DNA of 64,000 nt. Origin: Herbaspirillum frisingense GSF30 (lineage in GTDB: Bacteria > Pseudomonadota > Gammaproteobacteria > Burkholderiales > Burkholderiaceae_D). The position numbers and the translations under genes were made by a program. Position 1 is the stretch's first letter. Every line of letters starts with the position of its first letter. The notes below the pieces were generated by a model. That model did not search any database. It had not been told where the DNA came from and was given only the letters and a program-made list of their open reading frames with translations. The stretch lies in contig NZ_AEEC02000008.1 of NCBI RefSeq assembly GCF_000300975.2, positions 1 to 64,000 on the forward strand, written 5' to 3'. Below are positions 1 to 64,000 of the stretch, piece by piece.

Positions 1-1
1 C

Positions 2-973
2 CGTCTGAGCCTGGTCGATCTGCCCACCCCGACAGCCCGACGCGGCGAGATCCTGGTCAAGGTCAAGGCCGCCAGCCTGAACTATCGCGACATCGCCATC
101 CTCTGCGGCGGCTACATGCCTTCCCTGCCATTGCCCTATACCCCCTGTTCGGATGCCTGTGGGGTGGTCGAAGCCGTGGGCGAGGATGTCACCCGTTTCA
201 AGCCTGGTGATCGCGTCATCCCGGTCTATATCCAGGGCTGGCGCGATGGTGCGCTCACGCCCGAGCAACGCAGCAGCGGCAGCCTGGGCGGACCGCTGAC
301 CGGCGTGCTGCAGGACTACGTGGTGGTGCCGGCCGAAGACGCCGTGGCCGCGCCGGACTACCTCTCCGACGCCCAGGCCAGCACCCTGCCCATCGCCGCC
401 CTGACCGCCTGGTCCTGTCTGCAGCAAGGCGGCCTGCAGGCCGGCCAGACCGTGCTGGTGCAAGGCACCGGCGGAGTGGCCCTGTTCGCGGCCCAGTTCG
501 CCCGCGCCGCCGGCGCACGGGTGATCGGCCTGACCTCGACGGACGAGAAGGCGCAATTGATGCGCGACATGGGCGTGGACACCGTCATCAACTACCGCCA
601 GACCCCAGCCTGGGGCCAGGCCGTGCGCGCCGCCACCGCGGGGCGCGGCGTGGATATCGTGGTCGAGACCACCGGCAGCAGCCTGGGCGAATCGCTCACG
701 GCGGTGCGCTTCAATGGCTTTGTGGGTGTCATCGGCTTCGTCGGCGGCATGGAAACTCCGCTCAACATCCGCCAGCTGATCGGCCCCATGATCCGCATGC
801 AGGGCGTGGTGGTGGGCTCGCGTGCCGCACTGGAGGCCATGATCCGGATGATGACCATGCACCGCATCGAGCCCCTGATCGACTCCAGCTTCCCGCTGGC
901 GCGGGCGGCCGAAGGCTTTGCCCGCATGCAACGGGGCGAACATGCGGGCAAGATCGTCATTTCCTTCGACTGA
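2..973 (+). CDS. NAD(P)-dependent MDR-family (zinc-type alcohol dehydrogenase / quinone oxidoreductase-like) protein, 5'-truncated
   Basis: The reading frame is open from the left edge, so the start lies outside the window. The visible part runs from the catalytic GroES-like domain (NYRDIAILCGGY, then GEDVTRFKPGDRV) into a Rossmann domain with the dinucleotide motif VLVQGTGGVALFAAQFARAAGARVI split by one loop, and ends with GKIVISF, the usual end of the medium-chain dehydrogenase family. These enzymes reduce quinones, enones or aldehydes with NAD(P)H in the cytoplasm. The substrate cannot be read from the sequence. A clear rho-independent terminator follows about 80 bases downstream, so the gene is not co-transcribed with mutS. 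Confidence 0.85.
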   Translation, partial: RLSLVDLPTPTARRGEILVKVKAASLNYRDIAILCGGYMPSLPLPYTPCSDACGVVEAVGEDVTRFKPGDRVIPVYIQGWRDGALTPEQRSSGSLGGPLTGVLQDYVVVPAEDAVAAPDYLSDAQASTLPIAALTAWSCLQQGGLQAGQTVLVQGTGGVALFAAQFARAAGARVIGLTSTDEKAQLMRDMGVDTVINYRQTPAWGQAVRAATAGRGVDIVVETTGSSLGESLTAVRFNGFVGVIGFVGGMETPLNIRQLIGPMIRMQGVVVGSRAALEAMIRMMTMHRIEPLIDSSFPLARAAEGFARMQRGEHAGKIVISFD

Positions 974-1010
974 ACCCACCGGCCAATCCGGTCACTGCCC
1001 GCCCGCATGC

Positions 1011-1039
1011 TTGGCTGCACCCGGCCAAGCGCGTACAAT
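1011..1039 (+). promoter_or_regulatory. Candidate sigma-70 promoter upstream of mutS
   Basis: TTGGCT (1011-1016) and TACAAT (1034-1039) are separated by exactly 17 bases, a good match to the housekeeping consensus. The predicted start near 1046 lies just before the terminator hairpin at 1052-1075, so either mutS transcripts begin by reading that hairpin or mutS uses another promoter further down. Visual call only. Confidence 0.45.
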
Positions 1040-1051
1040 CCCGGCTCAAGC

Positions 1052-1075
1052 ATGCGGACCACGGTCCGCATTTTT
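1052..1075 (+). terminator. Rho-independent terminator of the MDR gene
   Basis: ATGCGGACC (1052-1060), a 2-base loop, then GGTCCGCAT (1063-1071), followed by TTTTT. This is a perfect 9-bp stem with a T-run on the plus strand. Confidence 0.8.
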
Positions 1076-1223
1076 GATTTCTGGCGACCTGCCTGCCAGG
1101 CCGCCTGATGGACTCCCTGCCGTCAGCCCCGGCCCGTCGATCCCGCCCGATCCGGACCTGCCCGCACGGCAAGCGCCTTCCCGAACTTGCAAGACGCGAT
1201 CCTCGCATCGCCATGAGTGACCA

Positions 1224-3911
1224 ATGACCAAAGACCTCGCCGCCCACACGCCGATGATGCAGCAGTACCTGCGCATCAAGGCAGATCACCCCAACACGCT
1301 GGTGTTCTACCGCATGGGCGATTTCTACGAACTGTTCTTCGACGACGCCGAGAAGGCCTCGCGCCTGATGGGCGTGACCCTGACCCAGCGCGGCTCCTCC
1401 AACGGCAATCCGATCAAGATGGCCGGTGTGCCCTTCCACTCGGTGGAGCAATACCTGGCGCGGCTGATCAAGCTGGGCGAGTCGGTGGCGATCTGCGAGC
1501 AGATCGGCGACCCTGCCACCAGCAAGGGGCCGGTGGAGCGCAAGGTGGTACGGGTGGTCACGCCCGGCACCCTGACCGACTCTGACCTGCTGCCCGAAAA
1601 GGCCGAACGCTGCCTGCTGGCCATGCAATTGCTGCCCTCCAAGTCACGCAAGCAGATGCAGGTGGGCCTGGCCTGGCTGTCCATGGCCAGTGGCGCGCTG
1701 AAGATGATGGAATTCACGGTCGAGACCACCCTGCTGGACGGCCGCGTGAAGCAGGAACTGGAACGCATCTCGGCGGCCGAGGTGCTAGTGGCCGATGGCC
1801 AGCTGGAACTGTGCGAGCCGCTGCTGCCCAACCGCGCCGTGACGGTGCCGGATTGGCATTTCGACCAGCCCAGCGGAGAAAAGGCCCTGCTGGAACAGTT
1901 GAACGTGGCCACCCTGCACGGCTTTGGCGCCGATGGCCTGGGGCCGGCGATCTGCGCGGCCGGCGCGCTGCTGCGCTATGCGCAATCCACCCAGGGGCGC
2001 GGCCTGCAGCACGTGCGCACGCTGACGGTCGAGTCCGAGAACGAATTCATCGGCCTGGACGCCGCCACCCGCCGCAACCTCGAACTGACCGAAACCATCC
2101 GCGCGCAGGATGCCAATGCGCTGGCGCCCACCCTGTTCTCGACGCTGGATCACTGCCGCACCGCCATGGGCTCGCGCCTGCTGCGCCACTGGCTGCATCA
2201 CGCGCTGCGCGACCAGCGGGTGGCGCGGGCGCGCCATGCGGCCATCAATGCCCTGATGCGCACCGATGCCTGCTCGGGCCTGTCGGCCACCTTGGCGGCC
2301 GTACCCGACATCGAACGCATCACCACCCGCATCGCCCTGCTGTCGGCCCGTCCGCGCGACCTGGCCGGCCTGCGCGCCGGCCTGCAACAACTGGGCTCGC
2401 TGCGCGCCTATGTGGAAATGTGCGGACGTGACGCCGATGCGCCACTCCTGGGCCAGTTGCATGAAGACCTGGCCACGCCGGTGGAATGCCTGGACCTGCT
2501 GGAACGCGCCATCATGCTGGAACCGGCTGCCATGGTGCGCGATGGCGGCGTGATCGCACGCGGCTTCGATGCCGAGCTCGATGAACTGCGCGGCCTGTCC
2601 GAAAACGCCGGCCAGTACCTGCTGGAACTGGAGGCCCGCGAGCGCGAGCGCACCGGCATCGCCAACCTGCGGGTGGAATACAACAAGGTGCATGGCTTCT
2701 ACATCGAAGTCACGCACGGCCAGACCGACAAGGTGCCGGAAGACTACCGCCGCCGTCAGACGCTGAAGAACGCCGAGCGCTACATCATCCCCGAGCTCAA
2801 GGCCTTCGAGGACAAGGCGCTGTCGGCGCAGGAACGTTCGCTGTCGCGCGAGAAGTTCCTCTATGAACAGCTTCTCAACGACATGGGCGAGCACATCCTG
2901 CGCCTGCAGTCCATCGCCCACGCGCTGGCCCAGCTCGACACCCTGGTCGCCCTGGCCGACCATGCCGTGCGCAACAACTGGTGCGCGCCGCAGCTGGTGG
3001 ACGAACCCTGCATCCAGATCGAGCAGGGCCGCCACCCGGTGGTGGAAAACCAGATCGAGCGCTTCATCGCCAACGACTGCCAACTGGCGGCCGAACGCAA
3101 GCTGCTGCTGATCACCGGCCCAAACATGGGCGGTAAGTCGACCTTCATGCGCCAGGTGGCGTTGATCACGCTGCTGGCCTACGTGGGCAGCTTCGTGCCG
3201 GCCAGCGGTGCCGTGATCGGCCCCATCGACCGCATCTTCACCCGTATCGGTGCAGCCGACGACCTGGCCGGCGGACGCTCGACCTTCATGGTGGAGATGA
3301 CCGAATCGGCCTCCATCCTCAACAACGCCACCGAGCATTCGCTGGTGCTGATGGACGAGGTCGGGCGCGGCACCTCCACCTTCGACGGCTTGGCGCTGGC
3401 CTGGGCCATCGCCAAGCACCTCATCGACGTGACGCGCAGCTTTACGCTCTTCGCCACCCACTATTTCGAACTGACGCAGTTGCCGGACATCCATCCCACG
3501 GCGGCCAACGTCCACCTCTCGGCGGTGGAGCACAAGGACAGCATCGTCTTCCTGCACGCGGTACAAAGCGGCCCGGCCTCGCAGAGCTACGGCCTGCAGG
3601 TGGCGCAGCTGGCCGGCGTGCCGGCGCCGGTGATCCGCGCGGCCCGCAAGCACCTGTCGGCGCTGGAAAGCCAGTCCATGCAACCGACGCCGCAGTTTGA
3701 CCTGTTCAGTGCGCCGGCCTTCATTGAATCGGAGTCGGACGTGAAGCAACAGGATGCCCTGGCTGAACGCAACGCCCTTGAGGTGGTCGAACCTGATCCG
3801 CTGGCCCAGGCCCTGCTGCAATCGCTGGACGGCATCGACCCCGATGCCCTCACGCCGCGCCAGGCGCTGGAGGCGCTGTATCAGCTCAAGGCCCTGAGCC
3901 GGGCTCAATAA
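1224..3911 (+). CDS. mutS: DNA mismatch repair protein MutS
   Basis: Cytoplasmic ATPase that recognises mismatches and starts methyl-directed or nick-directed repair together with MutL. At 895 residues it has the full length of bacterial MutS1. The mismatch-reading F-x-E motif is at F34/E36 (RMGDFYELF). The ATPase has Walker [10 protein letters not shown] at about 632-640, a Walker B/signature region with [12 protein letters not shown] from about 711, and the [10 protein letters not shown] switch that follows. The C-terminal tail ends with the short helical dimer/tetramer region. An ATG at 1213 runs into a stop after a few codons, so 1224 is the sensible start. A small exported-protein gene follows after 43 bases with no terminator, so the two probably share a transcript. 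Confidence 0.98.
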
Positions 3912-3954
3912 GAGGCTGCCTCCGGTCAGCCCCCTACCACCGCAGAGAGACTGC

Positions 3955-4896
3955 ATGACGAGCCGCCCGGTCCCACGCATCCTGCTGTACACCCTGCTGA
4001 CCGTGGCCACCGCCCTGGTGGCCGGTCGCGGCTGGGCGGCGCCGCAGGATTTCTCGTTCGGCGTCATCAACCACGCCCTGGCTGGCAGTGCCGGCGAGGA
4101 AAAACTGCGGCGCGAGATTGCCGAGACCGATGCCGACAACCTGGCCTTTGTGGTGGTCAACGGCATCAAGTCGCCCTCGGAAAGCTGCGACGACAATCTC
4201 TACAGCCAGCGTCACGAGATGCTGTCGCAGGCGCAGAACGGTATCTTCCTGTCGCTGGCCGGCAGCGACTGGATCACCTGCCGCGACCGCGAAAACCGCT
4301 CGGATGCCATCGAACGACTGGCGCGCATGCGCGACATCTTCTATGCCGGCGAATTCTCGCTGGGGGCCACCCGCCTGCCGATGTTGCGCCAGTCGCTCAC
4401 GCCCAAGTTCCGCAGCTATGCCGAAAACACCCGCTGGGAAGTCGGCAACGTGCTCTTCGCCACCGTCAATCTGCCGGCCGGCAACAATCATTTCCTGCTC
4501 GACGGCGGCCGCAACAACGAGTTCGAGGACAGGCTGATCGCCAACCGCAACTGGCTGCAGCACCTGTTCGCCTTTGCGGCATTGAAGAAGAGCGCGGCCA
4601 TCGTCTTCTTCAGCGACGGCAATCCCTTTGGCCCGCCACCGCGACGCTCCTTCTTCCGCGCCCAGCGCGACGGCTTTGCGGAGACGCGGCGCCTGTTCTC
4701 CGAACTGGCCGGCAAGTTCCCCGGTCGCGTGCTGGTGGTGCATGCGCAGGCGCCCAAGGCCAAGGCCCCGGCGCACATCCTGTGGACGGGCAACCTCGGC
4801 AATGTGGGCGTGGGGGAGCGTTGGCTCAAGGTTGTGGTGGACGATCACCTGCCCCAGTTGTTCGCCGTCGCCGATGCCGATGGAGAACGGCGCTAG
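3955..4896 (+). CDS. Exported calcineurin-like phosphoesterase-related protein with eroded active site
   Basis: 313 residues with an N-terminal signal peptide (hydrophobic LLYTLLTVATALVAG then GWAAPQ), so probably periplasmic. The body follows the layout of a family of exported metallophosphoesterase-like proteins: a beta strand ending FVVVNGIKSPSESCDD where active members have VGDxK, then SLAGSDWITCRDRE where active members read PGDNEWTDC, then ERLARMRDIFY, YAENTRWEVGNVLFATVNLPAGNN, and a C-terminal strand FFSDGNPF. The GD and GDN metal ligands are replaced (VNG, GSD), so a catalytic role is doubtful. The family assignment is from memory of the pattern, not a search. The gene lies 43 bases after mutS and is followed by a strong bidirectional terminator. 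Confidence 0.6.
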   Translation: MTSRPVPRILLYTLLTVATALVAGRGWAAPQDFSFGVINHALAGSAGEEKLRREIAETDADNLAFVVVNGIKSPSESCDDNLYSQRHEMLSQAQNGIFLSLAGSDWITCRDRENRSDAIERLARMRDIFYAGEFSLGATRLPMLRQSLTPKFRSYAENTRWEVGNVLFATVNLPAGNNHFLLDGGRNNEFEDRLIANRNWLQHLFAFAALKKSAAIVFFSDGNPFGPPPRRSFFRAQRDGFAETRRLFSELAGKFPGRVLVVHAQAPKAKAPAHILWTGNLGNVGVGERWLKVVVDDHLPQLFAVADADGERR

Positions 4897-4929
4897 AAGG
4901 GCCTCCCCTTCCTTTTGATTCAGAAAAAA

Positions 4930-4965
4930 CAAACGCCCGCAGAATAATTCTGCGGGCGTTTTGTC
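4930..4965. terminator. Bidirectional terminator between two convergent genes
   Basis: A perfect 13-bp stem, AACGCCCGCAGAA (4932-4944) and TTCTGCGGGCGTT (4948-4960), with a 3-base loop. A-run on the left and T-run on the right, so it can serve both the plus-strand exported protein and the minus-strand slyD. Confidence 0.88.
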
Positions 4966-5030
4966 TTCTTGCTTGATCTGCTGCCTCAGCGTCGGCTGCC
5001 TGGATCACCCTGCAGCCATCCGTTCAGCAA

Positions 5031-5570
5031 TCAGTTCAGCGGCTGGCTACGGAAATGATCGCCGGCTTCGCCGTCATCTTCATCATGGTGGTGATGATGA
5101 CCATGGGCGCCATGCACGTGGCCGTGGGCGACTTCTTCTTCGGAGGCGGCACGCACTTCGGTCACGTTCAGCTCGAAGCGCAGGGCGATGCCGGCCAGCG
5201 GGTGGTTGCCATCCAGCACGGCCTTGCCGTCGGCCACTTCGGTGACGGTGAAGATGACCGATTCTTCGCTGTCGTCGTCGGGCGAACCTTCGAACTGCAT
5301 GCCCACTTCCAGCGGCTGCGGCAGACGCTCGACGGGTTCGATCTTGACCAGCTCGGAGTCGTATTCGCCGAAGGCATCTTCCGGTTCGACCTGGATGGTG
5401 GTGCTGTAACCGGTTTCCTTGCCGTCCAGTGCTTCTTCGATCTTGGGCAGGGTGTTCTGGTAACCGCCGTGCAGGTAGACCATCGGCTCGCTGCTCTGCT
5501 CGATCAGGTTGTTCTGGGCATCCGACAGCTTGTAGTTGACGGAAACGACGGTATTCTTTGCGATCTTCAT
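5031..5570 (-). CDS. slyD: SlyD-type FKBP peptidyl-prolyl cis-trans isomerase
   Basis: Cytoplasmic prolyl isomerase and chaperone that also binds nickel. The N-terminal FKBP part (MKIAKNTVVSVNYKL, then PMVYLHGG) holds an inserted IF chaperone domain (EPEDAFGEYD through GNHPLAGIALRFELNVTEVR). The C-terminus is His/Asp rich (HGHVHGAHGHHHHHDEDD), the expected metal-binding tail. The frame is open 75 bases further upstream, but the start at 5570 matches the family N-terminus and has AAAGGA 7 bases ahead of the ATG. A TATAAT at 5724-5729 on the minus strand could be the promoter, giving a leader of about 150 bases. Confidence 0.95.
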   Translation of the reverse strand: MKIAKNTVVSVNYKLSDAQNNLIEQSSEPMVYLHGGYQNTLPKIEEALDGKETGYSTTIQVEPEDAFGEYDSELVKIEPVERLPQPLEVGMQFEGSPDDDSEESVIFTVTEVADGKAVLDGNHPLAGIALRFELNVTEVRAASEEEVAHGHVHGAHGHHHHHDEDDGEAGDHFRSQPLN

Positions 5571-5723
5571 CGTAAGGGTCCTTTGTATCGATAGTGGTGC
5601 GGGAGCGGCAGGTATTGCGGTCTGGTCGCGCGGGACACCTGCCACCCGGGTTGGGGCCTAAGAACCATCCCCTTGCCATTCCCGCGAGGCAAGGACTCTT
5701 TCAAACGGTTTCTCGACCCGGGA

Positions 5724-5729
5724 ATTATA
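5724..5729 (-). promoter_or_regulatory. Candidate -10 box for slyD
   Basis: Perfect TATAAT on the minus strand, reading toward slyD. I cannot identify a convincing -35 hexamer at 16-18 bases, so the assignment rests on the -10 alone. Confidence 0.4.
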
Positions 5730-5780
5730 CCTGCATCAAACTTCACCACCGCCGATGCCGTACGGCCGCGCCCCGACGCC

Positions 5781-5786
5781 TATAAT
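5781..5786 (+). promoter_or_regulatory. Candidate -10 box for roxA, 7 bases before the start codon
   Basis: Perfect TATAAT followed by 7 bases and the roxA ATG at 5794. A start site at the usual distance from a -10 box would fall on or next to the A of the ATG, implying a leaderless mRNA. No clear -35 box is visible. Confidence 0.45.
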
Positions 5787-5793
5787 GGCGGGC

Positions 5794-6915
5794 ATGAAAA
5801 AACTCGATCTGCTCGGCGGCATCACGCCCGCCCAATTCCTGCGTGACTACTGGCACAAGAAGCCACTGCTGATCCGCAATGCCATTCCCGGTTTTTCCCC
5901 GCCCCTGCCGCGCCAGGAACTGTTCGACCTGGCCCGGCACGAGGACGTCGAGTCGCGCCTGATCACCCATCGCGAAGATGGCTGGGACATGCAGCACGGC
6001 CCGTTCAACAAGCTCCCGCCCTTGAAGCAAAAGGCCTGGACCCTGCTGGTACAGGGCGTGAACCTGCATCACCCCGCGGCCGATGCCTTGCTGCGCCAGT
6101 TCCGCTTCGTACCCGATGCGCGCCTGGATGACCTGATGATCAGCTACGCCACCGACGGCGGCGGTGTCGGTCCGCACTTCGATTCCTACGACGTATTCCT
6201 GCTGCAGGCCCATGGCCAGCGCCGCTGGCGCATCAGCGCCCAGAATGACCTGACGCTGGAAGAAGGCGTGCCACTGAAGATTCTGAGCCACTTCCAGCCG
6301 GAAGAAGAATTCATCCTGGAACCCGGCGACATGCTCTATCTGCCGCCGCATTACGCCCATGACGGCGTGGCCGTGGGTGAATGCATGACCTATTCGGTGG
6401 GCTTCCGCGCACCGGCCTACCAGGAACTGGGCGAGTCCTTCCTGGAATTCATGATGGATACCATCGACCTGCCTGGCCGCTATGCCGATCCGGATCTCAA
6501 GACCAGCGCCCGCCCGGCCGAATTGCAGGCGGACATGATCACGCGCATCCGCGACGAACTCAACAAGATCCGCTTCACCGACGACGACATCACCATCTTC
6601 CTGGGTGAGCATCTGTCGGAGCCCAAACCCAGCGTTTTCTTCGAGCCACGCGGCGAGGAAATTTCATTTGCTCGCTTTTTCCAGGGGGCCAAGAAACGTG
6701 GTCTGGTATTGCATCGCAAGACCCGCATGCTGTATCGCGGCTCGCACGTGTTCATCAACGGCGAATCCTTCCAGGTCGGACGTCAGGACAAGACCATTCT
6801 TGCCCGTCTGGCGGACTCCCGCGCACTCGAAAAAACCGATTTCGCGCTGGCCTCGGAAGACCTGCTGGAAGCCCTCCACCAGTGGTATGAAAGTGGCTGG
6901 ATCGAATTTGTTTGA
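5794..6915 (+). CDS. roxA: Cupin/JmjC-type ribosomal protein uL16 arginine hydroxylase (RoxA/YcfD family)
   Basis: 2-oxoglutarate/Fe(II) oxygenase whose E. coli relative YcfD hydroxylates an arginine of ribosomal protein L16. The product is 373 residues, the same size as YcfD. The Fe(II) facial triad is visible as H128 and D130 (GPHFDSYD) and H189 (PPHYAHDGVAVG), followed by the family stretch TYSVGFRAPAYQELGESFLEFM and a C-terminal winged-helix region. The frame extends 13 codons upstream, but MKKLDLLGGITPAQFL is the family N-terminus. The start has no Shine-Dalgarno site and sits 7 bases after a TATAAT. Confidence 0.9.
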   Translation: MKKLDLLGGITPAQFLRDYWHKKPLLIRNAIPGFSPPLPRQELFDLARHEDVESRLITHREDGWDMQHGPFNKLPPLKQKAWTLLVQGVNLHHPAADALLRQFRFVPDARLDDLMISYATDGGGVGPHFDSYDVFLLQAHGQRRWRISAQNDLTLEEGVPLKILSHFQPEEEFILEPGDMLYLPPHYAHDGVAVGECMTYSVGFRAPAYQELGESFLEFMMDTIDLPGRYADPDLKTSARPAELQADMITRIRDELNKIRFTDDDITIFLGEHLSEPKPSVFFEPRGEEISFARFFQGAKKRGLVLHRKTRMLYRGSHVFINGESFQVGRQDKTILARLADSRALEKTDFALASEDLLEALHQWYESGWIEFV

Positions 6916-7011
6916 GAATGCTTCAACTTTAAGTGGAAGCGACCTCGAAATCACTTTAGGAAATCTCTGGAACCGGCTCCAGCAAAGGCCTTCCGGGCGC
7001 ATGGTTTTAGA

Positions 7012-7034
7012 TGTAAGAACTTACAAATTCTTAC
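7012..7034. promoter_or_regulatory. Overlapping inverted repeats, possible operator
   Basis: TGTAAG-AA-CTTACA (7012-7025) overlaps a second pair GTAAGAA (7013-7019) / TTCTTAC (7028-7034). They lie about 50-60 bases upstream of the TATAAT at 7075-7080. The bound factor is unknown. Confidence 0.3.
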
Positions 7035-7074
7035 GAAAAAGATAGGCGCCGGTGTGATTTCGGAAAAAAATAGC

Positions 7075-7080
7075 TATAAT
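7075..7080 (+). promoter_or_regulatory. Candidate -10 box for the small lipoprotein gene
   Basis: Perfect TATAAT (preceded by AGC) in an AT-rich pocket of an otherwise GC-rich region. A start near 7087 would give a 5' leader of about 157 bases. The -35 region (around 7052-7058) is only a weak match. Confidence 0.45.
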
Positions 7081-7191
7081 GATGGGCTGAGAAGTTTTCG
7101 TTGTCCGGAGATGTTTCGGCAGTAAAAAGAAGCAAGAACCGAAGCCCGACCGCAAGGTCTTAGCCTGCGGCGAAAGCCTCCCAGTAGAGCG

Positions 7192-7209
7192 ATAATTACC
7201 GGTAATTAT
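7192..7209. repeat. Perfect 18-bp palindrome in the lipoprotein leader
   Basis: ATAATTACC followed directly by GGTAATTAT, flanked by GCG and a CATCGC that nearly extends the pairing. It ends 35 bases before the start codon, inside the predicted mRNA leader, so it could act as a DNA operator or an RNA hairpin. Confidence 0.5.
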
Positions 7210-7244
7210 TCATCGCACAATTTTTAAATATTGAAGGAATATTC

Positions 7245-7511
7245 ATGAAAAAGACTCTGTTGATCGCTTCGTTGTTGGCTGTTGCCCTGGCTGCTTGCGG
7301 CAAGAAGGAAGAAGCTCCTGCACCTGCTGCTGCTCCCGCTGCTGAAGCTCCTGCCGCTGCAGCTCCTGCTGCTGACGCAAAGCCGGCTGATGCCGCTCCT
7401 GCTGCTGCCCCGGCTGCTGACGCCGCTGCTCCGGCTGCTGACGCTGCCAAGCCTGCTGACGCTGCTCCGGCCGCTGACGCAAAGCCGGCTGAAGCCGCTC
7501 CTGCCAAGTAA
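7245..7511 (+). CDS. Small alanine/proline-rich lipoprotein
   Basis: 88 residues. A lipoprotein signal peptide (MKKTLLIASLLAVALAAC) ends in a good lipobox LAAC with Cys18 as the lipidation site. It is followed by GKKEE and then about 65 residues made almost only of Ala, Pro, Asp and Lys in near-repeats such as ADAKPADAAPAAAPA. There is no globular domain. The mature chain would be an extended, flexible tether, as in other Ala/Pro-rich envelope linkers. AAGGA precedes the ATG and a strong terminator follows, so the gene is a single transcription unit. The specific role is unknown. Confidence 0.8.
   Translation: MKKTLLIASLLAVALAACGKKEEAPAPAAAPAAEAPAAAAPAADAKPADAAPAAAPAADAAAPAADAAKPADAAPAADAKPAEAAPAK
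7371..7504 (+). repeat. Internal direct repeats in the lipoprotein gene
   Basis: A 32-base unit starting GCTGACGCAAAGCCGGCTGA occurs at 7371-7402 and again at 7473-7504 with one mismatch, 102 bases (34 codons) apart. Between them are shorter GCTGCTGACGC-type units. The period keeps the reading frame, so the linker could lengthen or shorten by recombination. Confidence 0.75.
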
Positions 7512-7529
7512 TCTTCGGATTATTGTCAG

Positions 7530-7558
7530 AAAAACCGGTCGCAAGACCGGTTTTTTTT
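7530..7558 (+). terminator. Rho-independent terminator of the small lipoprotein gene
   Basis: ACCGGTC (7534-7540), loop GCAA, GACCGGT (7545-7551), extended by A-T pairs and followed by a run of eight T residues. Among the strongest terminators in the window. Confidence 0.9.
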
Positions 7559-7559
7559 C

Positions 7560-7894
7560 GTCCAGATTTTCCCCGCACTCTTCGACACGTCCAGGCCAAT
7601 TCAGGCGGCGGACATCTGTCCTCCTGCCCCCCCTCGCCAATCCCTCCAGAACGCATCAGAACGCGCTACAAGCCATTGCAGCACGCTGATTGCCCCATCG
7701 GACTGACAAAGCACTGACAGCGTATCCAGCAGGCTTTGGCAATCTCTTGCTGTCGCCCGATGGACATGCGCGTCAATGCGACCAACAATGAATGAATGCG
7801 CAGCAAATGAGCAGCAGGCCGCAGGAAAGAGAAACAAATTGTTTCTGCCGCGCCGCAGGAAGATCTGACAGAACGCTGACCGGCTCGCGTTTGA
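7560..7894. other. Gene-free region between convergent transcription units
   Basis: About 335 bases with no frame I would accept. Short frames have no start signal or family resemblance. The only structure noted is an AT-rich palindrome AGAAACAA-A-TTGTTTCT at 7830-7846, flanked by two copies of GCCGCAGGAA, about 50 bases past the MBL gene stop. Confidence 0.5.
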
Positions 7895-8680
7895 TCAGAC
7901 GTCCAGCCAGGCGAAGCCTTCTGCCTGGCAGGCGATGCCGATGCCACCGAAGGTCGGCCCGAGGACGCTTTCGATCGCCGCGCGCGCCAGTTCCGGCGTG
8001 TTGTTCTGCTGACTGAGATGCGCGCCGATGACGCGTTTGAGCCGGCTCTTGTCGAGCAGGCGCAGGATGTCGGCGCTGGCGTCATTGGCCAGGTGGCCGT
8101 AGTCGCCGCCGATGCGGCGCTTGAGGAAGGCGGGATAGGGCGAGCGATCCAGCATCTCGCGGTCGTGATTGCATTCCAGCAGCAGCGAATCGCAAGCGCC
8201 CAGCGCCTGCACCAGGTGGGCGGTCGGCTGACCGGCATCGGTCAACACGCCCAGGCGCCGGTCACCGTCGCCGGCCACATACTGGATGGGCTCCCGGGCA
8301 TCATGCGGAACGGTGTAGGGGGACAATTCAAGATCGCCGATGGCGATCTTCTGACCATCGGCACAGAAACGCACATCGACATCGGCAGCCTGCTCGGCCA
8401 CCGCCTGCCAGGTGCCATAACTGAGCCAGACCGGAATGCGATAGCGTCGCGCGAACTTGAACACGCCACTGACGTGATCCGAGTGCTCGTGCGTGACGAC
8501 GATGGCGGCGACGTCGGAGGGGTCCAGCCCCAGGCGCAGAATGCGCTTTTCGGCTTCGCGCAAAGTAAAGCCGCAGTCCAGCATGACCGTGGTCCCCGAG
8601 GAGGGACGCTGGTCGCCGGCTGCGGCCGAGATCAGCAGCGCATTGCCTTCGCTGCCGCTACCGAGGCTCGCGAACTTCAT
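7895..8680 (-). CDS. MBL-fold metal-dependent hydrolase (WalJ/YycJ-like)
   Basis: 261-residue metallo-beta-lactamase-fold protein. It opens with MKFASLGSGSEGNALLI, typical of the YycJ branch, and has the zinc motif THEHSDH at about residues 64-70, a later conserved histidine (TVPHDA) and DAGQPT. Related proteins are probably single- or double-strand nucleases or phosphodiesterases. The exact substrate is not inferable. The gene starts 18 bases after the bamC stop and is the last gene of a dapA-bamC-MBL run. Confidence 0.85.
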   Translation of the reverse strand: MKFASLGSGSEGNALLISAAAGDQRPSSGTTVMLDCGFTLREAEKRILRLGLDPSDVAAIVVTHEHSDHVSGVFKFARRYRIPVWLSYGTWQAVAEQAADVDVRFCADGQKIAIGDLELSPYTVPHDAREPIQYVAGDGDRRLGVLTDAGQPTAHLVQALGACDSLLLECNHDREMLDRSPYPAFLKRRIGGDYGHLANDASADILRLLDKSRLKRVIGAHLSQQNNTPELARAAIESVLGPTFGGIGIACQAEGFAWLDV

Positions 8681-8698
8681 CTGAGCCCCGGGTCCTGA

Positions 8699-9880
8699 TT
8701 ACTTCAGTTGCTCGTTGAGCAGGCCCAGGATCTTGTCGGAAATACCCGAGGTATCCGGACCACCCTCGCCGTTCTGGACGGTGATATTGCTGCTGTCGGA
8801 ACCGGCGCCCTTGACCACGATGCGGTACTTGGCGGCCTTCTTGTCCTTGTCCTTGGAGCTGAAGATGCGCGAGAAGAAACCGTCATCCTTCTTGTCCTTG
8901 GCGTCCTGGTTCTGGTCGACGTAACGGACAAAATAGATGCCCTGGCTGCGATCGCGGTCTTCCACGGTGAAGCCGACGCGATCCAGCGCCAGGCCGACGC
9001 GGCGCCATGCGCGGTCGAAGCCTTCATCGACTTGCACGCTGGTGCCCGCCACACCCTTCTGCAGACGCGAACGTGCCTGCAGCGACGGAGCATTGGCCAC
9101 GGCGGCCTTGGCCTTGGTCTCTTCAGCACCCAGGCGCACCATCAGGCGCGACAGGAATTCGGCTTCCAGGCCCGGATCGGAGGGACGCGCGGTCCACACC
9201 GAGGTTTCCTTGGCCGAACCGGTCAGCACTTCCTCGGCGCCACGATGGCTGATGAAGATCTCGGTGGTGCCGTTCGGGCCACGTTCCAGACGGGTGCGGA
9301 ACTTGTCACGCTCGCCGGTGGAATACAGGGAATCGAACACCTTGCCCAGCGTGTTGCGGATGAAGTCCTGGGGAATCTTGGCGCGGTTCTCGGCCCAGTC
9401 GGTTTCCATGACGCCGGTATCGGGCGATTCGACGTTGATCAGGAAACCGTTGTCCTGCCAGAAGTCCTTGATCTGCGACCACAGTTGTTCCGGGCTCTGC
9501 TTGACCACCAGCCAGCGCTGCGAACCGTCGCGTTCGATGCGGATTTCGTCGCCCTTGGCAGTCGGTGCCACGGAGGTGACTTCGGTGGTCGGCTTGTTCT
9601 GCTGCTCCAGCTGGTAGCCGGATGCGGTCGCCACGCCCTTGTTGGCCTCGGGGATGGAATAACGGTTGTCGCGCTGCAGCTGGGTCAGGTCGGGCGGCAC
9701 TTCCAGACGCGGGCCACGTGCCTTTTCCGCGCTCTTGTAATCGATACGGTCCCCTTCGAGCATGTTGCCGATGGAGGAACATCCTGCCAGTCCGGCCAGC
9801 GCCAGTGCGATGACGATACTGCGTTGGGTAATTGTGTACGCGGAGCGGGATACCGGACGAACGTTCTTGCTATTAGTCAT
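8699..9880 (-). CDS. bamC: Outer membrane assembly lipoprotein BamC
   Basis: Accessory lipoprotein of the BAM complex that inserts beta-barrels into the outer membrane. A signal peptide (SIVIALALAGLAGC) ends in lipobox LAGC, then CSSIGNMLEGDRIDYKSA and PRLEVPPDLTQLQ, the conserved unstructured BamC/NlpB N-terminus that contacts BamD. Two helix-grip domains follow (LWSQIKDFWQDNGFLI and RAWRRVGLALDRVGFTVEDRDRSQGIYFVRY). 393 residues is a little longer than the E. coli protein. The dapA-bamC neighbourhood is conserved across proteobacteria and is seen here too. Confidence 0.93.
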   Translation of the reverse strand: MTNSKNVRPVSRSAYTITQRSIVIALALAGLAGCSSIGNMLEGDRIDYKSAEKARGPRLEVPPDLTQLQRDNRYSIPEANKGVATASGYQLEQQNKPTTEVTSVAPTAKGDEIRIERDGSQRWLVVKQSPEQLWSQIKDFWQDNGFLINVESPDTGVMETDWAENRAKIPQDFIRNTLGKVFDSLYSTGERDKFRTRLERGPNGTTEIFISHRGAEEVLTGSAKETSVWTARPSDPGLEAEFLSRLMVRLGAEETKAKAAVANAPSLQARSRLQKGVAGTSVQVDEGFDRAWRRVGLALDRVGFTVEDRDRSQGIYFVRYVDQNQDAKDKKDDGFFSRIFSSKDKDKKAAKYRIVVKGAGSDSSNITVQNGEGGPDTSGISDKILGLLNEQLK

Positions 9881-9941
9881 ATCGTTACTATTGAAAGCGG
9901 AATCGGATTTCAGGAGACCTGCGCCAAAGCGGCCAAGCCGA

Positions 9942-10820
9942 TTATTTTAATACACCGGACTCGCGCAGGGCCGCGCGCACGGTGTCGTGGTAAGCCGCTC
10001 CCAGCGGCGCCAGCGGCAGACGCATGCCGGAAGGAATGAGGCCCATTTCCTGCATGGCCCACTTCAGCGGCACCGGGTTGGGTTCGACGAAGAGCTTGTT
10101 GTGCAGGGGCAGCAGCTTGTTGTTCAGTTCCACGGCACGGGCGATGTTGCCGCTCATGGCGGCCACGCACAGTTCGTGCATGTCGCGCGGGGCGACGTTG
10201 GCGGTGACCGAGATGTTGCCGGCGCCGCCGTACAGCATCAGCGCGATGGCGGTGGCGTCGTCACCCGAATAGACCGCGAAGCTCTTGGGCGCCAGGCGGA
10301 TCAGGTCGGTGCCGCGGGCGATGTTGCCGGTGGCATCCTTCACGCCGACGATGCCCTTGACCTGCGCCAGGCGCAGGATGGTCTCGTTGCTCATGTCGGC
10401 GACCGTACGGCCGGGCACGTTGTACAGGATCACCGGCAGATCCACCGCTTCGGCGATGGTCTTGAAGTGCAGGTACATGCCTTCCTGGGTCGGACGGTTG
10501 TAGTACGGCACCACCTGCAGCGAGGCATCGGCACCGACCTTCTTGGCGAAGGCGGTCAGTTCGATCGCTTCGGCGGTGGAATTGCCACCGGTACCGGCGA
10601 TGATGGGGATGCGCTTGGCCGTGTGCTCGACCGCGACCTTGATCAGTTCGCAGTGCTCTTCCATCGAGACGGTGGGCGATTCGCCGGTGGTACCGACGAT
10701 GACGATGCTGTCAGTTCCCTCGGCGATATGCCAGTCGATCAGCTTGCGCAGGCCATCGTAATCGAGGCTGCCGTCCGGATGCATGGGAGTGACGATTGCA
10801 ACAATGCTACCCTTGATCAT
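9942..10820 (-). CDS. dapA: 4-hydroxy-tetrahydrodipicolinate synthase
   Basis: Condenses pyruvate with aspartate semialdehyde in the first committed step to diaminopimelate and lysine. 292 residues, TIM barrel. It starts [13 protein letters not shown], contains GTTGESPT, the catalytic Tyr region [11 protein letters not shown], and the Schiff-base lysine in GVKDATGNI (around residue 161). It is followed after 60 bases by bamC on the same strand, and the two are likely co-transcribed. Confidence 0.96.
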
Positions 10821-10975
10821 GGTGTGCGTGCTTTAGGTAATGGTCAAAATAAAGGCCTGATTGTAGCGGATAGACGCCTCAACAGGTCAATTTTGCCGGT
10901 GCTTCAGATGAAGGCCGGCGTAAAAATACGGGAAGAGCGCAGGTTTTCGCCCTCACCGGTCGGACTTGCCGGAGC

Positions 10976-12175
10976 TCAATAGCCCAGCCCCATCGCCTCG
11001 CGTACGTCACGCATGGTGTCCTGGGCCAGCTTGCGGGCCTTTTCGCAGCCATCGGCAACGATGGCGCGCACCAGCGAGGGATCGTCCAGATAAGGCTGCG
11101 CGCGCTCCAGCATCGGTTGCTGCTCCTGCAGGATGGCATCGATCACCGGTTGCTTGCATTCCAGGCAACCAATGCCGGCCGACCGGCAACCCTTGGCCAC
11201 CCAATCCTTCACTTCCGCCGGGGAATAGACCTGGTGGAATTGCCATACCGGGCATTTCTCCGGATCGCCCGGGTCGCTGCGGCGCACCCGCTGCGGGTCG
11301 GTCGGCATGGTCTTGACCTTCTTGGTGACCGATTCCTTGTCTTCGCGCAGGGCGATGGCATTGCCATAGCTCTTGGACATCTTGGCGCCATCCAGGCCCG
11401 GCAGGCGCGAGGCCTCGGTCAGCATGGCCTGCGGCTCGGTCAGGATCAGTTTGCGGCTGCCTTCGAGATAGCCGAACAGACGTTCACGATCGATCATCGA
11501 CAGGTTCTGGGCATCGTCCAGCATGGCCTTGGCCTGCTCCAGCGCCTCGTCGTCGCCCTTTTCCTGGAATTGCGTACGCAGCTCCAGATACAGCCTGGCG
11601 CGCTTGCTGCCCAGTTTGCGGGTCGCGGCCAGGGCCTTTTCCTCGAATCCCTTTTCCTTGCCGTACAGATGGTTAAAGCGGCGCGCGATCTCGCGCATGA
11701 TCTCGATGTGCGGCACCTGGTCTTCGCCCACCGGCACCTGGCTGGCGCGGTAGATCAGCACGTCGGCCGCCTGCAGCAGCGGATAGCCGAGGAAACCATA
11801 GGTCGCCAGGTCGCGGTCGGCCAGCTTCTCCTGCTGGTCCTTGTAGGTGGGCACGCGCTCCAGCCAGCCCAGCGGGGTGGCCATGGACAGCAGCAGGTGC
11901 AGCTCCGCATGTTCCGGCACGCGCGACTGGATGAACAACGTCGCCTGGGCCGGATCGACACCGGCCGCCAGCCAGTCGATGACCATCTCCCAGGTGCTGG
12001 TCTCGATCACCGAGGGATCGTCGTAATGGGTGGTCAGTGCATGCCAGTCGGCCACGAAGAACAGGCAGGGCAATTCGGATTGCAACTTGACCCAGTTCTT
12101 CAGGGCGCCATGATAGTGGCCCAGGTGCAGCGCGCCGGTGGGGCGCATGCCGGAGACGACGCGATCAGGATACAT
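10976..12175 (-). CDS. trpS: Tryptophan--tRNA ligase
   Basis: Class I aminoacyl-tRNA synthetase that charges tRNA-Trp. 399 residues. The HIGH-like motif is at residues 15-20 (GALHLGHYHGAL) and the KMSKS motif is present as AKMSKSYGNAI. The C-terminal region contains CPVWQFHQVYSP and GCLECKQPV, a Cys-containing longer form common in Burkholderiales. The gene lies 60 bases downstream of a site-2 protease gene on the same strand. Confidence 0.96.
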   Translation of the reverse strand: MYPDRVVSGMRPTGALHLGHYHGALKNWVKLQSELPCLFFVADWHALTTHYDDPSVIETSTWEMVIDWLAAGVDPAQATLFIQSRVPEHAELHLLLSMATPLGWLERVPTYKDQQEKLADRDLATYGFLGYPLLQAADVLIYRASQVPVGEDQVPHIEIMREIARRFNHLYGKEKGFEEKALAATRKLGSKRARLYLELRTQFQEKGDDEALEQAKAMLDDAQNLSMIDRERLFGYLEGSRKLILTEPQAMLTEASRLPGLDGAKMSKSYGNAIALREDKESVTKKVKTMPTDPQRVRRSDPGDPEKCPVWQFHQVYSPAEVKDWVAKGCRSAGIGCLECKQPVIDAILQEQQPMLERAQPYLDDPSLVRAIVADGCEKARKLAQDTMRDVREAMGLGY

Positions 12176-12235
12176 GGCAGTAGGCTAGGTGGTAAGGAGG
12201 GAAAATCATGCGGATCATCACGTTGGCCGCTTCAG

Positions 12236-12898
12236 TCAGTGGAACAGCAAGGTGATCGGATAGGTAATGAGCTGCAGCACCAGACCGGCACCGTACATCA
12301 CCGGTGCCATCCACCAGGTATAGATCACCTTGAGCAGCACCAGCGCCATGACGATGAAGAAGCCATAGGGCTCGATCTGGGCGAATTTATAGGCGTACTT
12401 GTTGGGCAACAGGCTGGTGAGGATGCGACCGCCATCCAGCGGCGGGATCGGGAACAGGTTGAAGGCGAACATCACCAGGTTGGTCAATACACCGGCCTTG
12501 GCCATGAGGGTAAAGAATTCCTCTTGCACGCCCCCCAGCGCCAGAGCGTAGATGGCAATCATCCACAGCAGTGCCATGAGGAAATTGGCAGCCGGACCGG
12601 CCAGCGAGACCCAGGCCATGTCGCGCTTGGGCTTGCGCAAGTGGCCGAAGTTGATCGGCACCGGCTTGGCATAACCGAACAGGAAGGCACCGCTGGTGGC
12701 GAAGTACAGCAGGATGGGGATGAGGATGGTGCCGAAGGGATCGATGTGCTTGAGCGGGTTCAGGCTCATGCGCCCCATGGAATAGGCGGTATTGTCGCCG
12801 AAGAACTTGGCGGCATAGGCATGCGCCGCCTCGTGCAGGGTGATGGCGAAGAGCACGGGCAGCGCGTAGACCGCGACAGTCTGGATGAGATCGTTCAT
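12236..12898 (-). CDS. Site-2 protease family (M50) membrane metallopeptidase
   Basis: 220-residue polytopic membrane protein. The zinc motif is HEAAH in the first membrane segment (LFAITLHEAAHAYAAKFFGD), and the second motif NLFPIPPLDGGRI supplies the third ligand. This minimal form lacks PDZ or CBS domains, as in many housekeeping bacterial S2P homologues. Its substrate is unknown. It is followed by trpS after 60 bases and preceded by a YciO-type gene after 80 bases, all on one strand, an arrangement often seen in betaproteobacteria. Confidence 0.88.
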   Translation of the reverse strand: MNDLIQTVAVYALPVLFAITLHEAAHAYAAKFFGDNTAYSMGRMSLNPLKHIDPFGTILIPILLYFATSGAFLFGYAKPVPINFGHLRKPKRDMAWVSLAGPAANFLMALLWMIAIYALALGGVQEEFFTLMAKAGVLTNLVMFAFNLFPIPPLDGGRILTSLLPNKYAYKFAQIEPYGFFIVMALVLLKVIYTWWMAPVMYGAGLVLQLITYPITLLFH

Positions 12899-12978
12899 GG
12901 GCGGGGATTTTATCAGAGGGGCAACATGGCGCTTGGGAATTCAAGCCCGGCGGGCTCTTGAAGCAAGAAATCGCTGGC

Positions 12979-13614
12979 TCAGGCGGCTTGCAGACCGAAG
13001 ATGCCGGCATCTCCCCTGCCCTGGCGCACCAGCACCGGCTGTTCATCGTCGGTGAGGTCGATGACGGTAGTCGGCTCCAGGCTGCAGGCGCCGCTGTCGA
13101 TGACCAGGTCGATCTGCTTTTCCAGATGGCTGCGGATATCGTCGGCGCTGGTCAGCGGCAGGTCTTCGTCCGGCAGGATCAGGGTGGTGCCCAGCAGCGG
13201 CTGGCCCAGTTCTTCCAGCAGCATGTGGGCGATGCGGTTTTCCGGCACGCGCAGGCCGATGGTCTTGCGCGAGGGATGCGACAGGCGGCGCGGCACTTCC
13301 TTGGTGGCTTCCAGGATGAAGGTATAGGCCCCCGGGGTGGCCGCCTTGAGCAGGCGGTACTGGCGATTGTCGACCTTGGCGTACTGGGCGATCTCGGAGA
13401 GGTCGCGGCACAGCAGGGTCAGGTGGTGCTTGTCGTCCACGCCGCGGATGCGACGCACACGCTCCACCGCATCCTTGTTGTCGAGCTGGCAGACCAGTGC
13501 ATAACAGGAGTCGGTCGGCAGGGCCACCAGGCCGCCCTTGTGGATGATCTGCGCAGCCTGCTTGATCAGGCGCAGTTGCGGGTTCTCAGGGTGAATCTCG
13601 AAAAACTGGCTCAT
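12979..13614 (-). CDS. YciO-type Sua5/YrdC family protein (L-threonylcarbamoyladenylate synthase-like)
   Basis: 211 residues of the YrdC fold that binds ATP and threonine in the TsaC/Sua5 enzymes. Seen here: GGLVALPTDSCYALVC, RVRRIRGVDDKHHLTLLCRDLSEIAQYA, PGAYTFILEAT, SRKTIGLRVPEN. The N-terminus and length match YciO rather than TsaC itself, and YciO proteins have weak or uncertain threonylcarbamoyl-AMP synthase activity. Likely cytoplasmic and RNA-binding through its basic surface. Located between the htpX and S2P genes. Confidence 0.85.
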   Translation of the reverse strand: MSQFFEIHPENPQLRLIKQAAQIIHKGGLVALPTDSCYALVCQLDNKDAVERVRRIRGVDDKHHLTLLCRDLSEIAQYAKVDNRQYRLLKAATPGAYTFILEATKEVPRRLSHPSRKTIGLRVPENRIAHMLLEELGQPLLGTTLILPDEDLPLTSADDIRSHLEKQIDLVIDSGACSLEPTTVIDLTDDEQPVLVRQGRGDAGIFGLQAA

Positions 13615-13662
13615 GATGCGGTTTCCGTTTCCATTTCCAATACCAAATCGCTTTCAATTCGT

Positions 13663-13696
13663 AAAAAGCACAACGGCGGTGTCGCCACCGCCGTTG
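13663..13696 (-). terminator. Rho-independent terminator of htpX
   Basis: Perfect 11-bp stem CAACGGCGGTG (13671-13681) / CACCGCCGTTG (13686-13696), loop TCGC, with AAAAA at 13663-13667, which is a T-run on the minus strand. Confidence 0.85.
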
Positions 13697-13712
13697 TCGC
13701 TGCCCGCCGGGC

Positions 13713-14588
13713 TTAACGCTGGCCGCGCAGGGCGGCGATACGCTGTTCCAGCGGCGGGTGCGTCGAGAACAGTTCCATGAAGCCGGGCTTGTCACTGATG
13801 CCCAGGGCCGCCATGTTCTGCGGCAGGCCTTCGGGCGAGAAACCGCCCAGCCGCGCCAGCGCATTGATCATCGGCTGCGGCGTACCCAGCAGTCGGGCCG
13901 CACCGGCGTCGGCACGAAACTCGCGGTGGCGCGAAAACCAGGCCACGATCATCGAAGCACCGATGCCGAAGACGATCTGGCAGACCAGCACCGTCACGGT
14001 ATAGCCGATGCCGGGACCGGATTCGTCGTTGTTGCGGCGCAGGGCCGAATCGACGAAGTAACCCACCACCCGCGACAGGAACACCACGAAGGTATTCACC
14101 ACGCCCTGGATCAGCGTCATGGTGACCATGTCGCCATTGGCGATGTGCGCCACCTCGTGGCCCAGCACGGCTTCCACCTCGTCCTGCGTCATGCCCTGCA
14201 GCAGCCCGGTGGAGACCGCCACCAGGGCCGAGTCCTTGAACGCGCCGGTGGCGAAGGCATTGGGCTCGCCGTCATAGACCGCCACTTCCGGCATGCCGAT
14301 GCCGGCGCGCTGGGCCAGCTTGCCGACGGTCTGCAGCAGCCAGGCCTCGGTGCCGTTCATGGGCGTCTCGATCACCCTGGCGCCGGTGGACCACTTGGCC
14401 ATGCTCTTGCTCATCAGCAAGGAAATGATGGAGCCCGTGAAGCCGACCACCAGCGAGAACACCAGCAGCATCGGCAGGTTCAGGCCGGACCGGGTCAGGA
14501 AGCGGTCCACGCCCAACAGCGACAAGATGACGCTCATCACGACCAGCACGGCGATATTGGTCGCAATAAACAACAAGATGCGTTTCAT
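13713..14588 (-). CDS. htpX: Inner-membrane zinc metalloprotease HtpX
   Basis: M48B membrane protease involved in quality control of inner-membrane proteins. 291 residues with two N-terminal membrane segments ([19 protein letters not shown] and [19 protein letters not shown]). The catalytic HEVAH lies in [17 protein letters not shown], with the third zinc ligand in [14 protein letters not shown], preceded by two further membrane segments. AGGAG lies 9 bases ahead of the start. HtpX genes are often induced by envelope stress, but I see no specific regulatory site. Confidence 0.96.
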
Positions 14589-14707
14589 GGGGAAAACTCC
14601 TATCGGGAAAGTGGTTATTAGATAGGAGTCCGGCCCCGGAAATCAAGGGCAAGCTCGGCCATGGGAGCAGTTTTCGCCGGCCTGCAGCCCCGGCTTGCAG
14701 CTCCGAC

Positions 14708-15550
14708 TTACAGTCCCCAGTCGTGCCACACCGGCTTGACGCCCGTCGGCAAGGCCGGCAGACCGCCCAGGTCCACACGCGACTCGCCGGGGCCATGGAA
14801 GTCCGAGCCCATCGACGCCAGGAAGCCATAGCTGCGCGCCACCTGGGCGTATTCCTGATACTGCTCGGGGGTATGGCTGCCGGTATTGACCTCGATGGCG
14901 GCGCCGCCGAACTGCTTGAATTCATCGAACAGCGCGCCGAACTGGGTCTGGCTGTACTTGTAGCGGCCCGGATGGGCGATCACTGCCACCCCGCCGGCCC
15001 CGCGTATCCAGCGCACCGCCTCTTCCAGCGTGGCCCAGCGGTGCGGCACGTAGCCCGGCTTGCCTTCGGTGAGGTAGTTGGCGAAGACTTCCTTGGTATC
15101 GCCACACTGGCCGCACTCGACCAGATAGCGGGCGAAGTGGGTGCGCGAGATCAGGTCCGGGTTGCCCACATGCTTGAGCGCGCCTTCATAGGCGCCGCAG
15201 ATGCCGTACTGGTCCAGCGCCTGGGCGATCTCGCGGGCGCGGCGCTCGCGGCCGTTGCGGGTGGCGGCCAGCCCCTCGACCAGCGCGCGGTTGGTCTCGT
15301 CGATGCGCAGGCCGACGATGTGCACCGTCTGCCCGGCCCAGGTGACCGAGATTTCCACCCCGCCCACATGTTGCAGGCCCAGCGCCTGCGCCGCCGCGCG
15401 GGCACGCGCCACGCCACCGACTTCGTCGTGATCGGTCAGCGCCCACACGCCCACGCCGTTGGCCTTGGCACGCGCGGCCACCTCCTCCGGCGGCAACATG
15501 CCGTCGGAGACGTTGGAGTGGCAATGCAGGTCGAACTTGAGCTCAGACAT
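14708..15550 (-). CDS. PHP-domain exoribonuclease (RNase AM / YciV-TrpH family)
   Basis: 280 residues of the polymerase-and-histidinol-phosphatase fold. The metal motifs are DLHCHSNVSDG (residues 7-17), ALTDHDEVGG, GGVEISV, a later HPGRYKYS and GSDFHGPGE. E. coli RNase AM is a 5'-3' exonuclease that trims the 5' ends of 23S, 16S and 5S rRNA and degrades short oligonucleotides and 3',5'-diphosphates. In many proteobacteria the gene neighbours yciO and trp or S2P genes, as here. Confidence 0.9.
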   Translation of the reverse strand: MSELKFDLHCHSNVSDGMLPPEEVAARAKANGVGVWALTDHDEVGGVARARAAAQALGLQHVGGVEISVTWAGQTVHIVGLRIDETNRALVEGLAATRNGRERRAREIAQALDQYGICGAYEGALKHVGNPDLISRTHFARYLVECGQCGDTKEVFANYLTEGKPGYVPHRWATLEEAVRWIRGAGGVAVIAHPGRYKYSQTQFGALFDEFKQFGGAAIEVNTGSHTPEQYQEYAQVARSYGFLASMGSDFHGPGESRVDLGGLPALPTGVKPVWHDWGL

Positions 15551-15653
15551 AGGAATGCGCGATGACTCGGGCCGGTCGCTTGTGGCTGCCGCCGATCAGG
15601 GAATGCGGGGTGATTGGAATACCTCCATTCTACGCCCTTCGTCCCTGCCCCGC

Positions 15654-16556
15654 TCAGGCCGGCCGTGCCAGGAAGGTCTCGATGAGCTGCGCCAGCCGCT
15701 CGGGCTGGTCGTGGTGCAGCATGTGGCCGGCCTGGTCGATCATCTCGACCCGGGTGCGCGGGATGCAGGCGATGCGACGATCGATTTCCTCGCGCTTGAG
15801 CGAGGCCGGACCGAAGAAGCGGCCGATGTCGCTGTCGGTCGCTTCGATCCACAGCACCGGCGCGGTGATGCGGCGCCAGCAGGCCATCATCTCGTCCACC
15901 CGATACAGGATGGGGCTGACCTGCTTGTGCGCCGGATCACCCAGGATCTGCCACAGTCCGCTGCCATCCTGCTGCGCCCAGTGTTGCGCCAGGAACGCGG
16001 CACGCTCGTCGGACAGGCGCGCATTGTTCTTCTGCAGGCGCGTGGCCACCTCTTCCAGCGTGGCATAGCCACGCAGCAGCGGCGGGCTCTTGATCTCGTC
16101 CAGCCATTGCACGAACCGGCCCGGTGCCTGCTCGGGCTTGGCCGTGGGCAGGCCCAGGCCTTCCAGATTGATCAGGCGGGCGATGCGCTCCGGGCGCAGC
16201 CCCGCATAGAGCGTCACCACATTGCCGCCCATGCTGTGGCCCAGCAGGTTGATGGCTTCCCCGGGCGCATGGTGGTCGATGATGGCCTCCAGATCGGCCA
16301 GGTAGTCAGGGAACCAGTAGGCATCTGCCGGGCTGCGCTCGCTCAGGCCAAAGCCGCGCCAGTCGGGCGCGATCACGTGCCACTCGCGCTGCAGCGCGTC
16401 GACCATGAACTGGAACGAGGCCGACATATCCATCCAGCCGTGGAACATGAAGATCTTGGGCGCCTGCGGGTCGCCCCAGTGACGGATGTGATAGCGCAGG
16501 CCGCGTACGGTAAGGAATTCGGAACGTGAAGCGTGCTTGGCGATGGTCGGATGCAT
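15654..16556 (-). CDS. Alpha/beta-fold hydrolase
   Basis: 300 residues. Oxyanion region FHGWMDMSASF, nucleophile elbow GHSMGG (NLLGHSMGGNV, about residues 104-110), acid in LWIEATDSD and catalytic histidine in DQAGHMLHHDQPE. The lid region (about 130-215) is long. The substrate is not inferable. Esterase, epoxide hydrolase-like and C-C hydrolase roles all fit this fold. It stands between the PHP nuclease and patatin genes on the same strand, with about 100 bases on either side. Confidence 0.85.
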   Translation of the reverse strand: MHPTIAKHASRSEFLTVRGLRYHIRHWGDPQAPKIFMFHGWMDMSASFQFMVDALQREWHVIAPDWRGFGLSERSPADAYWFPDYLADLEAIIDHHAPGEAINLLGHSMGGNVVTLYAGLRPERIARLINLEGLGLPTAKPEQAPGRFVQWLDEIKSPPLLRGYATLEEVATRLQKNNARLSDERAAFLAQHWAQQDGSGLWQILGDPAHKQVSPILYRVDEMMACWRRITAPVLWIEATDSDIGRFFGPASLKREEIDRRIACIPRTRVEMIDQAGHMLHHDQPERLAQLIETFLARPA

Positions 16557-16662
16557 GTCGTTTTCTTTGTTATCGGTGCTGCAAGGCGGGACTACGAAAG
16601 ATCAAGCAGCAAAGTATAGACAAAAGTGAACGATCGTGCGCGAAGGCCCTTGATCCGGCGGC

Positions 16663-17679
16663 TCAGGGCAGGAAGCGTCCCAGGTCGAAGGTGGAACGGT
16701 GGCCGATCTCGGCGAAGTTCTGCTCCAGCCACTCGGAGGCGCGCTCCCGCCCCTGCTGGAACAGGCTGCCGATGAAACTGGCCTGGGTATTGAGCTTGGA
16801 GAGATTGGTCAATTGTTCCATCAGCTCGTTGGCATCGATCATGTGGATATTGAGCTGGCGCAGGCGCCGCTCCAGCGCACCGAAGGCCAGGGTGGAATTC
16901 TCGGCTTCGCGCTTGGCCAGGGCCAGTCCGCTCAGTTCGGTGAAGAAGGCCGAGCTGAAGCTGATTTCCGAAAGACGCTGGCCGATGTCGTGACTGCTGG
17001 TGGGCGTCCCCGCGCGGCGGCTGGGGTGCAGCAGCACCACCATCACATCGCGCGCGGCGCAGGCATGCAGCAAGGGGAAGATCGGGGGATTGGCGGTGAG
17101 ACCCCCATCCCAGTAGGCCTCGCCATCGATCTCGATGGGCCGGTGCAGCGAGGGCAGGCAGGCCGAGGCCAGCAGCACCTCCACCGACAGGTCGGCATTG
17201 CGGAAGATCTTCAGGATGCCGGTGCTGACCTGGGTCGCGGCGATAAAGAGCTTCAACTCGCGCTGCCGGCGCAGACGCTCGAAGTCCACCTGCTCCAGCA
17301 GGATGTCGCGCAGCGGGTTGATGTCCAGCGGATTGAGTTGCGTGGGCGAGAAGAAGCGGGTCATCGCCAGCAAGGCCTGCATGCCCGGCATGGGCGTGGG
17401 ATTGGCCACCACCGGCGCGCCCTCGGCATTGAGGTAGTCCAGCGGCGCACCGGTGGACAACGCGGTCCAGAAGCGCTCCAGCGCGGCCCGCGCACCATCG
17501 CGACCGTCCTGTACATAGCCCTGGGCCAGCACCGCCGCATTCATGGCCCCGGCGGAGGCACCACTGATGCCTTCCATGTCCAGCCGCCCGTCTTCCAGCA
17601 GGCGGTCCAGCACGCCCCAGGTAAAGGCGCCATGGGAGCCACCACCCTGCAGAGCCAGACTGACGATCTTGTTCGACAT
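16663..17679 (-). CDS. Patatin-like phospholipase
   Basis: Serine lipid acyl hydrolase with a Ser-Asp dyad. Glycine-rich oxyanion loop LQGGGSHGAFTWG at residues 8-20, nucleophile motif GISGASAGAM near 36-45, and the catalytic aspartate in WDGGLTANPP near 187. It has the size of the RssA/YchK group (338 residues) plus a C-terminal helical extension. The frame opens 21 bases further upstream, but AAAAGGA lies 5 bases before the ATG at 17679 and MSNKIVSLALQGGG matches the family start. It is divergent from the LOG gene. Confidence 0.88.
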   Translation of the reverse strand: MSNKIVSLALQGGGSHGAFTWGVLDRLLEDGRLDMEGISGASAGAMNAAVLAQGYVQDGRDGARAALERFWTALSTGAPLDYLNAEGAPVVANPTPMPGMQALLAMTRFFSPTQLNPLDINPLRDILLEQVDFERLRRQRELKLFIAATQVSTGILKIFRNADLSVEVLLASACLPSLHRPIEIDGEAYWDGGLTANPPIFPLLHACAARDVMVVLLHPSRRAGTPTSSHDIGQRLSEISFSSAFFTELSGLALAKREAENSTLAFGALERRLRQLNIHMIDANELMEQLTNLSKLNTQASFIGSLFQQGRERASEWLEQNFAEIGHRSTFDLGRFLP

Positions 17680-17730
17680 GATGTCCTTTTCCTCGGTCAC
17701 ATCCTGCGGGCTGTCATGCCCGGGTCACCA

Positions 17731-17742
17731 CATAAGCTTATG
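17731..17742. promoter_or_regulatory. 12-bp palindrome in the patatin / LOG divergent region
   Basis: CATAAGCTTATG, a perfect palindrome 52 bases ahead of the patatin start, close to TATAAC at 17762-17767. A possible operator, or chance in a 225-base intergenic region. Confidence 0.25.
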
Positions 17743-17904
17743 CTGCACTGCACTATCATGGTATAACACGAATACCGCGCTGCCGAAAAGTGGCTGCCAG
17801 ATGGAAACAAATTGGCAACAAAAAGCAACATGCCGGCACCCACAGGAAACAGCTCGGCCATTGTAACGAAGTAAAGACGTCACGACGGACACTGCAGAGG
17901 ACAC

Positions 17905-18501
17905 ATGAAATCGATTTGCGTATATTGCGGCTCTTCCCCCGGTGCATCGCCCGCCTACGCCGAGGCGGCGCGCAAGCTGGCGCAGGAAATGGTGAAGAAC
18001 AACATCGCCCTGGTCTATGGCGGCGGCAATGTCGGCCTGATGGGCATCATCGCCAGCGAAGTCATGAAACTCGGGGGCGAAGCCACCGGCGTCATCCCCA
18101 AGGCCTTGCTGGACAAGGAACTGGGCCACCACGGCCTGACCCGTCTGCACATCGTCAAGGACATGCACGAACGCAAGGCCATGATGGCCGAGCTTTCCGA
18201 CGGTTTCGTTGCCATGCCCGGTGGCATGGGGACGCTGGAAGAACTGTTCGAGGTGCTGACCTGGGCGCAGCTGGGCTTCCACTACAAGCCGATCTGCCTG
18301 TACAACGTGGAAGGCTTCTACAACAACCTGATCGCCTTCGTCGACCATCTGGTGTCGCAGCGTTTCGTCAGTTCCGACCAGTCCGGGCTGATGATGCATG
18401 AAGCCGATCCGGCCACGCTGATCGAGCGCTTCCAGAGCTTCAAACCGACCTACAAGACCAAATGGGCCGATCGCGAAGCGGTGGCCAATCTGGTGCCTTG
18501 A
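17905..18501 (+). CDS. LOG-family protein (cytokinin riboside 5'-monophosphate phosphoribohydrolase type, TIGR00730)
   Basis: 198 residues of the Rossmann-like LOG fold. The defining motif PGGMGTLEE is at about residues 107-115, preceded by the catalytic arginine stretch HERKAMMAE and GGGNVGLMG near the N-terminus. Enzymes of this family release the base from nucleoside 5'-monophosphates, including cytokinin precursors in plants and some bacteria. In bacteria the natural substrate is often a purine nucleotide. AGAGGA precedes the ATG. A strong terminator follows. Confidence 0.92.
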   Translation: MKSICVYCGSSPGASPAYAEAARKLAQEMVKNNIALVYGGGNVGLMGIIASEVMKLGGEATGVIPKALLDKELGHHGLTRLHIVKDMHERKAMMAELSDGFVAMPGGMGTLEELFEVLTWAQLGFHYKPICLYNVEGFYNNLIAFVDHLVSQRFVSSDQSGLMMHEADPATLIERFQSFKPTYKTKWADREAVANLVP

Positions 18502-18588
18502 TCCAAACCCGGTCGCGCCTGCGGCCCTGGAGCGGCTGCAGGTTTTGCAGGATTCATTTCCGTTTCTTCACATTCCTGCGGCAAGCAA

Positions 18589-18621
18589 AACGCCCGTCCC
18601 TCTTGCGAGGCGACGGGCGTT
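18589..18621. terminator. Bidirectional terminator between LOG gene and metB-like gene
   Basis: AACGCCCGTC (18589-18598) pairs with GACGGGCGTT (18612-18621), with an inner CCTC/GAGG stem and a TTGC loop. T-rich on the right, AAAA on the left. Serves two convergent genes. Confidence 0.85.
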
Positions 18622-18673
18622 CTCATTTCTTCACTTTTGGCCCAAATCGGGACCTAAGCAGGCTTTTAGGCTC

Positions 18674-19915
18674 TCAGGCCTCCAGTGCCTGACGGAAGTC
18701 GGCCACCAGATCCTCGGTATCTTCCAGGCCCACCGAGACGCGGATGAGCGACTCGGCAATGCCCATGCTGGCACGGCGCTCGGCACCCATCTCGTAGAAG
18801 ATGGTGTGGGCCACCGGGATCACCAGGGTGCGGGTGTCGCCCAGGTTGCTGGCGGCCACCGCCAGATGCATGCGGTTGAGATAGTCGAAGCAGTCGATGC
18901 CGTCCTTCAGTTCGAAGGACATCAGGCTGCCGAAGGAGCGGAACAATGCCTTGGACAAGGCATGCTGCGGATGGGACTCCAGCCCCGGGTAATAGACGGC
19001 TGCGACGCGCTCATCGGCTTCCAGCATCTGCGCCACGGCCAGGGCGTTCTTGCATTCGCGCTCCTGGCGCAGGGCCATGGTCTCGGCACCGACGGCGATG
19101 TGATGCGCCGCTTCCGGCCCCAGCGTGGCGCCGAAGTCGCGCAGCGCCTTGGCGCGGATCTGCGCCATGCCCCATTGCGGCGCCGGGTTCTTCTTGTAGT
19201 TGTCGGCGATGTGCGGATAGCGGGTCCAGTCGTATTCGCCGGTATCGGTCAGCGCGCCACCCAGCGCATTGCCGTGACCACCGATGGACTTGGTCAGCGA
19301 ATTGACCACCAGCCCGGCGCCCACCGTCTTGGGACGGAACAGGTAGGGCGAGGTCATGGTGTTGTCCACCACGTAGAGGATGCCGCGCTCACGGCACAGC
19401 TCGCCGATGCGCTTCAGGTCCGCCACCTGGGTGCGCGGATTGGCGATGGTCTCGACGAACACCAGGCGGGTCTGGGGCGTGATGGCCGCTTCCACATTCT
19501 TCACATCGGTGGCGTCCACCATGGACACCTTGGCGCCCTGCGCGCCGACTGTCATCCACAGGCTATTGGTATTGCCGAACAGGAAAGCCGAGGACACCAC
19601 ATGGTCGCCCTCGCGCAGCAGACCCTGAACGATGGCGCCGATGGCGGCCATGCCGGTGGCGAAGCAGATGGTGGACTTGCCGTCTTCCATCTTGGTGATC
19701 TTCTCTTCCAGCGCCGACACTGTCGGGTTGCCCTGGCGACCGTAGCGATAGCCCGGCTGCTTGCCCTGGAAGACTTCGGCCAGCTGGCGCGCGTCTTCAT
19801 AGCCGAAGGTCACGGAAGTGTGGATGGGCTTGTGCAGCGAGCCATGCTCGATGCCCTTCTGGCGGTCGCTGTGGAGGATGGTGGTGGTAAAGCCGTAGGT
19901 CTTTTTATCGTTCAT
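18674..19915 (-). CDS. PLP-dependent Cys/Met metabolism enzyme (cystathionine gamma-synthase / O-acylhomoserine sulfhydrylase family)
   Basis: 413 residues, fold type I PLP enzyme of sulfur amino-acid synthesis. Seen: YRYGRQGNPTVSALEEK, the PLP ring-stacking region (ATGMAAIGAIVQGLL), DNTMTSPYLFRP and the PLP lysine in NSLTKSIGGHGNALGG. The first ATG of the frame is 108 bases upstream, but MNDKKTYGFTTTILHSD is the family start. It occupies the slot next to purF where Burkholderiales usually carry metZ, yet the sequence looks more like the cystathionine gamma-synthase/MetY-like branch, so I leave the symbol open. A purF terminator lies between the two genes, so it probably has its own promoter. 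Confidence 0.85.
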   Translation of the reverse strand: MNDKKTYGFTTTILHSDRQKGIEHGSLHKPIHTSVTFGYEDARQLAEVFQGKQPGYRYGRQGNPTVSALEEKITKMEDGKSTICFATGMAAIGAIVQGLLREGDHVVSSAFLFGNTNSLWMTVGAQGAKVSMVDATDVKNVEAAITPQTRLVFVETIANPRTQVADLKRIGELCRERGILYVVDNTMTSPYLFRPKTVGAGLVVNSLTKSIGGHGNALGGALTDTGEYDWTRYPHIADNYKKNPAPQWGMAQIRAKALRDFGATLGPEAAHHIAVGAETMALRQERECKNALAVAQMLEADERVAAVYYPGLESHPQHALSKALFRSFGSLMSFELKDGIDCFDYLNRMHLAVAASNLGDTRTLVIPVAHTIFYEMGAERRASMGIAESLIRVSVGLEDTEDLVADFRQALEA

Positions 19916-20028
19916 CGCGGGAGTCGGAAATACAGGGTGGGCAGGGGTGGGCAGGATGGCCCCGGCAGCGGCAAGCACGGGCCAAAGGCAAAATGATAAG
20001 CCAGTTTCCCACCGGCTGCGCATGAAAG

Positions 20029-20063
20029 AAAAACGCCGGCGCCGCAGAAGCGGCCACCGGCGT
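20029..20063 (-). terminator. Terminator of purF
   Basis: Nested stem ACGCCGG (20033-20039) / CCGGCGT (20057-20063) with an inner GCCGC/GCGGC pair and AGAA loop. The A-rich left flank is a T-run on the minus strand. Confidence 0.75.
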
Positions 20064-20091
20064 GCTGTTCCAGCCTCTGGTCAGGCGCGGA

Positions 20092-21612
20092 TCAATCCAC
20101 GCGGGCCAGGTTCAGGTTCAGCTGCGAACGTACTGCATCTTCCAGTGCCGGCTTGGGATTCTTGCGGGCATATTCGATGCGGTCCAGGTATTCCTGGGTG
20201 ATGTCGCCGGTGATGTAGTGACCGTCGAAGCAGGATGCCTCGAAGTTGCGCAGGGCCGGGTTGGAGTCGGCAATGGCGCGCTTCATGGCTTCCACGTCCT
20301 GGTAGACCAGGGCATCGGCGGTGATCTCGCGGCACACTTCCTCTTCGCTGCGGCCGAAGGCGATCAGCTCGTCGCGGGTCGGCATGTCGATACCGTAGAC
20401 GTTGGGGAACTTCACCGGCGGCGCGGCCGAAGCGAAGATCACGTTCTTGGCGCCGGACTCGCGCGCCATCTGCACGATTTCGCGGCTGGTGGTGCCACGC
20501 ACGATGGAGTCATCCACCAGCAGCACGTTCTTGCCCTTGAATTCGCTGCCGATGGCATTGAGCTTCTGGCGCACCGACTTCTTGCGCAGGGCCTGGCCCG
20601 GCATGATGAAGGTACGGCCGATGTAGCGGTTCTTGATGAAGCCTTCGCGGTACTCGATACCCAGCTTCAGCGCCAGTTCCATGGCGGCCGGACGCGAGGA
20701 ATCGGGGATCGGCATGACCACGTCGATCTCGCCGTGCTTGAACTGCTTGCGGATCTTCTCGGCCAGGAACTCGCCCATCTTCAGGCGGGCGCCGTAGACC
20801 GAGGCGCCGTCGATGATGGAGTCCGGACGGGCCAGGTAGACGTATTCGAAGGCACAGGGGTTCAGCGACGGGTTCTCGGCGCATTGCTGGTTGTACAGCT
20901 TGCCGTCGTTGTCGATGAAGATCGCTTCACCCGGGTTGACGTCGCGCAGGAAGCGGAAGCCCATGCCTTCCAGGGCCACCGATTCGCTGGCCATCATGTA
21001 TTCGATGCCCTTGTCGCTTTCGTTGAAGCCCAGGCACATCGGACGGATGCCGTACGGATCGCGGAAGCCCAGGAGACCGTAACCGGCGATCTGCGCCACC
21101 ACGGCGTAGGAGCCGCGCACGCGCTTGTGCACCATGGCCACGGCCTTGAAGAGTGCGGCCGGGTCCAGCGAGTAGCCGGTGGTGGCCTGCTGGATTTCGT
21201 GGGCCAGCACGTTCAGGAGCACTTCGGTATCGGAATCGGTGTTGATGTGGCGGCGATCGTTCTTGAACATCTCGATCTTCAACTGTTCCGCATTGGTCAG
21301 GTTGCCGTTGTGCGCCAGGATGATGCCGAAGGGGGCATTGACGTAGAACGGTTGCGCCTCTTCTTCCGAGGAAGAGCTGCCAGCGGTCGGGTAACGCACC
21401 TGGCCGATGCCGGTGTTGCCGGGCAGCGAGCGCATGTTGCGGGTACGGAACACGTCGCGCACCAGGCCATTGGCCTTGTGCATCGAGAAACCGTTGCTGT
21501 GGTTGGTTGCGATGCCCGCTGCATCCTGGCCGCGGTGCTGCAGCAGCAGCAGCGCGTCATACAGCATCTGGTTGACGGGGCTATGAGAGACGATACCGAC
21601 GATGCCACACAT
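20092..21612 (-). CDS. purF: Amidophosphoribosyltransferase
   Basis: First enzyme of de novo purine synthesis. It transfers glutamine-derived ammonia to PRPP. 506 residues. Cys2 of MCGIVGIV is the glutaminase nucleophile after removal of Met1. The N-terminal Ntn domain includes GQVRYPTAGSS and HNGNLTN. The PRPP-binding motif LLVDDSIVRGTTSREIV lies in the C-terminal phosphoribosyltransferase domain. AGGAG precedes the ATG. It follows cvpA by 95 bases on the same strand, the classic cvpA-purF pair. Confidence 0.98.
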   Translation of the reverse strand: MCGIVGIVSHSPVNQMLYDALLLLQHRGQDAAGIATNHSNGFSMHKANGLVRDVFRTRNMRSLPGNTGIGQVRYPTAGSSSSEEEAQPFYVNAPFGIILAHNGNLTNAEQLKIEMFKNDRRHINTDSDTEVLLNVLAHEIQQATTGYSLDPAALFKAVAMVHKRVRGSYAVVAQIAGYGLLGFRDPYGIRPMCLGFNESDKGIEYMMASESVALEGMGFRFLRDVNPGEAIFIDNDGKLYNQQCAENPSLNPCAFEYVYLARPDSIIDGASVYGARLKMGEFLAEKIRKQFKHGEIDVVMPIPDSSRPAAMELALKLGIEYREGFIKNRYIGRTFIMPGQALRKKSVRQKLNAIGSEFKGKNVLLVDDSIVRGTTSREIVQMARESGAKNVIFASAAPPVKFPNVYGIDMPTRDELIAFGRSEEEVCREITADALVYQDVEAMKRAIADSNPALRNFEASCFDGHYITGDITQEYLDRIEYARKNPKPALEDAVRSQLNLNLARVD

Positions 21613-21707
21613 GGTGGACTCCTAACGAAGAACGAAAACGAAAATGAACCACGACTGCAAGCGACGACCGATGCGCCCTGCCACGGGATCTGCCCGCGGC
21701 AGCGGCA

Positions 21708-22208
21708 TCAGACAGGGGGTGAAAAATTCACATGCTCGGCCAGTTTTCCCGGCAGGTAGGGCAGCACGGCCTGCGCACCCTGTTCAACCCAGGGGCTGAA
21801 CCTGGCCTCTTTCCAGAACGGCTGTTGCGGAATCGAGGTCGTGCCGCACAGCAATGCCACCGCCACCACCAGCAGGACGCCACGCGCCACGCCGAAAATA
21901 CTGCCCAATGTCCTGTCCAGCATGGTCAGGCCGGTCGCCTTGACCAGCTCACTCAATGTCTTGGCCACCAGCGCCATCAACAGGCGCGTCCCGATGAACA
22001 AGGCCACGAAGGCGACGATGAGTCGCGTCAATTCGCCCGGCACCACATCCGGCAGCATCGTCGAAAGCGCCTCGCCATACATGTTGGCCACCACCAGCGC
22101 CACGATCCAGCCGGCCAGCGACAACACCTCGCGCACCAGTCCGCGCAGGGTGCCGATGATCACGGAACACGCCAGGATCAGCAGCACCAGGTAGTCAAAT
22201 ATCGTCAC
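21708..22208 (-). CDS. cvpA: CvpA family membrane protein
   Basis: 166-residue inner-membrane protein with about four membrane segments. FDYLVLLILACSVIIGTLRGLVREVLSLAGW is the conserved first half. Named for colicin V production, and in enterobacteria linked to envelope and bile-salt resistance. The start codon is GTG (22208-22206). No ATG occurs nearby in frame. It is immediately downstream of the SPOR-domain gene (34 bases) and upstream of purF. Confidence 0.9.
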   Translation of the reverse strand: MTIFDYLVLLILACSVIIGTLRGLVREVLSLAGWIVALVVANMYGEALSTMLPDVVPGELTRLIVAFVALFIGTRLLMALVAKTLSELVKATGLTMLDRTLGSIFGVARGVLLVVAVALLCGTTSIPQQPFWKEARFSPWVEQGAQAVLPYLPGKLAEHVNFSPPV

Positions 22209-22242
22209 GATGACAACAATATGCGGCTATCTGCAGCCAATT

Positions 22243-23217
22243 TCAAGCAGGAACAATAGTAGCATTCAAGCCCAGCTTCTTGATTCGGCTTCCCATGCGT
22301 TCGGCTTCATCGCGGCTGCCGAAGGGACCGACGCGGATGCGCGTGCGTTCGCCGGCCTGGGTCGCGATCTTTTGCGTGTAGGAGTGAATACCTGCTGCGT
22401 TGAGCTTGTTGCGCAATTCATTGACCTTGTCCTGGGTCGCCAGCGCGGCGACCTGGATGACGAACTTGCCCCCGGTGGCGGCCGGCTTCTTCTCTGCCGG
22501 CGCAGCAGCTGCACCGCCCGCTGCACCGGACTTGCCTTCCAGGATCGCCAGCGCACGCGCCGAATCGTCATGGGCGGAGGGCGCTGCTGCCGGCGGGGTG
22601 GAGGCCGGGGCCGGGGCCTTGGGCTTGGCGGCTTCCTTCTTCGGCTCTTCCTTGTGCTCGACTGCGATCGGCTTCTTTTCCTCGACCTTGGCCGCAGGCT
22701 TGTCGATCACCTTGGGGGCCACGGCCGCCACCGGCGGGCTGGCCGGCTGTGCGGCCGGGGCAGTGGCGGGTTCGGGCGCGATGCTGGCCGGCTCGACGAT
22801 CTCTTCCTTCTGGTCCAGCGAGGCCTGCTTGGCATCGCCCGCAGAGGCTGGCACCGGGGCCGAGGTTCCGGCCGAGGCCGCCTGGTCCTTGGATGGGATC
22901 TGGATGGCGATATCGTCGTTGAGCGGCTTGGGCTCGGAATCGAGGATCATCGGCAACACGATCACCACCGCCAGCGCCAGCGCGACGGCACCGATCAGGC
23001 GGCGGCGCGCACGTTTCTTTTCCGGCAACAAGGGATCGGCGGCGGCGTCCTTGCCGGCCTTGGCCCGTCCCCCTGCGGCACGGCCGGAGGTATTGGCGGC
23101 GCTACGGCTGCCGCGGCTGCGAATGACGGAAGATTGCTCGTCGGAACGCGAACGGAAAGTACCTTGGTCGGAAGCAGAGTCCTGCTTGTTTTTGCGGAAA
23201 AACGAGAACAAGCCCAT
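22243..23217 (-). CDS. SPOR-domain membrane protein (DedD-like)
   Basis: 324 residues: a basic cytoplasmic N-terminus with RKNKQD and KKRARRR, one membrane segment (LIGAVALALAVVIVLPMIL, about 92-110), a long Ala/Pro/Lys-rich periplasmic linker, and a C-terminal SPOR domain (FVIQVAALATQDKVNELRNKL through RIRVGPFGSRDEAERM). SPOR domains bind denuded septal peptidoglycan, so a role at the division site is likely. The folC-dedD-cvpA-purF order supports the DedD assignment. Confidence 0.88.
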   Translation of the reverse strand: MGLFSFFRKNKQDSASDQGTFRSRSDEQSSVIRSRGSRSAANTSGRAAGGRAKAGKDAAADPLLPEKKRARRRLIGAVALALAVVIVLPMILDSEPKPLNDDIAIQIPSKDQAASAGTSAPVPASAGDAKQASLDQKEEIVEPASIAPEPATAPAAQPASPPVAAVAPKVIDKPAAKVEEKKPIAVEHKEEPKKEAAKPKAPAPASTPPAAAPSAHDDSARALAILEGKSGAAGGAAAAPAEKKPAATGGKFVIQVAALATQDKVNELRNKLNAAGIHSYTQKIATQAGERTRIRVGPFGSRDEAERMGSRIKKLGLNATIVPA

Positions 23218-23251
23218 GCGGAGTCGTCTTGAATTGATCTGAAAATCTTGG

Positions 23252-23278
23252 AAAACCTGCCCGACCCATCAGGTCGGG
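23252..23278 (-). terminator. Possible weak terminator after folC
   Basis: CCCGACC (23260-23266), 5-base loop, GGTCGGG (23272-23278), with AAAA on the left (minus-strand T-run of four). A short stem, so probably leaky between folC and the SPOR gene. Confidence 0.4.
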
Positions 23279-23322
23279 GCGCCGCCGGGCGTGGCGGCCG
23301 GCTCCGGAAATCGGCTACGGGT

Positions 23323-24645
23323 TCAGTGCAGACCGGGGCGGCGCGCCTGCATGACGCCGGCCACGGTGAGGAAGGACCCGAAAACCACAATTCTATCATT
23401 CTCCCCTGCTCTGCTTAATGCATTTGCATACGCGTCGGCCGGCGAAGTGAAGGTTTCGATGCTGCGCGCCGCGTCCCGCCTGAATTCCGGCGCCACGCCG
23501 GCACCCAGCAGGGCGTCCTTGAGCTGTTGCGCAGTGGCCGCGCGCGGCAGCGGCAGGTCGGTCACGCACCAGTGGTCGATCTTGTCCTTCAGATGACCGA
23601 TGACGCCTTCGATGTCCTTGTCCAGCATGGAGCCGAACACCGCATAGGTGTAGGGGTGAAAGCCCATGTTGTCCAGGTTCTGCGCCAGTGTGGCGGCCGC
23701 ATGGGGGTTGTGCGCCACGTCCAGGATCACCAGCGGCTGGCCCGGCAGGACCTGGAAGCGGCCCGGCAGCTCCACCGTGGCCAGCCCGGTGCGCACTTCC
23801 TGCGCACCTACCGGCAAGACTTCACGCAAGGCTTCCAGCGCGGCCAGGGCGGCCGAGGCGTTCAACAGCTGGTTGGCGCCGCGCAGGCTCGGATAGGCCA
23901 GCGAATTGCGACGCATGCCGCGTCCACCGTAGGCCCACTGCTGCTTGTCGCCCTGGTAGTTGAAGTCGCGCCCCATCAGCCACAGGTCGGCGCCGATCTT
24001 CTCGGCATGCGCGATCAGGGACTTGGGCGGCAGCGGGTCGCCGCAGACGGCGACCTTGCCGGGACGGAAGATGCCGGCTTTCTCGAAGCCGATTTCTTCG
24101 CGGGTCTCGCCCAGGTATTCGGTATGGTCGATGTCGATGCTGGTGACGATGGACACATCGGCATCGATCACGTTGACCGCATCCAGGCGGCCACCCAGGC
24201 CGACCTCCAGGATCACCACGTCCTGCCCGGCATCGGCCAGCAGCTTCATGATGGCCAGGGTGGTGAATTCGAAATAGGTCAGGGAGATGTCACCGCGCTG
24301 CGCCTCCACCGCCTCGAAGGCCGCGATCAGTTGCGCATCGCTGGCCATGTCGCCGCTGATGCGGGCGCGTTCGTTGAAGTGCAGGAAATGCGGCTTCATG
24401 TACAGGCCCACGCGATAGCCGGCGCGCAGCAGGATCGATTCCAGCATGGCGCAGGTGGAGCCCTTGCCGTTGGTACCGGCCACCATGATGACCGGGCAGT
24501 CGAACCGGATGTCCAGCTTCTGCTTGACCTGCATGACCCGCTCCAGGCCCATGTCGATCTGCTTGAAGTGGCGTTGTTCCAGCAGGGCCAGCCATTCGCT
24601 CAAGGTGGCGGGGGTAGCAGGGCTCGGGGAAGCTTGGGAAGTCAT
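23323..24645 (-). CDS. folC: Bifunctional folylpolyglutamate synthase / dihydrofolate synthase
   Basis: Mur-ligase-family ATPase that joins glutamate to dihydropteroate and lengthens folate glutamate tails. 440 residues. P-loop GTNGKGSTCAMLESIL at about residues 57-72, PHFLHFNERARI (folate loop), TYFEFTTLAIMKLL, SIDIDHTEYLGETREEI and the C-terminal domain motif DVAHNPHAA. On the accD side it is separated by a 283-base region holding a REP-like palindrome and the accD terminator, so folC probably has its own promoter. Confidence 0.96.
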   Translation of the reverse strand: MTSQASPSPATPATLSEWLALLEQRHFKQIDMGLERVMQVKQKLDIRFDCPVIMVAGTNGKGSTCAMLESILLRAGYRVGLYMKPHFLHFNERARISGDMASDAQLIAAFEAVEAQRGDISLTYFEFTTLAIMKLLADAGQDVVILEVGLGGRLDAVNVIDADVSIVTSIDIDHTEYLGETREEIGFEKAGIFRPGKVAVCGDPLPPKSLIAHAEKIGADLWLMGRDFNYQGDKQQWAYGGRGMRRNSLAYPSLRGANQLLNASAALAALEALREVLPVGAQEVRTGLATVELPGRFQVLPGQPLVILDVAHNPHAAATLAQNLDNMGFHPYTYAVFGSMLDKDIEGVIGHLKDKIDHWCVTDLPLPRAATAQQLKDALLGAGVAPEFRRDAARSIETFTSPADAYANALSRAGENDRIVVFGSFLTVAGVMQARRPGLH

Positions 24646-24730
24646 GGCGCGTCTCGGTCGGTGAAGCTACAGCACAAAAACGAAATACGGATTACTGGAC
24701 AGCTGTTCCGAATGAGGATGACACAAGTGT

Positions 24731-24845
24731 CCGTTCGTCCTGAGTAGCGGCATCGCCGCGTATCGAAGGCGCTCCGTCCTAGTCCTTCGGCAAGCGCGGG
24801 AGCGCCTTCGATACGGCCCTGACCGGGCCTACTCAGGCCGAACGG
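24731..24845. repeat. REP-like multi-arm palindromic intergenic element
   Basis: 115 bases of nested complementarity between folC and accD. Outer arms CCGTTCG (24731-24737)/CGAACGG (24839-24845), middle arms TGAGTAG (24741-24747)/CTACTCA (24829-24835), and a perfect 17-bp inner stem CGTATCGAAGGCGCTCC (24759-24775)/24799-24815. Two small local hairpins, CGGCATCGCCG and GCCCTGACCGGGC, sit at the junctions. The shape is that of a dispersed REP/BIME unit. No second copy is apparent in this window. Confidence 0.75.
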
Positions 24846-24870
24846 TAGTCAGACATTCGAAACATGCATG

Positions 24871-24912
24871 AAAAAACAAGGCCCGGATTTGCACTTCTGC
24901 AAATCCGGGCCT
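24871..24912 (-). terminator. Rho-independent terminator of accD
   Basis: Perfect 15-bp stem AGGCCCGGATTTGCA (24879-24893) / TGCAAATCCGGGCCT (24898-24912) with a 4-base loop, and AAAAAA at 24871-24876 giving a minus-strand T-run. Confidence 0.9.
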
Positions 24913-24928
24913 GAAGTATATCCGCTTA

Positions 24929-25798
24929 TCAGGAAACCGTTTCGGCAGCCTGGTTTTGCAGCAGGGCCAGCAGACGGGCGATTTCCTCGCGCATCTTGCG
25001 GCGGTCGACGATCATGTCGATGGCGCCCTTGGTGACCAGGAATTCGGCACGCTGGAAGCCTTCCGGCAGTTTCTCACGCACCGTGTTCTCGATCACGCGC
25101 GGGCCGGCAAAGCCGATCAGGGCGCGGGGTTCGGCCATCACCACGTCGCCCATGAAGGCGAAGGATGCCGACACGCCGCCCATGGTCGGGTCGGTCAGCA
25201 CGCTGATGAAGGGCAGCTTCTTTTCCGACAGCTTGGTCAGCATGGAGGTGGTCTTGGCCATCTGCATCAGCGACAGCAGGCCTTCCTGCATGCGGGCGCC
25301 GCCGGTGGCGGTGATGCAGATGAAGGGGACCTTCTGTTCCAGCGCCGCCTGGGCGCCGCGGGCGAAGCGCTCACCCACCACCGAGCCCATGGAACCGCCC
25401 ATGAATTCGAATTCGAAGCAAGCCACGACAACCGGCAGGGTCATGATGGCGCCGCCCATGACCACCATGGCATCGGTTTCGCCGGTGGATTCCATGGCGT
25501 CCTTGAGACGATCCGGATACTTCTTGCTGTCCTTGAACTTCAGGGTGTCGACCGGCAGGGCTTCCTGGCCGATCTCATAGCGGCCGCCTTCGTCGAGCAG
25601 GGCATCGAGACGAGCGCGGGCGCGGATGCGCATGTGGTGGCTGCATTTGGGGCAGACGTGGAGATTGGACTCCAGGTCGGTACGGTACAGCACGGCCTCG
25701 CAGGAGGGGCATTTGACCCACAAACCTTCCGGGATGGCCTTGCGGCTGGTGGAGCCGCGTTGAATCTGGGGTGGCAGTAACTTCTCGAGCCAGCTCAT
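24929..25798 (-). CDS. accD: Acetyl-CoA carboxylase carboxyltransferase subunit beta
   Basis: Beta half of the carboxyltransferase that makes malonyl-CoA for fatty-acid synthesis. 289 residues. N-terminal four-Cys zinc finger ([12 protein letters not shown], then VCPKCSHHM), then a crotonase-fold domain with [28 protein letters not shown] and [14 protein letters not shown]. The frame is open 123 bases further upstream, but [13 protein letters not shown] is the conserved start. It lies downstream of trpA with a hairpin terminator in between, an order shared across betaproteobacteria. Confidence 0.97.
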
Positions 25799-25926
25799 AG
25801 ATACCTCATAGATTTTTCCGGTGGCGCGCATTGTACCAGAGCCGACCGGGGCGGGACGTAAAGCACGGTCATGCTTTCCACCCGGCAAGAAATGAAGGAT
25901 AGGCGGCTTGCGCCTTATCAAAAGAC

Positions 25927-25964
25927 AAGGCCTCCGGGCGCAGTTCGGTGCACCCGGAGGCCTT
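25927..25964 (-). terminator. Hairpin terminator between trpA and accD
   Basis: Perfect 12-bp stem AAGGCCTCCGGG (25927-25938) / CCCGGAGGCCTT (25953-25964) with a 14-base loop. The minus-strand side continues CCTTGTCTTTT, a broken T-run. It may only partly separate trpA from accD. Confidence 0.65.
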
Positions 25965-25991
25965 CTGTCCGATTACTCCTGCCGGCCAGGC

Positions 25992-26789
25992 TCAGGCATC
26001 GAGCGCCTGGCGAATGCCGGTGACGAAGGTCTGCACCGCCTCGCAGGCTTTCTCCTGCGGGGTATTTTCGAGCTCGGCGATGATGCGGCTGCCGATCACG
26101 ACCGCGTCGGCCACGCTGCCCACGGTGCGGGCGGTGGCACCGTCGCGGATGCCGAAGCCCACGGCGATGGGCAGCTTGACGTGCTGGCGGATGGCGGCGA
26201 TGCGCTCGGCCACTTCGGCAGTGTCGATATGGCCGGCACCGGTCACGCCCTTGAGCGAGACGTAATAGCAGAAGCCGCTGCTCACGGCCGCCACCTGGCG
26301 GATGCGCTCTTCCGACGAGGTCGGGGCCAGCAGGAAGATCGGGTCCATGCCATTGGCCTGCATCTTCTGGGCGAATTCTTCACATTCCTCGGGCGGATAG
26401 TCCACCACGATGGTGCCGTCCACGCCCGCCTCGCTGGCAGCGGCGATGAAGGCATCCACGCCGAAGCGTTCGATGGGGTTGGCATAACCCATCAATACGA
26501 TGGGGGTATGGGTATTGGTCTTGCGGAATTCGCGCACATAGCCCAGCACGTCATGGGTGCTGATGCCGAACTTCAGGGCCCGCTCGCAGGCGCGCTGGAT
26601 CACCGGGCCTTCGGCCATGGGGTCGGAGAACGGCACACCCAGTTCGAGGATGTCGACGCCGCCGGCCACCAGCGCGTGCAGCAGCGGCACGGTCAGCTCC
26701 GGGGCCGGGTCGCCGGCGGTGATGAAGGTGATCAGGGCCTTGCGCTTCTGCTCGGCCAGTTGGGAAAAGGTAGTCTGGATTCTGGACAT
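25992..26789 (-). CDS. trpA: Tryptophan synthase alpha subunit
   Basis: Cleaves indole-3-glycerol phosphate to indole in the alpha-beta complex. 265 residues, TIM barrel. The catalytic glutamate is in [16 protein letters not shown] (about residue 49, with D60 in the SDP stretch). Conserved [19 protein letters not shown] and VGFGIRDG follow. It is 72 bases downstream of trpB. No DNA methyltransferase gene lies between trpB and trpA, unlike some relatives. Confidence 0.97.
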
Positions 26790-26861
26790 GATGGTGAAGT
26801 ATTTTGTCGAACCAGCCGGCCACCCGTCGGGCAGCCGGCACGCGTCAGGCAGGGTCGGCGA

Positions 26862-28121
26862 TCAGCCCTGGCGCTGTTGCACGGTATGCATGTCCTTGTC
26901 CCCACGGCCGGACAGGTTGACCAGCACGATCTGGTCCCGGGGCAGGGTCGCCGCCAGCTTGGCCGCATGGGCCAGGGCATGGCTGGACTCCAGCGCCGGG
27001 ATGATGCCTTCGATGCGGCAGCAGGTGTTGAAGGCCTGCAGCGCCTCTTCGTCAGTGATGCAGGCATAGCTGGCGCGACCGCTGTCCTTGAGCCATGCGT
27101 GTTCCGGCCCCACGCCCGGATAATCCAGGCCGGCCGAGACCGAGTGGGTCTCGATGATCTGGCCATTGGCATCCTGCAGCAGGTAGGTGCGGTTGCCGTG
27201 CAGCACACCGGGCGAGCCCAGGGTCAGCGAGGCCGAATGGCGACCGGTATCAAGCCCGTCACCGGCGGCTTCCACGCCGACCAGCTTCACATCGGCATAG
27301 TCGATGTAGGGATAGAAGATACCCATGGCATTGGAGCCGCCACCGACGGCCGCCACCACGTAGTCCGGCTGGCGCGAGGCGATCTCGGGCATCTGCTGGA
27401 TGCACTCGTTGCCGATCACCGACTGGAAGTCGCGCACCATCATCGGGTAGGGGTGCGGCCCGGCCACGGTGCCGATGATGTAGAAGGTGGTCTCGACATT
27501 GGTGACCCAGTCGCGCATGGCTTCGTTGAGCGCATCCTTCAGGGTCTTGGAGCCGGATTCCACCGGCACCACCTTGGCGCCCAGCAGGTTCATGCGGTAC
27601 ACGTTCTGCAACTGACGCTTCACGTCTTCCGCGCCCATATAGACGATGCATTCCATGCCGAAACGCGCACAGATGGTGGCCGTGGCCACGCCGTGCTGGC
27701 CGGCACCGGTCTCGGCGATGATGCGCTTCTTGCCCATGCGCTTGGCCAGCAATGCCTGGCCGATCACGTTGTTGATCTTGTGGGCGCCGGTGTGGTTGAG
27801 GTCTTCGCGCTTGAAGTAGATCTGCGCACCGCCGGCCTGCTCGGACCAGCGCTTGGCGTGGTACACAGGGCTGGGACGGCCGACGAAATGCTTCAGTTCG
27901 GTGTGGAATTCGGCGAGGAATTGTTCATCGTGCTGGTAACGGGCATAGGCCTCGCGCAGCTCGTTCAGGGCCAGGGTCAGGGTTTCGGAGACGAAGCTGC
28001 CGCCGTAGGGGCCGAAGTGGCCACGCGCGTCCGGCAGGTTGTAGTGGGCCGACTGGTGCAGGGCGGCGACGGGAACGGCCTGGCGCTCGGCAAAGCTGCC
28101 GAGGGGGTTCAATTCTTTCAT
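26862..28121 (-). CDS. trpB: Tryptophan synthase beta subunit
   Basis: PLP enzyme that condenses indole with serine. 419 residues, slightly longer than the E. coli protein because of an N-terminal extension before [22 protein letters not shown]. The PLP lysine is in [11 protein letters not shown], the phosphate loop is VGGGSNAMG, and [12 protein letters not shown] precedes the C-terminal half. AGAGGA stands a few bases before the ATG. It is followed by trpA and preceded by trpF with 42 bases between. Confidence 0.98.
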
Positions 28122-28163
28122 GGGTTTCCTCTGAATCTCGTACTGCGTACTGTATGGGGAGTG

Positions 28164-28832
28164 CTACGCCGGGGTAGCGTCCGCCAGACGCACGGCCTGG
28201 ATGAAGGCCTCGATCCTGGCGGCATCCTTGATGCCCTTGGCGGCTTCGACACCACTGCTGATATCGACCGCGTAGGGACGAACGCGGGTCACCGCCTCAG
28301 TGACGTTGTGTACGCTCAAGCCACCACTCAAAACGGCCCGAGGCGCGAGTTCTTTTGGAATGAGAGACCAATCGAAAACCTTTCCACTGCCGCCGTACTC
28401 CTCGACCAGGGTGTCGAGCAGCAGTCCGGTGAAAAACGGACTGGCGGAGCGATATGCCTGTTCATATTCTAACAAATCCGAGGGCTGCGTCGAACTTCCT
28501 ATTCTGGCCGCGCGCATGAAGGGTCTGACAACGGCGCGAGCGATCGCGGCGCAGTTCTCGGGCGTTTCGTCGCCGTGGAACTGCAATATCGTCAGGGGCG
28601 CCTCGGCCAACACCTGTTGCACCTCTTCCAGGGTCGGGTTGACGAACAGGCCGACGATGCTCACCAGCGGCGGCACCGCCCGCGCCAGCTCGCCGGCACG
28701 TTGCGGCGTGACATAGCGCGGGCTTTTTGGATAGAACACCAGGCCCAGCGCATCGGCGCCAGCGGCCACGGTGGCACGGACATCCTCTTCGCGGGTCAGT
28801 CCACAGATCTTGATACGGGTACGCAAGCTCAT
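28164..28832 (-). CDS. trpF: Phosphoribosylanthranilate isomerase
   Basis: Tryptophan pathway isomerase, TIM barrel, 222 residues. The catalytic Cys is in TRIKICGLTREEDV (C10) and the catalytic Asp in SGVEAAKGIKD / AVDISSGVE. LGLVFYPKSPRYV and LQFHGDET are conserved. It stands between truA and trpB on one strand, 52 bases after truA, so the four genes truA-trpF-trpB-trpA are likely co-transcribed. Confidence 0.96.
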   Translation of the reverse strand: MSLRTRIKICGLTREEDVRATVAAGADALGLVFYPKSPRYVTPQRAGELARAVPPLVSIVGLFVNPTLEEVQQVLAEAPLTILQFHGDETPENCAAIARAVVRPFMRAARIGSSTQPSDLLEYEQAYRSASPFFTGLLLDTLVEEYGGSGKVFDWSLIPKELAPRAVLSGGLSVHNVTEAVTRVRPYAVDISSGVEAAKGIKDAARIEAFIQAVRLADATPA

Positions 28833-28884
28833 CGATATTGCCTTTTTGCAAGAATTTCAGGGGTGCGCGCAGCGGCCCAACGCG

Positions 28885-29808
28885 CTACAGCCAGGGCCAG
28901 GAGCGATTCTCCTGCGGCAGCGCCCAGGCATCCGGATAGTCTACCCGCGCCAGGTAGAGGCCGTCCGGCATGAAGGTCGGGGCGGCCCGGCTGCGGTCGC
29001 GCAGGGCCAGCACCTGCCCTATCCACTCCGGCCCCTGCTTGCCGCTGCCGACCACGATCAGCGAGCCGACGATGTTGCGCACCATGTGATGCAGGAAAGC
29101 ATTGGCCTTGAGCGTGAAGACGATCATGTCGCCATGGCGACGCACGGCGATGCTTTCCATCTTGCGCACCGGCGACTTGGCCTGGCACTCCACGGCCCGG
29201 AAGCTGGTGAAATCGTGCTCGCCAATCAGGTGCTGGGCCGCGCGGTGCATGCGGTCGGCGTCCAGCGGGCGGAAGGTCCAGCCGGCCTTGCCGGCCAGCA
29301 GCGGCGAACGGACCGCATGGTTGTAGAGCACGTAGTGATAGGTACGGGCGATGGCCGAAAAGCGCGCATGGAAACCGAACTGCGCCAGCTGCGCCGCCCC
29401 TTCGCGCTCGGCGCCATGCAGCGCGGCGACCTCGCCAGTGCCGACACCGGCAGCGGCGCTGGCGTCGGCAATGGCCGCATCATCCACGTAAGGCAGCTCG
29501 CAAGCCCAGCGCACTGCAATCGTCGGCGGCAGGAAGGCGTTGGTGCCGCGTACCCAGGAAAAGCTGTCGCGGGCGATGGCGGTGTCGAAATGGACCACCT
29601 GCTCCAGCGCATGCACGCCGGAGTCGGTGCGGCCGGCGCAGGTAGTGGCGATGGGCTGGGTGCTGAAGCGCAGCAGGGCCGCTTCCAGCTGATCCTGCAC
29701 GGTCTGGCGGTGCGGCTGGGTCTGCCAGCCCTGCCAGCAGGCGCCGTCGTATTGCACGCCCAGTACCACGCGGCGCAGGCCGTCGGCCTGGGGGGGAATG
29801 TCTGTCAT
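28885..29808 (-). CDS. truA: tRNA pseudouridine(38-40) synthase
   Basis: Modifies uridines 38-40 in the anticodon arm of many tRNAs. 307 residues. The catalytic aspartate lies in [32 protein letters not shown] at the N-terminus and [14 protein letters not shown] in the second half are family motifs. I chose the ATG at 29808. A GTG three codons earlier (29817) is an equally weak alternative, and neither has a clear Shine-Dalgarno site. A fimV terminator lies just upstream, so truA starts a new unit leading into trpF. Confidence 0.93.
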
Positions 29809-29863
29809 GGTGATCACTGCAGGCCGCCCTTGCGCTGCTTGCCAGGCTCAGGCGGCACGATGA

Positions 29864-29894
29864 AAACAAACGGGCAGCTCATGCGAGCTGCCCG
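29864..29894 (-). terminator. Rho-independent terminator of fimV
   Basis: Perfect 10-bp stem CGGGCAGCTC (29871-29880) / GAGCTGCCCG (29885-29894), loop ATGC, followed on the minus strand by TTTGTTTTC. Confidence 0.82.
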
Positions 29895-29931
29895 CGAGAT
29901 GAAGCTATTGTAATCGCTGCGGCCGTGGGCT

Positions 29932-32742
29932 TCAGCCCAGGGCGGCCATCATTTGCTTGGCACGTGCGATCTGGGCATCGTTGCCGCCGCGCATGACTTC
30001 TTCCAGCAATTCGCGAGCACCTTCCTTGTCGCCGATTTCCTCATAGGCGGCAGCCAGGTCGAGCTTGGTCGTCATCTCGGCCTCGAAGGCGGACTCTTCA
30101 TCTTCTTCCAGCAGGTTGGTGGACGCTGGCGCTGCGTCCTCCTCCGGCAGGCTCAGGTCCAGATCGGCCAGATCCGTAGCGGGAGCGGGAGCAGGTGAAG
30201 CGGGCGCCTCATCCAGGCTGTCCAGCAGGGCCGATGCCGAGGTGGCGCCGCTCGATGCCGGCAGGATGGGCTCGTTGGCGTCGGGCTTGGCACCGTTTTC
30301 CAGGTCCAGGTCGAAATCGATGTCCTTGCCCAGGTCCATGGCCGCGCCTGCCGGCGGGGTCGACGTGGCTTGCAGCTCGGCGCCCTTGAAGTCGCTGAGG
30401 TCGAACTCCATGCCCTGCTCTTCCTCGCTGCCGAGGATCGGTTCCTCTTCGGCCGGGACACCACCGTACAGCGGATTGGTGGGATCGACTTCCAGGCCCA
30501 GGGCTGCGGCCTTGACCCAGGTTTCGTTGAGCCCACCGCTGAGCTGATGCAGGTCGAGCGCGACCTTGTTGAAGTTCGCCACATCGCCGCGCTTGGCATA
30601 GATTTCCAGCAGCTTGGCGTGCAGCGCCTGGCGCTCGGGCGTTGTCTGCAGGGCCAGCTTGAGAATGTCCTCGGCCTGCTCGTCACGGCCATAGGCGATG
30701 TACATGTCGGCTTCGGAGATCGGATCGACCGGCTCTTCCGGAACCACGGCGGCCACCGGAGCTGCCTCCTCGACCACGGGCGCGACGACCGCTACGGTCG
30801 CCGGAACCTCGGGTTCTGCTTCAGGCTCCGTTGCAACCACCGCTGCCGCAGCCGCTGCTGCAGGTGCAGGCGAAGCAGGCTCGGGTTCGACGGCAGGTTC
30901 GACGGCGCCTTCCTCGGACTTCTTCTTGCGACGACGCATGGCCAGCACACCACCACCGGCGGCCAGCAGCGCGACCAGCACACCGGCACCGATCAGGAAG
31001 GCGGGATTTTCCTTCACCTTGTCAACGAAGCTGCCACCGTTCTTGTCTGCCGGTTTGGCGCTGGCTGCCGGCGGCGTAGTCGACGAAGCGACTGCTGCAG
31101 CCGGCGCCGTTGCAGGTTCAGGCGCAGGGGTTGCGGGCGCATCGGCCGGCTTGTCCTCGGCCTTGGGTGCGGCGGCGTCGGCGGCCGGCTTGGCGGCTTC
31201 GCCCTCCTTCGGTTGTTGCGCGCTCAGTTCGGCGATGGTCTTGTTCTTCAGCTCCAGCAGTTTCTGGAGGTTGTCGACGTTCTTTTCCAGGTCCTTGACG
31301 CGGTCATTGGCCTCGGCCAGTGCGCGCTCGCTGGCGGCCTTGTCTTCGGCAGCAGCGCCGGCGCTGCCGGTCTTGCCATTGCCCTTGTTGGCGCGGGACA
31401 GCTCCAGGCGATCACGCGCCGACTGGGTGCCGGAACGTTCTTCCACCCGCGTGGTGATTTTGCCGCCGCCACTCTGGCGGCTGGTGCCGGGCTTGCCGGC
31501 CGGTGCGTTGGCGACCTGGCCGGCCAGCTTGTTGCGGTAGGCGTTGAAGTCCTGCGCCTGCGCCACGACCATGCCGCGTGCCTCATCGCGGTCGACGGCG
31601 GCGGCGGTGGGCTGATCGGGAATGCTGAGGATCCTGCCGGCGCGCAGGCGGTTGATGTTGTTGCCCTGGAAGGCGTCGGGATTGGCGCGATACAGGGCGA
31701 TGAGCATCTGGTCCAGCGAGACATTGGCCGGCTGGTTGCGGGCGGCAATCGCGCCCAGGGTATCGCCCTGCTTGACGCGGTAGTCGGCGCTCTTACCGGC
31801 AGCAGCCGGCGCAGCGGCCGCTGACGGACTAGACGCGGCCGGCTGGGCCACCGTCCCCGTGGCGCTTTGCGTCGCCGGCCGGGAAGCGGCAAGCGCGTCC
31901 GGGCTGGCCGAGGCCGGGGTATCGGCAGGCGATGCCTGCTGGCGACGGATCAGTTCCTCGGCCAGGGCCGATGGTGCAGGCCGCTGGACGATGGTGGTCG
32001 CGGGCTCTTCGCCGCTGACCGGGATCGGGGTGCTGCTGGCGGCAGGGGCGGCAGGAGCGGCAGCGGGTGCAGCAGCCTGTGCTGGTGCTGGTGCTGGCGC
32101 GGGGGTCGGCGCGGCAGTGGCGGCCGGTGCAGCCTGGGCAGCGGTCGGTTCAGAATCGGCAGCCGGGGCAGCCGATGCAGCCGGCGTGGTCGCCGCAGCA
32201 GGGGCTGTGGGGGCGGCCGCAGCGCTTGCTGCAGCCTCGCTACGGGAGGACGAACCGTTGGTCGCGCCGGCATTGCCCGGCGTCAGCGGTGCCACCTGGG
32301 CGTTGCGCGGTGCCTTGCTGTCAGGTGGATCAAGCAGGAAGGTATATTCACGCAGCAGGCGGGAATCGCCCGCGCTCAATTCCATCAGGAGGTCGACAAA
32401 CGGATCACTGACCGGCTGGGAAGAGCTGATACGGATGAAGTGACGCCCCTGGCGCTGTTCGACCACGAAGGATAGCGAACCCAGTACCGGGTTGTAATCC
32501 ATGTTGGCGCGGCGGAAGGCCTCGGCCGGTGCCAGGCGGGCCGACAGCTTGCCGGCCTCGTCTGCGCTCACGGAAGTGACCTCGATCTCGGCCCGCAACG
32601 GCTGGCCCAGCGAGGACAGCACGGTCAGCTTGCCCAGTCCGGCCGCCTGCGCGCCCAGCGGCAAGGCCAGGGCCAGCGCAACGGCGGCGCTCAGGGTCTT
32701 CATCTGGGACAGGGGAAGCTTCTTGTTAGTATTCAGAGGCAT
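29932..32742 (-). CDS. fimV: FimV-family peptidoglycan-binding polar hub protein
   Basis: 936-residue inner-membrane protein. In Pseudomonas, FimV organises type IV pilus assembly and cAMP signalling at the pole. Domains in order: signal peptide (LSAAVALALALPLGAQA), the conserved FimV N-terminal domain (GLGKLTVLSSLGQPLRAEIEV through REYTFLLDPPD), a long Ala/Pro/Thr linker, LysM (YRVKQGDTLGAIA, about 322-372), a coiled coil (about 460-505), one membrane segment (FLIGAGVLVALLAAGG, about 583-605) with RRRKKK behind it, an acidic cytoplasmic region, TPR-like helices (AEDILKLALQTTPERQALHAKLLEIYAKRGD) and the conserved C-terminal tail (LDLAAAYEEIGDKEGARELLEEVM). An in-frame ATG at 32703 is a possible shorter start. 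Confidence 0.93.
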   Translation of the reverse strand: MPLNTNKKLPLSQMKTLSAAVALALALPLGAQAAGLGKLTVLSSLGQPLRAEIEVTSVSADEAGKLSARLAPAEAFRRANMDYNPVLGSLSFVVEQRQGRHFIRISSSQPVSDPFVDLLMELSAGDSRLLREYTFLLDPPDSKAPRNAQVAPLTPGNAGATNGSSSRSEAAASAAAAPTAPAAATTPAASAAPAADSEPTAAQAAPAATAAPTPAPAPAPAQAAAPAAAPAAPAASSTPIPVSGEEPATTIVQRPAPSALAEELIRRQQASPADTPASASPDALAASRPATQSATGTVAQPAASSPSAAAAPAAAGKSADYRVKQGDTLGAIAARNQPANVSLDQMLIALYRANPDAFQGNNINRLRAGRILSIPDQPTAAAVDRDEARGMVVAQAQDFNAYRNKLAGQVANAPAGKPGTSRQSGGGKITTRVEERSGTQSARDRLELSRANKGNGKTGSAGAAAEDKAASERALAEANDRVKDLEKNVDNLQKLLELKNKTIAELSAQQPKEGEAAKPAADAAAPKAEDKPADAPATPAPEPATAPAAAVASSTTPPAASAKPADKNGGSFVDKVKENPAFLIGAGVLVALLAAGGGVLAMRRRKKKSEEGAVEPAVEPEPASPAPAAAAAAAVVATEPEAEPEVPATVAVVAPVVEEAAPVAAVVPEEPVDPISEADMYIAYGRDEQAEDILKLALQTTPERQALHAKLLEIYAKRGDVANFNKVALDLHQLSGGLNETWVKAAALGLEVDPTNPLYGGVPAEEEPILGSEEEQGMEFDLSDFKGAELQATSTPPAGAAMDLGKDIDFDLDLENGAKPDANEPILPASSGATSASALLDSLDEAPASPAPAPATDLADLDLSLPEEDAAPASTNLLEEDEESAFEAEMTTKLDLAAAYEEIGDKEGARELLEEVMRGGNDAQIARAKQMMAALG

Positions 32743-32923
32743 GTTTTATATGGCTTAGAGAAACGTTCCGCTTGAAACCCGTCACGCTCGCGTTCTACCC
32801 GGTGGAAGCCGTGAATGGGGCATGTGCCGCGCAGCCTTGCTGTGGGCCGTCGCTGCTGCTGTCCCTGCAGCCCTTGCTGTCTTGAAAGCATTCTTTTGCA
32901 GCTCAGGGAACGGAAATGCAGAT

Positions 32924-32985
32924 CCATTTCATCAAATCCAGCAGGCGCCCGGCGGTGGCGCTGCCATGTTGGTTTTCATGAAATG
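32924..32985 (-). other. Compound hairpin in the likely fimV leader
   Basis: Outer arms CCATTTCATCAAATCC (32924-32939) and GGTTTTCATGAAATG (32971-32985) pair with two mismatches. Inside, GCAGGCGCC and GGCGCTGC (32941-32949 and 32957-32964) form a second stem with one bulge. It lies about 180 bases ahead of the fimV start and has no T-run, so it is not a simple terminator. Confidence 0.5.
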
Positions 32986-33050
32986 AATGGGCTTTTCAAA
33001 TTAACATCAAGAACTTACACCCGCAAGTGTACTTAACTTCTCAAGATGAG

Positions 33051-33089
33051 AAAAACCCGCCAGCTTCTCCCTGGGGAAAAGCTGGCGGG
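33051..33089 (-). terminator. Rho-independent terminator of asd
   Basis: Perfect 11-bp stem CCCGCCAGCTT (33056-33066) / AAGCTGGCGGG (33079-33089), with further TCC/GGA pairing inside and AAAAA at 33051-33055 giving a minus-strand T-run. Confidence 0.88.
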
Positions 33090-33183
33090 CTATTGTTGCA
33101 GACTGACAACGGGATAGGCAAGCCCTATTCGCATTGCAGCAACGCACGGCGGTTGCCGGCCGGATATATTTCCGGCCGTCGCA

Positions 33184-34299
33184 TTACTCCAGGTTGCCCA
33201 GGATGATGCGCAGCATGCGGCGCAGCGGTTCGGCCGCGCCCCACAGCAACTGGTCGCCGATGACGAAGGCGGAAATGTATTCCGGGCCCTGGTTCAGCTT
33301 GCGCACACGGCCCACGCCGATTTCCAGGCCGCCGGTGATGGCTGCCGGGGTCAGTTCCTTGACCGTGATGGCGCGGTCATTGGGAACCCACTTCACCCAC
33401 TGGTTGCCGGCACGGATGATGGACTCGATCTCGGCCAGGGGCAGGTCGCGCTTCAACTTGATGGTCAGCGCCAGGCTGTGGCAGCGCATGGCACCGATAC
33501 GCACGCACAGGCCGTCGACCGGGATGATCTTCTCGTTGCCGAGGATCTTGTTGACTTCGGCCTGGCCCTTCCATTCTTCCTTGGACTGACCGTTTTCCAG
33601 CTGGGCGTCGATCCAGGGGATCAGGCCGCCGGCCAGCGGCGCGCCGAAGAACTCGGTGGGCACGTCTTCACGGATGGTCTTGGCAACCTTGCGGTCGATG
33701 TCCAGGATGGCCGAGGACGGTGTAGCCAGCTCTTCGGACACGGCGGCGTTGATGACGCCCATGCCCTTCAACAGTTCGCGCATGTGGTTGGCGCCGCCAC
33801 CGGAGGCTGCCTGGTAGGTCATGGAGCTGACCCACTCGACCAGGCCTTCCTTGAACAGGCCACCCACGCCCATCAACAGGATGGAGTTGGTGCAGTTGCC
33901 ACCGATGTAGTTCTTCACGCCCTTGGCCAGTGCGTCCTTGATGACGTTGTTGTTGACCGGGTCCAGCACGATCACGGCATCATCCTTCATGCGCAGCGAG
34001 GAGGCGGCGTCGATCCAGTAGCCGTCCCAGCCGGCTGCACGCAGCTTGGGGAAGATCTCGTTGGTGTAGTCGCCACCCTGTGCGGTAATGATGATGTCGC
34101 ATTTCTTCAGCTCATCGATGCTGTTGGCGTCTTTGAGCGTCGTTGCCGTTTTGGCAAACGACGGCGCTTTGCCGCCCGCATTCGAAGTCGAGAAAAATAC
34201 CGGTTCGATGTGATCGAAATCACCCTCGTCCTGCATGCGTTGCATCAGGACCGAACCCACCATTCCACGCCAGCCAACCAAACCAACCAGTTTCATCAT
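33184..34299 (-). CDS. asd: Aspartate-semialdehyde dehydrogenase
   Basis: Reduces aspartyl phosphate to aspartate semialdehyde for lysine, threonine and methionine. 371 residues of the gram-negative type. NADP loop [18 protein letters not shown], active-site cysteine in [16 protein letters not shown], and the base histidine in [23 protein letters not shown] precedes two adjacent ATG codons (34299 and 34296). It is the last gene of the leuC-leuD-leuB-asd run, and its product also supplies DapA encoded near 10 kb. Confidence 0.97.
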
Positions 34300-34418
34300 C
34301 TTTCCCTATTTAGAACATCCATGGTGAACAACTCAGATTGAACACATATGCGCCGGACCATCCGGCATTCCAGGCGCCCCGCCCTGCCCGGCTTGTGCGG
34401 GCAGACGAGGCACTGAGC

Positions 34419-35489
34419 TTACGCGAGGGCCTTGACCACGGCCTCGCCCATCTGCTGGGTGTTGACCTTGGTGCAGCCTTCTTCATAAATATCGGCGGTG
34501 CGCAGACCTTGCGCAAGCACTTTCTTCACGGCGTTCTCGATACGGTCGGCCTGTTCGGCACGGTTCAGCGAGAAACGCAGCATCATCGCCGCCGACAGGA
34601 TGGTCGCCAGCGGATTGGCGATACCCTTGCCAGCGATGTCCGGTGCCGAGCCGTGCGAGGGCTCGTACAGGCCCTTGTTGTTGGCATCCAGCGAAGCCGA
34701 GGGCAGCATGCCGATGGAACCGGTCAGCATGGCGGCGGCGTCGGAGAGGATGTCGCCGAACATGTTGCCGGTGACGATGACGTCGAAGTTCTTCGGCGCC
34801 TTCACCAGTTGCATGGCGGCGTTGTCCACGTACATGTGCGACAGCTCCACGTCCGGGTATTCCTTGCCCACTTCGGTGACGACGTCTTTCCAGAACTGGA
34901 AGGTCTCCAGTACGTTGGCCTTGTCCACGCTGCACAGGCGCTTGCCGCGCTTGGCCGCGGCCTGGAAGGCGACATGCGCGATACGGCGGATTTCCGGTTC
35001 CGAATAGCGCATGGTATCAAATCCTTCACGTGCACCCTTGAAAGGACCGTCCGGCGCTTCGCGCATGCCACGCGGCTGGCCGAAATAGATGTCGCCGTTC
35101 AGTTCGCGCACGATCAGGATGTCCAGGTTGGCCACCAGCTCGGGCTTCAACGACGAAGCACCGGTCAGTTCCGGATAGCAGATGGCGGGACGGAAGTTGG
35201 CAAACAGCTGCAGGTGCTTGCGCAGGCCCAGGATGGCCTGCTCCGGACGCAGGGCGCGCTCCAGCTTGTCGTACTTCCAGTCGCCGACTGCGCCGAAGAG
35301 GATGGCGTCGGCTTCCTTGGCCAGCTTCAGGGTGCCATCCGGCAGCGGGTGGCCGTGGGCCTCGTAGCCGGCGCCGCCGACCGGGGCCGATTCCATCTCG
35401 AACTTCTCGTCCAGTGCATTGAGCACACGCACGGCTTCATCGACGATTTCAGGACCGATGCCGTCGCCCGGCAGGATAGCAATCTTCAT
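34419..35489 (-). CDS. leuB: 3-isopropylmalate dehydrogenase
   Basis: NAD-dependent oxidative decarboxylase of leucine synthesis. 356 residues. [22 protein letters not shown] start, substrate arginines in [14 protein letters not shown], catalytic [13 protein letters not shown], and the NAD site in [16 protein letters not shown] with [11 protein letters not shown] before it. It follows leuD by 91 bases, a gap containing a GC hairpin, and is followed by asd after about 120 bases. Confidence 0.98.
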
Positions 35490-35534
35490 GGCTTCTCTTT
35501 CTCAGTTATGCAGCGAATTCGGGTTATCAATGAC

Positions 35535-35558
35535 AAGGGCGGTCATCTGACCGCCCTT
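35535..35558 (-). other. Hairpin between leuD and leuB
   Basis: Perfect 10-bp stem AAGGGCGGTC (35535-35544) / GACCGCCCTT (35549-35558) with a 4-base loop. There is no proper T-run on the minus strand, so it more likely stabilises or partly attenuates the leuD-leuB message than ends it. Confidence 0.55.
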
Positions 35559-35580
35559 TGCTGTTGTTTCAACGATCCTG

Positions 35581-36228
35581 TCAGATCGTGTTGCTCAGCC
35601 AGGGCTGTTCGTGCAGGTGTTTCTCTTCGTAGGCACGAATGGTGTCGGCTTTGCGTAGGGTCAGGCCAATGTCGTCGAAACCGTTGAGCAGGCAATACTT
35701 GCGGAACTCGCTGATCTCGAACGGGAAGGCCTGGCTGCCATTGGTGGTGCTGACGACCTGCTTTTCCAGGTCGATGACCAGGCGGTAACCCGGGAAGGCC
35801 TTGACTTCATTGAACAGGTGATCGACCTGTTGCTCGGTCAGGACGATGGGCAGCAGACCGTTCTTGTAGCAGTTGTTGAAGAAGATGTCGGCAAAGCTGG
35901 GCGCGATCACCGCGCGGAAGCCGAACTGGTCCAGCGCCCACGGCGCGTGCTCGCGCGAGGAACCGCAGCCGAAGTTCTTGCGCGACAGCAGGATCGAAGC
36001 GCCCTGATAGCGCTCCTGGTTGAGCACGAAGTCCGGGTTCAGCGGGCGCTTGCTGTTGTCCATGCCCGGCTCGCCATGATCCAGGTAACGCCATTCGTCG
36101 AACAGGTTGGGGCCGAAGCCGCTGCGCTTGATCGACTTCAGGAACTGCTTGGGGATGATCGCATCGGTATCGACGTTGGCGCGATCTAGCGGCGCCACCA
36201 GTCCTTCGTGCAGGATAAATTTATTCAT
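35581..36228 (-). CDS. leuD: 3-isopropylmalate dehydratase small subunit
   Basis: Small subunit of the isomerase LeuCD that converts 2- to 3-isopropylmalate. 215 residues. Typical stretches are [51 protein letters not shown] and the C-terminal [13 protein letters not shown]. It follows leuC by 99 bases. No entericidin gene lies between leuC and leuD, where some betaproteobacteria have one. Confidence 0.97.
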
Positions 36229-36327
36229 GGTCTTGACCTTGGGTCGGACGGGCGATCCGGCCGCCCAGTCCTTCCTGATTTCTGTTCAAAAACTGAAGCG
36301 ACGGGCCACATGGCCCGCTTCCGGCGC

Positions 36328-37728
36328 TTACAGCGAGCGCACATCCACAAAGTGACCGGCGATGCCGGCCGCCGCGGCCATGGCCGGGCTCACCAGGTGG
36401 GTACGGCCACCGGCACCCTGGCGACCTTCGAAGTTGCGGTTCGAGGTCGAGGCGCAGCGTTCGCCCGGTTCCAGGCGGTCGGCGTTCATGGCCAGGCACA
36501 TGGAGCAGCCCGGTTCGCGCCATTCGAAGCCGGCGTCGCGGAAGATCTTGTCCAGGCCTTCGCGCTCGGCCTGTTCCTTGACCAGGCCGGAGCCCGGCAC
36601 CACCATCGCCAGCTTGACGTTGGAGGCGCGGAACTTGCCGCGCACCACCTTGGCGGCTTCGCGCAGGTCTTCGATGCGGGAATTGGTACAGGAGCCGATG
36701 AAGACCTTGTCGATGCGGATATCCTCGATCGGGGTATTGGGCTTCAGGGCCATGTAGGCCAGGGCCTTTTCCATACCGTCGCGCTTGGTGGCATCCTTTT
36801 CCTTGTCCGGATCGGGGACGCGGGCATCCACGGCCACCACCATCTCGGGCGAGGTGCCCCAGGTGACTTGCGGCTTGATGTCGGCAGCATTGAGCGTGAC
36901 CACCATGTCGAACTTGGCACCCTGGTCGGAATGCAGCGTGCGCCAATAGGACACGGCGCGCTCCCAGTGCGGGCCGGAGGGCGAATAAGGACGGCCCTTG
37001 AGGTAATTCAACGTGGTGTCGTCGAAGGCCACCATGCCGGCACGGGCACCGGCTTCGATGGCCATGTTGCAGACCGTCATGCGGCCTTCCATGGACAGCG
37101 AGCGGATGGTCGAGCCAGCGAATTCGATCGCATAACCGGTACCACCGGCCGTGCCGATCTTGCCGATGATGGCCAGCACGATGTCCTTGGCGGTCACGCC
37201 GGCCGGCAGTGCGCCGTCGACCTGGACCAGCATGGACTTGGACTTGCGCGCCAGCAGCGTCTGCGTGGCCAGCACGTGTTCCACCTCGGAGGTACCGATG
37301 CCATGGGCCAGCGCGGCGAAGGCGCCGTGGGTGGAAGTGTGCGAGTCACCGCAGACCACCGTCATGCCCGGCAGCGTGGCGCCCTGCTCGGGGCCGATCA
37401 CGTGCACGATGCCCTGACGCTTGTCGTTCATGCCGAAGTAGGTCAGGTTGTATTCCTTGGCGTTGCCGTCCAGCGTCTCCACCTGCAGGCGCGAGATGGG
37501 GTCGGCGATGCCGTGGGCGCGGTCGGTGGTGGGGACGTTGTGGTCCGCCACCATCAGGTTGGCCGAATTGCGCCAGGGTTGACGACCGGCTAGCTTGAGG
37601 CCTTCGAAGGCTTGCGGGCTGGTCACTTCATGGAGCAGGTGGCGGTCGATATACAGGATGGCGGTGCCGTCATCTTCCGTATGAACGACGTGCGACTCCC
37701 AGAGTTTGTCGTAGAGCGTCTTGAGCAT
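36328..37728 (-). CDS. leuC: 3-isopropylmalate dehydratase large subunit
   Basis: Aconitase-fold large subunit carrying the 4Fe-4S cluster. 466 residues. Cluster cysteines are visible in [16 protein letters not shown] and [11 protein letters not shown]. Other aconitase motifs are [24 protein letters not shown]-like text at about 140-160 and [21 protein letters not shown]. First gene of the leuCDB-asd unit, with a possible CATAAT box 54 bases upstream. Confidence 0.97.
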
Positions 37729-37781
37729 GTTGCGGTCCGGCGGAACTGGAAAGGGGTGCTGATCGGGAAAAATAGCTTTTG

Positions 37782-37787
37782 ATTATG
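37782..37787 (-). promoter_or_regulatory. Candidate -10 box for the leuCDB-asd unit
   Basis: CATAAT on the minus strand in an AT-rich pocket about 54 bases before the leuC ATG. The -35 region is weak, so this is tentative. Confidence 0.35.
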
Positions 37788-37895
37788 CCATAAAGCGAAG
37801 GGTCTGACCTCCTTGCCGTGTTTTCCGCCGCGTCGCCACAACAGGCAATAATGCTGCAAGGCAGCAGAAAAAGCGCAGAAGTTGCGGCCCACATG

Positions 37896-37936
37896 AAAAA
37901 TCCGGCATTTCCCCATCCCGTCGGGGCCATGCCGGA
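37896..37936 (-). terminator. Terminator of the M48 lipoprotein gene
   Basis: TCCGGCAT (37901-37908) / ATGCCGGA (37929-37936) with an inner CCCC/GGGG pair, and AAAAA at 37896-37900 as the minus-strand T-run. Confidence 0.8.
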
Positions 37937-37967
37937 TTGCGATACCGTCTGCAGCGAGGTTCAGTGC

Positions 37968-38789
37968 TCAGCGCTTGCGGGTCTGCTGGTACAAGGGATC
38001 GACACGCTGCGCATAGACCGTCAGGTCGGCAATGCGCTCACTGCTGGAGGGGTGGGTCGACATGAACTTCATCGGCTCGTCCCCGCCCAGGCTGGCCATC
38101 TTCTGCCACAGGGTCACCGCCGCCTTGGGATCATAGCCGCCACGTGCGGCCAGTTCCACGCCGATGCGATCGGCCTCGGTCTCGTTGGCGCGCGAATTGG
38201 GCAAGCCCATCAGGCCCATGTAGAGATACTGGCCACCCTGCTTGCCCACGTCGCCCAGCCCCAGCAGGGCCGCACCGATGGAAATGGCCGAATTGGCCAC
38301 TACCTGCTGCGAGGCGCGCTCGCGGGCATGCTCGCGCAGGGCGTGGGCGATCTCGTGGCCCATCACGGCGGCCAGTTCATCGTCGGTGATCTTGAGCTTG
38401 TCGATCAGGCCGGTATAGACCGCGATCTTGCCGCCCGGCATGCACCAGGCATTGGTTTCGTCCGAGGTCAGGACATTGACTTCCCAGTTCCACTTCAGCG
38501 CATCGGGGCGGAACACCCCGGTCTGCGGGATCAGGCGATTGGCGATGGCGCGCACCCGCTGCACTTGCGCGGCGTTGCGGTTGAGCAGGCCCTTGCCCTT
38601 GGCCTCGGCCAATACCTGCGCATATTCCTTGCTGGATGCCGCTTCCATCTCGGCCGAGGACACCAGCATCTGCTGCTTGCGCTCGATGCCCACGGCACCG
38701 CCCTGGGTGGTCTGTACGGTCTCGCATGCCACCAGGCCCACCAGGGCTGCGGCCAGCAGACTGTTCTTGATGATAGGTTTGAGCTTCAT
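37968..38789 (-). CDS. M48-family metallopeptidase lipoprotein (LoiP/BepA-like)
   Basis: 273-residue periplasmic zinc protease anchored by a lipid. The lipoprotein signal (MKLKPIIKNSLLAAALVGLVAC) ends in LVAC. The catalytic HEIAH is in AAVMGHEIAHALREHARERAS, and the third ligand is the Glu of NETEADRIGVELAARGGYDP. The ATG at 38789 is chosen because GGAGG lies 8 bases upstream. An earlier ATG (38801) sits just before that ribosome site. Likely role in envelope or outer-membrane quality control. Substrates are unknown. Confidence 0.88.
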   Translation of the reverse strand: MKLKPIIKNSLLAAALVGLVACETVQTTQGGAVGIERKQQMLVSSAEMEAASSKEYAQVLAEAKGKGLLNRNAAQVQRVRAIANRLIPQTGVFRPDALKWNWEVNVLTSDETNAWCMPGGKIAVYTGLIDKLKITDDELAAVMGHEIAHALREHARERASQQVVANSAISIGAALLGLGDVGKQGGQYLYMGLMGLPNSRANETEADRIGVELAARGGYDPKAAVTLWQKMASLGGDEPMKFMSTHPSSSERIADLTVYAQRVDPLYQQTRKR

Positions 38790-38905
38790 GCCCGCCTCCA
38801 TTGAATAATTGATCTTGATTCCGGGTCAGCCGGTGGGCAGGCCAGCACGCGCCCGCCCACCGTGAGCGGCTTCGACCCGGACAGCCGCAAATTGTTTCAG
38901 GCAGG

Positions 38906-38940
38906 AAAAAGCCGGCGACCGCTTGCGCGATGGCCGGCTT
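38906..38940 (-). terminator. Terminator of aroC
   Basis: AAGCCGGC (38909-38916) / GCCGGCTT (38933-38940) with internal CGC/GCG pairing, and AAAAA at 38906-38910 giving the minus-strand T-run. Confidence 0.75.
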
Positions 38941-38959
38941 GCGCTCGGTCCTGCCCGGT

Positions 38960-40048
38960 TCAGCGCAGCGCCGGTGTATCGACCTTCACATCACCGCACT
39001 GGGCGCGGTTGCGCAAGGCGTGGTCCATCAGCACCAGGGCCAGCATGGCTTCGGCGATGGGCGTGGCGCGGATGCCCACGCAGGGGTCATGGCGACCGAA
39101 GGTTTCCACCGCGATCGGCTGGCCGTTCTTGTCGATGGAAGGGCGCGGGGTGCGGATGCTGGAAGTGGGCTTGATGGCAATGGAGGCCGTGATGTCCTGG
39201 CCGGTCGAGATGCCGCCCAGGATGCCGCCGGCGTTGTTGCCGACGAAGCCTTCCGGCGTGAGCGCATCGCCGTGCTCGGAACCCTTCTGCGCCACCGAGC
39301 GGAAGCCGGCGCCGATTTCCACGCCCTTGACGGCGTTGATACCCATCAGGGCAAAGGCGATCTCGGCGTCCAGCTTGTCATACAGCGGCTCACCCAGGCC
39401 AACAGGCACGTTCTGCGCCACCACGTCGATGCGCGCACCGATGGAATCGCCGTCCTTGCGCAGGGCGTCCATGTAGTCTTCCAGGCGCCCGATGATGCTG
39501 GCATTGGCGGCGAAGAAGGGATTGTTGGGTACATGCTCCCAGGATTCGAAGGGAATCGCGATCTCGCCCAGCTGGCTCATGCACCCCTTGAAGGTGGTGC
39601 CGTACTTCTCGAACAGCCACTTCTTGGCGATGGCCGCCGCGCCCACCACCGGTGCGGTCAGGCGTGCCGAGGAACGGCCACCGCCGCGGGGATCGCGGAT
39701 GCCGTACTTGTGCCAGTAGGTGTAGTCGGCATGACCGGGACGGAAGGTGTCGAGGATATTGCCGTAGTCCTTGCTGCGCTGGTCCTGGTTGCGGATCAGC
39801 AGCGCAATCGGGGTACCGGTGGTCTTGCCCTCATAGACACCGGAGAGAATCTCGACGGTATCGGGCTCCTGGCGCTGGGTGACGTGGCGCGAGGTACCAG
39901 GCCGACGACGATCCAGTTCCGGCTGGATATCGGCTTCCGACAGCGTCATGCCCGGGGGGCAGCCATCGATCACGCAGCCGATGGCCGGGCCGTGGGATTC
40001 GCCGAAGGTGGTGACGGTGAAGAGCGTGCCGAAGGTATTGCCGGACAT
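38960..40048 (-). CDS. aroC: Chorismate synthase
   Basis: Last step of the shikimate pathway, forming chorismate with reduced FMN. 362 residues. Family signatures seen are [20 protein letters not shown] near the N-terminus, [23 protein letters not shown], and the C-terminal [19 protein letters not shown]. Its product feeds the trp genes located at 26-29 kb. It follows the LplT-PlsC fusion gene by about 88 bases on the same strand. Confidence 0.98.
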
Positions 40049-40136
40049 GATGGAATTCGCGCAAAAGGGGAGAAAGACGCGATTTTACCAGCCTCGGGCG
40101 CCGCCGACGAGCCACGGCACCCTCCCCGCCTGCCGC

Positions 40137-42032
40137 CTACTTCCAGTCGCCGCGCAGTTCGCGCACCTTTTCCTGCAGCAGCTCGGGGCTGACCTGCTCG
40201 GCCGGGATGGGCTCGCCGGCCACCAGTTCCAGCCGCGAGAACAAGCCGCGCCGGAAGGTGCGCGTGACCGGGTTGCTGGGATCGCGCGAGAACAGGCTAC
40301 CCCACAAGCCGCGCAAGGCCAGCGGCACCACCGGCACCGGGCTGCGGTCGATGATCTTCTGCACGCCGCCCCGGAAGGGGTTGAGCTCGCCATCACGCGT
40401 CAGTTTTCCCTCAGGGAAGATGCACACCAATTCACCCTCGTGCAAGGCCTGGGCGATATCGACGAAGGCCTTCTCGGTCAGCCAGGGGTCGGCCTTGACC
40501 GGTGCAATCGGGATCGCCCGCACATTGCGGAACAGCCAGGCCATCACCGGTATCCGGAAGATCTGGTAATCCATCACGAAGCGCACCGGGCGCGGGCTGG
40601 CCGCCATGATGGCGATGGCATCGACATAGCTCACATGGTTGCACACCAGCACCGCCGCGCCCTGGTCGGGAATGGCCTGGCCATTGACGATGCGCACCCG
40701 GTAGAAGGTATGGATCAACAGCCAGGCCAGGAAGCGGATCAGGAATTCCGGCACCAGCGAGAAGATGTAGACCGCCACCACGCCGTTCATGATGGCCGTG
40801 GCCAGGAAGATCTGCGGAATCGTCATCCCTGATTTCAGCATGACCATGGCCACCAGCGCCGACACCACCATGAACAGCGAATTCATGATGTTCATCCCGG
40901 CGATGGTGCGCGAGACGTGGGCCGGATCGCAGCGGGTCTGGATCAGCGCAAACAGCGGCACGATGTAGAGCCCGCCGAACAGGCCGATGCCCAGGCAATC
41001 ACCGAGGATGCGCCAGCTGCCGCCGTGCGCCAGGAAACCGCCGAGGTCCAGCATCGCCGCCGGCGTCACGTAGGCCTGGCTGGCAAAATACAGCTCCAGC
41101 CCGAAGACCGACAGGCCGATGGAGCCGAAGGGCACCAGTCCGATTTCCACCTTGTGGCCCGACAGCCGCTCGCACAGCAGCGAACCCACGCCGATGCCCA
41201 CCGAGAACACCGCCAGCAGCAGCACGAAGACGCTGTGATCGCCGTGCAGGTAGTTCTTCGCATAGACAGGGAATTGCGCCAGCATGATGGCGCCATAGAA
41301 CCAGAACCAGGAATTGCCCAGCAGCGACAGGAACACCGGCCGGTTGCGGCGCGAGAAACCGAGATTGCGCACCGTTTCCGTGAAGGGATTCCAGTTCACC
41401 CTCAGCTCCGGCGCCGGAGCCGGCGAAAGCGGAATGCGCAGGCTGGCCAGCCAGCCCAGCACGGCAATGCCGATGGTCACGCCAGCCACCAGTTGCAGCC
41501 CCCAGGGCTTGTGCACCACCAGCACCGCGCCCAGGATTTCCCCCAGCAGGATGCCGACGAAGGTCCCCATCTCGATCAGGCCATTGCCGCCGATCAGTTC
41601 CTCGCGCTTCAACTGCTGCGGCAGGTAGGCATACTTGACCGGCCCGAACAGCGTGGAATGGATGCCCATGCCGACCACCGCCGCAATCAGCAGCCACAGG
41701 TGGTGCGTCATCCAGCCATAGGCGGCGATGCCCATGATGACGATTTCCAGCAGCTTCACGAAACGCGCCACGCGGCCCTTTTCCAGCTTGTCGGCCAACT
41801 GGCCGGAGGTGGCCGAGAACAGGAAGAACGGCAGGATGAACAAACCCGGGATGAGGTTGTTGAGCAGGCCCGGATCCATCTCGGTCCAGGACAGGGCGTC
41901 ATAGGTGAGGATGGTCAGCAGCGCGGTCTTGAAGACATTGTCGTTGAGCGCGCCCAGGAACTGGGTCCAGAAGAAGGGAGCGAAACGCCGTTGGGAGAAA
42001 AGCGAGAACTGGCTGTTCTTTTGCATGGGCAA
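40137..42032 (-). CDS. MFS lysophospholipid transporter fused to a PlsC-type acyltransferase
   Basis: 631 residues. Residues about 1-420 form a 12-segment MFS transporter of the LplT type (RFAPFFWTQFLGALNDNVFKTAL is its conserved start). The last 200 residues are a glycerolipid acyltransferase with the NHxxxD motif in VLVCNHVSYVDAIAIM and the second block FPEGKLTRDGELNPFRGG. LplT flips lysophospholipids inward and acyltransferases re-acylate them, so one chain could couple uptake to repair. Fusions of this type are known in proteobacteria. It lacks the third, acyl-ACP synthetase domain found in Aas. Confidence 0.88.
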   Translation of the reverse strand: MPMQKNSQFSLFSQRRFAPFFWTQFLGALNDNVFKTALLTILTYDALSWTEMDPGLLNNLIPGLFILPFFLFSATSGQLADKLEKGRVARFVKLLEIVIMGIAAYGWMTHHLWLLIAAVVGMGIHSTLFGPVKYAYLPQQLKREELIGGNGLIEMGTFVGILLGEILGAVLVVHKPWGLQLVAGVTIGIAVLGWLASLRIPLSPAPAPELRVNWNPFTETVRNLGFSRRNRPVFLSLLGNSWFWFYGAIMLAQFPVYAKNYLHGDHSVFVLLLAVFSVGIGVGSLLCERLSGHKVEIGLVPFGSIGLSVFGLELYFASQAYVTPAAMLDLGGFLAHGGSWRILGDCLGIGLFGGLYIVPLFALIQTRCDPAHVSRTIAGMNIMNSLFMVVSALVAMVMLKSGMTIPQIFLATAIMNGVVAVYIFSLVPEFLIRFLAWLLIHTFYRVRIVNGQAIPDQGAAVLVCNHVSYVDAIAIMAASPRPVRFVMDYQIFRIPVMAWLFRNVRAIPIAPVKADPWLTEKAFVDIAQALHEGELVCIFPEGKLTRDGELNPFRGGVQKIIDRSPVPVVPLALRGLWGSLFSRDPSNPVTRTFRRGLFSRLELVAGEPIPAEQVSPELLQEKVRELRGDWK

Positions 42033-42102
42033 TCAGGTCAGGGAAACGGAACGCGCAGCCTACGCAGGCCGGGCCGAAATGACAACAACCTCAATGGACA
42101 AT

Positions 42103-42127
42103 AAAAAACCGCTCCAGCAGGAACGGT
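42103..42127 (-). terminator. Terminator of the CBS-domain gene
   Basis: ACCGCTCC (42108-42115) / GGAACGGT (42120-42127) pair fully in RNA with one G-U, loop of four, and AAAAAA at 42103-42108 giving a minus-strand T-run. A second GC hairpin (42137-42158) stands between it and the gene. Confidence 0.7.
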
Positions 42128-42193
42128 CAGGACCAGGCCGCCTGCGGTGGCAGGCGGCGTCAGCGCAGGAAACGGCAACCGCGACAGCGACGC

Positions 42194-42655
42194 TCAGGCG
42201 TTGCCTTCGCGCTCTTCTTCCTCGGCCGGCCAGTCGCGGATGTAGGCCTTAAGCATCTTGTTCTCGAAGCCTTGCGCATCCAGCACGGCCTTGGCCACGT
42301 CGTAGAAGGACATCACGCCCAGCACGGTGCGCGCTTCCATCACGGGCACGTAGCGTGCGTGCTTTTCCAGCATGATGCGGCGCACTTCGTTCAGATCGGT
42401 ATCGGGGGTGACGGTGATGGGGGCGTCGTTCATGTGCTTGCGCACGGTCGAGCCACCCAGGGCGCCGCCGTTCTTGTGCAGCGTCAGCAGCACTTCGCGG
42501 AAGGTCAGCATGCCGACCAGGTCGCCATATTCCATGACCACCAGCGAGCCGATGTCTTTCTCTGCCATCGCGGCGACCGCCTCCTGAATCGGGGTGTCCG
42601 GCGTGACGGTGAAGAGAATGTTGCCTTTGACCTTGAGGATTTCAGAGACTTTCAT
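42194..42655 (-). CDS. CBS-domain pair protein
   Basis: 153 residues made almost only of two CBS domains (TPDTPIQEAVAAMAEKDIGSLVVME and TPDTDLNEVRRIMLEKHARYVPVME), which together bind adenine nucleotides and act as an energy or second-messenger sensor. There is no attached catalytic domain. The C-terminus is acidic (EEEEREGNA). AGGA lies ahead of the ATG. Free-standing CBS-pair proteins of this size are common in betaproteobacteria. Partner unknown. Confidence 0.88.
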   Translation of the reverse strand: MKVSEILKVKGNILFTVTPDTPIQEAVAAMAEKDIGSLVVMEYGDLVGMLTFREVLLTLHKNGGALGGSTVRKHMNDAPITVTPDTDLNEVRRIMLEKHARYVPVMEARTVLGVMSFYDVAKAVLDAQGFENKMLKAYIRDWPAEEEEREGNA

Positions 42656-42931
42656 GATGTCGTCCTAGTTGTATGAAGCTGTTTTGACTGTAGGCGATGA
42701 CGCCCGGAAAATCCAATTCATGGGGGCAACAGGATAACTGATCCTGGATGCCGCCGCTGGCGGGGGCGCGATGCATGCACATGGTACGGTCAAGCGCGCC
42801 CTTTGGGCAACCGGCAATCGCGCTGCCATGCAGTATTTCCAGCAATCATGCGAAGCTTGCTTCAGCACAAGGTTTGCATATGCGCGCTGCGCTGACTAAG
42901 CTGGAATCGTCAGGACCACCTGGAGAAGCCC

Positions 42932-43252
42932 ATGGCCGCCACCCTGCCCGACCGACACTACGCCAGCTTCAGCGAGTTCTATCCGACCTACCTGAGCGAA
43001 CATGCGCACCGGGTCAACCGGCAGCTGCACTTCCTGGGGTCGACGCTGGCACTGCTGAGCCTGTTGCTGCTGCTCATCACCCATCAGTGGTGGTGGCTGG
43101 CGGTGGCCCTGTTCTGTGGTTACGGCTTTGCCTGGGTCGGGCATTTCATGGTGGAGAAGAACCAGCCGGCCACCTTCCGCCATCCCCTGTATTCCTTCAT
43201 GGGCGACTGGGTCATGTACTGGCAGATGCTGACCGGGCAGGTCTCGTTCTGA
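42932..43252 (+). CDS. Mpo1-like / DUF962 membrane protein
   Basis: 106 residues with two membrane segments (LALLSLLLLLITHQWWWLAVALFCGYGFAWVGHF spans both). Family signature HxxNRxxHFLG is present as HAHRVNRQLHFLG, with a second histidine set in GHFMVEKNQPATF. The yeast homologue Mpo1 is an Fe(II) dioxygenase acting on 2-hydroxy fatty acids. Whether bacterial members do the same is not established. GGAG precedes the ATG. The stop codon lies only 4 bases from the stop of the convergent BrkB gene, with no terminator between them. Confidence 0.8.
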   Translation: MAATLPDRHYASFSEFYPTYLSEHAHRVNRQLHFLGSTLALLSLLLLLITHQWWWLAVALFCGYGFAWVGHFMVEKNQPATFRHPLYSFMGDWVMYWQMLTGQVSF

Positions 43253-43256
43253 GTGC

Positions 43257-44639
43257 TCAGCGCTCCCACATGCGGCGCCGCTCATCCAGCGGCACGGCGG
43301 CATAGGGCATGGCAGCCACGGTGCTTTGCGCCTGCGCGTCGACGCTGGCAAGGCCTGCGGGGCTGCAGTAGTCATCCAGCGACTGGCCGAGCACGCCGTC
43401 GATGGCATCTTCCACCCGCCTCACCAGCGCCTCCTCGTCGCCCGCCTGCGCCAGCACGGCGGGATCGAACACGAACAGCCGATACACCTGGGCCAGCCGG
43501 ATCGTGCTGGGGTTGGCCACCAGTGTCCAGCGGTCCATGTCATCGGTGATGCGGCGGTTCCAGCCGGTGCGGCGGCTGGTCTCCGGCTTGACCGAGGCCA
43601 CCCAGCCTTCTTCACTCATCCGGCTCAGCAACTGTTGCAATTCGCCCAGCCCCAGTCGCGTGGCGCGACGCACCTCATCCATGCTCACCACCGCCGACTC
43701 CACCCCCACGCGGGCCGCATGCAGGAATTTCAGGACCTTCACCGCATCGATGAACTCCGCCCCCGGCGAGGCCACATGCCACCAGCGCTCGTAGCGCACC
43801 ACCGGCAGCGCCGCCGTCAGCAGGGCGCCAAACAGGGTGATCATCCACATCATGTAGATCCACACCAGGAAGATCGGCAGCACCGCCACCGTGCCATAGA
43901 CCATGGTATAGGTCGGGAACTGCATGATGTAGACCGCGAAGAGGCGCTTGGCGATTTCCAGGCCGACACCGGCCAGCAGGCCGCCAGCCAGGGCGTCGCG
44001 CCAGTCCACGGTCTGGTTGGGTACGGTGCTGTAGAGCAGCGTATAGGCCAGCGTCGAAAACATCAGCGAGACCAGCGTATAGAAGCCCGCGCCCAGCCAC
44101 GGCAGGCTCTTGACCGCACCACCGGTGGCGCTGGAGAGGTAGGAGGTCACGCTGATGGACACCCCGATCAAGAGCGGACCCAAGGTGATGATGGCCCAGT
44201 ACACCAGCACCCGCTGCACCAGCGGACGCGACTTCTTGACCCGCCAGATCTGGTTGAACACGCTCTCGATGGTGGACATGGTCAGCACCGAGGTCAGGAT
44301 CAGCACCACCCCGCCCACCGCCGAGATGCGTGCCGACTTGGCCGCGAACTGGTTCAGGTAACCCAGGATGGTATTGGCCACCCCCTTGGGCATGAGGTTT
44401 TCGACGAAATAGGCTTCCAGCGAAGCGCGGAAGGTCGAGAACAGCGGGAAGGCCGTAAACAGCGCCAGCGCGATGGTCAGCACCGGCACCAGCGAGAGGA
44501 TCGTAGTGAAGGTCAGGCTGCCGGCCACCTGGGGCAGGCGATCCTCGCGCAGTCGCCGGCCGGCGAAGCGCAACAGATCGCTCAACTGTTCTCGGGACAG
44601 ACCACGCATACGGGAAAAGGGAAAACGCAAAGAGGGCAT
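43257..44639 (-). CDS. YihY/virulence factor BrkB family membrane protein
   Basis: 460 residues. The N-terminal part has the BrkB/YihY signature (RLREDRLPQVAGSLTFTTILSLVPVLTIALALF) and about six membrane segments. The last 150 residues are soluble and include a winged-helix-like stretch (LGELQQLLSRMSEEGWVA). Once annotated as RNase BN, but that activity belongs to ElaC. The real function is unknown, with transport or envelope roles proposed. The frame is open 120 bases upstream of the ATG at 44639, but MPSLRFPFSRMRGL fits the family start better. Confidence 0.85.
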   Translation of the reverse strand: MPSLRFPFSRMRGLSREQLSDLLRFAGRRLREDRLPQVAGSLTFTTILSLVPVLTIALALFTAFPLFSTFRASLEAYFVENLMPKGVANTILGYLNQFAAKSARISAVGGVVLILTSVLTMSTIESVFNQIWRVKKSRPLVQRVLVYWAIITLGPLLIGVSISVTSYLSSATGGAVKSLPWLGAGFYTLVSLMFSTLAYTLLYSTVPNQTVDWRDALAGGLLAGVGLEIAKRLFAVYIMQFPTYTMVYGTVAVLPIFLVWIYMMWMITLFGALLTAALPVVRYERWWHVASPGAEFIDAVKVLKFLHAARVGVESAVVSMDEVRRATRLGLGELQQLLSRMSEEGWVASVKPETSRRTGWNRRITDDMDRWTLVANPSTIRLAQVYRLFVFDPAVLAQAGDEEALVRRVEDAIDGVLGQSLDDYCSPAGLASVDAQAQSTVAAMPYAAVPLDERRRMWER

Positions 44640-44802
44640 CGGTTCGACTTCATGGGGTGACGGCAAGCAACAGCGCCACACCCGGGTTCTTTCCCGCCGC
44701 CAGGCGGCAGGATGACAAGTTTGGCGATTATCGCCCAAGCCGCCGGCAAAATCCCGCAAAAATCAAAGCTGAATCCTAAAGTTGCAGTTATGACCTCAAT
44801 GA

Positions 44803-45917
<1,115 letters not shown>

Positions 45918-45961
45918 TCTTCGCCAACGCGATCAGTTGCTCCAATCCGCTCCAATACGAC

Positions 45962-45982
45962 GCGCCGCCCCGGTGGCGGCGC
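45962..45982 (+). other. GC hairpin ahead of the FAD oxidase start
   Basis: Perfect 8-bp stem GCGCCGCC (45962-45969) / GGCGGCGC (45975-45982) with a 5-base loop, ending 12 bases before the ATG at 45995. No T-run. It covers the place where a Shine-Dalgarno site would be. Confidence 0.5.
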
Positions 45983-45994
45983 GCACCTGTTGCC

Positions 45995-47422
45995 ATGACC
46001 GCCATGACCGACACCACCACTGAATTCCTCGCCGCCTGCCGCGCCGCCATCGGCGCCGCCCATGTCCTCACCGAACCGGCCGACACCGGCGGCTACCTGA
46101 CCGACCAGCGCGGCCGCTACACCGGCCGTGCCCTGGCCGTGCTGCGTCCGGCCGATACCGGCGAGGTGGCCGCCATCGTCAAGCTTTGTGCGCACTATGC
46201 GGTGCCACTGGTACCGCAGGGCGGCAACACCGGCCTGGTGCTGGGCAGCGTGCCGGACCAGCAGGGCAATGCGGTGCTGCTGTCGCTGCGGCGGCTCAGC
46301 CGCATCCGCACCGTCGACCCGATCAACAATACGATGACCGTGGAAGCCGGCTGCGTGCTGCAGCATCTGCAGGAGCAGGCTGCTGCCGTGGGGCGACTGT
46401 TCCCGTTGTCGCTGGCGGCCGAGGGCAGTTGCACCATCGGCGGCAACCTCTCCACCAATGCCGGCGGCACTGGTGTGCTGCGCTATGGCAATACCCGCGA
46501 ACTGTGCCTGGGTCTGGAAGTGGTCACCGCCGAGGGCGAGGTGATGAGCAGCCTGAAGGGCTTGCGCAAGGACAATACCGGCTACGACCTGCGCGACCTC
46601 TTCATCGGTGCCGAAGGCACGCTGGGCATCATCACCGCCGCCGTGGTCAAGCTCTTCCCGCAACCGCTTGCGCAGGTGACGGCACTGGTGGCGCTGGACA
46701 CCCCGGCCCAGGCCCTGCAGCTGCTGCAACTGGCGCAGTCACGCTGTGCGTCGGCACTGACCGGCTTCGAGCTGATGTCGGACTTCTGCCTGCAGCTGGT
46801 CTGCAAGCACTTCCCCGAGCAGCGCCTGCCCTTTGCCCAGCGGCATGCGCAATACGTCCTGCTGGAACTGTCGGACAGCGAATCGGAAGAGCACGCCCGC
46901 GCCCTCTTCGAAAGCGTCATCGGCGACGCCCTGGAACAGGCCCTGGCCAACGATGCCGTGATCGCCGCCTCGCTGGCGCAATCGCGGGCACTGTGGCAAT
47001 TGCGTGAAAGCATCTCCATGGCGCAGGCGCACGAAGGCAAGAACATCAAGCACGACATCTCGGTGCCGATCTCGCGCATCGCCGACTTCATCGCCACCAC
47101 CGACGTGCTGGTGCAGCAGGCCGCGCCCGGCTGCCGCATGGTGACCTTCGGCCACCTGGGCGATGGCAACCTGCACTACAACGTCTCGCCACCGGTGGGC
47201 GTGGCCGACAGCGCATTCCTCGGCCAGCAGTCAGCCATCAACCTGGTGGTGCATGACAGCGTGGACCGCTTCGGTGGCTCGATCTCGGCCGAGCACGGAC
47301 TGGGTGCGCTCAAGCGCGAGGAAATCCTGCGCTACAAGTCGCCGGTGGAACTGCGGCTCATGCGTGCCATCAAGCAGGCGCTGGACCCGCAGCAGCTGAT
47401 GAACCCGGGCAAGGTGCTATAG
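45995..47422 (+). CDS. FAD-binding oxidoreductase (GlcD / D-2-hydroxyacid dehydrogenase type)
   Basis: 475 residues of the VAO/PCMH flavin family. N-terminal FAD_binding_4 domain with the pyrophosphate loop PLVPQGGNTGLVLG and the region SLAAEGSCTIGGNLSTNAGGTGVLRYG. C-terminal FAD-oxidase domain with FGHLGDGNLHYNV (metal/substrate histidines) and EHGLGALKREEI ... DPQQLMNPGKVL. Closest in pattern to D-2-hydroxyglutarate and D-lactate/glycolate dehydrogenases. Which acid it oxidises is not decidable here. The frame is open much further upstream, but the family start is the ATG at 45995 (a second ATG follows 9 bases later). Confidence 0.9.
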   Translation: MTAMTDTTTEFLAACRAAIGAAHVLTEPADTGGYLTDQRGRYTGRALAVLRPADTGEVAAIVKLCAHYAVPLVPQGGNTGLVLGSVPDQQGNAVLLSLRRLSRIRTVDPINNTMTVEAGCVLQHLQEQAAAVGRLFPLSLAAEGSCTIGGNLSTNAGGTGVLRYGNTRELCLGLEVVTAEGEVMSSLKGLRKDNTGYDLRDLFIGAEGTLGIITAAVVKLFPQPLAQVTALVALDTPAQALQLLQLAQSRCASALTGFELMSDFCLQLVCKHFPEQRLPFAQRHAQYVLLELSDSESEEHARALFESVIGDALEQALANDAVIAASLAQSRALWQLRESISMAQAHEGKNIKHDISVPISRIADFIATTDVLVQQAAPGCRMVTFGHLGDGNLHYNVSPPVGVADSAFLGQQSAINLVVHDSVDRFGGSISAEHGLGALKREEILRYKSPVELRLMRAIKQALDPQQLMNPGKVL

Positions 47423-47449
47423 CCGCCAGGGCAGTACGGGCCGGCAAAC

Positions 47450-47480
47450 AAAAAGGGACGGACGCTATCACGAGCCGTCC
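47450..47480 (-). terminator. Terminator of the MHYT-GGDEF-EAL gene
   Basis: GGACGG (47456-47461) / CCGTCC (47475-47480) with AAAAA at 47450-47454 giving a minus-strand T-run. It lies 150 bases past the stop of that gene. The stem is short. Confidence 0.55.
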
Positions 47481-47630
47481 GCCCCAACCTCCCCCTCAGG
47501 AGCCTGCCTGAAACGCTTGCCGCAGCAAGGTTTCCCTATGTGGTCATCTTTACATCTGGCACCGCTGGGCAATCCGAAGAATAGCGAGCAATGCCACGGC
47601 CAATTTCCCGGATCAGACGGAGCAGGCCGA

Positions 47631-49718
47631 TCAGGCCGCGCTCTTGTGCTGCTCGCGCATGGTCTGCAGGAACAGGTCGGGCGCCATCGGCCGCCCCCTG
47701 AGATAGCCCTGCAGGGCGTCGCAGCCCACCGAGGCGAGGAATTGCTGCTGGCGCTCGGTCTCCACGCCCTCGGCCACGATGCGCAGGTTCAGCGTGCGTC
47801 CCAGGGCCACGATGGCCGAGACGATGGCCGCATCCTCGGTGCCGTCGCTGAGATCACGCACGAAGCCGCGATCGATCTTCAATTCATTGGCCGGCAGGCG
47901 CTTCAGGTACAACAGGCTGGAATAGCCGGTCCCGAAGTCATCGATGGAAATCTCCACCCCCAGGTCGGCAATCTTCTGCAGGGTCAGCAGGCTGGCCTCG
48001 GTATCGTGCATGGCGGTCGATTCGGTGACTTCCAGCGTCAGGCTCTGCGGCGGCAGCTGATGGCGCTCCAGCGCGGCGCGCACCACCTCCACCAGATGCG
48101 GATCGGCAAATTGCACCGCCGACAGGTTCACCGCGATCTTCCAGTCGGCATAGCCCAGGGTCAGCCACTCATGCATCTGGCGACAGGCCTCGTCCAGCAC
48201 CCAGGCACCGATAGGGATGATCAGCCCGGAGCGCTCGGCCAGGCCGATGAATTCATCCGGCCCCACCAGGCCACGTTCGGGATGCTGCCAGCGCAGCAGC
48301 GCCTCGGCGCCCAGCACCGGGCCATCGGGCAGGCTGAACTTGGGCTGATAGACCAGCCGGAACTGCTTGCGCTCCAGCGCCACCCGCAGGTCTTGCAGCC
48401 ACTGCAGCTGATGGTGGGCATTGGCATTCATCGACGGCTCGAAGAAGTTGTAGCCGTTGCGGCCGGCGCGCTTGGTGTGGTACATCGCGGCATCGGCGTT
48501 GATGACCAGGTCATGGCGGGTATTGCCGTCTTCCGGATAGATGGCGATGCCGATGCTGGCCGAGACCCGCAACTCGTGCTCGCCCACACAGAAGGGCTGG
48601 TTGACCGCCTCCACCAGCTTCTCGGCCACCGGCATGGCGTCATCGGGCAGCGTCAGGTCGACCAGGATCACGAACTCGTCCCCGCCCAGGCGCGCCACCG
48701 TATCGTGGGCGCGGGTGGTGGCCGTGAGACGGCGCGCCACCTCCACCAGCAGGCGGTCGCCCACATGGTGACCCAGCGAATCGTTGATGGCCTTGAAGCC
48801 GTCCAGGTCCATGAACATCAGCGCGAAATGGCCGTTGCTGCGAGCCGCCTTGTTGATCGCCTGGGTCAGGCGGTCCTCCAGCAGGGTGCGGTTGGGCAGC
48901 TTGGTGAGATGGTCGTGCAGCACCATCTGTGTCAGTTCTTCATTGGCCTCGGCCAGCGAGCGGGCCAGCTTGGCGGTGCGCGACTCCAGCCGTGCATCCA
49001 GCACCGAGGTCAGCAAGGCAATCGTCAGCACCGCCAGCGTGACCACGATGATCAGGATCGCCAGCCAGCCGATGCCCACACCTTCGCGCGCCGACATGCA
49101 GACCGAGCCGCTGGGGAAACTGGCCGCCGCCATGCCGGTGTAATGCATGCCGACGATGGCCACGCCCATCACCACCGAAGCACCGGCGCGCGCGGCCTTC
49201 ACATGCGGCGTATTCTTGCGCAGGCTGAAGGCGATCCATAGCGCAGCAGCCGAGGCCGCGATGGCGATGAATACCGACACCAGGAACAGCGCCACGTCAT
49301 AATCGATGCCCGGTTGCATGCGCATGGCGGCCATGCCGGTATAGTGCATGCCGGCGATACCCGCCCCCATCAGCAGCGCACTGCCGAACAGGCGCCGCAG
49401 TGGCAGGGCCGGAAGGGTGACGATCCACAGCGCAAAGCCGGAGGTGGCGATGGCGATCAACAGCGATACCGCCGTGATCCACGCGTCATAACCCAGGGCG
49501 ATCGGGAGGCGGAAGGCCAGCATGCCGATGAAGTGCATGGACCAGATCCCTACGCCCATGGCGATGGCGCCGCCGGTCAGCCAGAAGCGGGCCACGCGCG
49601 GATGCTGGTTGCTGGTGGTATTGATACGCTCGGCCATGTCCAGCGCCGTATAGGAGGCGAGGATGGCAACCAGCAGTGAGACGACAACCAGCAACTTGTC
49701 GTAGGTGGCGATGAGCAT
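47631..49718 (-). CDS. MHYT-sensor GGDEF-EAL cyclic-di-GMP signalling protein
   Basis: 695 residues. N-terminal integral membrane MHYT domain (repeats MHFIGMLAF, MHYTGMAAM, MHYTGMAAAS), thought to sense O2, CO or NO through copper or haem. Then GGDEF (intact GGDEF near residue 342, with an RxxD inhibitory site RAHD five residues before it) and EAL (GAEALLRW near 468, DDFGTGYSSLLYLKRLP, EGVETERQQ). Both catalytic signatures are intact, so the protein could make or break c-di-GMP depending on the signal. It is divergent from pldA, with a 436-base gap. Confidence 0.92.
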   Translation of the reverse strand: MLIATYDKLLVVVSLLVAILASYTALDMAERINTTSNQHPRVARFWLTGGAIAMGVGIWSMHFIGMLAFRLPIALGYDAWITAVSLLIAIATSGFALWIVTLPALPLRRLFGSALLMGAGIAGMHYTGMAAMRMQPGIDYDVALFLVSVFIAIAASAAALWIAFSLRKNTPHVKAARAGASVVMGVAIVGMHYTGMAAASFPSGSVCMSAREGVGIGWLAILIIVVTLAVLTIALLTSVLDARLESRTAKLARSLAEANEELTQMVLHDHLTKLPNRTLLEDRLTQAINKAARSNGHFALMFMDLDGFKAINDSLGHHVGDRLLVEVARRLTATTRAHDTVARLGGDEFVILVDLTLPDDAMPVAEKLVEAVNQPFCVGEHELRVSASIGIAIYPEDGNTRHDLVINADAAMYHTKRAGRNGYNFFEPSMNANAHHQLQWLQDLRVALERKQFRLVYQPKFSLPDGPVLGAEALLRWQHPERGLVGPDEFIGLAERSGLIIPIGAWVLDEACRQMHEWLTLGYADWKIAVNLSAVQFADPHLVEVVRAALERHQLPPQSLTLEVTESTAMHDTEASLLTLQKIADLGVEISIDDFGTGYSSLLYLKRLPANELKIDRGFVRDLSDGTEDAAIVSAIVALGRTLNLRIVAEGVETERQQQFLASVGCDALQGYLRGRPMAPDLFLQTMREQHKSAA

Positions 49719-50154
49719 GGCGAACGATACGGCGTATCAGTATCAGGACAGGAACAGGACGAAAATCGCGGAAGGCAACCAGGAAGATCAGGGAAATTCA
49801 GTCAATCTCAGGAGTTAGCAAGCGATATCAGTGACCCAGGATGCCCATGGAACCCAGCTTAGAAGGCGCAGCATTGTCCCACAATCAGGAAATACCCGTT
49901 GTCATACTGATATCTTTCGGAGGCACTTATCAGCCCGGGAGCAACAAGCTGCTAGCTATCGGCAGCTGATCTCCAAGTGATTGGCAACTTTATCGGGCGC
50001 AACCGATCTGTTCTCACTGCAGTGCGCCTGCCGGCCAGCCTTTGCGTCCCTGTTTCCCGGTTTTCTGGAGGGCGCTGCCCTCCCCGGCCCGCCCGCGCAG
50101 CAAGACAACATGCAAAATGAAAACAAAACACAACAAATCGACAACAAGGACATC
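49719..50154. other. Divergent intergenic region between the c-di-GMP gene and pldA
   Basis: 436 bases without an accepted gene, though the pldA frame stays open through its last part. TATCAGT-type words recur at 49735-49741, 49824-49832 (GATATCAGT) and, inverted, 49906-49914 (ACTGATATC). The last two make 9-bp arms 73 bases apart. No clear -10/-35 pair was found. Confidence 0.4.
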
Positions 50155-51498
50155 ATGCTGAGCTTACCCCAAACCCGTCCGCGCCATCGGAAAAACTGCC
50201 TGACCCCACGCTGGAAACGCACTTCCCGCCTGATTGCCCTGGCTTTGTGTGGCATCGGCGCAGCGCTGCTCTGGAGCAGCCCGGCCCAGGCAGGCATCTC
50301 CATGGTGCAGCCACCCAAGCGCATCGATGCCAGCAAGCCCCTGGAACTGACGCTGCTGGTGTCCGAGGATGAGCAGGCCGAACGCAGCTACAGCCTGCCG
50401 CCCACCCTGCTGGTGGCGGCCTCGGCCGATATGATCCCGCCCCAGCAGATCACCCTGCAGCGGGTCGATGGCGAGGACCGCCTCACGCTGCGGCAAGGCG
50501 AGTTCCGCAAGGTGCGCTATCGCGGCGTGCTGCCGGAGCGACTGCGCGGCATGGTGCGCATCGAGCCGATCGGCATCGACGCCTCGCCGGTGCTGGTGGC
50601 GGTGGTGCGTCCGGATGCCAGCCTGGGGCCGCTGCCGGAGTCGCCCGACCTGATCAACACCCCGCTGGCGGACTCCAGCAGCAAGGTGGCCCCGGTGGCG
50701 CCCTCGGCCACGGTGCTCACGCCCGGCACCAATGCCTCGCCCATCGACAGCGCACCGGCGGCCGAAGACATCCTCTCCAATAATCGCCGCCTGTCCTTCA
50801 ACGAGCCGATGTACTTCACGGTCGGGCATAACCACGGCGATACCAATGCCCGCTTCCAGTTCAGCTTCAAGTTCCGTGTCTTCGTGCCGGACGATCCGCG
50901 CTCGCGCGGCCTGCTGGACAATCTCTACCTGGGCTACACCCAGTTCTCGCTGTGGGACCTGTCGGCGCCTTCCGCGCCCTTCCGCGATACCAGCTATCGC
51001 CCCAGCCTCTACTACTACCTGCCGGACCTGGGCATCCAGAACGGCGTGTTCAGCCGCATCGGCATCGCCACCGGCCTGGAGCACGAGTCCAATGGCCGCG
51101 ACGGTACCGAATCGCGCAGCATCAATACCTATTTCATCGAACCGACCTTCAACTTCGGCAACCTCAACGACTATCACTTCAAGGTCGCGCCCAAGGTCTA
51201 CGCCTATCTCGGCCCGACCCGCGACAATCCGGACATCGCCGACTACCGCGGCCACCTGGACCTGAAGCTGGCCTATGGCAAACCGGATGGAGTGGAAGTG
51301 GCGACCATGCTGCGCAAGGGCAGGCTGGGCGGCAAGTACAGCGCCGAGACGCAGATTTCCTATCCACTCTCGCGCCTGCTGCCCGGTACCGCCGGCTATC
51401 TGATGGCCAGCTATTTCTCCGGCTACGGCGAAAGCCTGCTGACCTACAACCAGAAGGACAGCCAGCAATTGCGCATCGGCTACGCCTTGTGGCGATAG
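50155..51498 (+). CDS. pldA: Outer membrane phospholipase A (OMPLA)
   Basis: Dimeric, calcium-dependent beta-barrel lipase that removes misplaced phospholipids from the outer leaflet. The catalytic triad of E. coli OMPLA (His142, Ser144, Asn156) is conserved with identical spacing as H310, S312 and N324 (GLEHESNGRDGTESRSIN). At 447 residues it is far longer than the E. coli enzyme because of about 150 extra N-terminal residues, perhaps a periplasmic domain (QITLQRVDGEDRLTLRQGEFRKV) after the signal peptide (LIALALCGIGAALLWSSPAQA). The start at 50155 has AAGGA 5 bases ahead. Earlier in-frame ATGs (49981, 50110) are less likely. Confidence 0.93.
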   Translation: MLSLPQTRPRHRKNCLTPRWKRTSRLIALALCGIGAALLWSSPAQAGISMVQPPKRIDASKPLELTLLVSEDEQAERSYSLPPTLLVAASADMIPPQQITLQRVDGEDRLTLRQGEFRKVRYRGVLPERLRGMVRIEPIGIDASPVLVAVVRPDASLGPLPESPDLINTPLADSSSKVAPVAPSATVLTPGTNASPIDSAPAAEDILSNNRRLSFNEPMYFTVGHNHGDTNARFQFSFKFRVFVPDDPRSRGLLDNLYLGYTQFSLWDLSAPSAPFRDTSYRPSLYYYLPDLGIQNGVFSRIGIATGLEHESNGRDGTESRSINTYFIEPTFNFGNLNDYHFKVAPKVYAYLGPTRDNPDIADYRGHLDLKLAYGKPDGVEVATMLRKGRLGGKYSAETQISYPLSRLLPGTAGYLMASYFSGYGESLLTYNQKDSQQLRIGYALWR

Positions 51499-51522
51499 GA
51501 CCGGGCCCGATCACTGGCCACT

Positions 51523-51560
51523 AAAAGCACAACGGGGATGCACTGCATCCCCGTTGTTCA
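51523..51560. terminator. Bidirectional terminator between pldA and gor
   Basis: AACGGGGATG (51531-51540) / CATCCCCGTT (51546-51555), 10-bp perfect stem plus a C-G closing pair. AAAA on the left serves the minus strand. A T-rich right flank serves pldA. Confidence 0.78.
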
Positions 51561-51586
51561 TTGTTGCAGCGGACCTGCGTCGCTCG

Positions 51587-52963
51587 TCAGGCCACCGGCG
51601 TGCGCATGGTGACGAACTCCTCGGCCGAGGTCGGATGGATGCCGATGGTGGTATCGAACTGCGCCTTGGTGGCACCACACTGCAGGGCCACGGCGAAACC
51701 CTGGATCACTTCACCGGCGTCGCCGCCCACCATGTGCACGCCCAGCACCCGGTCACTGGCGGCATCAACCACCAGCTTCATGAAGGTTCGTTCAGTATTG
51801 CGCGAAAGCGTGTTCTTGAGCGGCTTGAAATCGGTCTTGAAGATCTTCACCGCGCCCACTTCCTTCCTGGCCTCTTCCTCGCTCATGCCGACGGTGCCGA
51901 TGTTGGGGTGGCTGAAGACGGCGGTAGGGATGTTGCGGTAGGACATGCTGCGCTCGCCCTTTCCGAACAGGCGCGCCACCACCACCATGGCCTCGGCCAG
52001 CGCCACCGGCGTGAGCGCCACGCGGTCGATGACATCGCCCACGGCCAGGATGGAGGGTACGCTGCTCTCGAAGTTGTCGTTGACCGGGATGGCACCGTTC
52101 TTCGCCAGCGCGATACCGACCTTCTCCAGCCCCAGCCGGCCCGTATTGGGCGTGCGGCCGGTGGCGAACAGCACGCACTCGGCCTGCAGGGTCTCGCCAT
52201 TGGTCAGGCGCACCTGCTTGACGCTGTCCTCCGTGGCTCCTGCGGCATCTTCGGCTTCAATGGCATCGATGCTGGCATTGAACACCAGGCGGATGCCCTT
52301 CTTGGCCATCTCGTCGGCCAGGTGTACGCCGAGGTCGGCATCCATGTTGCGCAACAGGCGCTCGCGGCGATAGACCAGGGTCACCTCGCTGCCCAGGCCG
52401 TTGAGGATGGAGGCGAGTTCCACTGCGATATAGCCGCCCCCCAGCACCACCGCGCGCTTGGGCAGGCCCTTGAGGTGGAAGAAGTCATCCGAGGTGATCC
52501 CAAGTTCGCTCCCGGGAATCTGCGGCTTGTCCGGATGGCCACCGGTGGCGATCAGGATGTGGCGGGCGGTGAAGCGCTGGCCATCGACGTTGACCGTATG
52601 GGCATCCTCCACCGTGGCAAAGCCGCGATGCAGCTTGACGTTGGCCCCATCCAGCAGACGCTGGTAGATGTCGTTGAGGTGGGCGATCTCGCGATCCTTG
52701 TTGGCAATCAGGGCCGACCAGTCGAAACTGGGCTTGCCGTTGAGGGTCCAGCCATAGCCGGCGGCGTCGGCGAAGTCCTCGTGGTAATGCGCACTGTAGG
52801 ACATCAGCTTCTTCGGAATGCAGCCCACGTTGACGCAGGTGCCGCCCAGGTCGCCCTTCTCCGCCAAGCCCACGCGGGCGCCGGTCTGGCCGGCGAAGCG
52901 CGCAGCGCGCACGCCACCGGACCCGCCGCCGATGGTGAAGAGGTCGTAATCGTATTGGCTCAT
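51587..52963 (-). CDS. gor: Glutathione-disulfide reductase
   Basis: NADPH-dependent flavoenzyme that keeps glutathione reduced. 458 residues. FAD motif IGGGSGGVRAARFA, redox disulfide C43/C48 in GGTCVNVGCIPKK, NADPH-binding VVLGGGYIAVELASIL followed by RRERLLR (arginines that prefer the NADP phosphate), and the C-terminal active-site base in GIHPTSAEEFVTM. GGAG stands 6-9 bases before the ATG. Confidence 0.96.
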   Translation of the reverse strand: MSQYDYDLFTIGGGSGGVRAARFAGQTGARVGLAEKGDLGGTCVNVGCIPKKLMSYSAHYHEDFADAAGYGWTLNGKPSFDWSALIANKDREIAHLNDIYQRLLDGANVKLHRGFATVEDAHTVNVDGQRFTARHILIATGGHPDKPQIPGSELGITSDDFFHLKGLPKRAVVLGGGYIAVELASILNGLGSEVTLVYRRERLLRNMDADLGVHLADEMAKKGIRLVFNASIDAIEAEDAAGATEDSVKQVRLTNGETLQAECVLFATGRTPNTGRLGLEKVGIALAKNGAIPVNDNFESSVPSILAVGDVIDRVALTPVALAEAMVVVARLFGKGERSMSYRNIPTAVFSHPNIGTVGMSEEEARKEVGAVKIFKTDFKPLKNTLSRNTERTFMKLVVDAASDRVLGVHMVGGDAGEVIQGFAVALQCGATKAQFDTTIGIHPTSAEEFVTMRTPVA

Positions 52964-53037
52964 GGTTTCTCCATTGCATGGACGCTGCCCCCTGGCGGCG
53001 TCCGTGTTCTATCTGGTCGGTCTGTTCGGTCTGACCG

Positions 53038-54708
53038 TTATGCGGGCGTACTGCCGCTTTGCAAGGGTGCCCGGCGCCGGCCGTCCAGCGCGCGCATCAC
53101 CAGCAGCACCGGTGCCAGCCCCACCAGCACGATGGACAGCGCCGGCAAGGCCGCTTCGCCCAGGCGCTCGTCACGCGCCAGGTTGTGCGCGATCACCGCC
53201 AGGGTGTCGGTATCGAAGGGACGCAGCAGCAGGGTCGCCGGCAATTCCTTGACCACATCGACGAACACCATCAGCGCTGCCACCGCCAGCGAACGCCACA
53301 GCAAGGGCAGGTGCAAACGCCAGGCGATCGCCGCGCGCGAACTGCCCAGGGTGCGCGCCGCTTCATCGAGACTGACCGGGATGCGGGTATAGCCGGACTC
53401 CACCGACTGCACCGCAACCGCCGTGAAGCGTACCAGATACGCATAGATCACGCCCAGGGAGCTGGCCGTGAGCAGCACACCCAGACCAGCCGCCGGCCAC
53501 CGCGCCTGCAACCAGGCCACCGGCAGCAGGATGCCCACCGCGATCACCGATCCGGGAATCGCATAGCCCATGCCGGCCAGCCGCGCCGTCAGGCGCAACA
53601 CCGCCCCCTGCAGACGCGGCAGACCACCGGCACGCAGCGCAAAGCACAGGGCCAGCGCCAGCACGATGGCCGCCAGCGCCGCCATGCCCCCGAAGCGGAA
53701 ACTGTTCCACACCCAGCCGGCATAACGAGCCAGGTCGAAGGCGACGCCGGCTTCATGACCCACGTCACGCCCCGCCTCGCCCCACCACAGGTGTAGCAGG
53801 ATGCCCACCGGCAGCAGGAACCCCGCCACCACCGGCAAGCCGCACACCAGCCAGGCCAGCACCGTCGGTCCGCGCGTCAGGTGCGGGCGGGTACCCTCGG
53901 CGCTGTCAGCGGCATCGGCGCTGCGCGCACCACGGGTGGCGGCAAAGCGCATGCGGCCCTGCTCGCGGCGCTCCAGCCATAGCAGCACCGCCACGAACAG
54001 CAACAGCAGCGAGGCATACTGGGCCGCCGCGATGCGGTCGTCCAGCACCACCCAGGCCTTGTAGATGCCGGTGGTAAAGGTGGTCAGGCCGAAATAGGCC
54101 GACACGCCATAGTCCGCCAGCGTCTCCATCAGCGCCAGCGCGGCGCCGGCCGCCAGTGCCGGCCGTGCCAGCGGTAGCGCCACGCGCACGATGCGCTCGG
54201 CCAGCGGCGTACCCAGCATGCGGGCCGCCTCCATCAGATGGTTGCCGCGTTCGGACAGCGCATTGCGCGCCAGCAGATAGGCATAGGGATAGAGCGTGAA
54301 GACAAACATGCAGATCGCCCCCGGCAGACCGCGCACATCCATGCGCCAGCCCGGGAACCAGCCACGCAGCGTGCTCTGCACCAGCCCGGCGTACTGCAGG
54401 AAATCGGTATAGGCATAGGCCGAGACATAGGCCGGCATTGCCATGGGCAGCAGCAAGGCCCAGGACAGCCAGCGCCGTCCGGGAAATTCGAACAGGCTCA
54501 CCGTCACCGCCGCCGCACCACCCACCAGCACCACCCCCAGCGGCACCATCAGCGCCAGCCAGCCGGAGGTGGCCAGGTAACTGGGCAGGACGGTCTGCAT
54601 CTGCTGGCGCAGGCTGTCCACGCCGGCCGCGTCCAGCCCGAACCAGGCGGCGAGGATGCCCAACAGCGGCAAGGCGATCAGGACTGCAAGCAAACCGATG
54701 ATATGCAT
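53038..54708 (-). CDS. Iron(III)-type ABC transporter permease (FbpB/SfuB family)
   Basis: 556 residues, 12 or so membrane segments in two homologous halves, each with an EAA-type loop (EAARMLGTPLAERIVRVALPLARPA and EAARTLGSSRAAIAWRLHLPLLWRS). This doubled permease layout and the motif DVVKELPATLLLRPFDTDTLAV are typical of Fe(3+) importers of the FbpB group. The start at 54708 (MHIIGLLAVLIALPLLG) replaces a longer open frame that overlaps the divergent ATPase gene. There is no Shine-Dalgarno site, but CCATTTTCACCG lies 10 bases upstream. Confidence 0.9.
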   Translation of the reverse strand: MHIIGLLAVLIALPLLGILAAWFGLDAAGVDSLRQQMQTVLPSYLATSGWLALMVPLGVVLVGGAAAVTVSLFEFPGRRWLSWALLLPMAMPAYVSAYAYTDFLQYAGLVQSTLRGWFPGWRMDVRGLPGAICMFVFTLYPYAYLLARNALSERGNHLMEAARMLGTPLAERIVRVALPLARPALAAGAALALMETLADYGVSAYFGLTTFTTGIYKAWVVLDDRIAAAQYASLLLLFVAVLLWLERREQGRMRFAATRGARSADAADSAEGTRPHLTRGPTVLAWLVCGLPVVAGFLLPVGILLHLWWGEAGRDVGHEAGVAFDLARYAGWVWNSFRFGGMAALAAIVLALALCFALRAGGLPRLQGAVLRLTARLAGMGYAIPGSVIAVGILLPVAWLQARWPAAGLGVLLTASSLGVIYAYLVRFTAVAVQSVESGYTRIPVSLDEAARTLGSSRAAIAWRLHLPLLWRSLAVAALMVFVDVVKELPATLLLRPFDTDTLAVIAHNLARDERLGEAALPALSIVLVGLAPVLLVMRALDGRRRAPLQSGSTPA

Positions 54709-54718
54709 GACAAGGAAA

Positions 54719-54808
54719 CGGTGAAAATGGACTACCCAGGTGGAAGACGCAAGGGCTTGCGCTACACTGCACACCCTCAGGCAATCGCGAATTGTAACCA
54801 TTTCACCG
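54719..54808. promoter_or_regulatory. Shared element before both divergent ABC-transporter genes
   Basis: CCATTTTCACCG on the minus strand (54730-54719) ends 10 bases before the permease ATG. CCATTTCACCG on the plus strand (54798-54808) ends 9 bases before the ATPase ATG. The two copies form an inverted repeat around the divergent promoter region. I see no good Fur box here. Confidence 0.45.
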
Positions 54809-54817
54809 GGCATCTCC

Positions 54818-55969
54818 ATGTTTCTGGAAGTCGAGCACCTCAGCATCCGCTATCCCCGTACTCCCTCCGCCGCCGTCGACGACGTCTCGCTGCGCCTGCA
54901 GCCCGGCGAGCTGGGTGCGCTGATCGGTCCCTCCGGCAGCGGCAAGACCAGCCTGCTGCGCGCCGTGGCCGGGCTGGAGCCGGCACAGGCCGGCCGCATC
55001 CGGCTGGCCGGGACGTTGCTGGAAGGCGATGGCATCCGGGTAGCGGCCGAGGAGCGGCGCATCGGCATGGTGTTCCAGGATTTCGCGTTGTTCCCGCATC
55101 TGGATGTGGCAGCCAATATCGGCTTCGGCCTGCGCAGCATGGCACGCGGCCAGCGCGAACAGGTGGTGACGGCCATGCTGGAGCTGGTCGGTCTGTCGGG
55201 TTCGGGTGGCAAGTTCCCGCACCAGCTTTCCGGCGGCCAGCAGCAACGCATCGCCTTGGCACGGGCGCTGGCACCGCAGCCACGCCTGCTGTTGCTGGAC
55301 GAACCGTTTTCCAGCCTGGATGTGGAATTGCGCGAACGTCTGGCGCACGACGTGCGCGACATCCTCAAGCGCACCGGCACCACCGCCCTGATGGTCACGC
55401 ACGACCAGATGGAAGCCTTTGCCGTGGCCGACGTGGTGGGCGTGATGCGGCAAGGCCGCCTGGAACAGTGGGATAGCCCCTACGCCCTCTATCACCGCCC
55501 GGCCACCCGCTTCGCGGCCGATTTCATCGGGCACGGCGTGCTGCTGCAGGGAACACTGATGCAGACATCTGCCCCGGCCTCAGGCAGGGAAGGGAGCGAG
55601 GGAGAAATCGAAGTGCAGACCGCAGCCGGCCTGTTGCGCGGCATGCCCTTGCACGATCAGCCCCAGCCGGCAAATGCGCAGGTGGACGTGCTGCTGCGGG
55701 CTGACGACGTGATGCATGACGACGCCTCACCCTTCAAGGCAAGAGTCGTTCGCAAATCATTCAGGGGAGCGGAATTTCTCTACACGCTGGCGCTGGAGAA
55801 CGGGCAGCAACTGCTGTCGCTGGTCCCTTCCCACCACGATCACGCGGTGGGCGAGTGGATAGGCATCAGGCTGGACGTCACGCATCTGGTGACCTTCCCC
55901 AGCATGGAGTCGTCGTTGGCGGCGGCCGCAGAGGCCGGCACCGCCAGTGCTGGAGTGGTCACACGCTGA
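54818..55969 (+). CDS. Iron(III)-type ABC transporter ATP-binding protein (FbpC family)
   Basis: 383 residues. Walker A GPSGSGKTSLL at about 38-48, Q-loop in GMVFQDFALFPHL, signature LSGGQQQRIALARAL, Walker B LLLLDEPFSSLD, H-loop in MVTHDQME. The long C-terminus contains a TOBE-like domain (DVLLRADDVMHDD). FbpC-type ATPases of this form power Fe(3+) uptake with FbpB permeases. It is divergent from the permease gene. No periplasmic binding-protein gene is adjacent. The start MFLEVEHLSIRYP was chosen over an upstream ATG at 54740. Confidence 0.9.
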   Translation: MFLEVEHLSIRYPRTPSAAVDDVSLRLQPGELGALIGPSGSGKTSLLRAVAGLEPAQAGRIRLAGTLLEGDGIRVAAEERRIGMVFQDFALFPHLDVAANIGFGLRSMARGQREQVVTAMLELVGLSGSGGKFPHQLSGGQQQRIALARALAPQPRLLLLDEPFSSLDVELRERLAHDVRDILKRTGTTALMVTHDQMEAFAVADVVGVMRQGRLEQWDSPYALYHRPATRFAADFIGHGVLLQGTLMQTSAPASGREGSEGEIEVQTAAGLLRGMPLHDQPQPANAQVDVLLRADDVMHDDASPFKARVVRKSFRGAEFLYTLALENGQQLLSLVPSHHDHAVGEWIGIRLDVTHLVTFPSMESSLAAAAEAGTASAGVVTR

Positions 55970-56027
55970 TCCACGCAGACCACCCGGCCCAGCGCATCCA
56001 CCACCAGCCAGTCGAGGGCGCGCCGCA

Positions 56028-56258
56028 TCAGTAGCGGGCTTTCGACAGCACCACCAGCCAGCGGCGCAGCAGCAGGATTTCCACATGGCCGGGCTCGATG
56101 CCGGCGCTGCACTCGATCACCGGATTGACGCGATAACGGCGCACATAGGTGTCACGGCAGATGAAGATTTCGCGACGACCCAGGCGGATCGCCAGCGAAG
56201 ACGGGCTGGAAGATGCAACAGCGAAGCGAGCGTCGGAAGCAAGATCAAAGTGTGTCAT
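56028..56258 (-). CDS. Small protein of unknown function behind a LexA-type box
   Basis: 76 residues, no signal peptide and no recognised domain. It is rich in Arg and hydrophobic residues, with RLGRREIFICRDTYVRRYRVNPVIECSAG, HVEILLLRRWLVVLSKARY. I accept it as a gene because GAGGA stands 9 bases before the ATG and a promoter-like AT-rich region with a CTGT-N8-ACAG box lies about 50-70 bases further upstream. It converges on the ABC ATPase gene, 58 bases away. The C-terminal hydrophobic run is too short and too charged to call a membrane segment confidently. Confidence 0.55.
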   Translation of the reverse strand: MTHFDLASDARFAVASSSPSSLAIRLGRREIFICRDTYVRRYRVNPVIECSAGIEPGHVEILLLRRWLVVLSKARY

Positions 56259-56306
56259 GGCAGCGATTCCTCTTCTTGTCGATTGGAGGCTTCACTTTAG
56301 CACAAG

Positions 56307-56326
56307 CACTGTATGAATACACAGTA
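56307..56326 (-). promoter_or_regulatory. LexA-type SOS box upstream of the 76-residue protein
   Basis: CACTGTATGAATACACAGTA fits CTGT-N8-ACAG exactly and the wider TACTGT...ACAGTA consensus at all but the first base. A further ACAGTA at 56335-56340 repeats the half site 14 bases on. The box lies 49 bases ahead of the minus-strand start codon, where a promoter should be. Confidence 0.55.
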
Positions 56327-56400
56327 TTTTTTATACAGTACTGCATGCGCCATGGCGAGCATACAACAGCCGGCCCATCCTGCATTTCCCGCCGTGGCGC

Positions 56401-57792
56401 CTAAGCCACACCGGCCGCCAGGCGCGCCCGCACGAAGCCGATGTGTTCCCGCAGCACATAGAACTGGTCGGCAAAGGCCAGCGGCATCTTCATCCGGTTC
56501 ACCGCGATCTCGATCTCGTCCAAGCGCCTCAGCATCTCGGCCTGGTCTTCCGGCGATTCGCGGGACAAGCCGCGTTCCAGCGAAATCAGCTCGCCATACC
56601 AGCGATAGATGCGCGAACGCACGCGCCAGCCATAGAGCATCGGCACCAGGCGGATACCCGGGATGAGCAGCAGGATCACCGGCAGCACGATCACCACCGC
56701 CCGGTCCACCAGGCTGGCCATCCAGAACGGCAGGGTGCGGTAGAAGAAGGTCTTGCCGGACTTGTAGTAGCGCGCTGCATCGTCGCTGATCGGATATTCA
56801 TGCTCCAGCGGCGCCGGGAACTCCCCTGCCTTCTGCATCACGTTGGCCTTGCCATGCACTTCGCGGGCGGCCGCGATCAGCAGGTCCGACAACGCCGGAT
56901 GCAGGTCCTCGCGCGCCACCAGTTCGGCCGTGGGCGCGATCAGCTGGGTATCGCGGGCCGGCAGGTTGCGCGCCAGGTCGAACACGCCCATGGGCATCTT
57001 CAGGGTATTGAGATAGCGGAAACGCCGCACATAGGCATCGGCCTGGGAGAAATCCAGCAGGCGGATGCCGGGGGCACGCAGCAGCTTGCCCATGGTCGCC
57101 ACCGATACCGAATCGCCCATCAGGAAGGCCACATCGATCTTGCCACCGGTCAGCGCCTGGGCCGCCTCGTCGCCGCCGATGTTCAACAGCTGGGTGCTGC
57201 CGCCCTCTTCCACACCGTTGGCCTTGAGCAGGGTCGCGGCCAGCACGCTGGAGCCGCTACCGGCGCCACCGATGGCGATGCGCTTGCCGGCCAGCTCCGA
57301 CAACTGGCGCAGCGGCGGGACCGGCTTGCCGTCCTCGCGTGGCGGCGGCGTGCGGTAGTACACCGACACCGGCACATAGGAAATGCTGCCCAGCGACACC
57401 AGCGGTGCCAGCGCCTCGGCCGGCACCGCACCGGCCAGGCCGCCCTGCACGAAGCCGACGTCCAGGCTCTGGTCGGGATCGGCCAGGCGCTTCAGATTGT
57501 CCAGTGAACCGCCGGTCTCGACGATATCGAGGCGGATGCCATCGCGCGCCAGGATGGCCTTGTAGCGTTCGGCCACGCGCCAGAAATTGCTGTCCTTGGG
57601 ACCGGCAGCGATCGTGATCGAAGACGGCGGGGCCGGGCGGATCAGCCAGATCACCAGCCAGGCGCCGATCAGGATCAGCAGGATGATGGGACCGAAGCTG
57701 ACGGCCAGGTCGCGCCAGGAGATGGCCACGAAGCGCGCCCGGATGCGGGTCGCCGACGGGGCGTAGGCGGAGAGTTTCTTGTCTTTGAGCAT
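56401..57792 (-). CDS. Membrane-anchored TAXI-family solute-binding protein
   Basis: 463 residues. N-terminal membrane anchor (FGPIILLILIGAWLVIWLI, about 33-51), then a TAXI-type periplasmic binding domain (ITIAAGPKDSNFWRVAERYKAILARDGI, ETGGSLDNLKRL, DVGFVQGG, AIGGAGSGSSVLAATLL, then IDVAFLMGD), and a second membrane segment (AVVIVLPVILLLIPGIRLVPMLYGW) with a cytoplasmic tail. TAXI proteins usually serve TRAP transporters, but no TRAP membrane subunits are adjacent. It lies 77 bases downstream of cynS on the same strand, so it may be the last gene of the cyanate unit. Confidence 0.85.
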   Translation of the reverse strand: MLKDKKLSAYAPSATRIRARFVAISWRDLAVSFGPIILLILIGAWLVIWLIRPAPPSSITIAAGPKDSNFWRVAERYKAILARDGIRLDIVETGGSLDNLKRLADPDQSLDVGFVQGGLAGAVPAEALAPLVSLGSISYVPVSVYYRTPPPREDGKPVPPLRQLSELAGKRIAIGGAGSGSSVLAATLLKANGVEEGGSTQLLNIGGDEAAQALTGGKIDVAFLMGDSVSVATMGKLLRAPGIRLLDFSQADAYVRRFRYLNTLKMPMGVFDLARNLPARDTQLIAPTAELVAREDLHPALSDLLIAAAREVHGKANVMQKAGEFPAPLEHEYPISDDAARYYKSGKTFFYRTLPFWMASLVDRAVVIVLPVILLLIPGIRLVPMLYGWRVRSRIYRWYGELISLERGLSRESPEDQAEMLRRLDEIEIAVNRMKMPLAFADQFYVLREHIGFVRARLAAGVA

Positions 57793-57869
57793 GCGCGCTA
57801 TTCTAGCCGCGCCGCCCCGCTTTGGGCTTCACTGCCTTGTAACGTGATGTGACTCTCCGCGTCAGTCGC

Positions 57870-58313
57870 TCAGTAGGTCTTGTACGGCAGGAACTTGCCC
57901 GACAGCATCACGTTCACGCGATCCCCATTGGGATCGGCCTGGCGCTGGATATCCATCTTGAAATCGATGGCGCTCATGATGCCGTCGCCGAATTCTTCGT
58001 GGATCAGTTCCTTGATGGTGCTGCCATAGACGCTGACGATCTCGTACCAGCGGTAGATCAGCGGATCGGTCGGCACCGGAGTCGGCAGCGAACCCTTGTA
58101 GGGCACGATCTGCAGCCACAGGGTTTCTTCATCGGTGAGTTCGAACAGCTCCTGGGCGGTGGCGGCCTGCTTGGCGGTCAGGGTCATCTGGCCCAGCATG
58201 GCAGCGGTGGTCCACTCCTTGCTCTGGCCGATGCGCTCGGCGATCTGGGCCCAGGTCATCTTCTTGCTGACCTTGGCGGTGACGATCTTCTGGGTGACTT
58301 GGTTGCGGTCCAT
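57870..58313 (-). CDS. cynS: Cyanate hydratase (cyanase)
   Basis: Decamer that converts cyanate and bicarbonate to carbamate (then ammonia) and CO2, detoxifying cyanate and freeing nitrogen. 147 residues. Catalytic residues R88, E91 (IYRWYEI) and S114 (GDGIMSAIDF) have the spacing of E. coli Arg96/Glu99/Ser122. The N-terminal helical DNA-binding-like domain reads MTWAQIAERIGQSKEW. The start at 58313 is set by AAGGAGA 5 bases upstream. An earlier ATG (58355) is rejected. It follows the ABC ATPase gene by 120 bases. Confidence 0.97.
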   Translation of the reverse strand: MDRNQVTQKIVTAKVSKKMTWAQIAERIGQSKEWTTAAMLGQMTLTAKQAATAQELFELTDEETLWLQIVPYKGSLPTPVPTDPLIYRWYEIVSVYGSTIKELIHEEFGDGIMSAIDFKMDIQRQADPNGDRVNVMLSGKFLPYKTY

Positions 58314-58433
58314 GGCTATCTCCTTTTGGGTGGACGGAATAATGATCGACGACACACCTCTCAGTGCGCGTCATCGATCGTGATGAATGCTTGCGACACA
58401 ATGACGAAATCTCTTGGGCTGCCCTGCCGGTTT

Positions 58434-59288
58434 TCAGGCCACCGCCTGCTCCAGCCCCGGCATCACGATGCGCGTGGGAGGACGCGGCACCCCGCTGGCC
58501 TGGGCCGCCTGGATCTGGCGCGAGCGGTGTACCAGGAAGTCCACCAGGTGATTGCGGATGCGATAGAACTGCGGATCGTGATGCATGGCTTCCCGGCTGC
58601 GGGTCTTGGGCAAGGTGTTGATGACCACTTCGGCGATGCAGGCCTGCGGGCCGTTGGACATCAGGAATATCTTGTCGGCCAGCAGGATGGCCTCGTCCAC
58701 GTCGTGGGTGATCATGAACACGGTCTGACCGGTGGCGGCGCAGATCTTCAGCAGCTCGTCCTGCACCACGCCTCGCGTCAGGGCATCCAGGGCGCCGAAG
58801 GGTTCATCCATCAAGAGCATCTTGGGCTCGATGGAAAAGGCCCGGGCGATACCCACCCGCTGCTTCATGCCGCCCGAGAGTTCGGAGGGCTTCTTGTGCT
58901 CAGCCCCCTTCAGACCCACCATCGCGATGAAGCGGCGCGCATGTTCCTCGGCCTTGGCGCGCGACCAGTCGGGCCAGCGCGAACGGACCGCGAACACCAC
59001 GTTGCCCAGCACGCTGAACCAGGGCATGAGTGCATGGCTTTGGAACACCACGCCGCGATCCAGACTCGGCCCCTTGATCTCGCGCCGGTCCATGATGACT
59101 ACGCCGTCGCTGGCCGCCTCCAGCCCCGCCAACACGTTGAGGATGGTGGTCTTGCCGCAGCCGGAGTGGCCGATCACGCAGACGAATTCACCGCGGTCGA
59201 TACCGAAGGAAACCTGTTCGAACACCGGCGGCGCGCCCGCCGCATAGCGTTTGGAGAGCCCCTGCACGCTCAGGAAATTGTGGTCCAT
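58434..59288 (-). CDS. cynD: Cyanate/nitrate-type ABC transporter ATP-binding protein
   Basis: 284 residues of the NrtD/CmpD/SsuB group. Walker A GHSGCGKTTILN, Q-loop MVVFQSHAL-type (VVFQSHALMPWF), signature ELSGGMKQRVGIARAF, Walker B MLLMDEPFGALD, H-loop MITHDVDEA. GAGGG precedes the ATG at 59288. The longer frame would overlap the permease gene. Gene order binding protein-permease-ATPase-cyanase equals the cynABDS order of cyanobacteria, which is why I name it cynD. Nitrate or bicarbonate as the substrate cannot be excluded. Confidence 0.82.
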   Translation of the reverse strand: MDHNFLSVQGLSKRYAAGAPPVFEQVSFGIDRGEFVCVIGHSGCGKTTILNVLAGLEAASDGVVIMDRREIKGPSLDRGVVFQSHALMPWFSVLGNVVFAVRSRWPDWSRAKAEEHARRFIAMVGLKGAEHKKPSELSGGMKQRVGIARAFSIEPKMLLMDEPFGALDALTRGVVQDELLKICAATGQTVFMITHDVDEAILLADKIFLMSNGPQACIAEVVINTLPKTRSREAMHHDPQFYRIRNHLVDFLVHRSRQIQAAQASGVPRPPTRIVMPGLEQAVA

Positions 59289-59319
59289 GCTCTTGCCCTC
59301 TTCATTCGATGTACGCGAT

Positions 59320-60171
59320 TTACTCGACATAGGTCACCAGTCTTTGCAGCCGGGCGAAGATCAGGTCCAGCACCATGCCGGTCACGCCGATGACCAGGAT
59401 GGCGAAGATCACGCTGGTCAGCGACAGGTTGTTCCATTCGTTCCAGACGAAGTAACCGATGCCGGTGCCGCCCACCAGCATCTCGGCCGCCACGATCACC
59501 AGCCAGGCGATCCCCATGGAAATGCGCATGCCGGTCAGGATGGTGGGTGCCGCCGCCGGCAGGATCACCAGGAAGGCGCGCCGCAACGAGGACACTTCCA
59601 GCGTCTTGGCCACGTTGAGCCAGTCGCGCCGCACCGAGGCCACGCCGAAGGCGGTGTTCATCAGCATCGGCCAGACCGAGCAGATGAAAATCACGAACAC
59701 GCCCGAGATCGACGAATCCTTGATCGTGTACAGCGCCAGCGGCATCCAGGCCAGCGGCGAGATGGGCTTGAGGATCTGGATGAAGGGATTCAGGGCGCGC
59801 TGCATCAGCGGCGACATGCCCAGCAGGAAACCCAGCGGAATCGCCACCACCGCCGCAATCGCAAATCCCAGTCCGACCCGTCCCAGCGAATAGGCCAGCT
59901 GGATGCCGATGCCCTTGTCGTTGGGACCGTTGTCGTAGAAGGGATTGGCCAATTCCTTGCGGATGGTCTCGCCCATCTGCGCCAGGCCGGGAAAGCCGTC
60001 GCGCTTGGCCGCGCCACTGCTCTTGCCCATCAGCTTGGCGTATTCATCCTGGGCGGCGCTGGCCGCGCCCTCCTGCGGCAGCGTCGCGAAATGCCACACC
60101 ATCAGCAACGCCGCCAGCAGCAACAGCGAGATCAGCGCGGCGCGCCAGCCGAGATGCCTGGCCGGCATCAT
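59320..60171 (-). CDS. cynB: Cyanate/nitrate-type ABC transporter permease
   Basis: 283 residues, six or so membrane segments of the NrtB/SsuC type. Conserved cytoplasmic EAA-like loop AKTLEVSSLRRAFLVILPAAAPTILTGMRISMGIAWLVIVAAEML. A periplasmic stretch after the first segment holds AQDEYAKLMGKSSGAAKRDGFPG. The start ATGATG at 60171 overlaps the stop of the binding-protein gene by 4 bases (ATGA), pointing to translational coupling. Confidence 0.83.
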   Translation of the reverse strand: MMPARHLGWRAALISLLLLAALLMVWHFATLPQEGAASAAQDEYAKLMGKSSGAAKRDGFPGLAQMGETIRKELANPFYDNGPNDKGIGIQLAYSLGRVGLGFAIAAVVAIPLGFLLGMSPLMQRALNPFIQILKPISPLAWMPLALYTIKDSSISGVFVIFICSVWPMLMNTAFGVASVRRDWLNVAKTLEVSSLRRAFLVILPAAAPTILTGMRISMGIAWLVIVAAEMLVGGTGIGYFVWNEWNNLSLTSVIFAILVIGVTGMVLDLIFARLQRLVTYVE

Positions 60172-61565
60172 GCGCTCCTCTTGATGGCGAAGCTGTTGAC
60201 GTAGGCCTCGGCCTTGTTGGCGTCGAACTCCTTGCCCATGATGGAATACTTGCGATAGGCACCTTCCGGCACCGGCTGGCCCAGTTCCTTCATGTGTTTC
60301 TTGGCCTCGGTCAGCAGCAGCACCTTCTCGGTGATGGCCTTGTAGTCGATATCACCCTTGATGTAACCCCAACGCTTCATCTGCGTGAGAATCCACACCC
60401 CCATCGAATCCCAGGGCACCGGGTCAAAGTCGGCACGGCCCGGCACGTTCTTCACATTGCCCAGACCATCGGCAAAGCGCCCGGTCAGCACCTGCTCCAC
60501 CACCGTCTCGGGCTGGTTGAGATAGGCCGCCGGCGAGATCACCTTGGCCACCAGTGAGCGGTTGGACGGGTCGCGCGCCATCGCGGCGGCGGTCAGCACG
60601 GCGCGGAACAGCGCGGCGAAGGTGTTGGGGTTCTGCTTGATGAATTCTTCCGACGTACCAAAGGCACAGCAGGGGTGGCCGTCCCAGATGTCGCGCGAGA
60701 GGATGTGGATGAAACCGATCTCGTCATACACCGCGCGCTGGTTGAAGGGATCGGGGCCGAGGAAGCCGTCGATGTTGCCGGCCCGCAGGTTGGCCACCAT
60801 CTCCGGCGGCGGCGTGACGCGGATCTGTACATCGCGGTCCGGGTCCAGGCCATGTTCGGCCAGGTAGTAGCGCAACAGGAAGTTGTGCATCGAATACTCG
60901 AACGGCACCGCGAACTTGAAGCCCTTCCACTGCCGGGGATCGCGCTTGTCCTTGTGCTTGTTGTGCAGCGTAATGGCCTGGCCGTTGATGTTCTGGATGG
61001 TCGCCACGCGCATCTGGGTGGCGTTGCTGCCCACCCCCATGGACATGGCCATGGGCATGGGCGAGAGGAAGTGCGAGGCGTCGTGTTCCTTGTTGATCAT
61101 CTTATCGCGGATCAGCGCCCAGCCAGCCGTCTTGTTGAGCGACACGTTCAGGCCCTGCTTGCGGTAGAAGCCCAGCGGGTCGGCCATGATCAGCGGCGCC
61201 GCGCAGGTGATGGCGATGAAGCCGATCTTGAGGTCCTTCTTTTCCAGGGCGCCATTCTTTTCCTGTGCCATGGCCTGCAGCGAACCCAGCGGCAACACGC
61301 TGGCAATGGCCGCCCGCGCCGCATTGCGGCCCACCGCCCGCAGAAAGTCGCGGCGCTCGGCTACCCGCGGGAAGAGCGAACGCATCACGGCTTCTTCCAC
61401 CACGTCGTTGGTGAGGGCTTCCACATCCTGGCCGCGCTGCTGGCGCAGTGCTTCGACCTCGACATCGTGTTGCTGCTGGCTGCCGTGGCGGCCACAGGAA
61501 CAGCCCTGGCCGGCGCGCTCGGCGTCATAGGTGTGGAACAGATTGGTGTCTGCTGCGTTCGGCAT
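60168..61565 (-). CDS. cynA: NrtA/CmpA-family ABC transporter binding protein, probable cyanate binding
   Basis: 465 residues. The binding domain (KIGFIAITCAAPLIMADPLGFYRKQGLNV, then GADG-like DGFLGPDPFNQRAVYDEIGF) is of the NrtA/CmpA type that recognises nitrate, bicarbonate or cyanate. A twin-arginine export motif ERRDFLRAVG sits at residues 70-79, but 60 residues precede it, including CSCGRHGSQQQHD (C22, C24, H27, H33), a possible metal-binding tail. GGGGGA stands just before the ATG. A second ATG at codon 61 would give an ordinary Tat signal. First gene of the cyn unit, with a sigma-54-type promoter 52 bases upstream. Confidence 0.82.
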   Translation of the reverse strand: MPNAADTNLFHTYDAERAGQGCSCGRHGSQQQHDVEVEALRQQRGQDVEALTNDVVEEAVMRSLFPRVAERRDFLRAVGRNAARAAIASVLPLGSLQAMAQEKNGALEKKDLKIGFIAITCAAPLIMADPLGFYRKQGLNVSLNKTAGWALIRDKMINKEHDASHFLSPMPMAMSMGVGSNATQMRVATIQNINGQAITLHNKHKDKRDPRQWKGFKFAVPFEYSMHNFLLRYYLAEHGLDPDRDVQIRVTPPPEMVANLRAGNIDGFLGPDPFNQRAVYDEIGFIHILSRDIWDGHPCCAFGTSEEFIKQNPNTFAALFRAVLTAAAMARDPSNRSLVAKVISPAAYLNQPETVVEQVLTGRFADGLGNVKNVPGRADFDPVPWDSMGVWILTQMKRWGYIKGDIDYKAITEKVLLLTEAKKHMKELGQPVPEGAYRKYSIMGKEFDANKAEAYVNSFAIKRSA

Positions 61566-61616
61566 GATTCCCCCGTTTGGTGAGTGTGCGGTGATTTCTT
61601 TGCTTCACCACCCTCC

Positions 61617-61634
61617 ATTGCAAGGGACTTGCCA
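61617..61634 (-). promoter_or_regulatory. Near-consensus sigma-54 promoter of the cyn operon
   Basis: TGGCAAGTCCCTTGCA on the minus strand matches the RpoN consensus TGGCACG-N4-TTGCA with one change. The essential GG (61633-61632) and GC (61621-61620) are separated by exactly 10 bases. A start near 61608 leaves a leader of about 43 bases to the binding-protein ATG. Confidence 0.7.
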
Positions 61635-61668
61635 GCCTCATAGGCTACGTCATGCTGTCACGACATCC

Positions 61669-61686
61669 TGTAGTGCTGGCACTACA
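61669..61686. promoter_or_regulatory. 18-bp palindrome upstream of the sigma-54 promoter
   Basis: TGTAGTGC-TG-GCACTACA, perfect 8-bp arms, centred about 70 bases before the predicted start site. A second short palindrome, TGTCACGACA, lies between it and the promoter (around 61657-61666). This is the position of an enhancer-binding site. The bound protein is unknown and the pattern is not the usual NtrC site. Confidence 0.5.
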
Positions 61687-61705
61687 AGCCGGGGCCAAAC
61701 CCGCG

Positions 61706-62368
61706 TCAGACCGGCAGCAACTGGTGACGTACCGCATACATGGCGATGCCGACGTCATTGGCGGCGCCGGTCTTTTCCAGGATGCGGCTGCGATAGGTGC
61801 TCACCGTATTGGGGCTCAGTTCCAGCTGCTCGGCGATCTCGCGCACGCTGCGACCCGCAGCGATCAGCTGGAACACCTGGTATTCACGGTGCGACAGGCT
61901 TTCGTGCGCGGCCCGCGGCGCAGCACCGGCGTGCTGGGCCAGGCCGGAGGCCAGCGTCTCGGCCATCTGCGCGCTCACATAGAGGCCACCGCCGGCAGCC
62001 TTGCGGATGGCATCCACCAGTTGCTCGGGATCGGCGCTCTTGTTGAGATAGCCGGCCGCGCCCAGCTTGTAGCAGCGCGCCGCATATTGCTTTTCGGGAT
62101 AGGTGGACAGCATCAGCACCGGCAGACGCGGCATCTCCTGCTTGATCTGGCGCAGCACGTCCAGTCCGTCCTGCTGGGGGATGGCGATGTCCAGCAGCAC
62201 CAGGTCGATGGCCTCCACCCGGGCCCGGTGCAAGACCTCCGGCCCGCTGGCACATTCGGCGGCGACCTCGATATCGGGGGTATCGGCCAGGATCTGCTTG
62301 AGACCCTCGCGCACGATGCGATGATCGTCGCACAAGAGAATGCGGATGGTCTCGGCGCCGGCACTCAT
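61706..62368 (-). CDS. NarL/FixJ-type response regulator
   Basis: 220 residues. Receiver domain with the acidic pair D14/D15 (LLCDDHRIV), phosphoacceptor D60 (LVLLDIAIP), T/S in MLSTYPE and K110 (YLNKSADPE). LuxR-type HTH at the C-terminus (LSHREYQVFQLIAAGRSVREIAEQLELSPNTVSTYRSRILEKT). The ATG at 62368 overlaps the kinase stop as ATGA, so the pair is co-translated. It stands directly upstream of the cyn operon, 140 bases away on the same strand, and is a natural candidate regulator, although sigma-54 promoters normally need an AAA+ activator, which this protein is not. Confidence 0.92.
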   Translation of the reverse strand: MSAGAETIRILLCDDHRIVREGLKQILADTPDIEVAAECASGPEVLHRARVEAIDLVLLDIAIPQQDGLDVLRQIKQEMPRLPVLMLSTYPEKQYAARCYKLGAAGYLNKSADPEQLVDAIRKAAGGGLYVSAQMAETLASGLAQHAGAAPRAAHESLSHREYQVFQLIAAGRSVREIAEQLELSPNTVSTYRSRILEKTGAANDVGIAMYAVRHQLLPV

Positions 62369-63567
62369 GCCGCCTCCCGGCCGCCGTGACTGGGCAGGCG
62401 CAGGCAGACCAGGGTCCCCGGCCTGCCGCTCTCTGGTGCAAGACGCGCACCAGCAATGCTCAATGCGCCGCCAAAGTGCAAGGCCCGCTCGCGCATGCCC
62501 ATCACGCCGTAGGAGGTGGCCGCCTCCAGCGCCGCACGGGGTGCACCCACGCCATCGTCTTCCACTTCCATGCGCAGCTCCGACGGGCTCAGGTGCACGG
62601 CGATGCGCACCCGCGTGGCATTGGCATGACGCGCCACGTTGGACAACATTTCCTGGAAGATGCGAAACGCCGCCGTGGCCTTGGCGCCATCCGGGGGAAA
62701 GGCTTCGGGTGCGATATCGAACTCGACCTCGCAGGGCAGTTCGGTGGCTTCCGAGAACTCCTGCACCTGCCATTCGAGGGCGGCGATCAGGCCCTGGTGA
62801 TCCAGGATGCTGGGCCGCAGGTCGGTGATGATGCGCCCTACATTGTCCACCGCCGTCTCGATCAGGCGGCTCATGGCATCACACTTGCGGGCCACCGGTT
62901 CCAGGTCGGTGACGCGCTTGGCCATCCAGTTCACATCCAGTTTCAAGGCCACCAGCAGGCTGCCCAGTTCATCGTGGATCTCGCGGGCGATACGGGTGCG
63001 CTCATCCTCGCGCACCGAGTGCGCATGCGCCGACAACTGCCGCACCTGGCGCAGCGCGGCCGACAGTTCGCGGGTGCGCTCGGCCACCCGCACTTCCAGC
63101 TCGGCCTTGGCGCGCTGCAGTTGTTCCTCGGCCTGGCGGCGCTTGGAGATATCGCTGAAGGTGATCACCGCACCGCGTACCTGGCCGCCGTCGACGATCT
63201 GGTAGGAAGAATATTCGGTCGGGAAGAAGCTGCCATCGGCACGCCAGAACACTTCCTGATCGACCCGGCAGGACTCGCCCTTGCGGAAGGCCTTCAGGAT
63301 GGGGCAGTCGGCCTCGGGGTAATGACCGCCGTGCTCATGGCTGTGGTGCACCAGATCGTGCATGTTGCGCCCCAGTACCTCGGCCGGGGCATAGCCCAGC
63401 ATGTCGGCGCCGGCGCGATTGATGAAGGTACACAGGCCCTCCAGGTCGATGCCATAGATGCCTTCGCCGGTGGAGTCCAGCAGCAGCGCCAGCTTGTCGC
63501 GCAGCAGGCCGCCGGGTGCGGCCAGGGCATCGGAAGCAAAAACGGGCAGGTGGGGATCGTTGTGCAT
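62365..63567 (-). CDS. PAS-containing HisKA_3 sensor histidine kinase
   Basis: 400 residues, soluble (no membrane segment). PAS domain at about 25-145 with the His/Cys-rich stretch HHSHEHGGHYPEADCP, then a short coiled coil, HisKA_3 dimerisation domain with phospho-acceptor H198 (RIAREIHDELGS), and a HATPase domain (FQEMLSNVARHANATRV, VEDDGVGAP, YGVMGMRERALHFGG). The ATG at 63567 is the only ATG, GTG or TTG between the hairpin and the PAS domain apart from GTG at 63576 just before it. The start codon lies in the loop of a perfect 16-bp hairpin. Confidence 0.9.
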   Translation of the reverse strand: MHNDPHLPVFASDALAAPGGLLRDKLALLLDSTGEGIYGIDLEGLCTFINRAGADMLGYAPAEVLGRNMHDLVHHSHEHGGHYPEADCPILKAFRKGESCRVDQEVFWRADGSFFPTEYSSYQIVDGGQVRGAVITFSDISKRRQAEEQLQRAKAELEVRVAERTRELSAALRQVRQLSAHAHSVREDERTRIAREIHDELGSLLVALKLDVNWMAKRVTDLEPVARKCDAMSRLIETAVDNVGRIITDLRPSILDHQGLIAALEWQVQEFSEATELPCEVEFDIAPEAFPPDGAKATAAFRIFQEMLSNVARHANATRVRIAVHLSPSELRMEVEDDGVGAPRAALEAATSYGVMGMRERALHFGGALSIAGARLAPESGRPGTLVCLRLPSHGGREAA

Positions 63568-63583
63568 GATCCCCACCTGCCCG
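63538..63583 (-). terminator. Terminator-shaped hairpin enclosing the kinase start codon
   Basis: CGGGCAGGTGGGGATC and GATCCCCACCTGCCCG (63543-63558 and 63568-63583) pair perfectly over 16 bp. The 9-base loop carries the kinase ATG (63567-63565), and AAAAA at 63538-63542 makes a T-run on the minus strand. It could end transcription of the SDR gene 60 bases upstream and, if read through, hide the kinase ribosome site. Confidence 0.8.
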
Positions 63584-63644
63584 CAAGAGGCATGCCAGTG
63601 CCCGCCGCCCGGGCCTGGCCCGACAGTGGTACCGGCTGGCCCCG

Positions 63645-64000
63645 TTACGGCATGTACTGCCCGCCGTTGACGTCGATGATCTGGCCGGTCACATAGCCCG
63701 ACATCTGGTTCGAGGCCAGGTAGAGGAAGGCACCGCTGCACTCGTCCGGGTCGCCGATGCGGCCCATGGGGATGGTCTTGCGGAACCCCTCCAGCTGGTC
63801 CGGGGTGGTGAAGCGTTCCTGGAACGGGGTCATGATCACACCCGGCGCCACGGCGTTGACGCGGATCTTGTCGGCCAGCAATTCCTTGGCCATGCCACGC
63901 GTGATGGTACTCACGAAGCCCTTGGAGGCCGCATAGATCAGCGCACCCGGGCCGCCGCCATGCCGCGCCGCCACCGAGGTCACGTTGATGATGTTGCCGC
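63645..64000 (-). CDS. SDR-family oxidoreductase, 5'-truncated
   Basis: Only the C-terminal part is in the window. The frame is open to the right edge. Visible are the catalytic serine strand GNIINVTSV, the Tyr/Lys pair in LIYAASKGFV, IRVNAVAPGVIMTPF and the closing SGYVTGQIIDVNGGQYMP, all classical short-chain dehydrogenase features. NAD(P)-dependent. The substrate is unknown, and the C-terminus resembles the 3-oxoacyl-ACP reductase and glucose dehydrogenase-like groups. Its terminator appears to overlap the start of the downstream kinase gene. Confidence 0.88.
   Translation of the reverse strand, partial: GNIINVTSVAARHGGGPGALIYAASKGFVSTITRGMAKELLADKIRVNAVAPGVIMTPFQERFTTPDQLEGFRKTIPMGRIGDPDECSGAFLYLASNQMSGYVTGQIIDVNGGQYMP

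Follow-up and report, generated by a model that had tools for sequence, protein, structure and literature searches.

The insertion sequences IS10, IS50 and IS200 carry hairpins at the transposase start that protect against read-through from outside promoters, and RNA from the inside promoter lacks one arm. In phage T4, long transcripts of gene e hide the start in a helix and give about 100-fold less lysozyme, whereas late-promoter transcripts, which start inside the region and lack the helix's 5' strand, are translated; translation-initiation hairpins also occur in T4 soc, 49 and I-TevI (PMC3014915). In the cynF-cynABDS region of Pseudomonas pseudoalcaligenes, a putative sigma-54 promoter precedes the genes for cyanate transport and cyanase, and CynF, a sigma-54-dependent activator, is divergently transcribed from a putative sigma-70 promoter (PMC6627978). 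A survey of the sigma-54 regulon includes cyanate lyase (PMC12316311), and leaderless mRNAs starting exactly at the AUG were mapped in Sinorhizobium meliloti (PMC3616915).

In a 64,000-nucleotide stretch of Herbaspirillum frisingense GSF30 DNA (the window), a long hairpin at the start of a sensor histidine kinase gene abuts a predicted sigma-54 promoter. As in T4 gene e (PMC3014915), RNA derived from upstream would hide the Shine-Dalgarno-like bases and AUG and own-promoter RNA would start within the region of the 5' strand. Unlike T4 gene e, the kinase hairpin lies on a bacterial chromosome with a sigma-54 promoter, a predicted near-leaderless own mRNA and the AUG in its loop, and a T-run gives the same stem a terminator-like character in two species. 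The kinase hairpin would function like the gene e system and is not its evolutionary relative. The insertion sequences share the principle that outside RNA folds over the start and inside-promoter RNA cannot, but no mobile element is present at the kinase locus and the neighbour is a conserved host gene. The Herbaspirillum cluster resembles cynF-cynABDS (PMC6627978) in that a putative sigma-54 promoter precedes the cyanate transport and cyanase genes; it differs in that the regulatory pair, a PAS/HisKA_3 kinase and a LuxR-type regulator, also has a sigma-54 promoter in front of it. The kinase mRNA is predicted to begin almost at the AUG, in the manner of the S. meliloti leaderless mRNAs (PMC3616915), but with a predicted leader of 4 nt (0-2 nt in the distant orthologs L049, L051 and L052), and a 4-nt leader differs from the classical leaderless mRNA that has AUG at its 5' end. 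A literature search found no description of this arrangement, which is not proof of its absence.

We propose, with a probability of roughly 0.7, that the hairpin acts as a boundary device separating the GntR-SDR unit from the two-component/cyanate cluster that sigma-54 drives, a device from which the kinase's own mRNA would exempt itself.

The kinase-start hairpin and the cyanate gene cluster

The features of the locus are as follows.

L077:615-1328, GntR/FCD regulator gene, farther upstream of the SDR gene
63645..64000, minus strand, 3' part of the SDR gene, upstream of the kinase and running past the window
63583..63597, minus strand, sigma-54 (-24/-12) promoter TGGCATGCCTCTTGC, predicted from sequence, orthologs and genome enrichment
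63568..63583, minus strand, left arm of the hairpin, which contains AGGTGGGG and of which only the last 4 bases fall in the predicted own mRNA
63571, minus strand, predicted +1, 12 nt after the -12 C, by sigma-54 geometry
63559..63567, minus strand, hairpin loop, opening with the kinase ATG (63567-63565)
63543..63558, minus strand, right arm of the hairpin, coding, codons 4-9
63538..63542, minus strand, T-run 3' of the stem, 5 T (4 in G020, 3 in G001 and G006)
62365..63567, minus strand, sensor histidine kinase (PAS, HisKA_3, HATPase_c)
61706..62368, minus strand, response regulator (Response_reg, GerE/LuxR), its ATG overlapping the kinase stop (ATGA)
61619..61634, minus strand, second predicted sigma-54 promoter TGGCAAGTCCCTTGCA, ahead of the transporter gene
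60168..61565, minus strand, NMT1_2 substrate-binding protein (CynA/NrtA-like)
59320..60171, minus strand, ABC transporter permease (CynB-like)
58434..59330, minus strand, ABC transporter ATPase (CynD-like)
57870..58313, minus strand, cyanase (cynS)

The initial annotation had described a perfect 16-bp stem, a 9-nt loop beginning with the kinase ATG, and then TTTTT, and all are present: minus-strand bases 63583-63568 (CGGGCAGGTGGGGATC) pair perfectly with 63558-63543 (GATCCCCACCTGCCCG) around the loop ATGCACAAC (63567-63559), whose first three bases are the ATG. The computed folding energy of the hairpin is -35.1 kcal/mol, and the 111-nt region around it folds better than every one of 200 dinucleotide shuffles (z = -5.4). 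It is the sole perfect stem of at least 16 bp (loop 3-12) in the window, and none of 200 first-order Markov windows contained one, the longest reaching 15; shuffles and Markov windows together exclude a chance origin of the stem. A survey of 462,508 bases of this genome (plus strand, G-T pairs accepted) gave 78 hairpins, of which one other equals it in stem length and none exceeds it. A scan of these bases for hairpins with a possible start codon inside (ORF of at least 100 aa) returned 21 hairpin/strand cases, mostly GTG or TTG or within longer ORFs. On the plus strand no T-run follows the stem (0 T in 8), and a role for the hairpin on that strand was rejected. On the reading strand, a GC-rich stem followed immediately by a U-run, the signature of an intrinsic terminator, is found in our genome (G000).

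The two-component pair heads the cyanate transporter and cyanase genes on one strand (57870-63567). The gene order is kept in most of 21 related loci (L033-L053, compared out of 44, with the 23 more distant loci L054-L076 set aside); the regulator is present in 21/21, GntR with SDR in 15/21, and cyanase in 19/21, L047 ending early and L052 being without it. The kinase of this 5.4-Mb genome shares 98% identity with its counterpart in Herbaspirillum sp. AP02.

The putative sigma-54 promoter and the predicted start of the kinase mRNA

Sigma-54 promoters are recognized by a GG and a GC 10 bases apart in the context TGGCAYRN4TTGC. The letters before the stem on the minus strand are TGGCATG-CCTC-TTGC (63597-63583); the spacing from GG to GC is 10 bases, the GC (-13/-12) lies at 63584/63583, and the -12 base doubles as the first base of the stem. 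Orthologs were sought in 34 Herbaspirillum genomes and 22 matches were accepted at 70% identity or more; the matches in the remaining 12 genomes were all weaker, at 31-40% identity and an E value of about 1e-29 or higher, and stayed outside the ortholog set. The GG and GC in this spacing and context are found in 21/21 orthologs (L003-L023), each with a TGGCAY-N6-TGC element, always ending TTGC, at the place of the kinase promoter, and the upstream gene differs among them (SDR in 13, GntR in 1, neither within 300 nt in 7). The 22nd ortholog, L024 (70% identity), has a promoter motif that fits only when relaxed (CGGCATAAACCTTGC) and is outside these counts. Sigma-54-like elements also precede all four farther betaproteobacterial orthologs (L048 CTGGCACAAGCCTTGC, L049 CGGCACGCCGCTTGC, L051 TGGCACATCCCTTGC and L052 CGGCATGGGGCTTGC). 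TGGCAYGN4TTGC occurs 28 times in the genome against 3 for the reversed control, and one sigma-54 gene was found. No sigma-70-like site was found near the kinase start on the same strand. An activator presumably drives the promoter, and a simple scan for NtrC-type upstream sites gave only weak matches, several within the SDR coding region and none convincing. In L016, where the SDR gene is absent, an AT-rich run with repeated TACAT/ATGTA-like motifs lies 100-200 nt 5' of the kinase promoter and is possibly a regulator site. The second sigma-54 promoter, before the transporter gene, is likewise present in 21/21 orthologs and, unlike that of the kinase, is followed by an ordinary leader with GGGGGA ahead of the ATG.

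Transcription from sigma-54 promoters starts twelve bases past the -12 C, within 1-2 nt. By this rule we infer a +1 at about 63571, inside the left arm and 4 nt ahead of the ATG. The predicted kinase mRNA reads GAUCAUGCACAACGAUC, beginning GAUCAUG with the ATG at +5, and it would lack 12 of the 16 left-arm bases and keep 4; with its 5' end inside the left arm, it should be unable to fold the hairpin. From +1 to the PAS domain there is no ATG, GTG or TTG other than the loop ATG. In G001 and G006 the same holds for the whole interval from the -12 base to that domain. Alternative starts at an upstream GTG (63576) or TTG were rejected because they lie 5' of the predicted +1.

Of the 21 orthologs, 12 have the ATG at +2 to +5 and the other 9 have it at +18 to +35. 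Among the distant orthologs it lies at exactly +1 in L049, at +3 in L051 and at +2 in L052, and L048 has no start codon until a GTG at +37; the predicted leader is accordingly 4 nt in G000 and 0 in L049. As the ATG lies near +1 in 12 of the 21 orthologs and in three distant ones, the near-leaderless kinase mRNA seems to be older than the hairpin. At none of the 27 other motif sites in the genome is the first start (ORF of at least 80 aa) an ATG within +1 to +6. Many of the 27 are in open frames and are perhaps not promoters; near-leaderless starts were rejected as a general trait of sigma-54 sites in this genome. With an ATG conserved at +1 to +5 of a sigma-54 promoter, the kinase would lend itself well to testing leaderless-type initiation in the Burkholderiales. 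In the distant betaproteobacterial locus L049 (about 5960-6010), the predicted sigma-54 +1 coincides with the only candidate ATG, and this ortholog is a promising case of a truly leaderless sigma-54 mRNA.

Evolution of the stem and its terminator-like character

The hairpin belongs to an eight-species clade, that of H. huttiense/aquaticum (support 1.000), and its computed energy is -35.1 kcal/mol in G000 and G020, -30.6 in G001, -30.0 in G006, -25.1 in G012, -21.0 in G023, -12.4 in G026 and -6.3 in G033; G023 has an imperfect stem and G026 a poor one. Five species with distinct stems of equal length were aligned, leaving out G020, whose stem is identical to that of G000, G012, which has a 1-nt deletion and a bulge, and G033, which has a 3-nt deletion and a decayed hairpin. 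In this alignment 90% of cells are paired, against 43-56% when the arms are slid. A comparison with relatives had been suggested as a check on the hairpin, and in it three pairs have changed on both sides. Out of 500 shuffles, the real alignment was matched by 4 for covariation score, 4 for paired cells, 30 for both-side-changed pairs and 24 for pair types, and when arms were swapped between species (7 distinct hairpins, G033 among them), 10 of 5040 permutations were as good as the true pairing. Support for a stem kept by compensatory changes is moderate, because the sequences are few and related; only three independent lineages carry the stem.

In G033 (locus L009), which nests with the hairpin-bearing G012, G001 and G006 (support 0.990), the SDR gene has been lost between GntR and the kinase promoter, GntR is directly upstream, and the stem has decayed. 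This loss is a natural test of the purpose of the hairpin. Outside the clade, five of the six SDR-adjacent species (L011, L015, L017, L021 and L022) carry a distinct terminator-like hairpin in the gap that separates the SDR gene from the promoter, with a positive terminator score d in four, and none was found in this gap in the sixth, L013. Nor was a separate one found between SDR and promoter in the 7 SDR-adjacent members of the clade.

Terminator strength was expressed by the score d, which is 39.7 in G000, 26.7 in G020, 3.2 in G001, -0.4 in G006 and -16 to -68 in G012, G023, G026 and G033. The hairpin over the start passes a loose terminator test in the first four, and a good T-run is found in G000 and G020 only and is not kept across the clade. 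Termination is therefore doubtful outside these two genomes.

The computed cost of opening the start region is 27.8 kcal/mol in read-through RNA (16.9 over an identical footprint) versus 2.4 in own RNA. Throughout the clade it is 9.2-27.9 versus 0.7-3.3 kcal/mol, and in four near-leaderless orthologs without the hairpin 7.9-13.0 versus 1.6-3.0, so part of the difference is present even without the hairpin. Of the traits of a gene e-type trap, the computed opening costs bear out a helix that hides the Shine-Dalgarno sequence and/or AUG in a longer RNA, and the predicted +1 at 63571 would put the start of own-promoter RNA within the 5' strand of the helix.

Interpretations of the hairpin

The initial annotation had missed the promoter, and with it in place the hairpin is read as a filter against foreign RNA and not as a switch on the kinase mRNA. 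Its double duty of stopping SDR transcripts and shutting the kinase start in read-through RNA would still hold, judging from the terminator score and the opening costs. Its proposal that AGGTGGGG is the kinase ribosome site was not upheld, because this sequence is upstream of the predicted +1 and would be absent from the own mRNA; nor was the idea of an internally started kinase RNA that carries the hairpin and awaits an opener, as the sigma-54 promoter adjoins the stem and the predicted 5' end at 63571 falls within the left arm. Transcripts starting downstream of 63583, together with a kinase start downstream of the hairpin, had been named as evidence against that annotation; the predicted transcript start does lie there, and no kinase start lies beyond the hairpin, since the loop ATG has no competitor before the PAS domain.

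If the kinase mRNA nevertheless carried the hairpin, by SDR read-through or from an upstream promoter, a regulator, a small RNA, heat or coupled translation might open AGGTGGGG and the AUG. The left arms are purine-rich and SD-like throughout the clade (e.g. GGGGAGG in G006) and could be in use as ribosome sites, and the computed hairpin would strongly close the kinase start. We consider such a switch improbable, as the conserved sigma-54 promoter would begin the RNA inside the left arm, opening a perfect 16-bp stem is very costly, and four of the 12 near-leaderless Herbaspirillum orthologs (L011, L012, L013 and L015) have neither the hairpin nor a Shine-Dalgarno sequence before the ATG. No Rfam covariance model matches the hairpin (one sub-threshold match lies elsewhere, at 62051-62124), and no known RNA family such as a thermometer or riboswitch was recognized there. 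A start codon in a strong hairpin need not imply riboswitch-like control, as the true 5' end may be inside the hairpin. It is less far-fetched, though still unlikely, that the hairpin is merely the intrinsic terminator of the SDR gene, chancing to overlap the next promoter and start with no consequence for translation: the run of 5 T and the d of 39.7 in G000 would suit this, as would the failure to find another terminator in this SDR-kinase gap, but compensatory stem changes persist in G001, G006 and G012 despite a T-run of 2-3, which fits hiding of the start at least as well as termination. The palindrome, with its symmetric arms overlapping -12 to +29, might also be a DNA site through which a dimeric protein regulates the sigma-54 promoter, negatively or positively; we give this very little credence, for the arm sequences vary in step between species instead of staying fixed, and the arms are asymmetric between strands, a T-run following on just one side.

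The boundary reading builds on what is seen in the sequence and its comparison, namely the hairpin, the conserved promoter, the position of the ATG, the compensatory changes and the gene order. The kinase would be transcribed from the sigma-54 promoter with +1 within the left arm, and its own mRNA, starting at about GAUC-AUG, would be nearly leaderless, unable to form the hairpin and translated by leaderless-type initiation. A polymerase coming from the SDR gene would make the complete stem, and in this species and its closest relative the read-through RNA would terminate at the T-run. Any RNA escaping past the T-run would have its AUG and SD-like bases buried, which we infer would block translation, so that kinase expression would come solely from its own nitrogen-type promoter. 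For the fuller version we see about an even chance: a single hairpin laid over the -12 base, the +1 and the start codon would judge RNA by origin, foreign RNA being both ended and made untranslatable while own RNA escapes, and it would have replaced an ordinary upstream terminator in the clade.

If true, this would explain how a nitrogen-controlled sensor stays silent while its neighbour is transcribed, and would bring the logic of T4 gene e, merged with a terminator, into ordinary bacterial chromosomes. Other chromosomal genes with near-leaderless mRNAs could then use the same trick.

Elsewhere, at L093:16783-16826, a 17-bp hairpin lies at the very end of one gene with a T-rich stretch (6/8) on the minus strand, and is probably an ordinary terminator between convergent genes.
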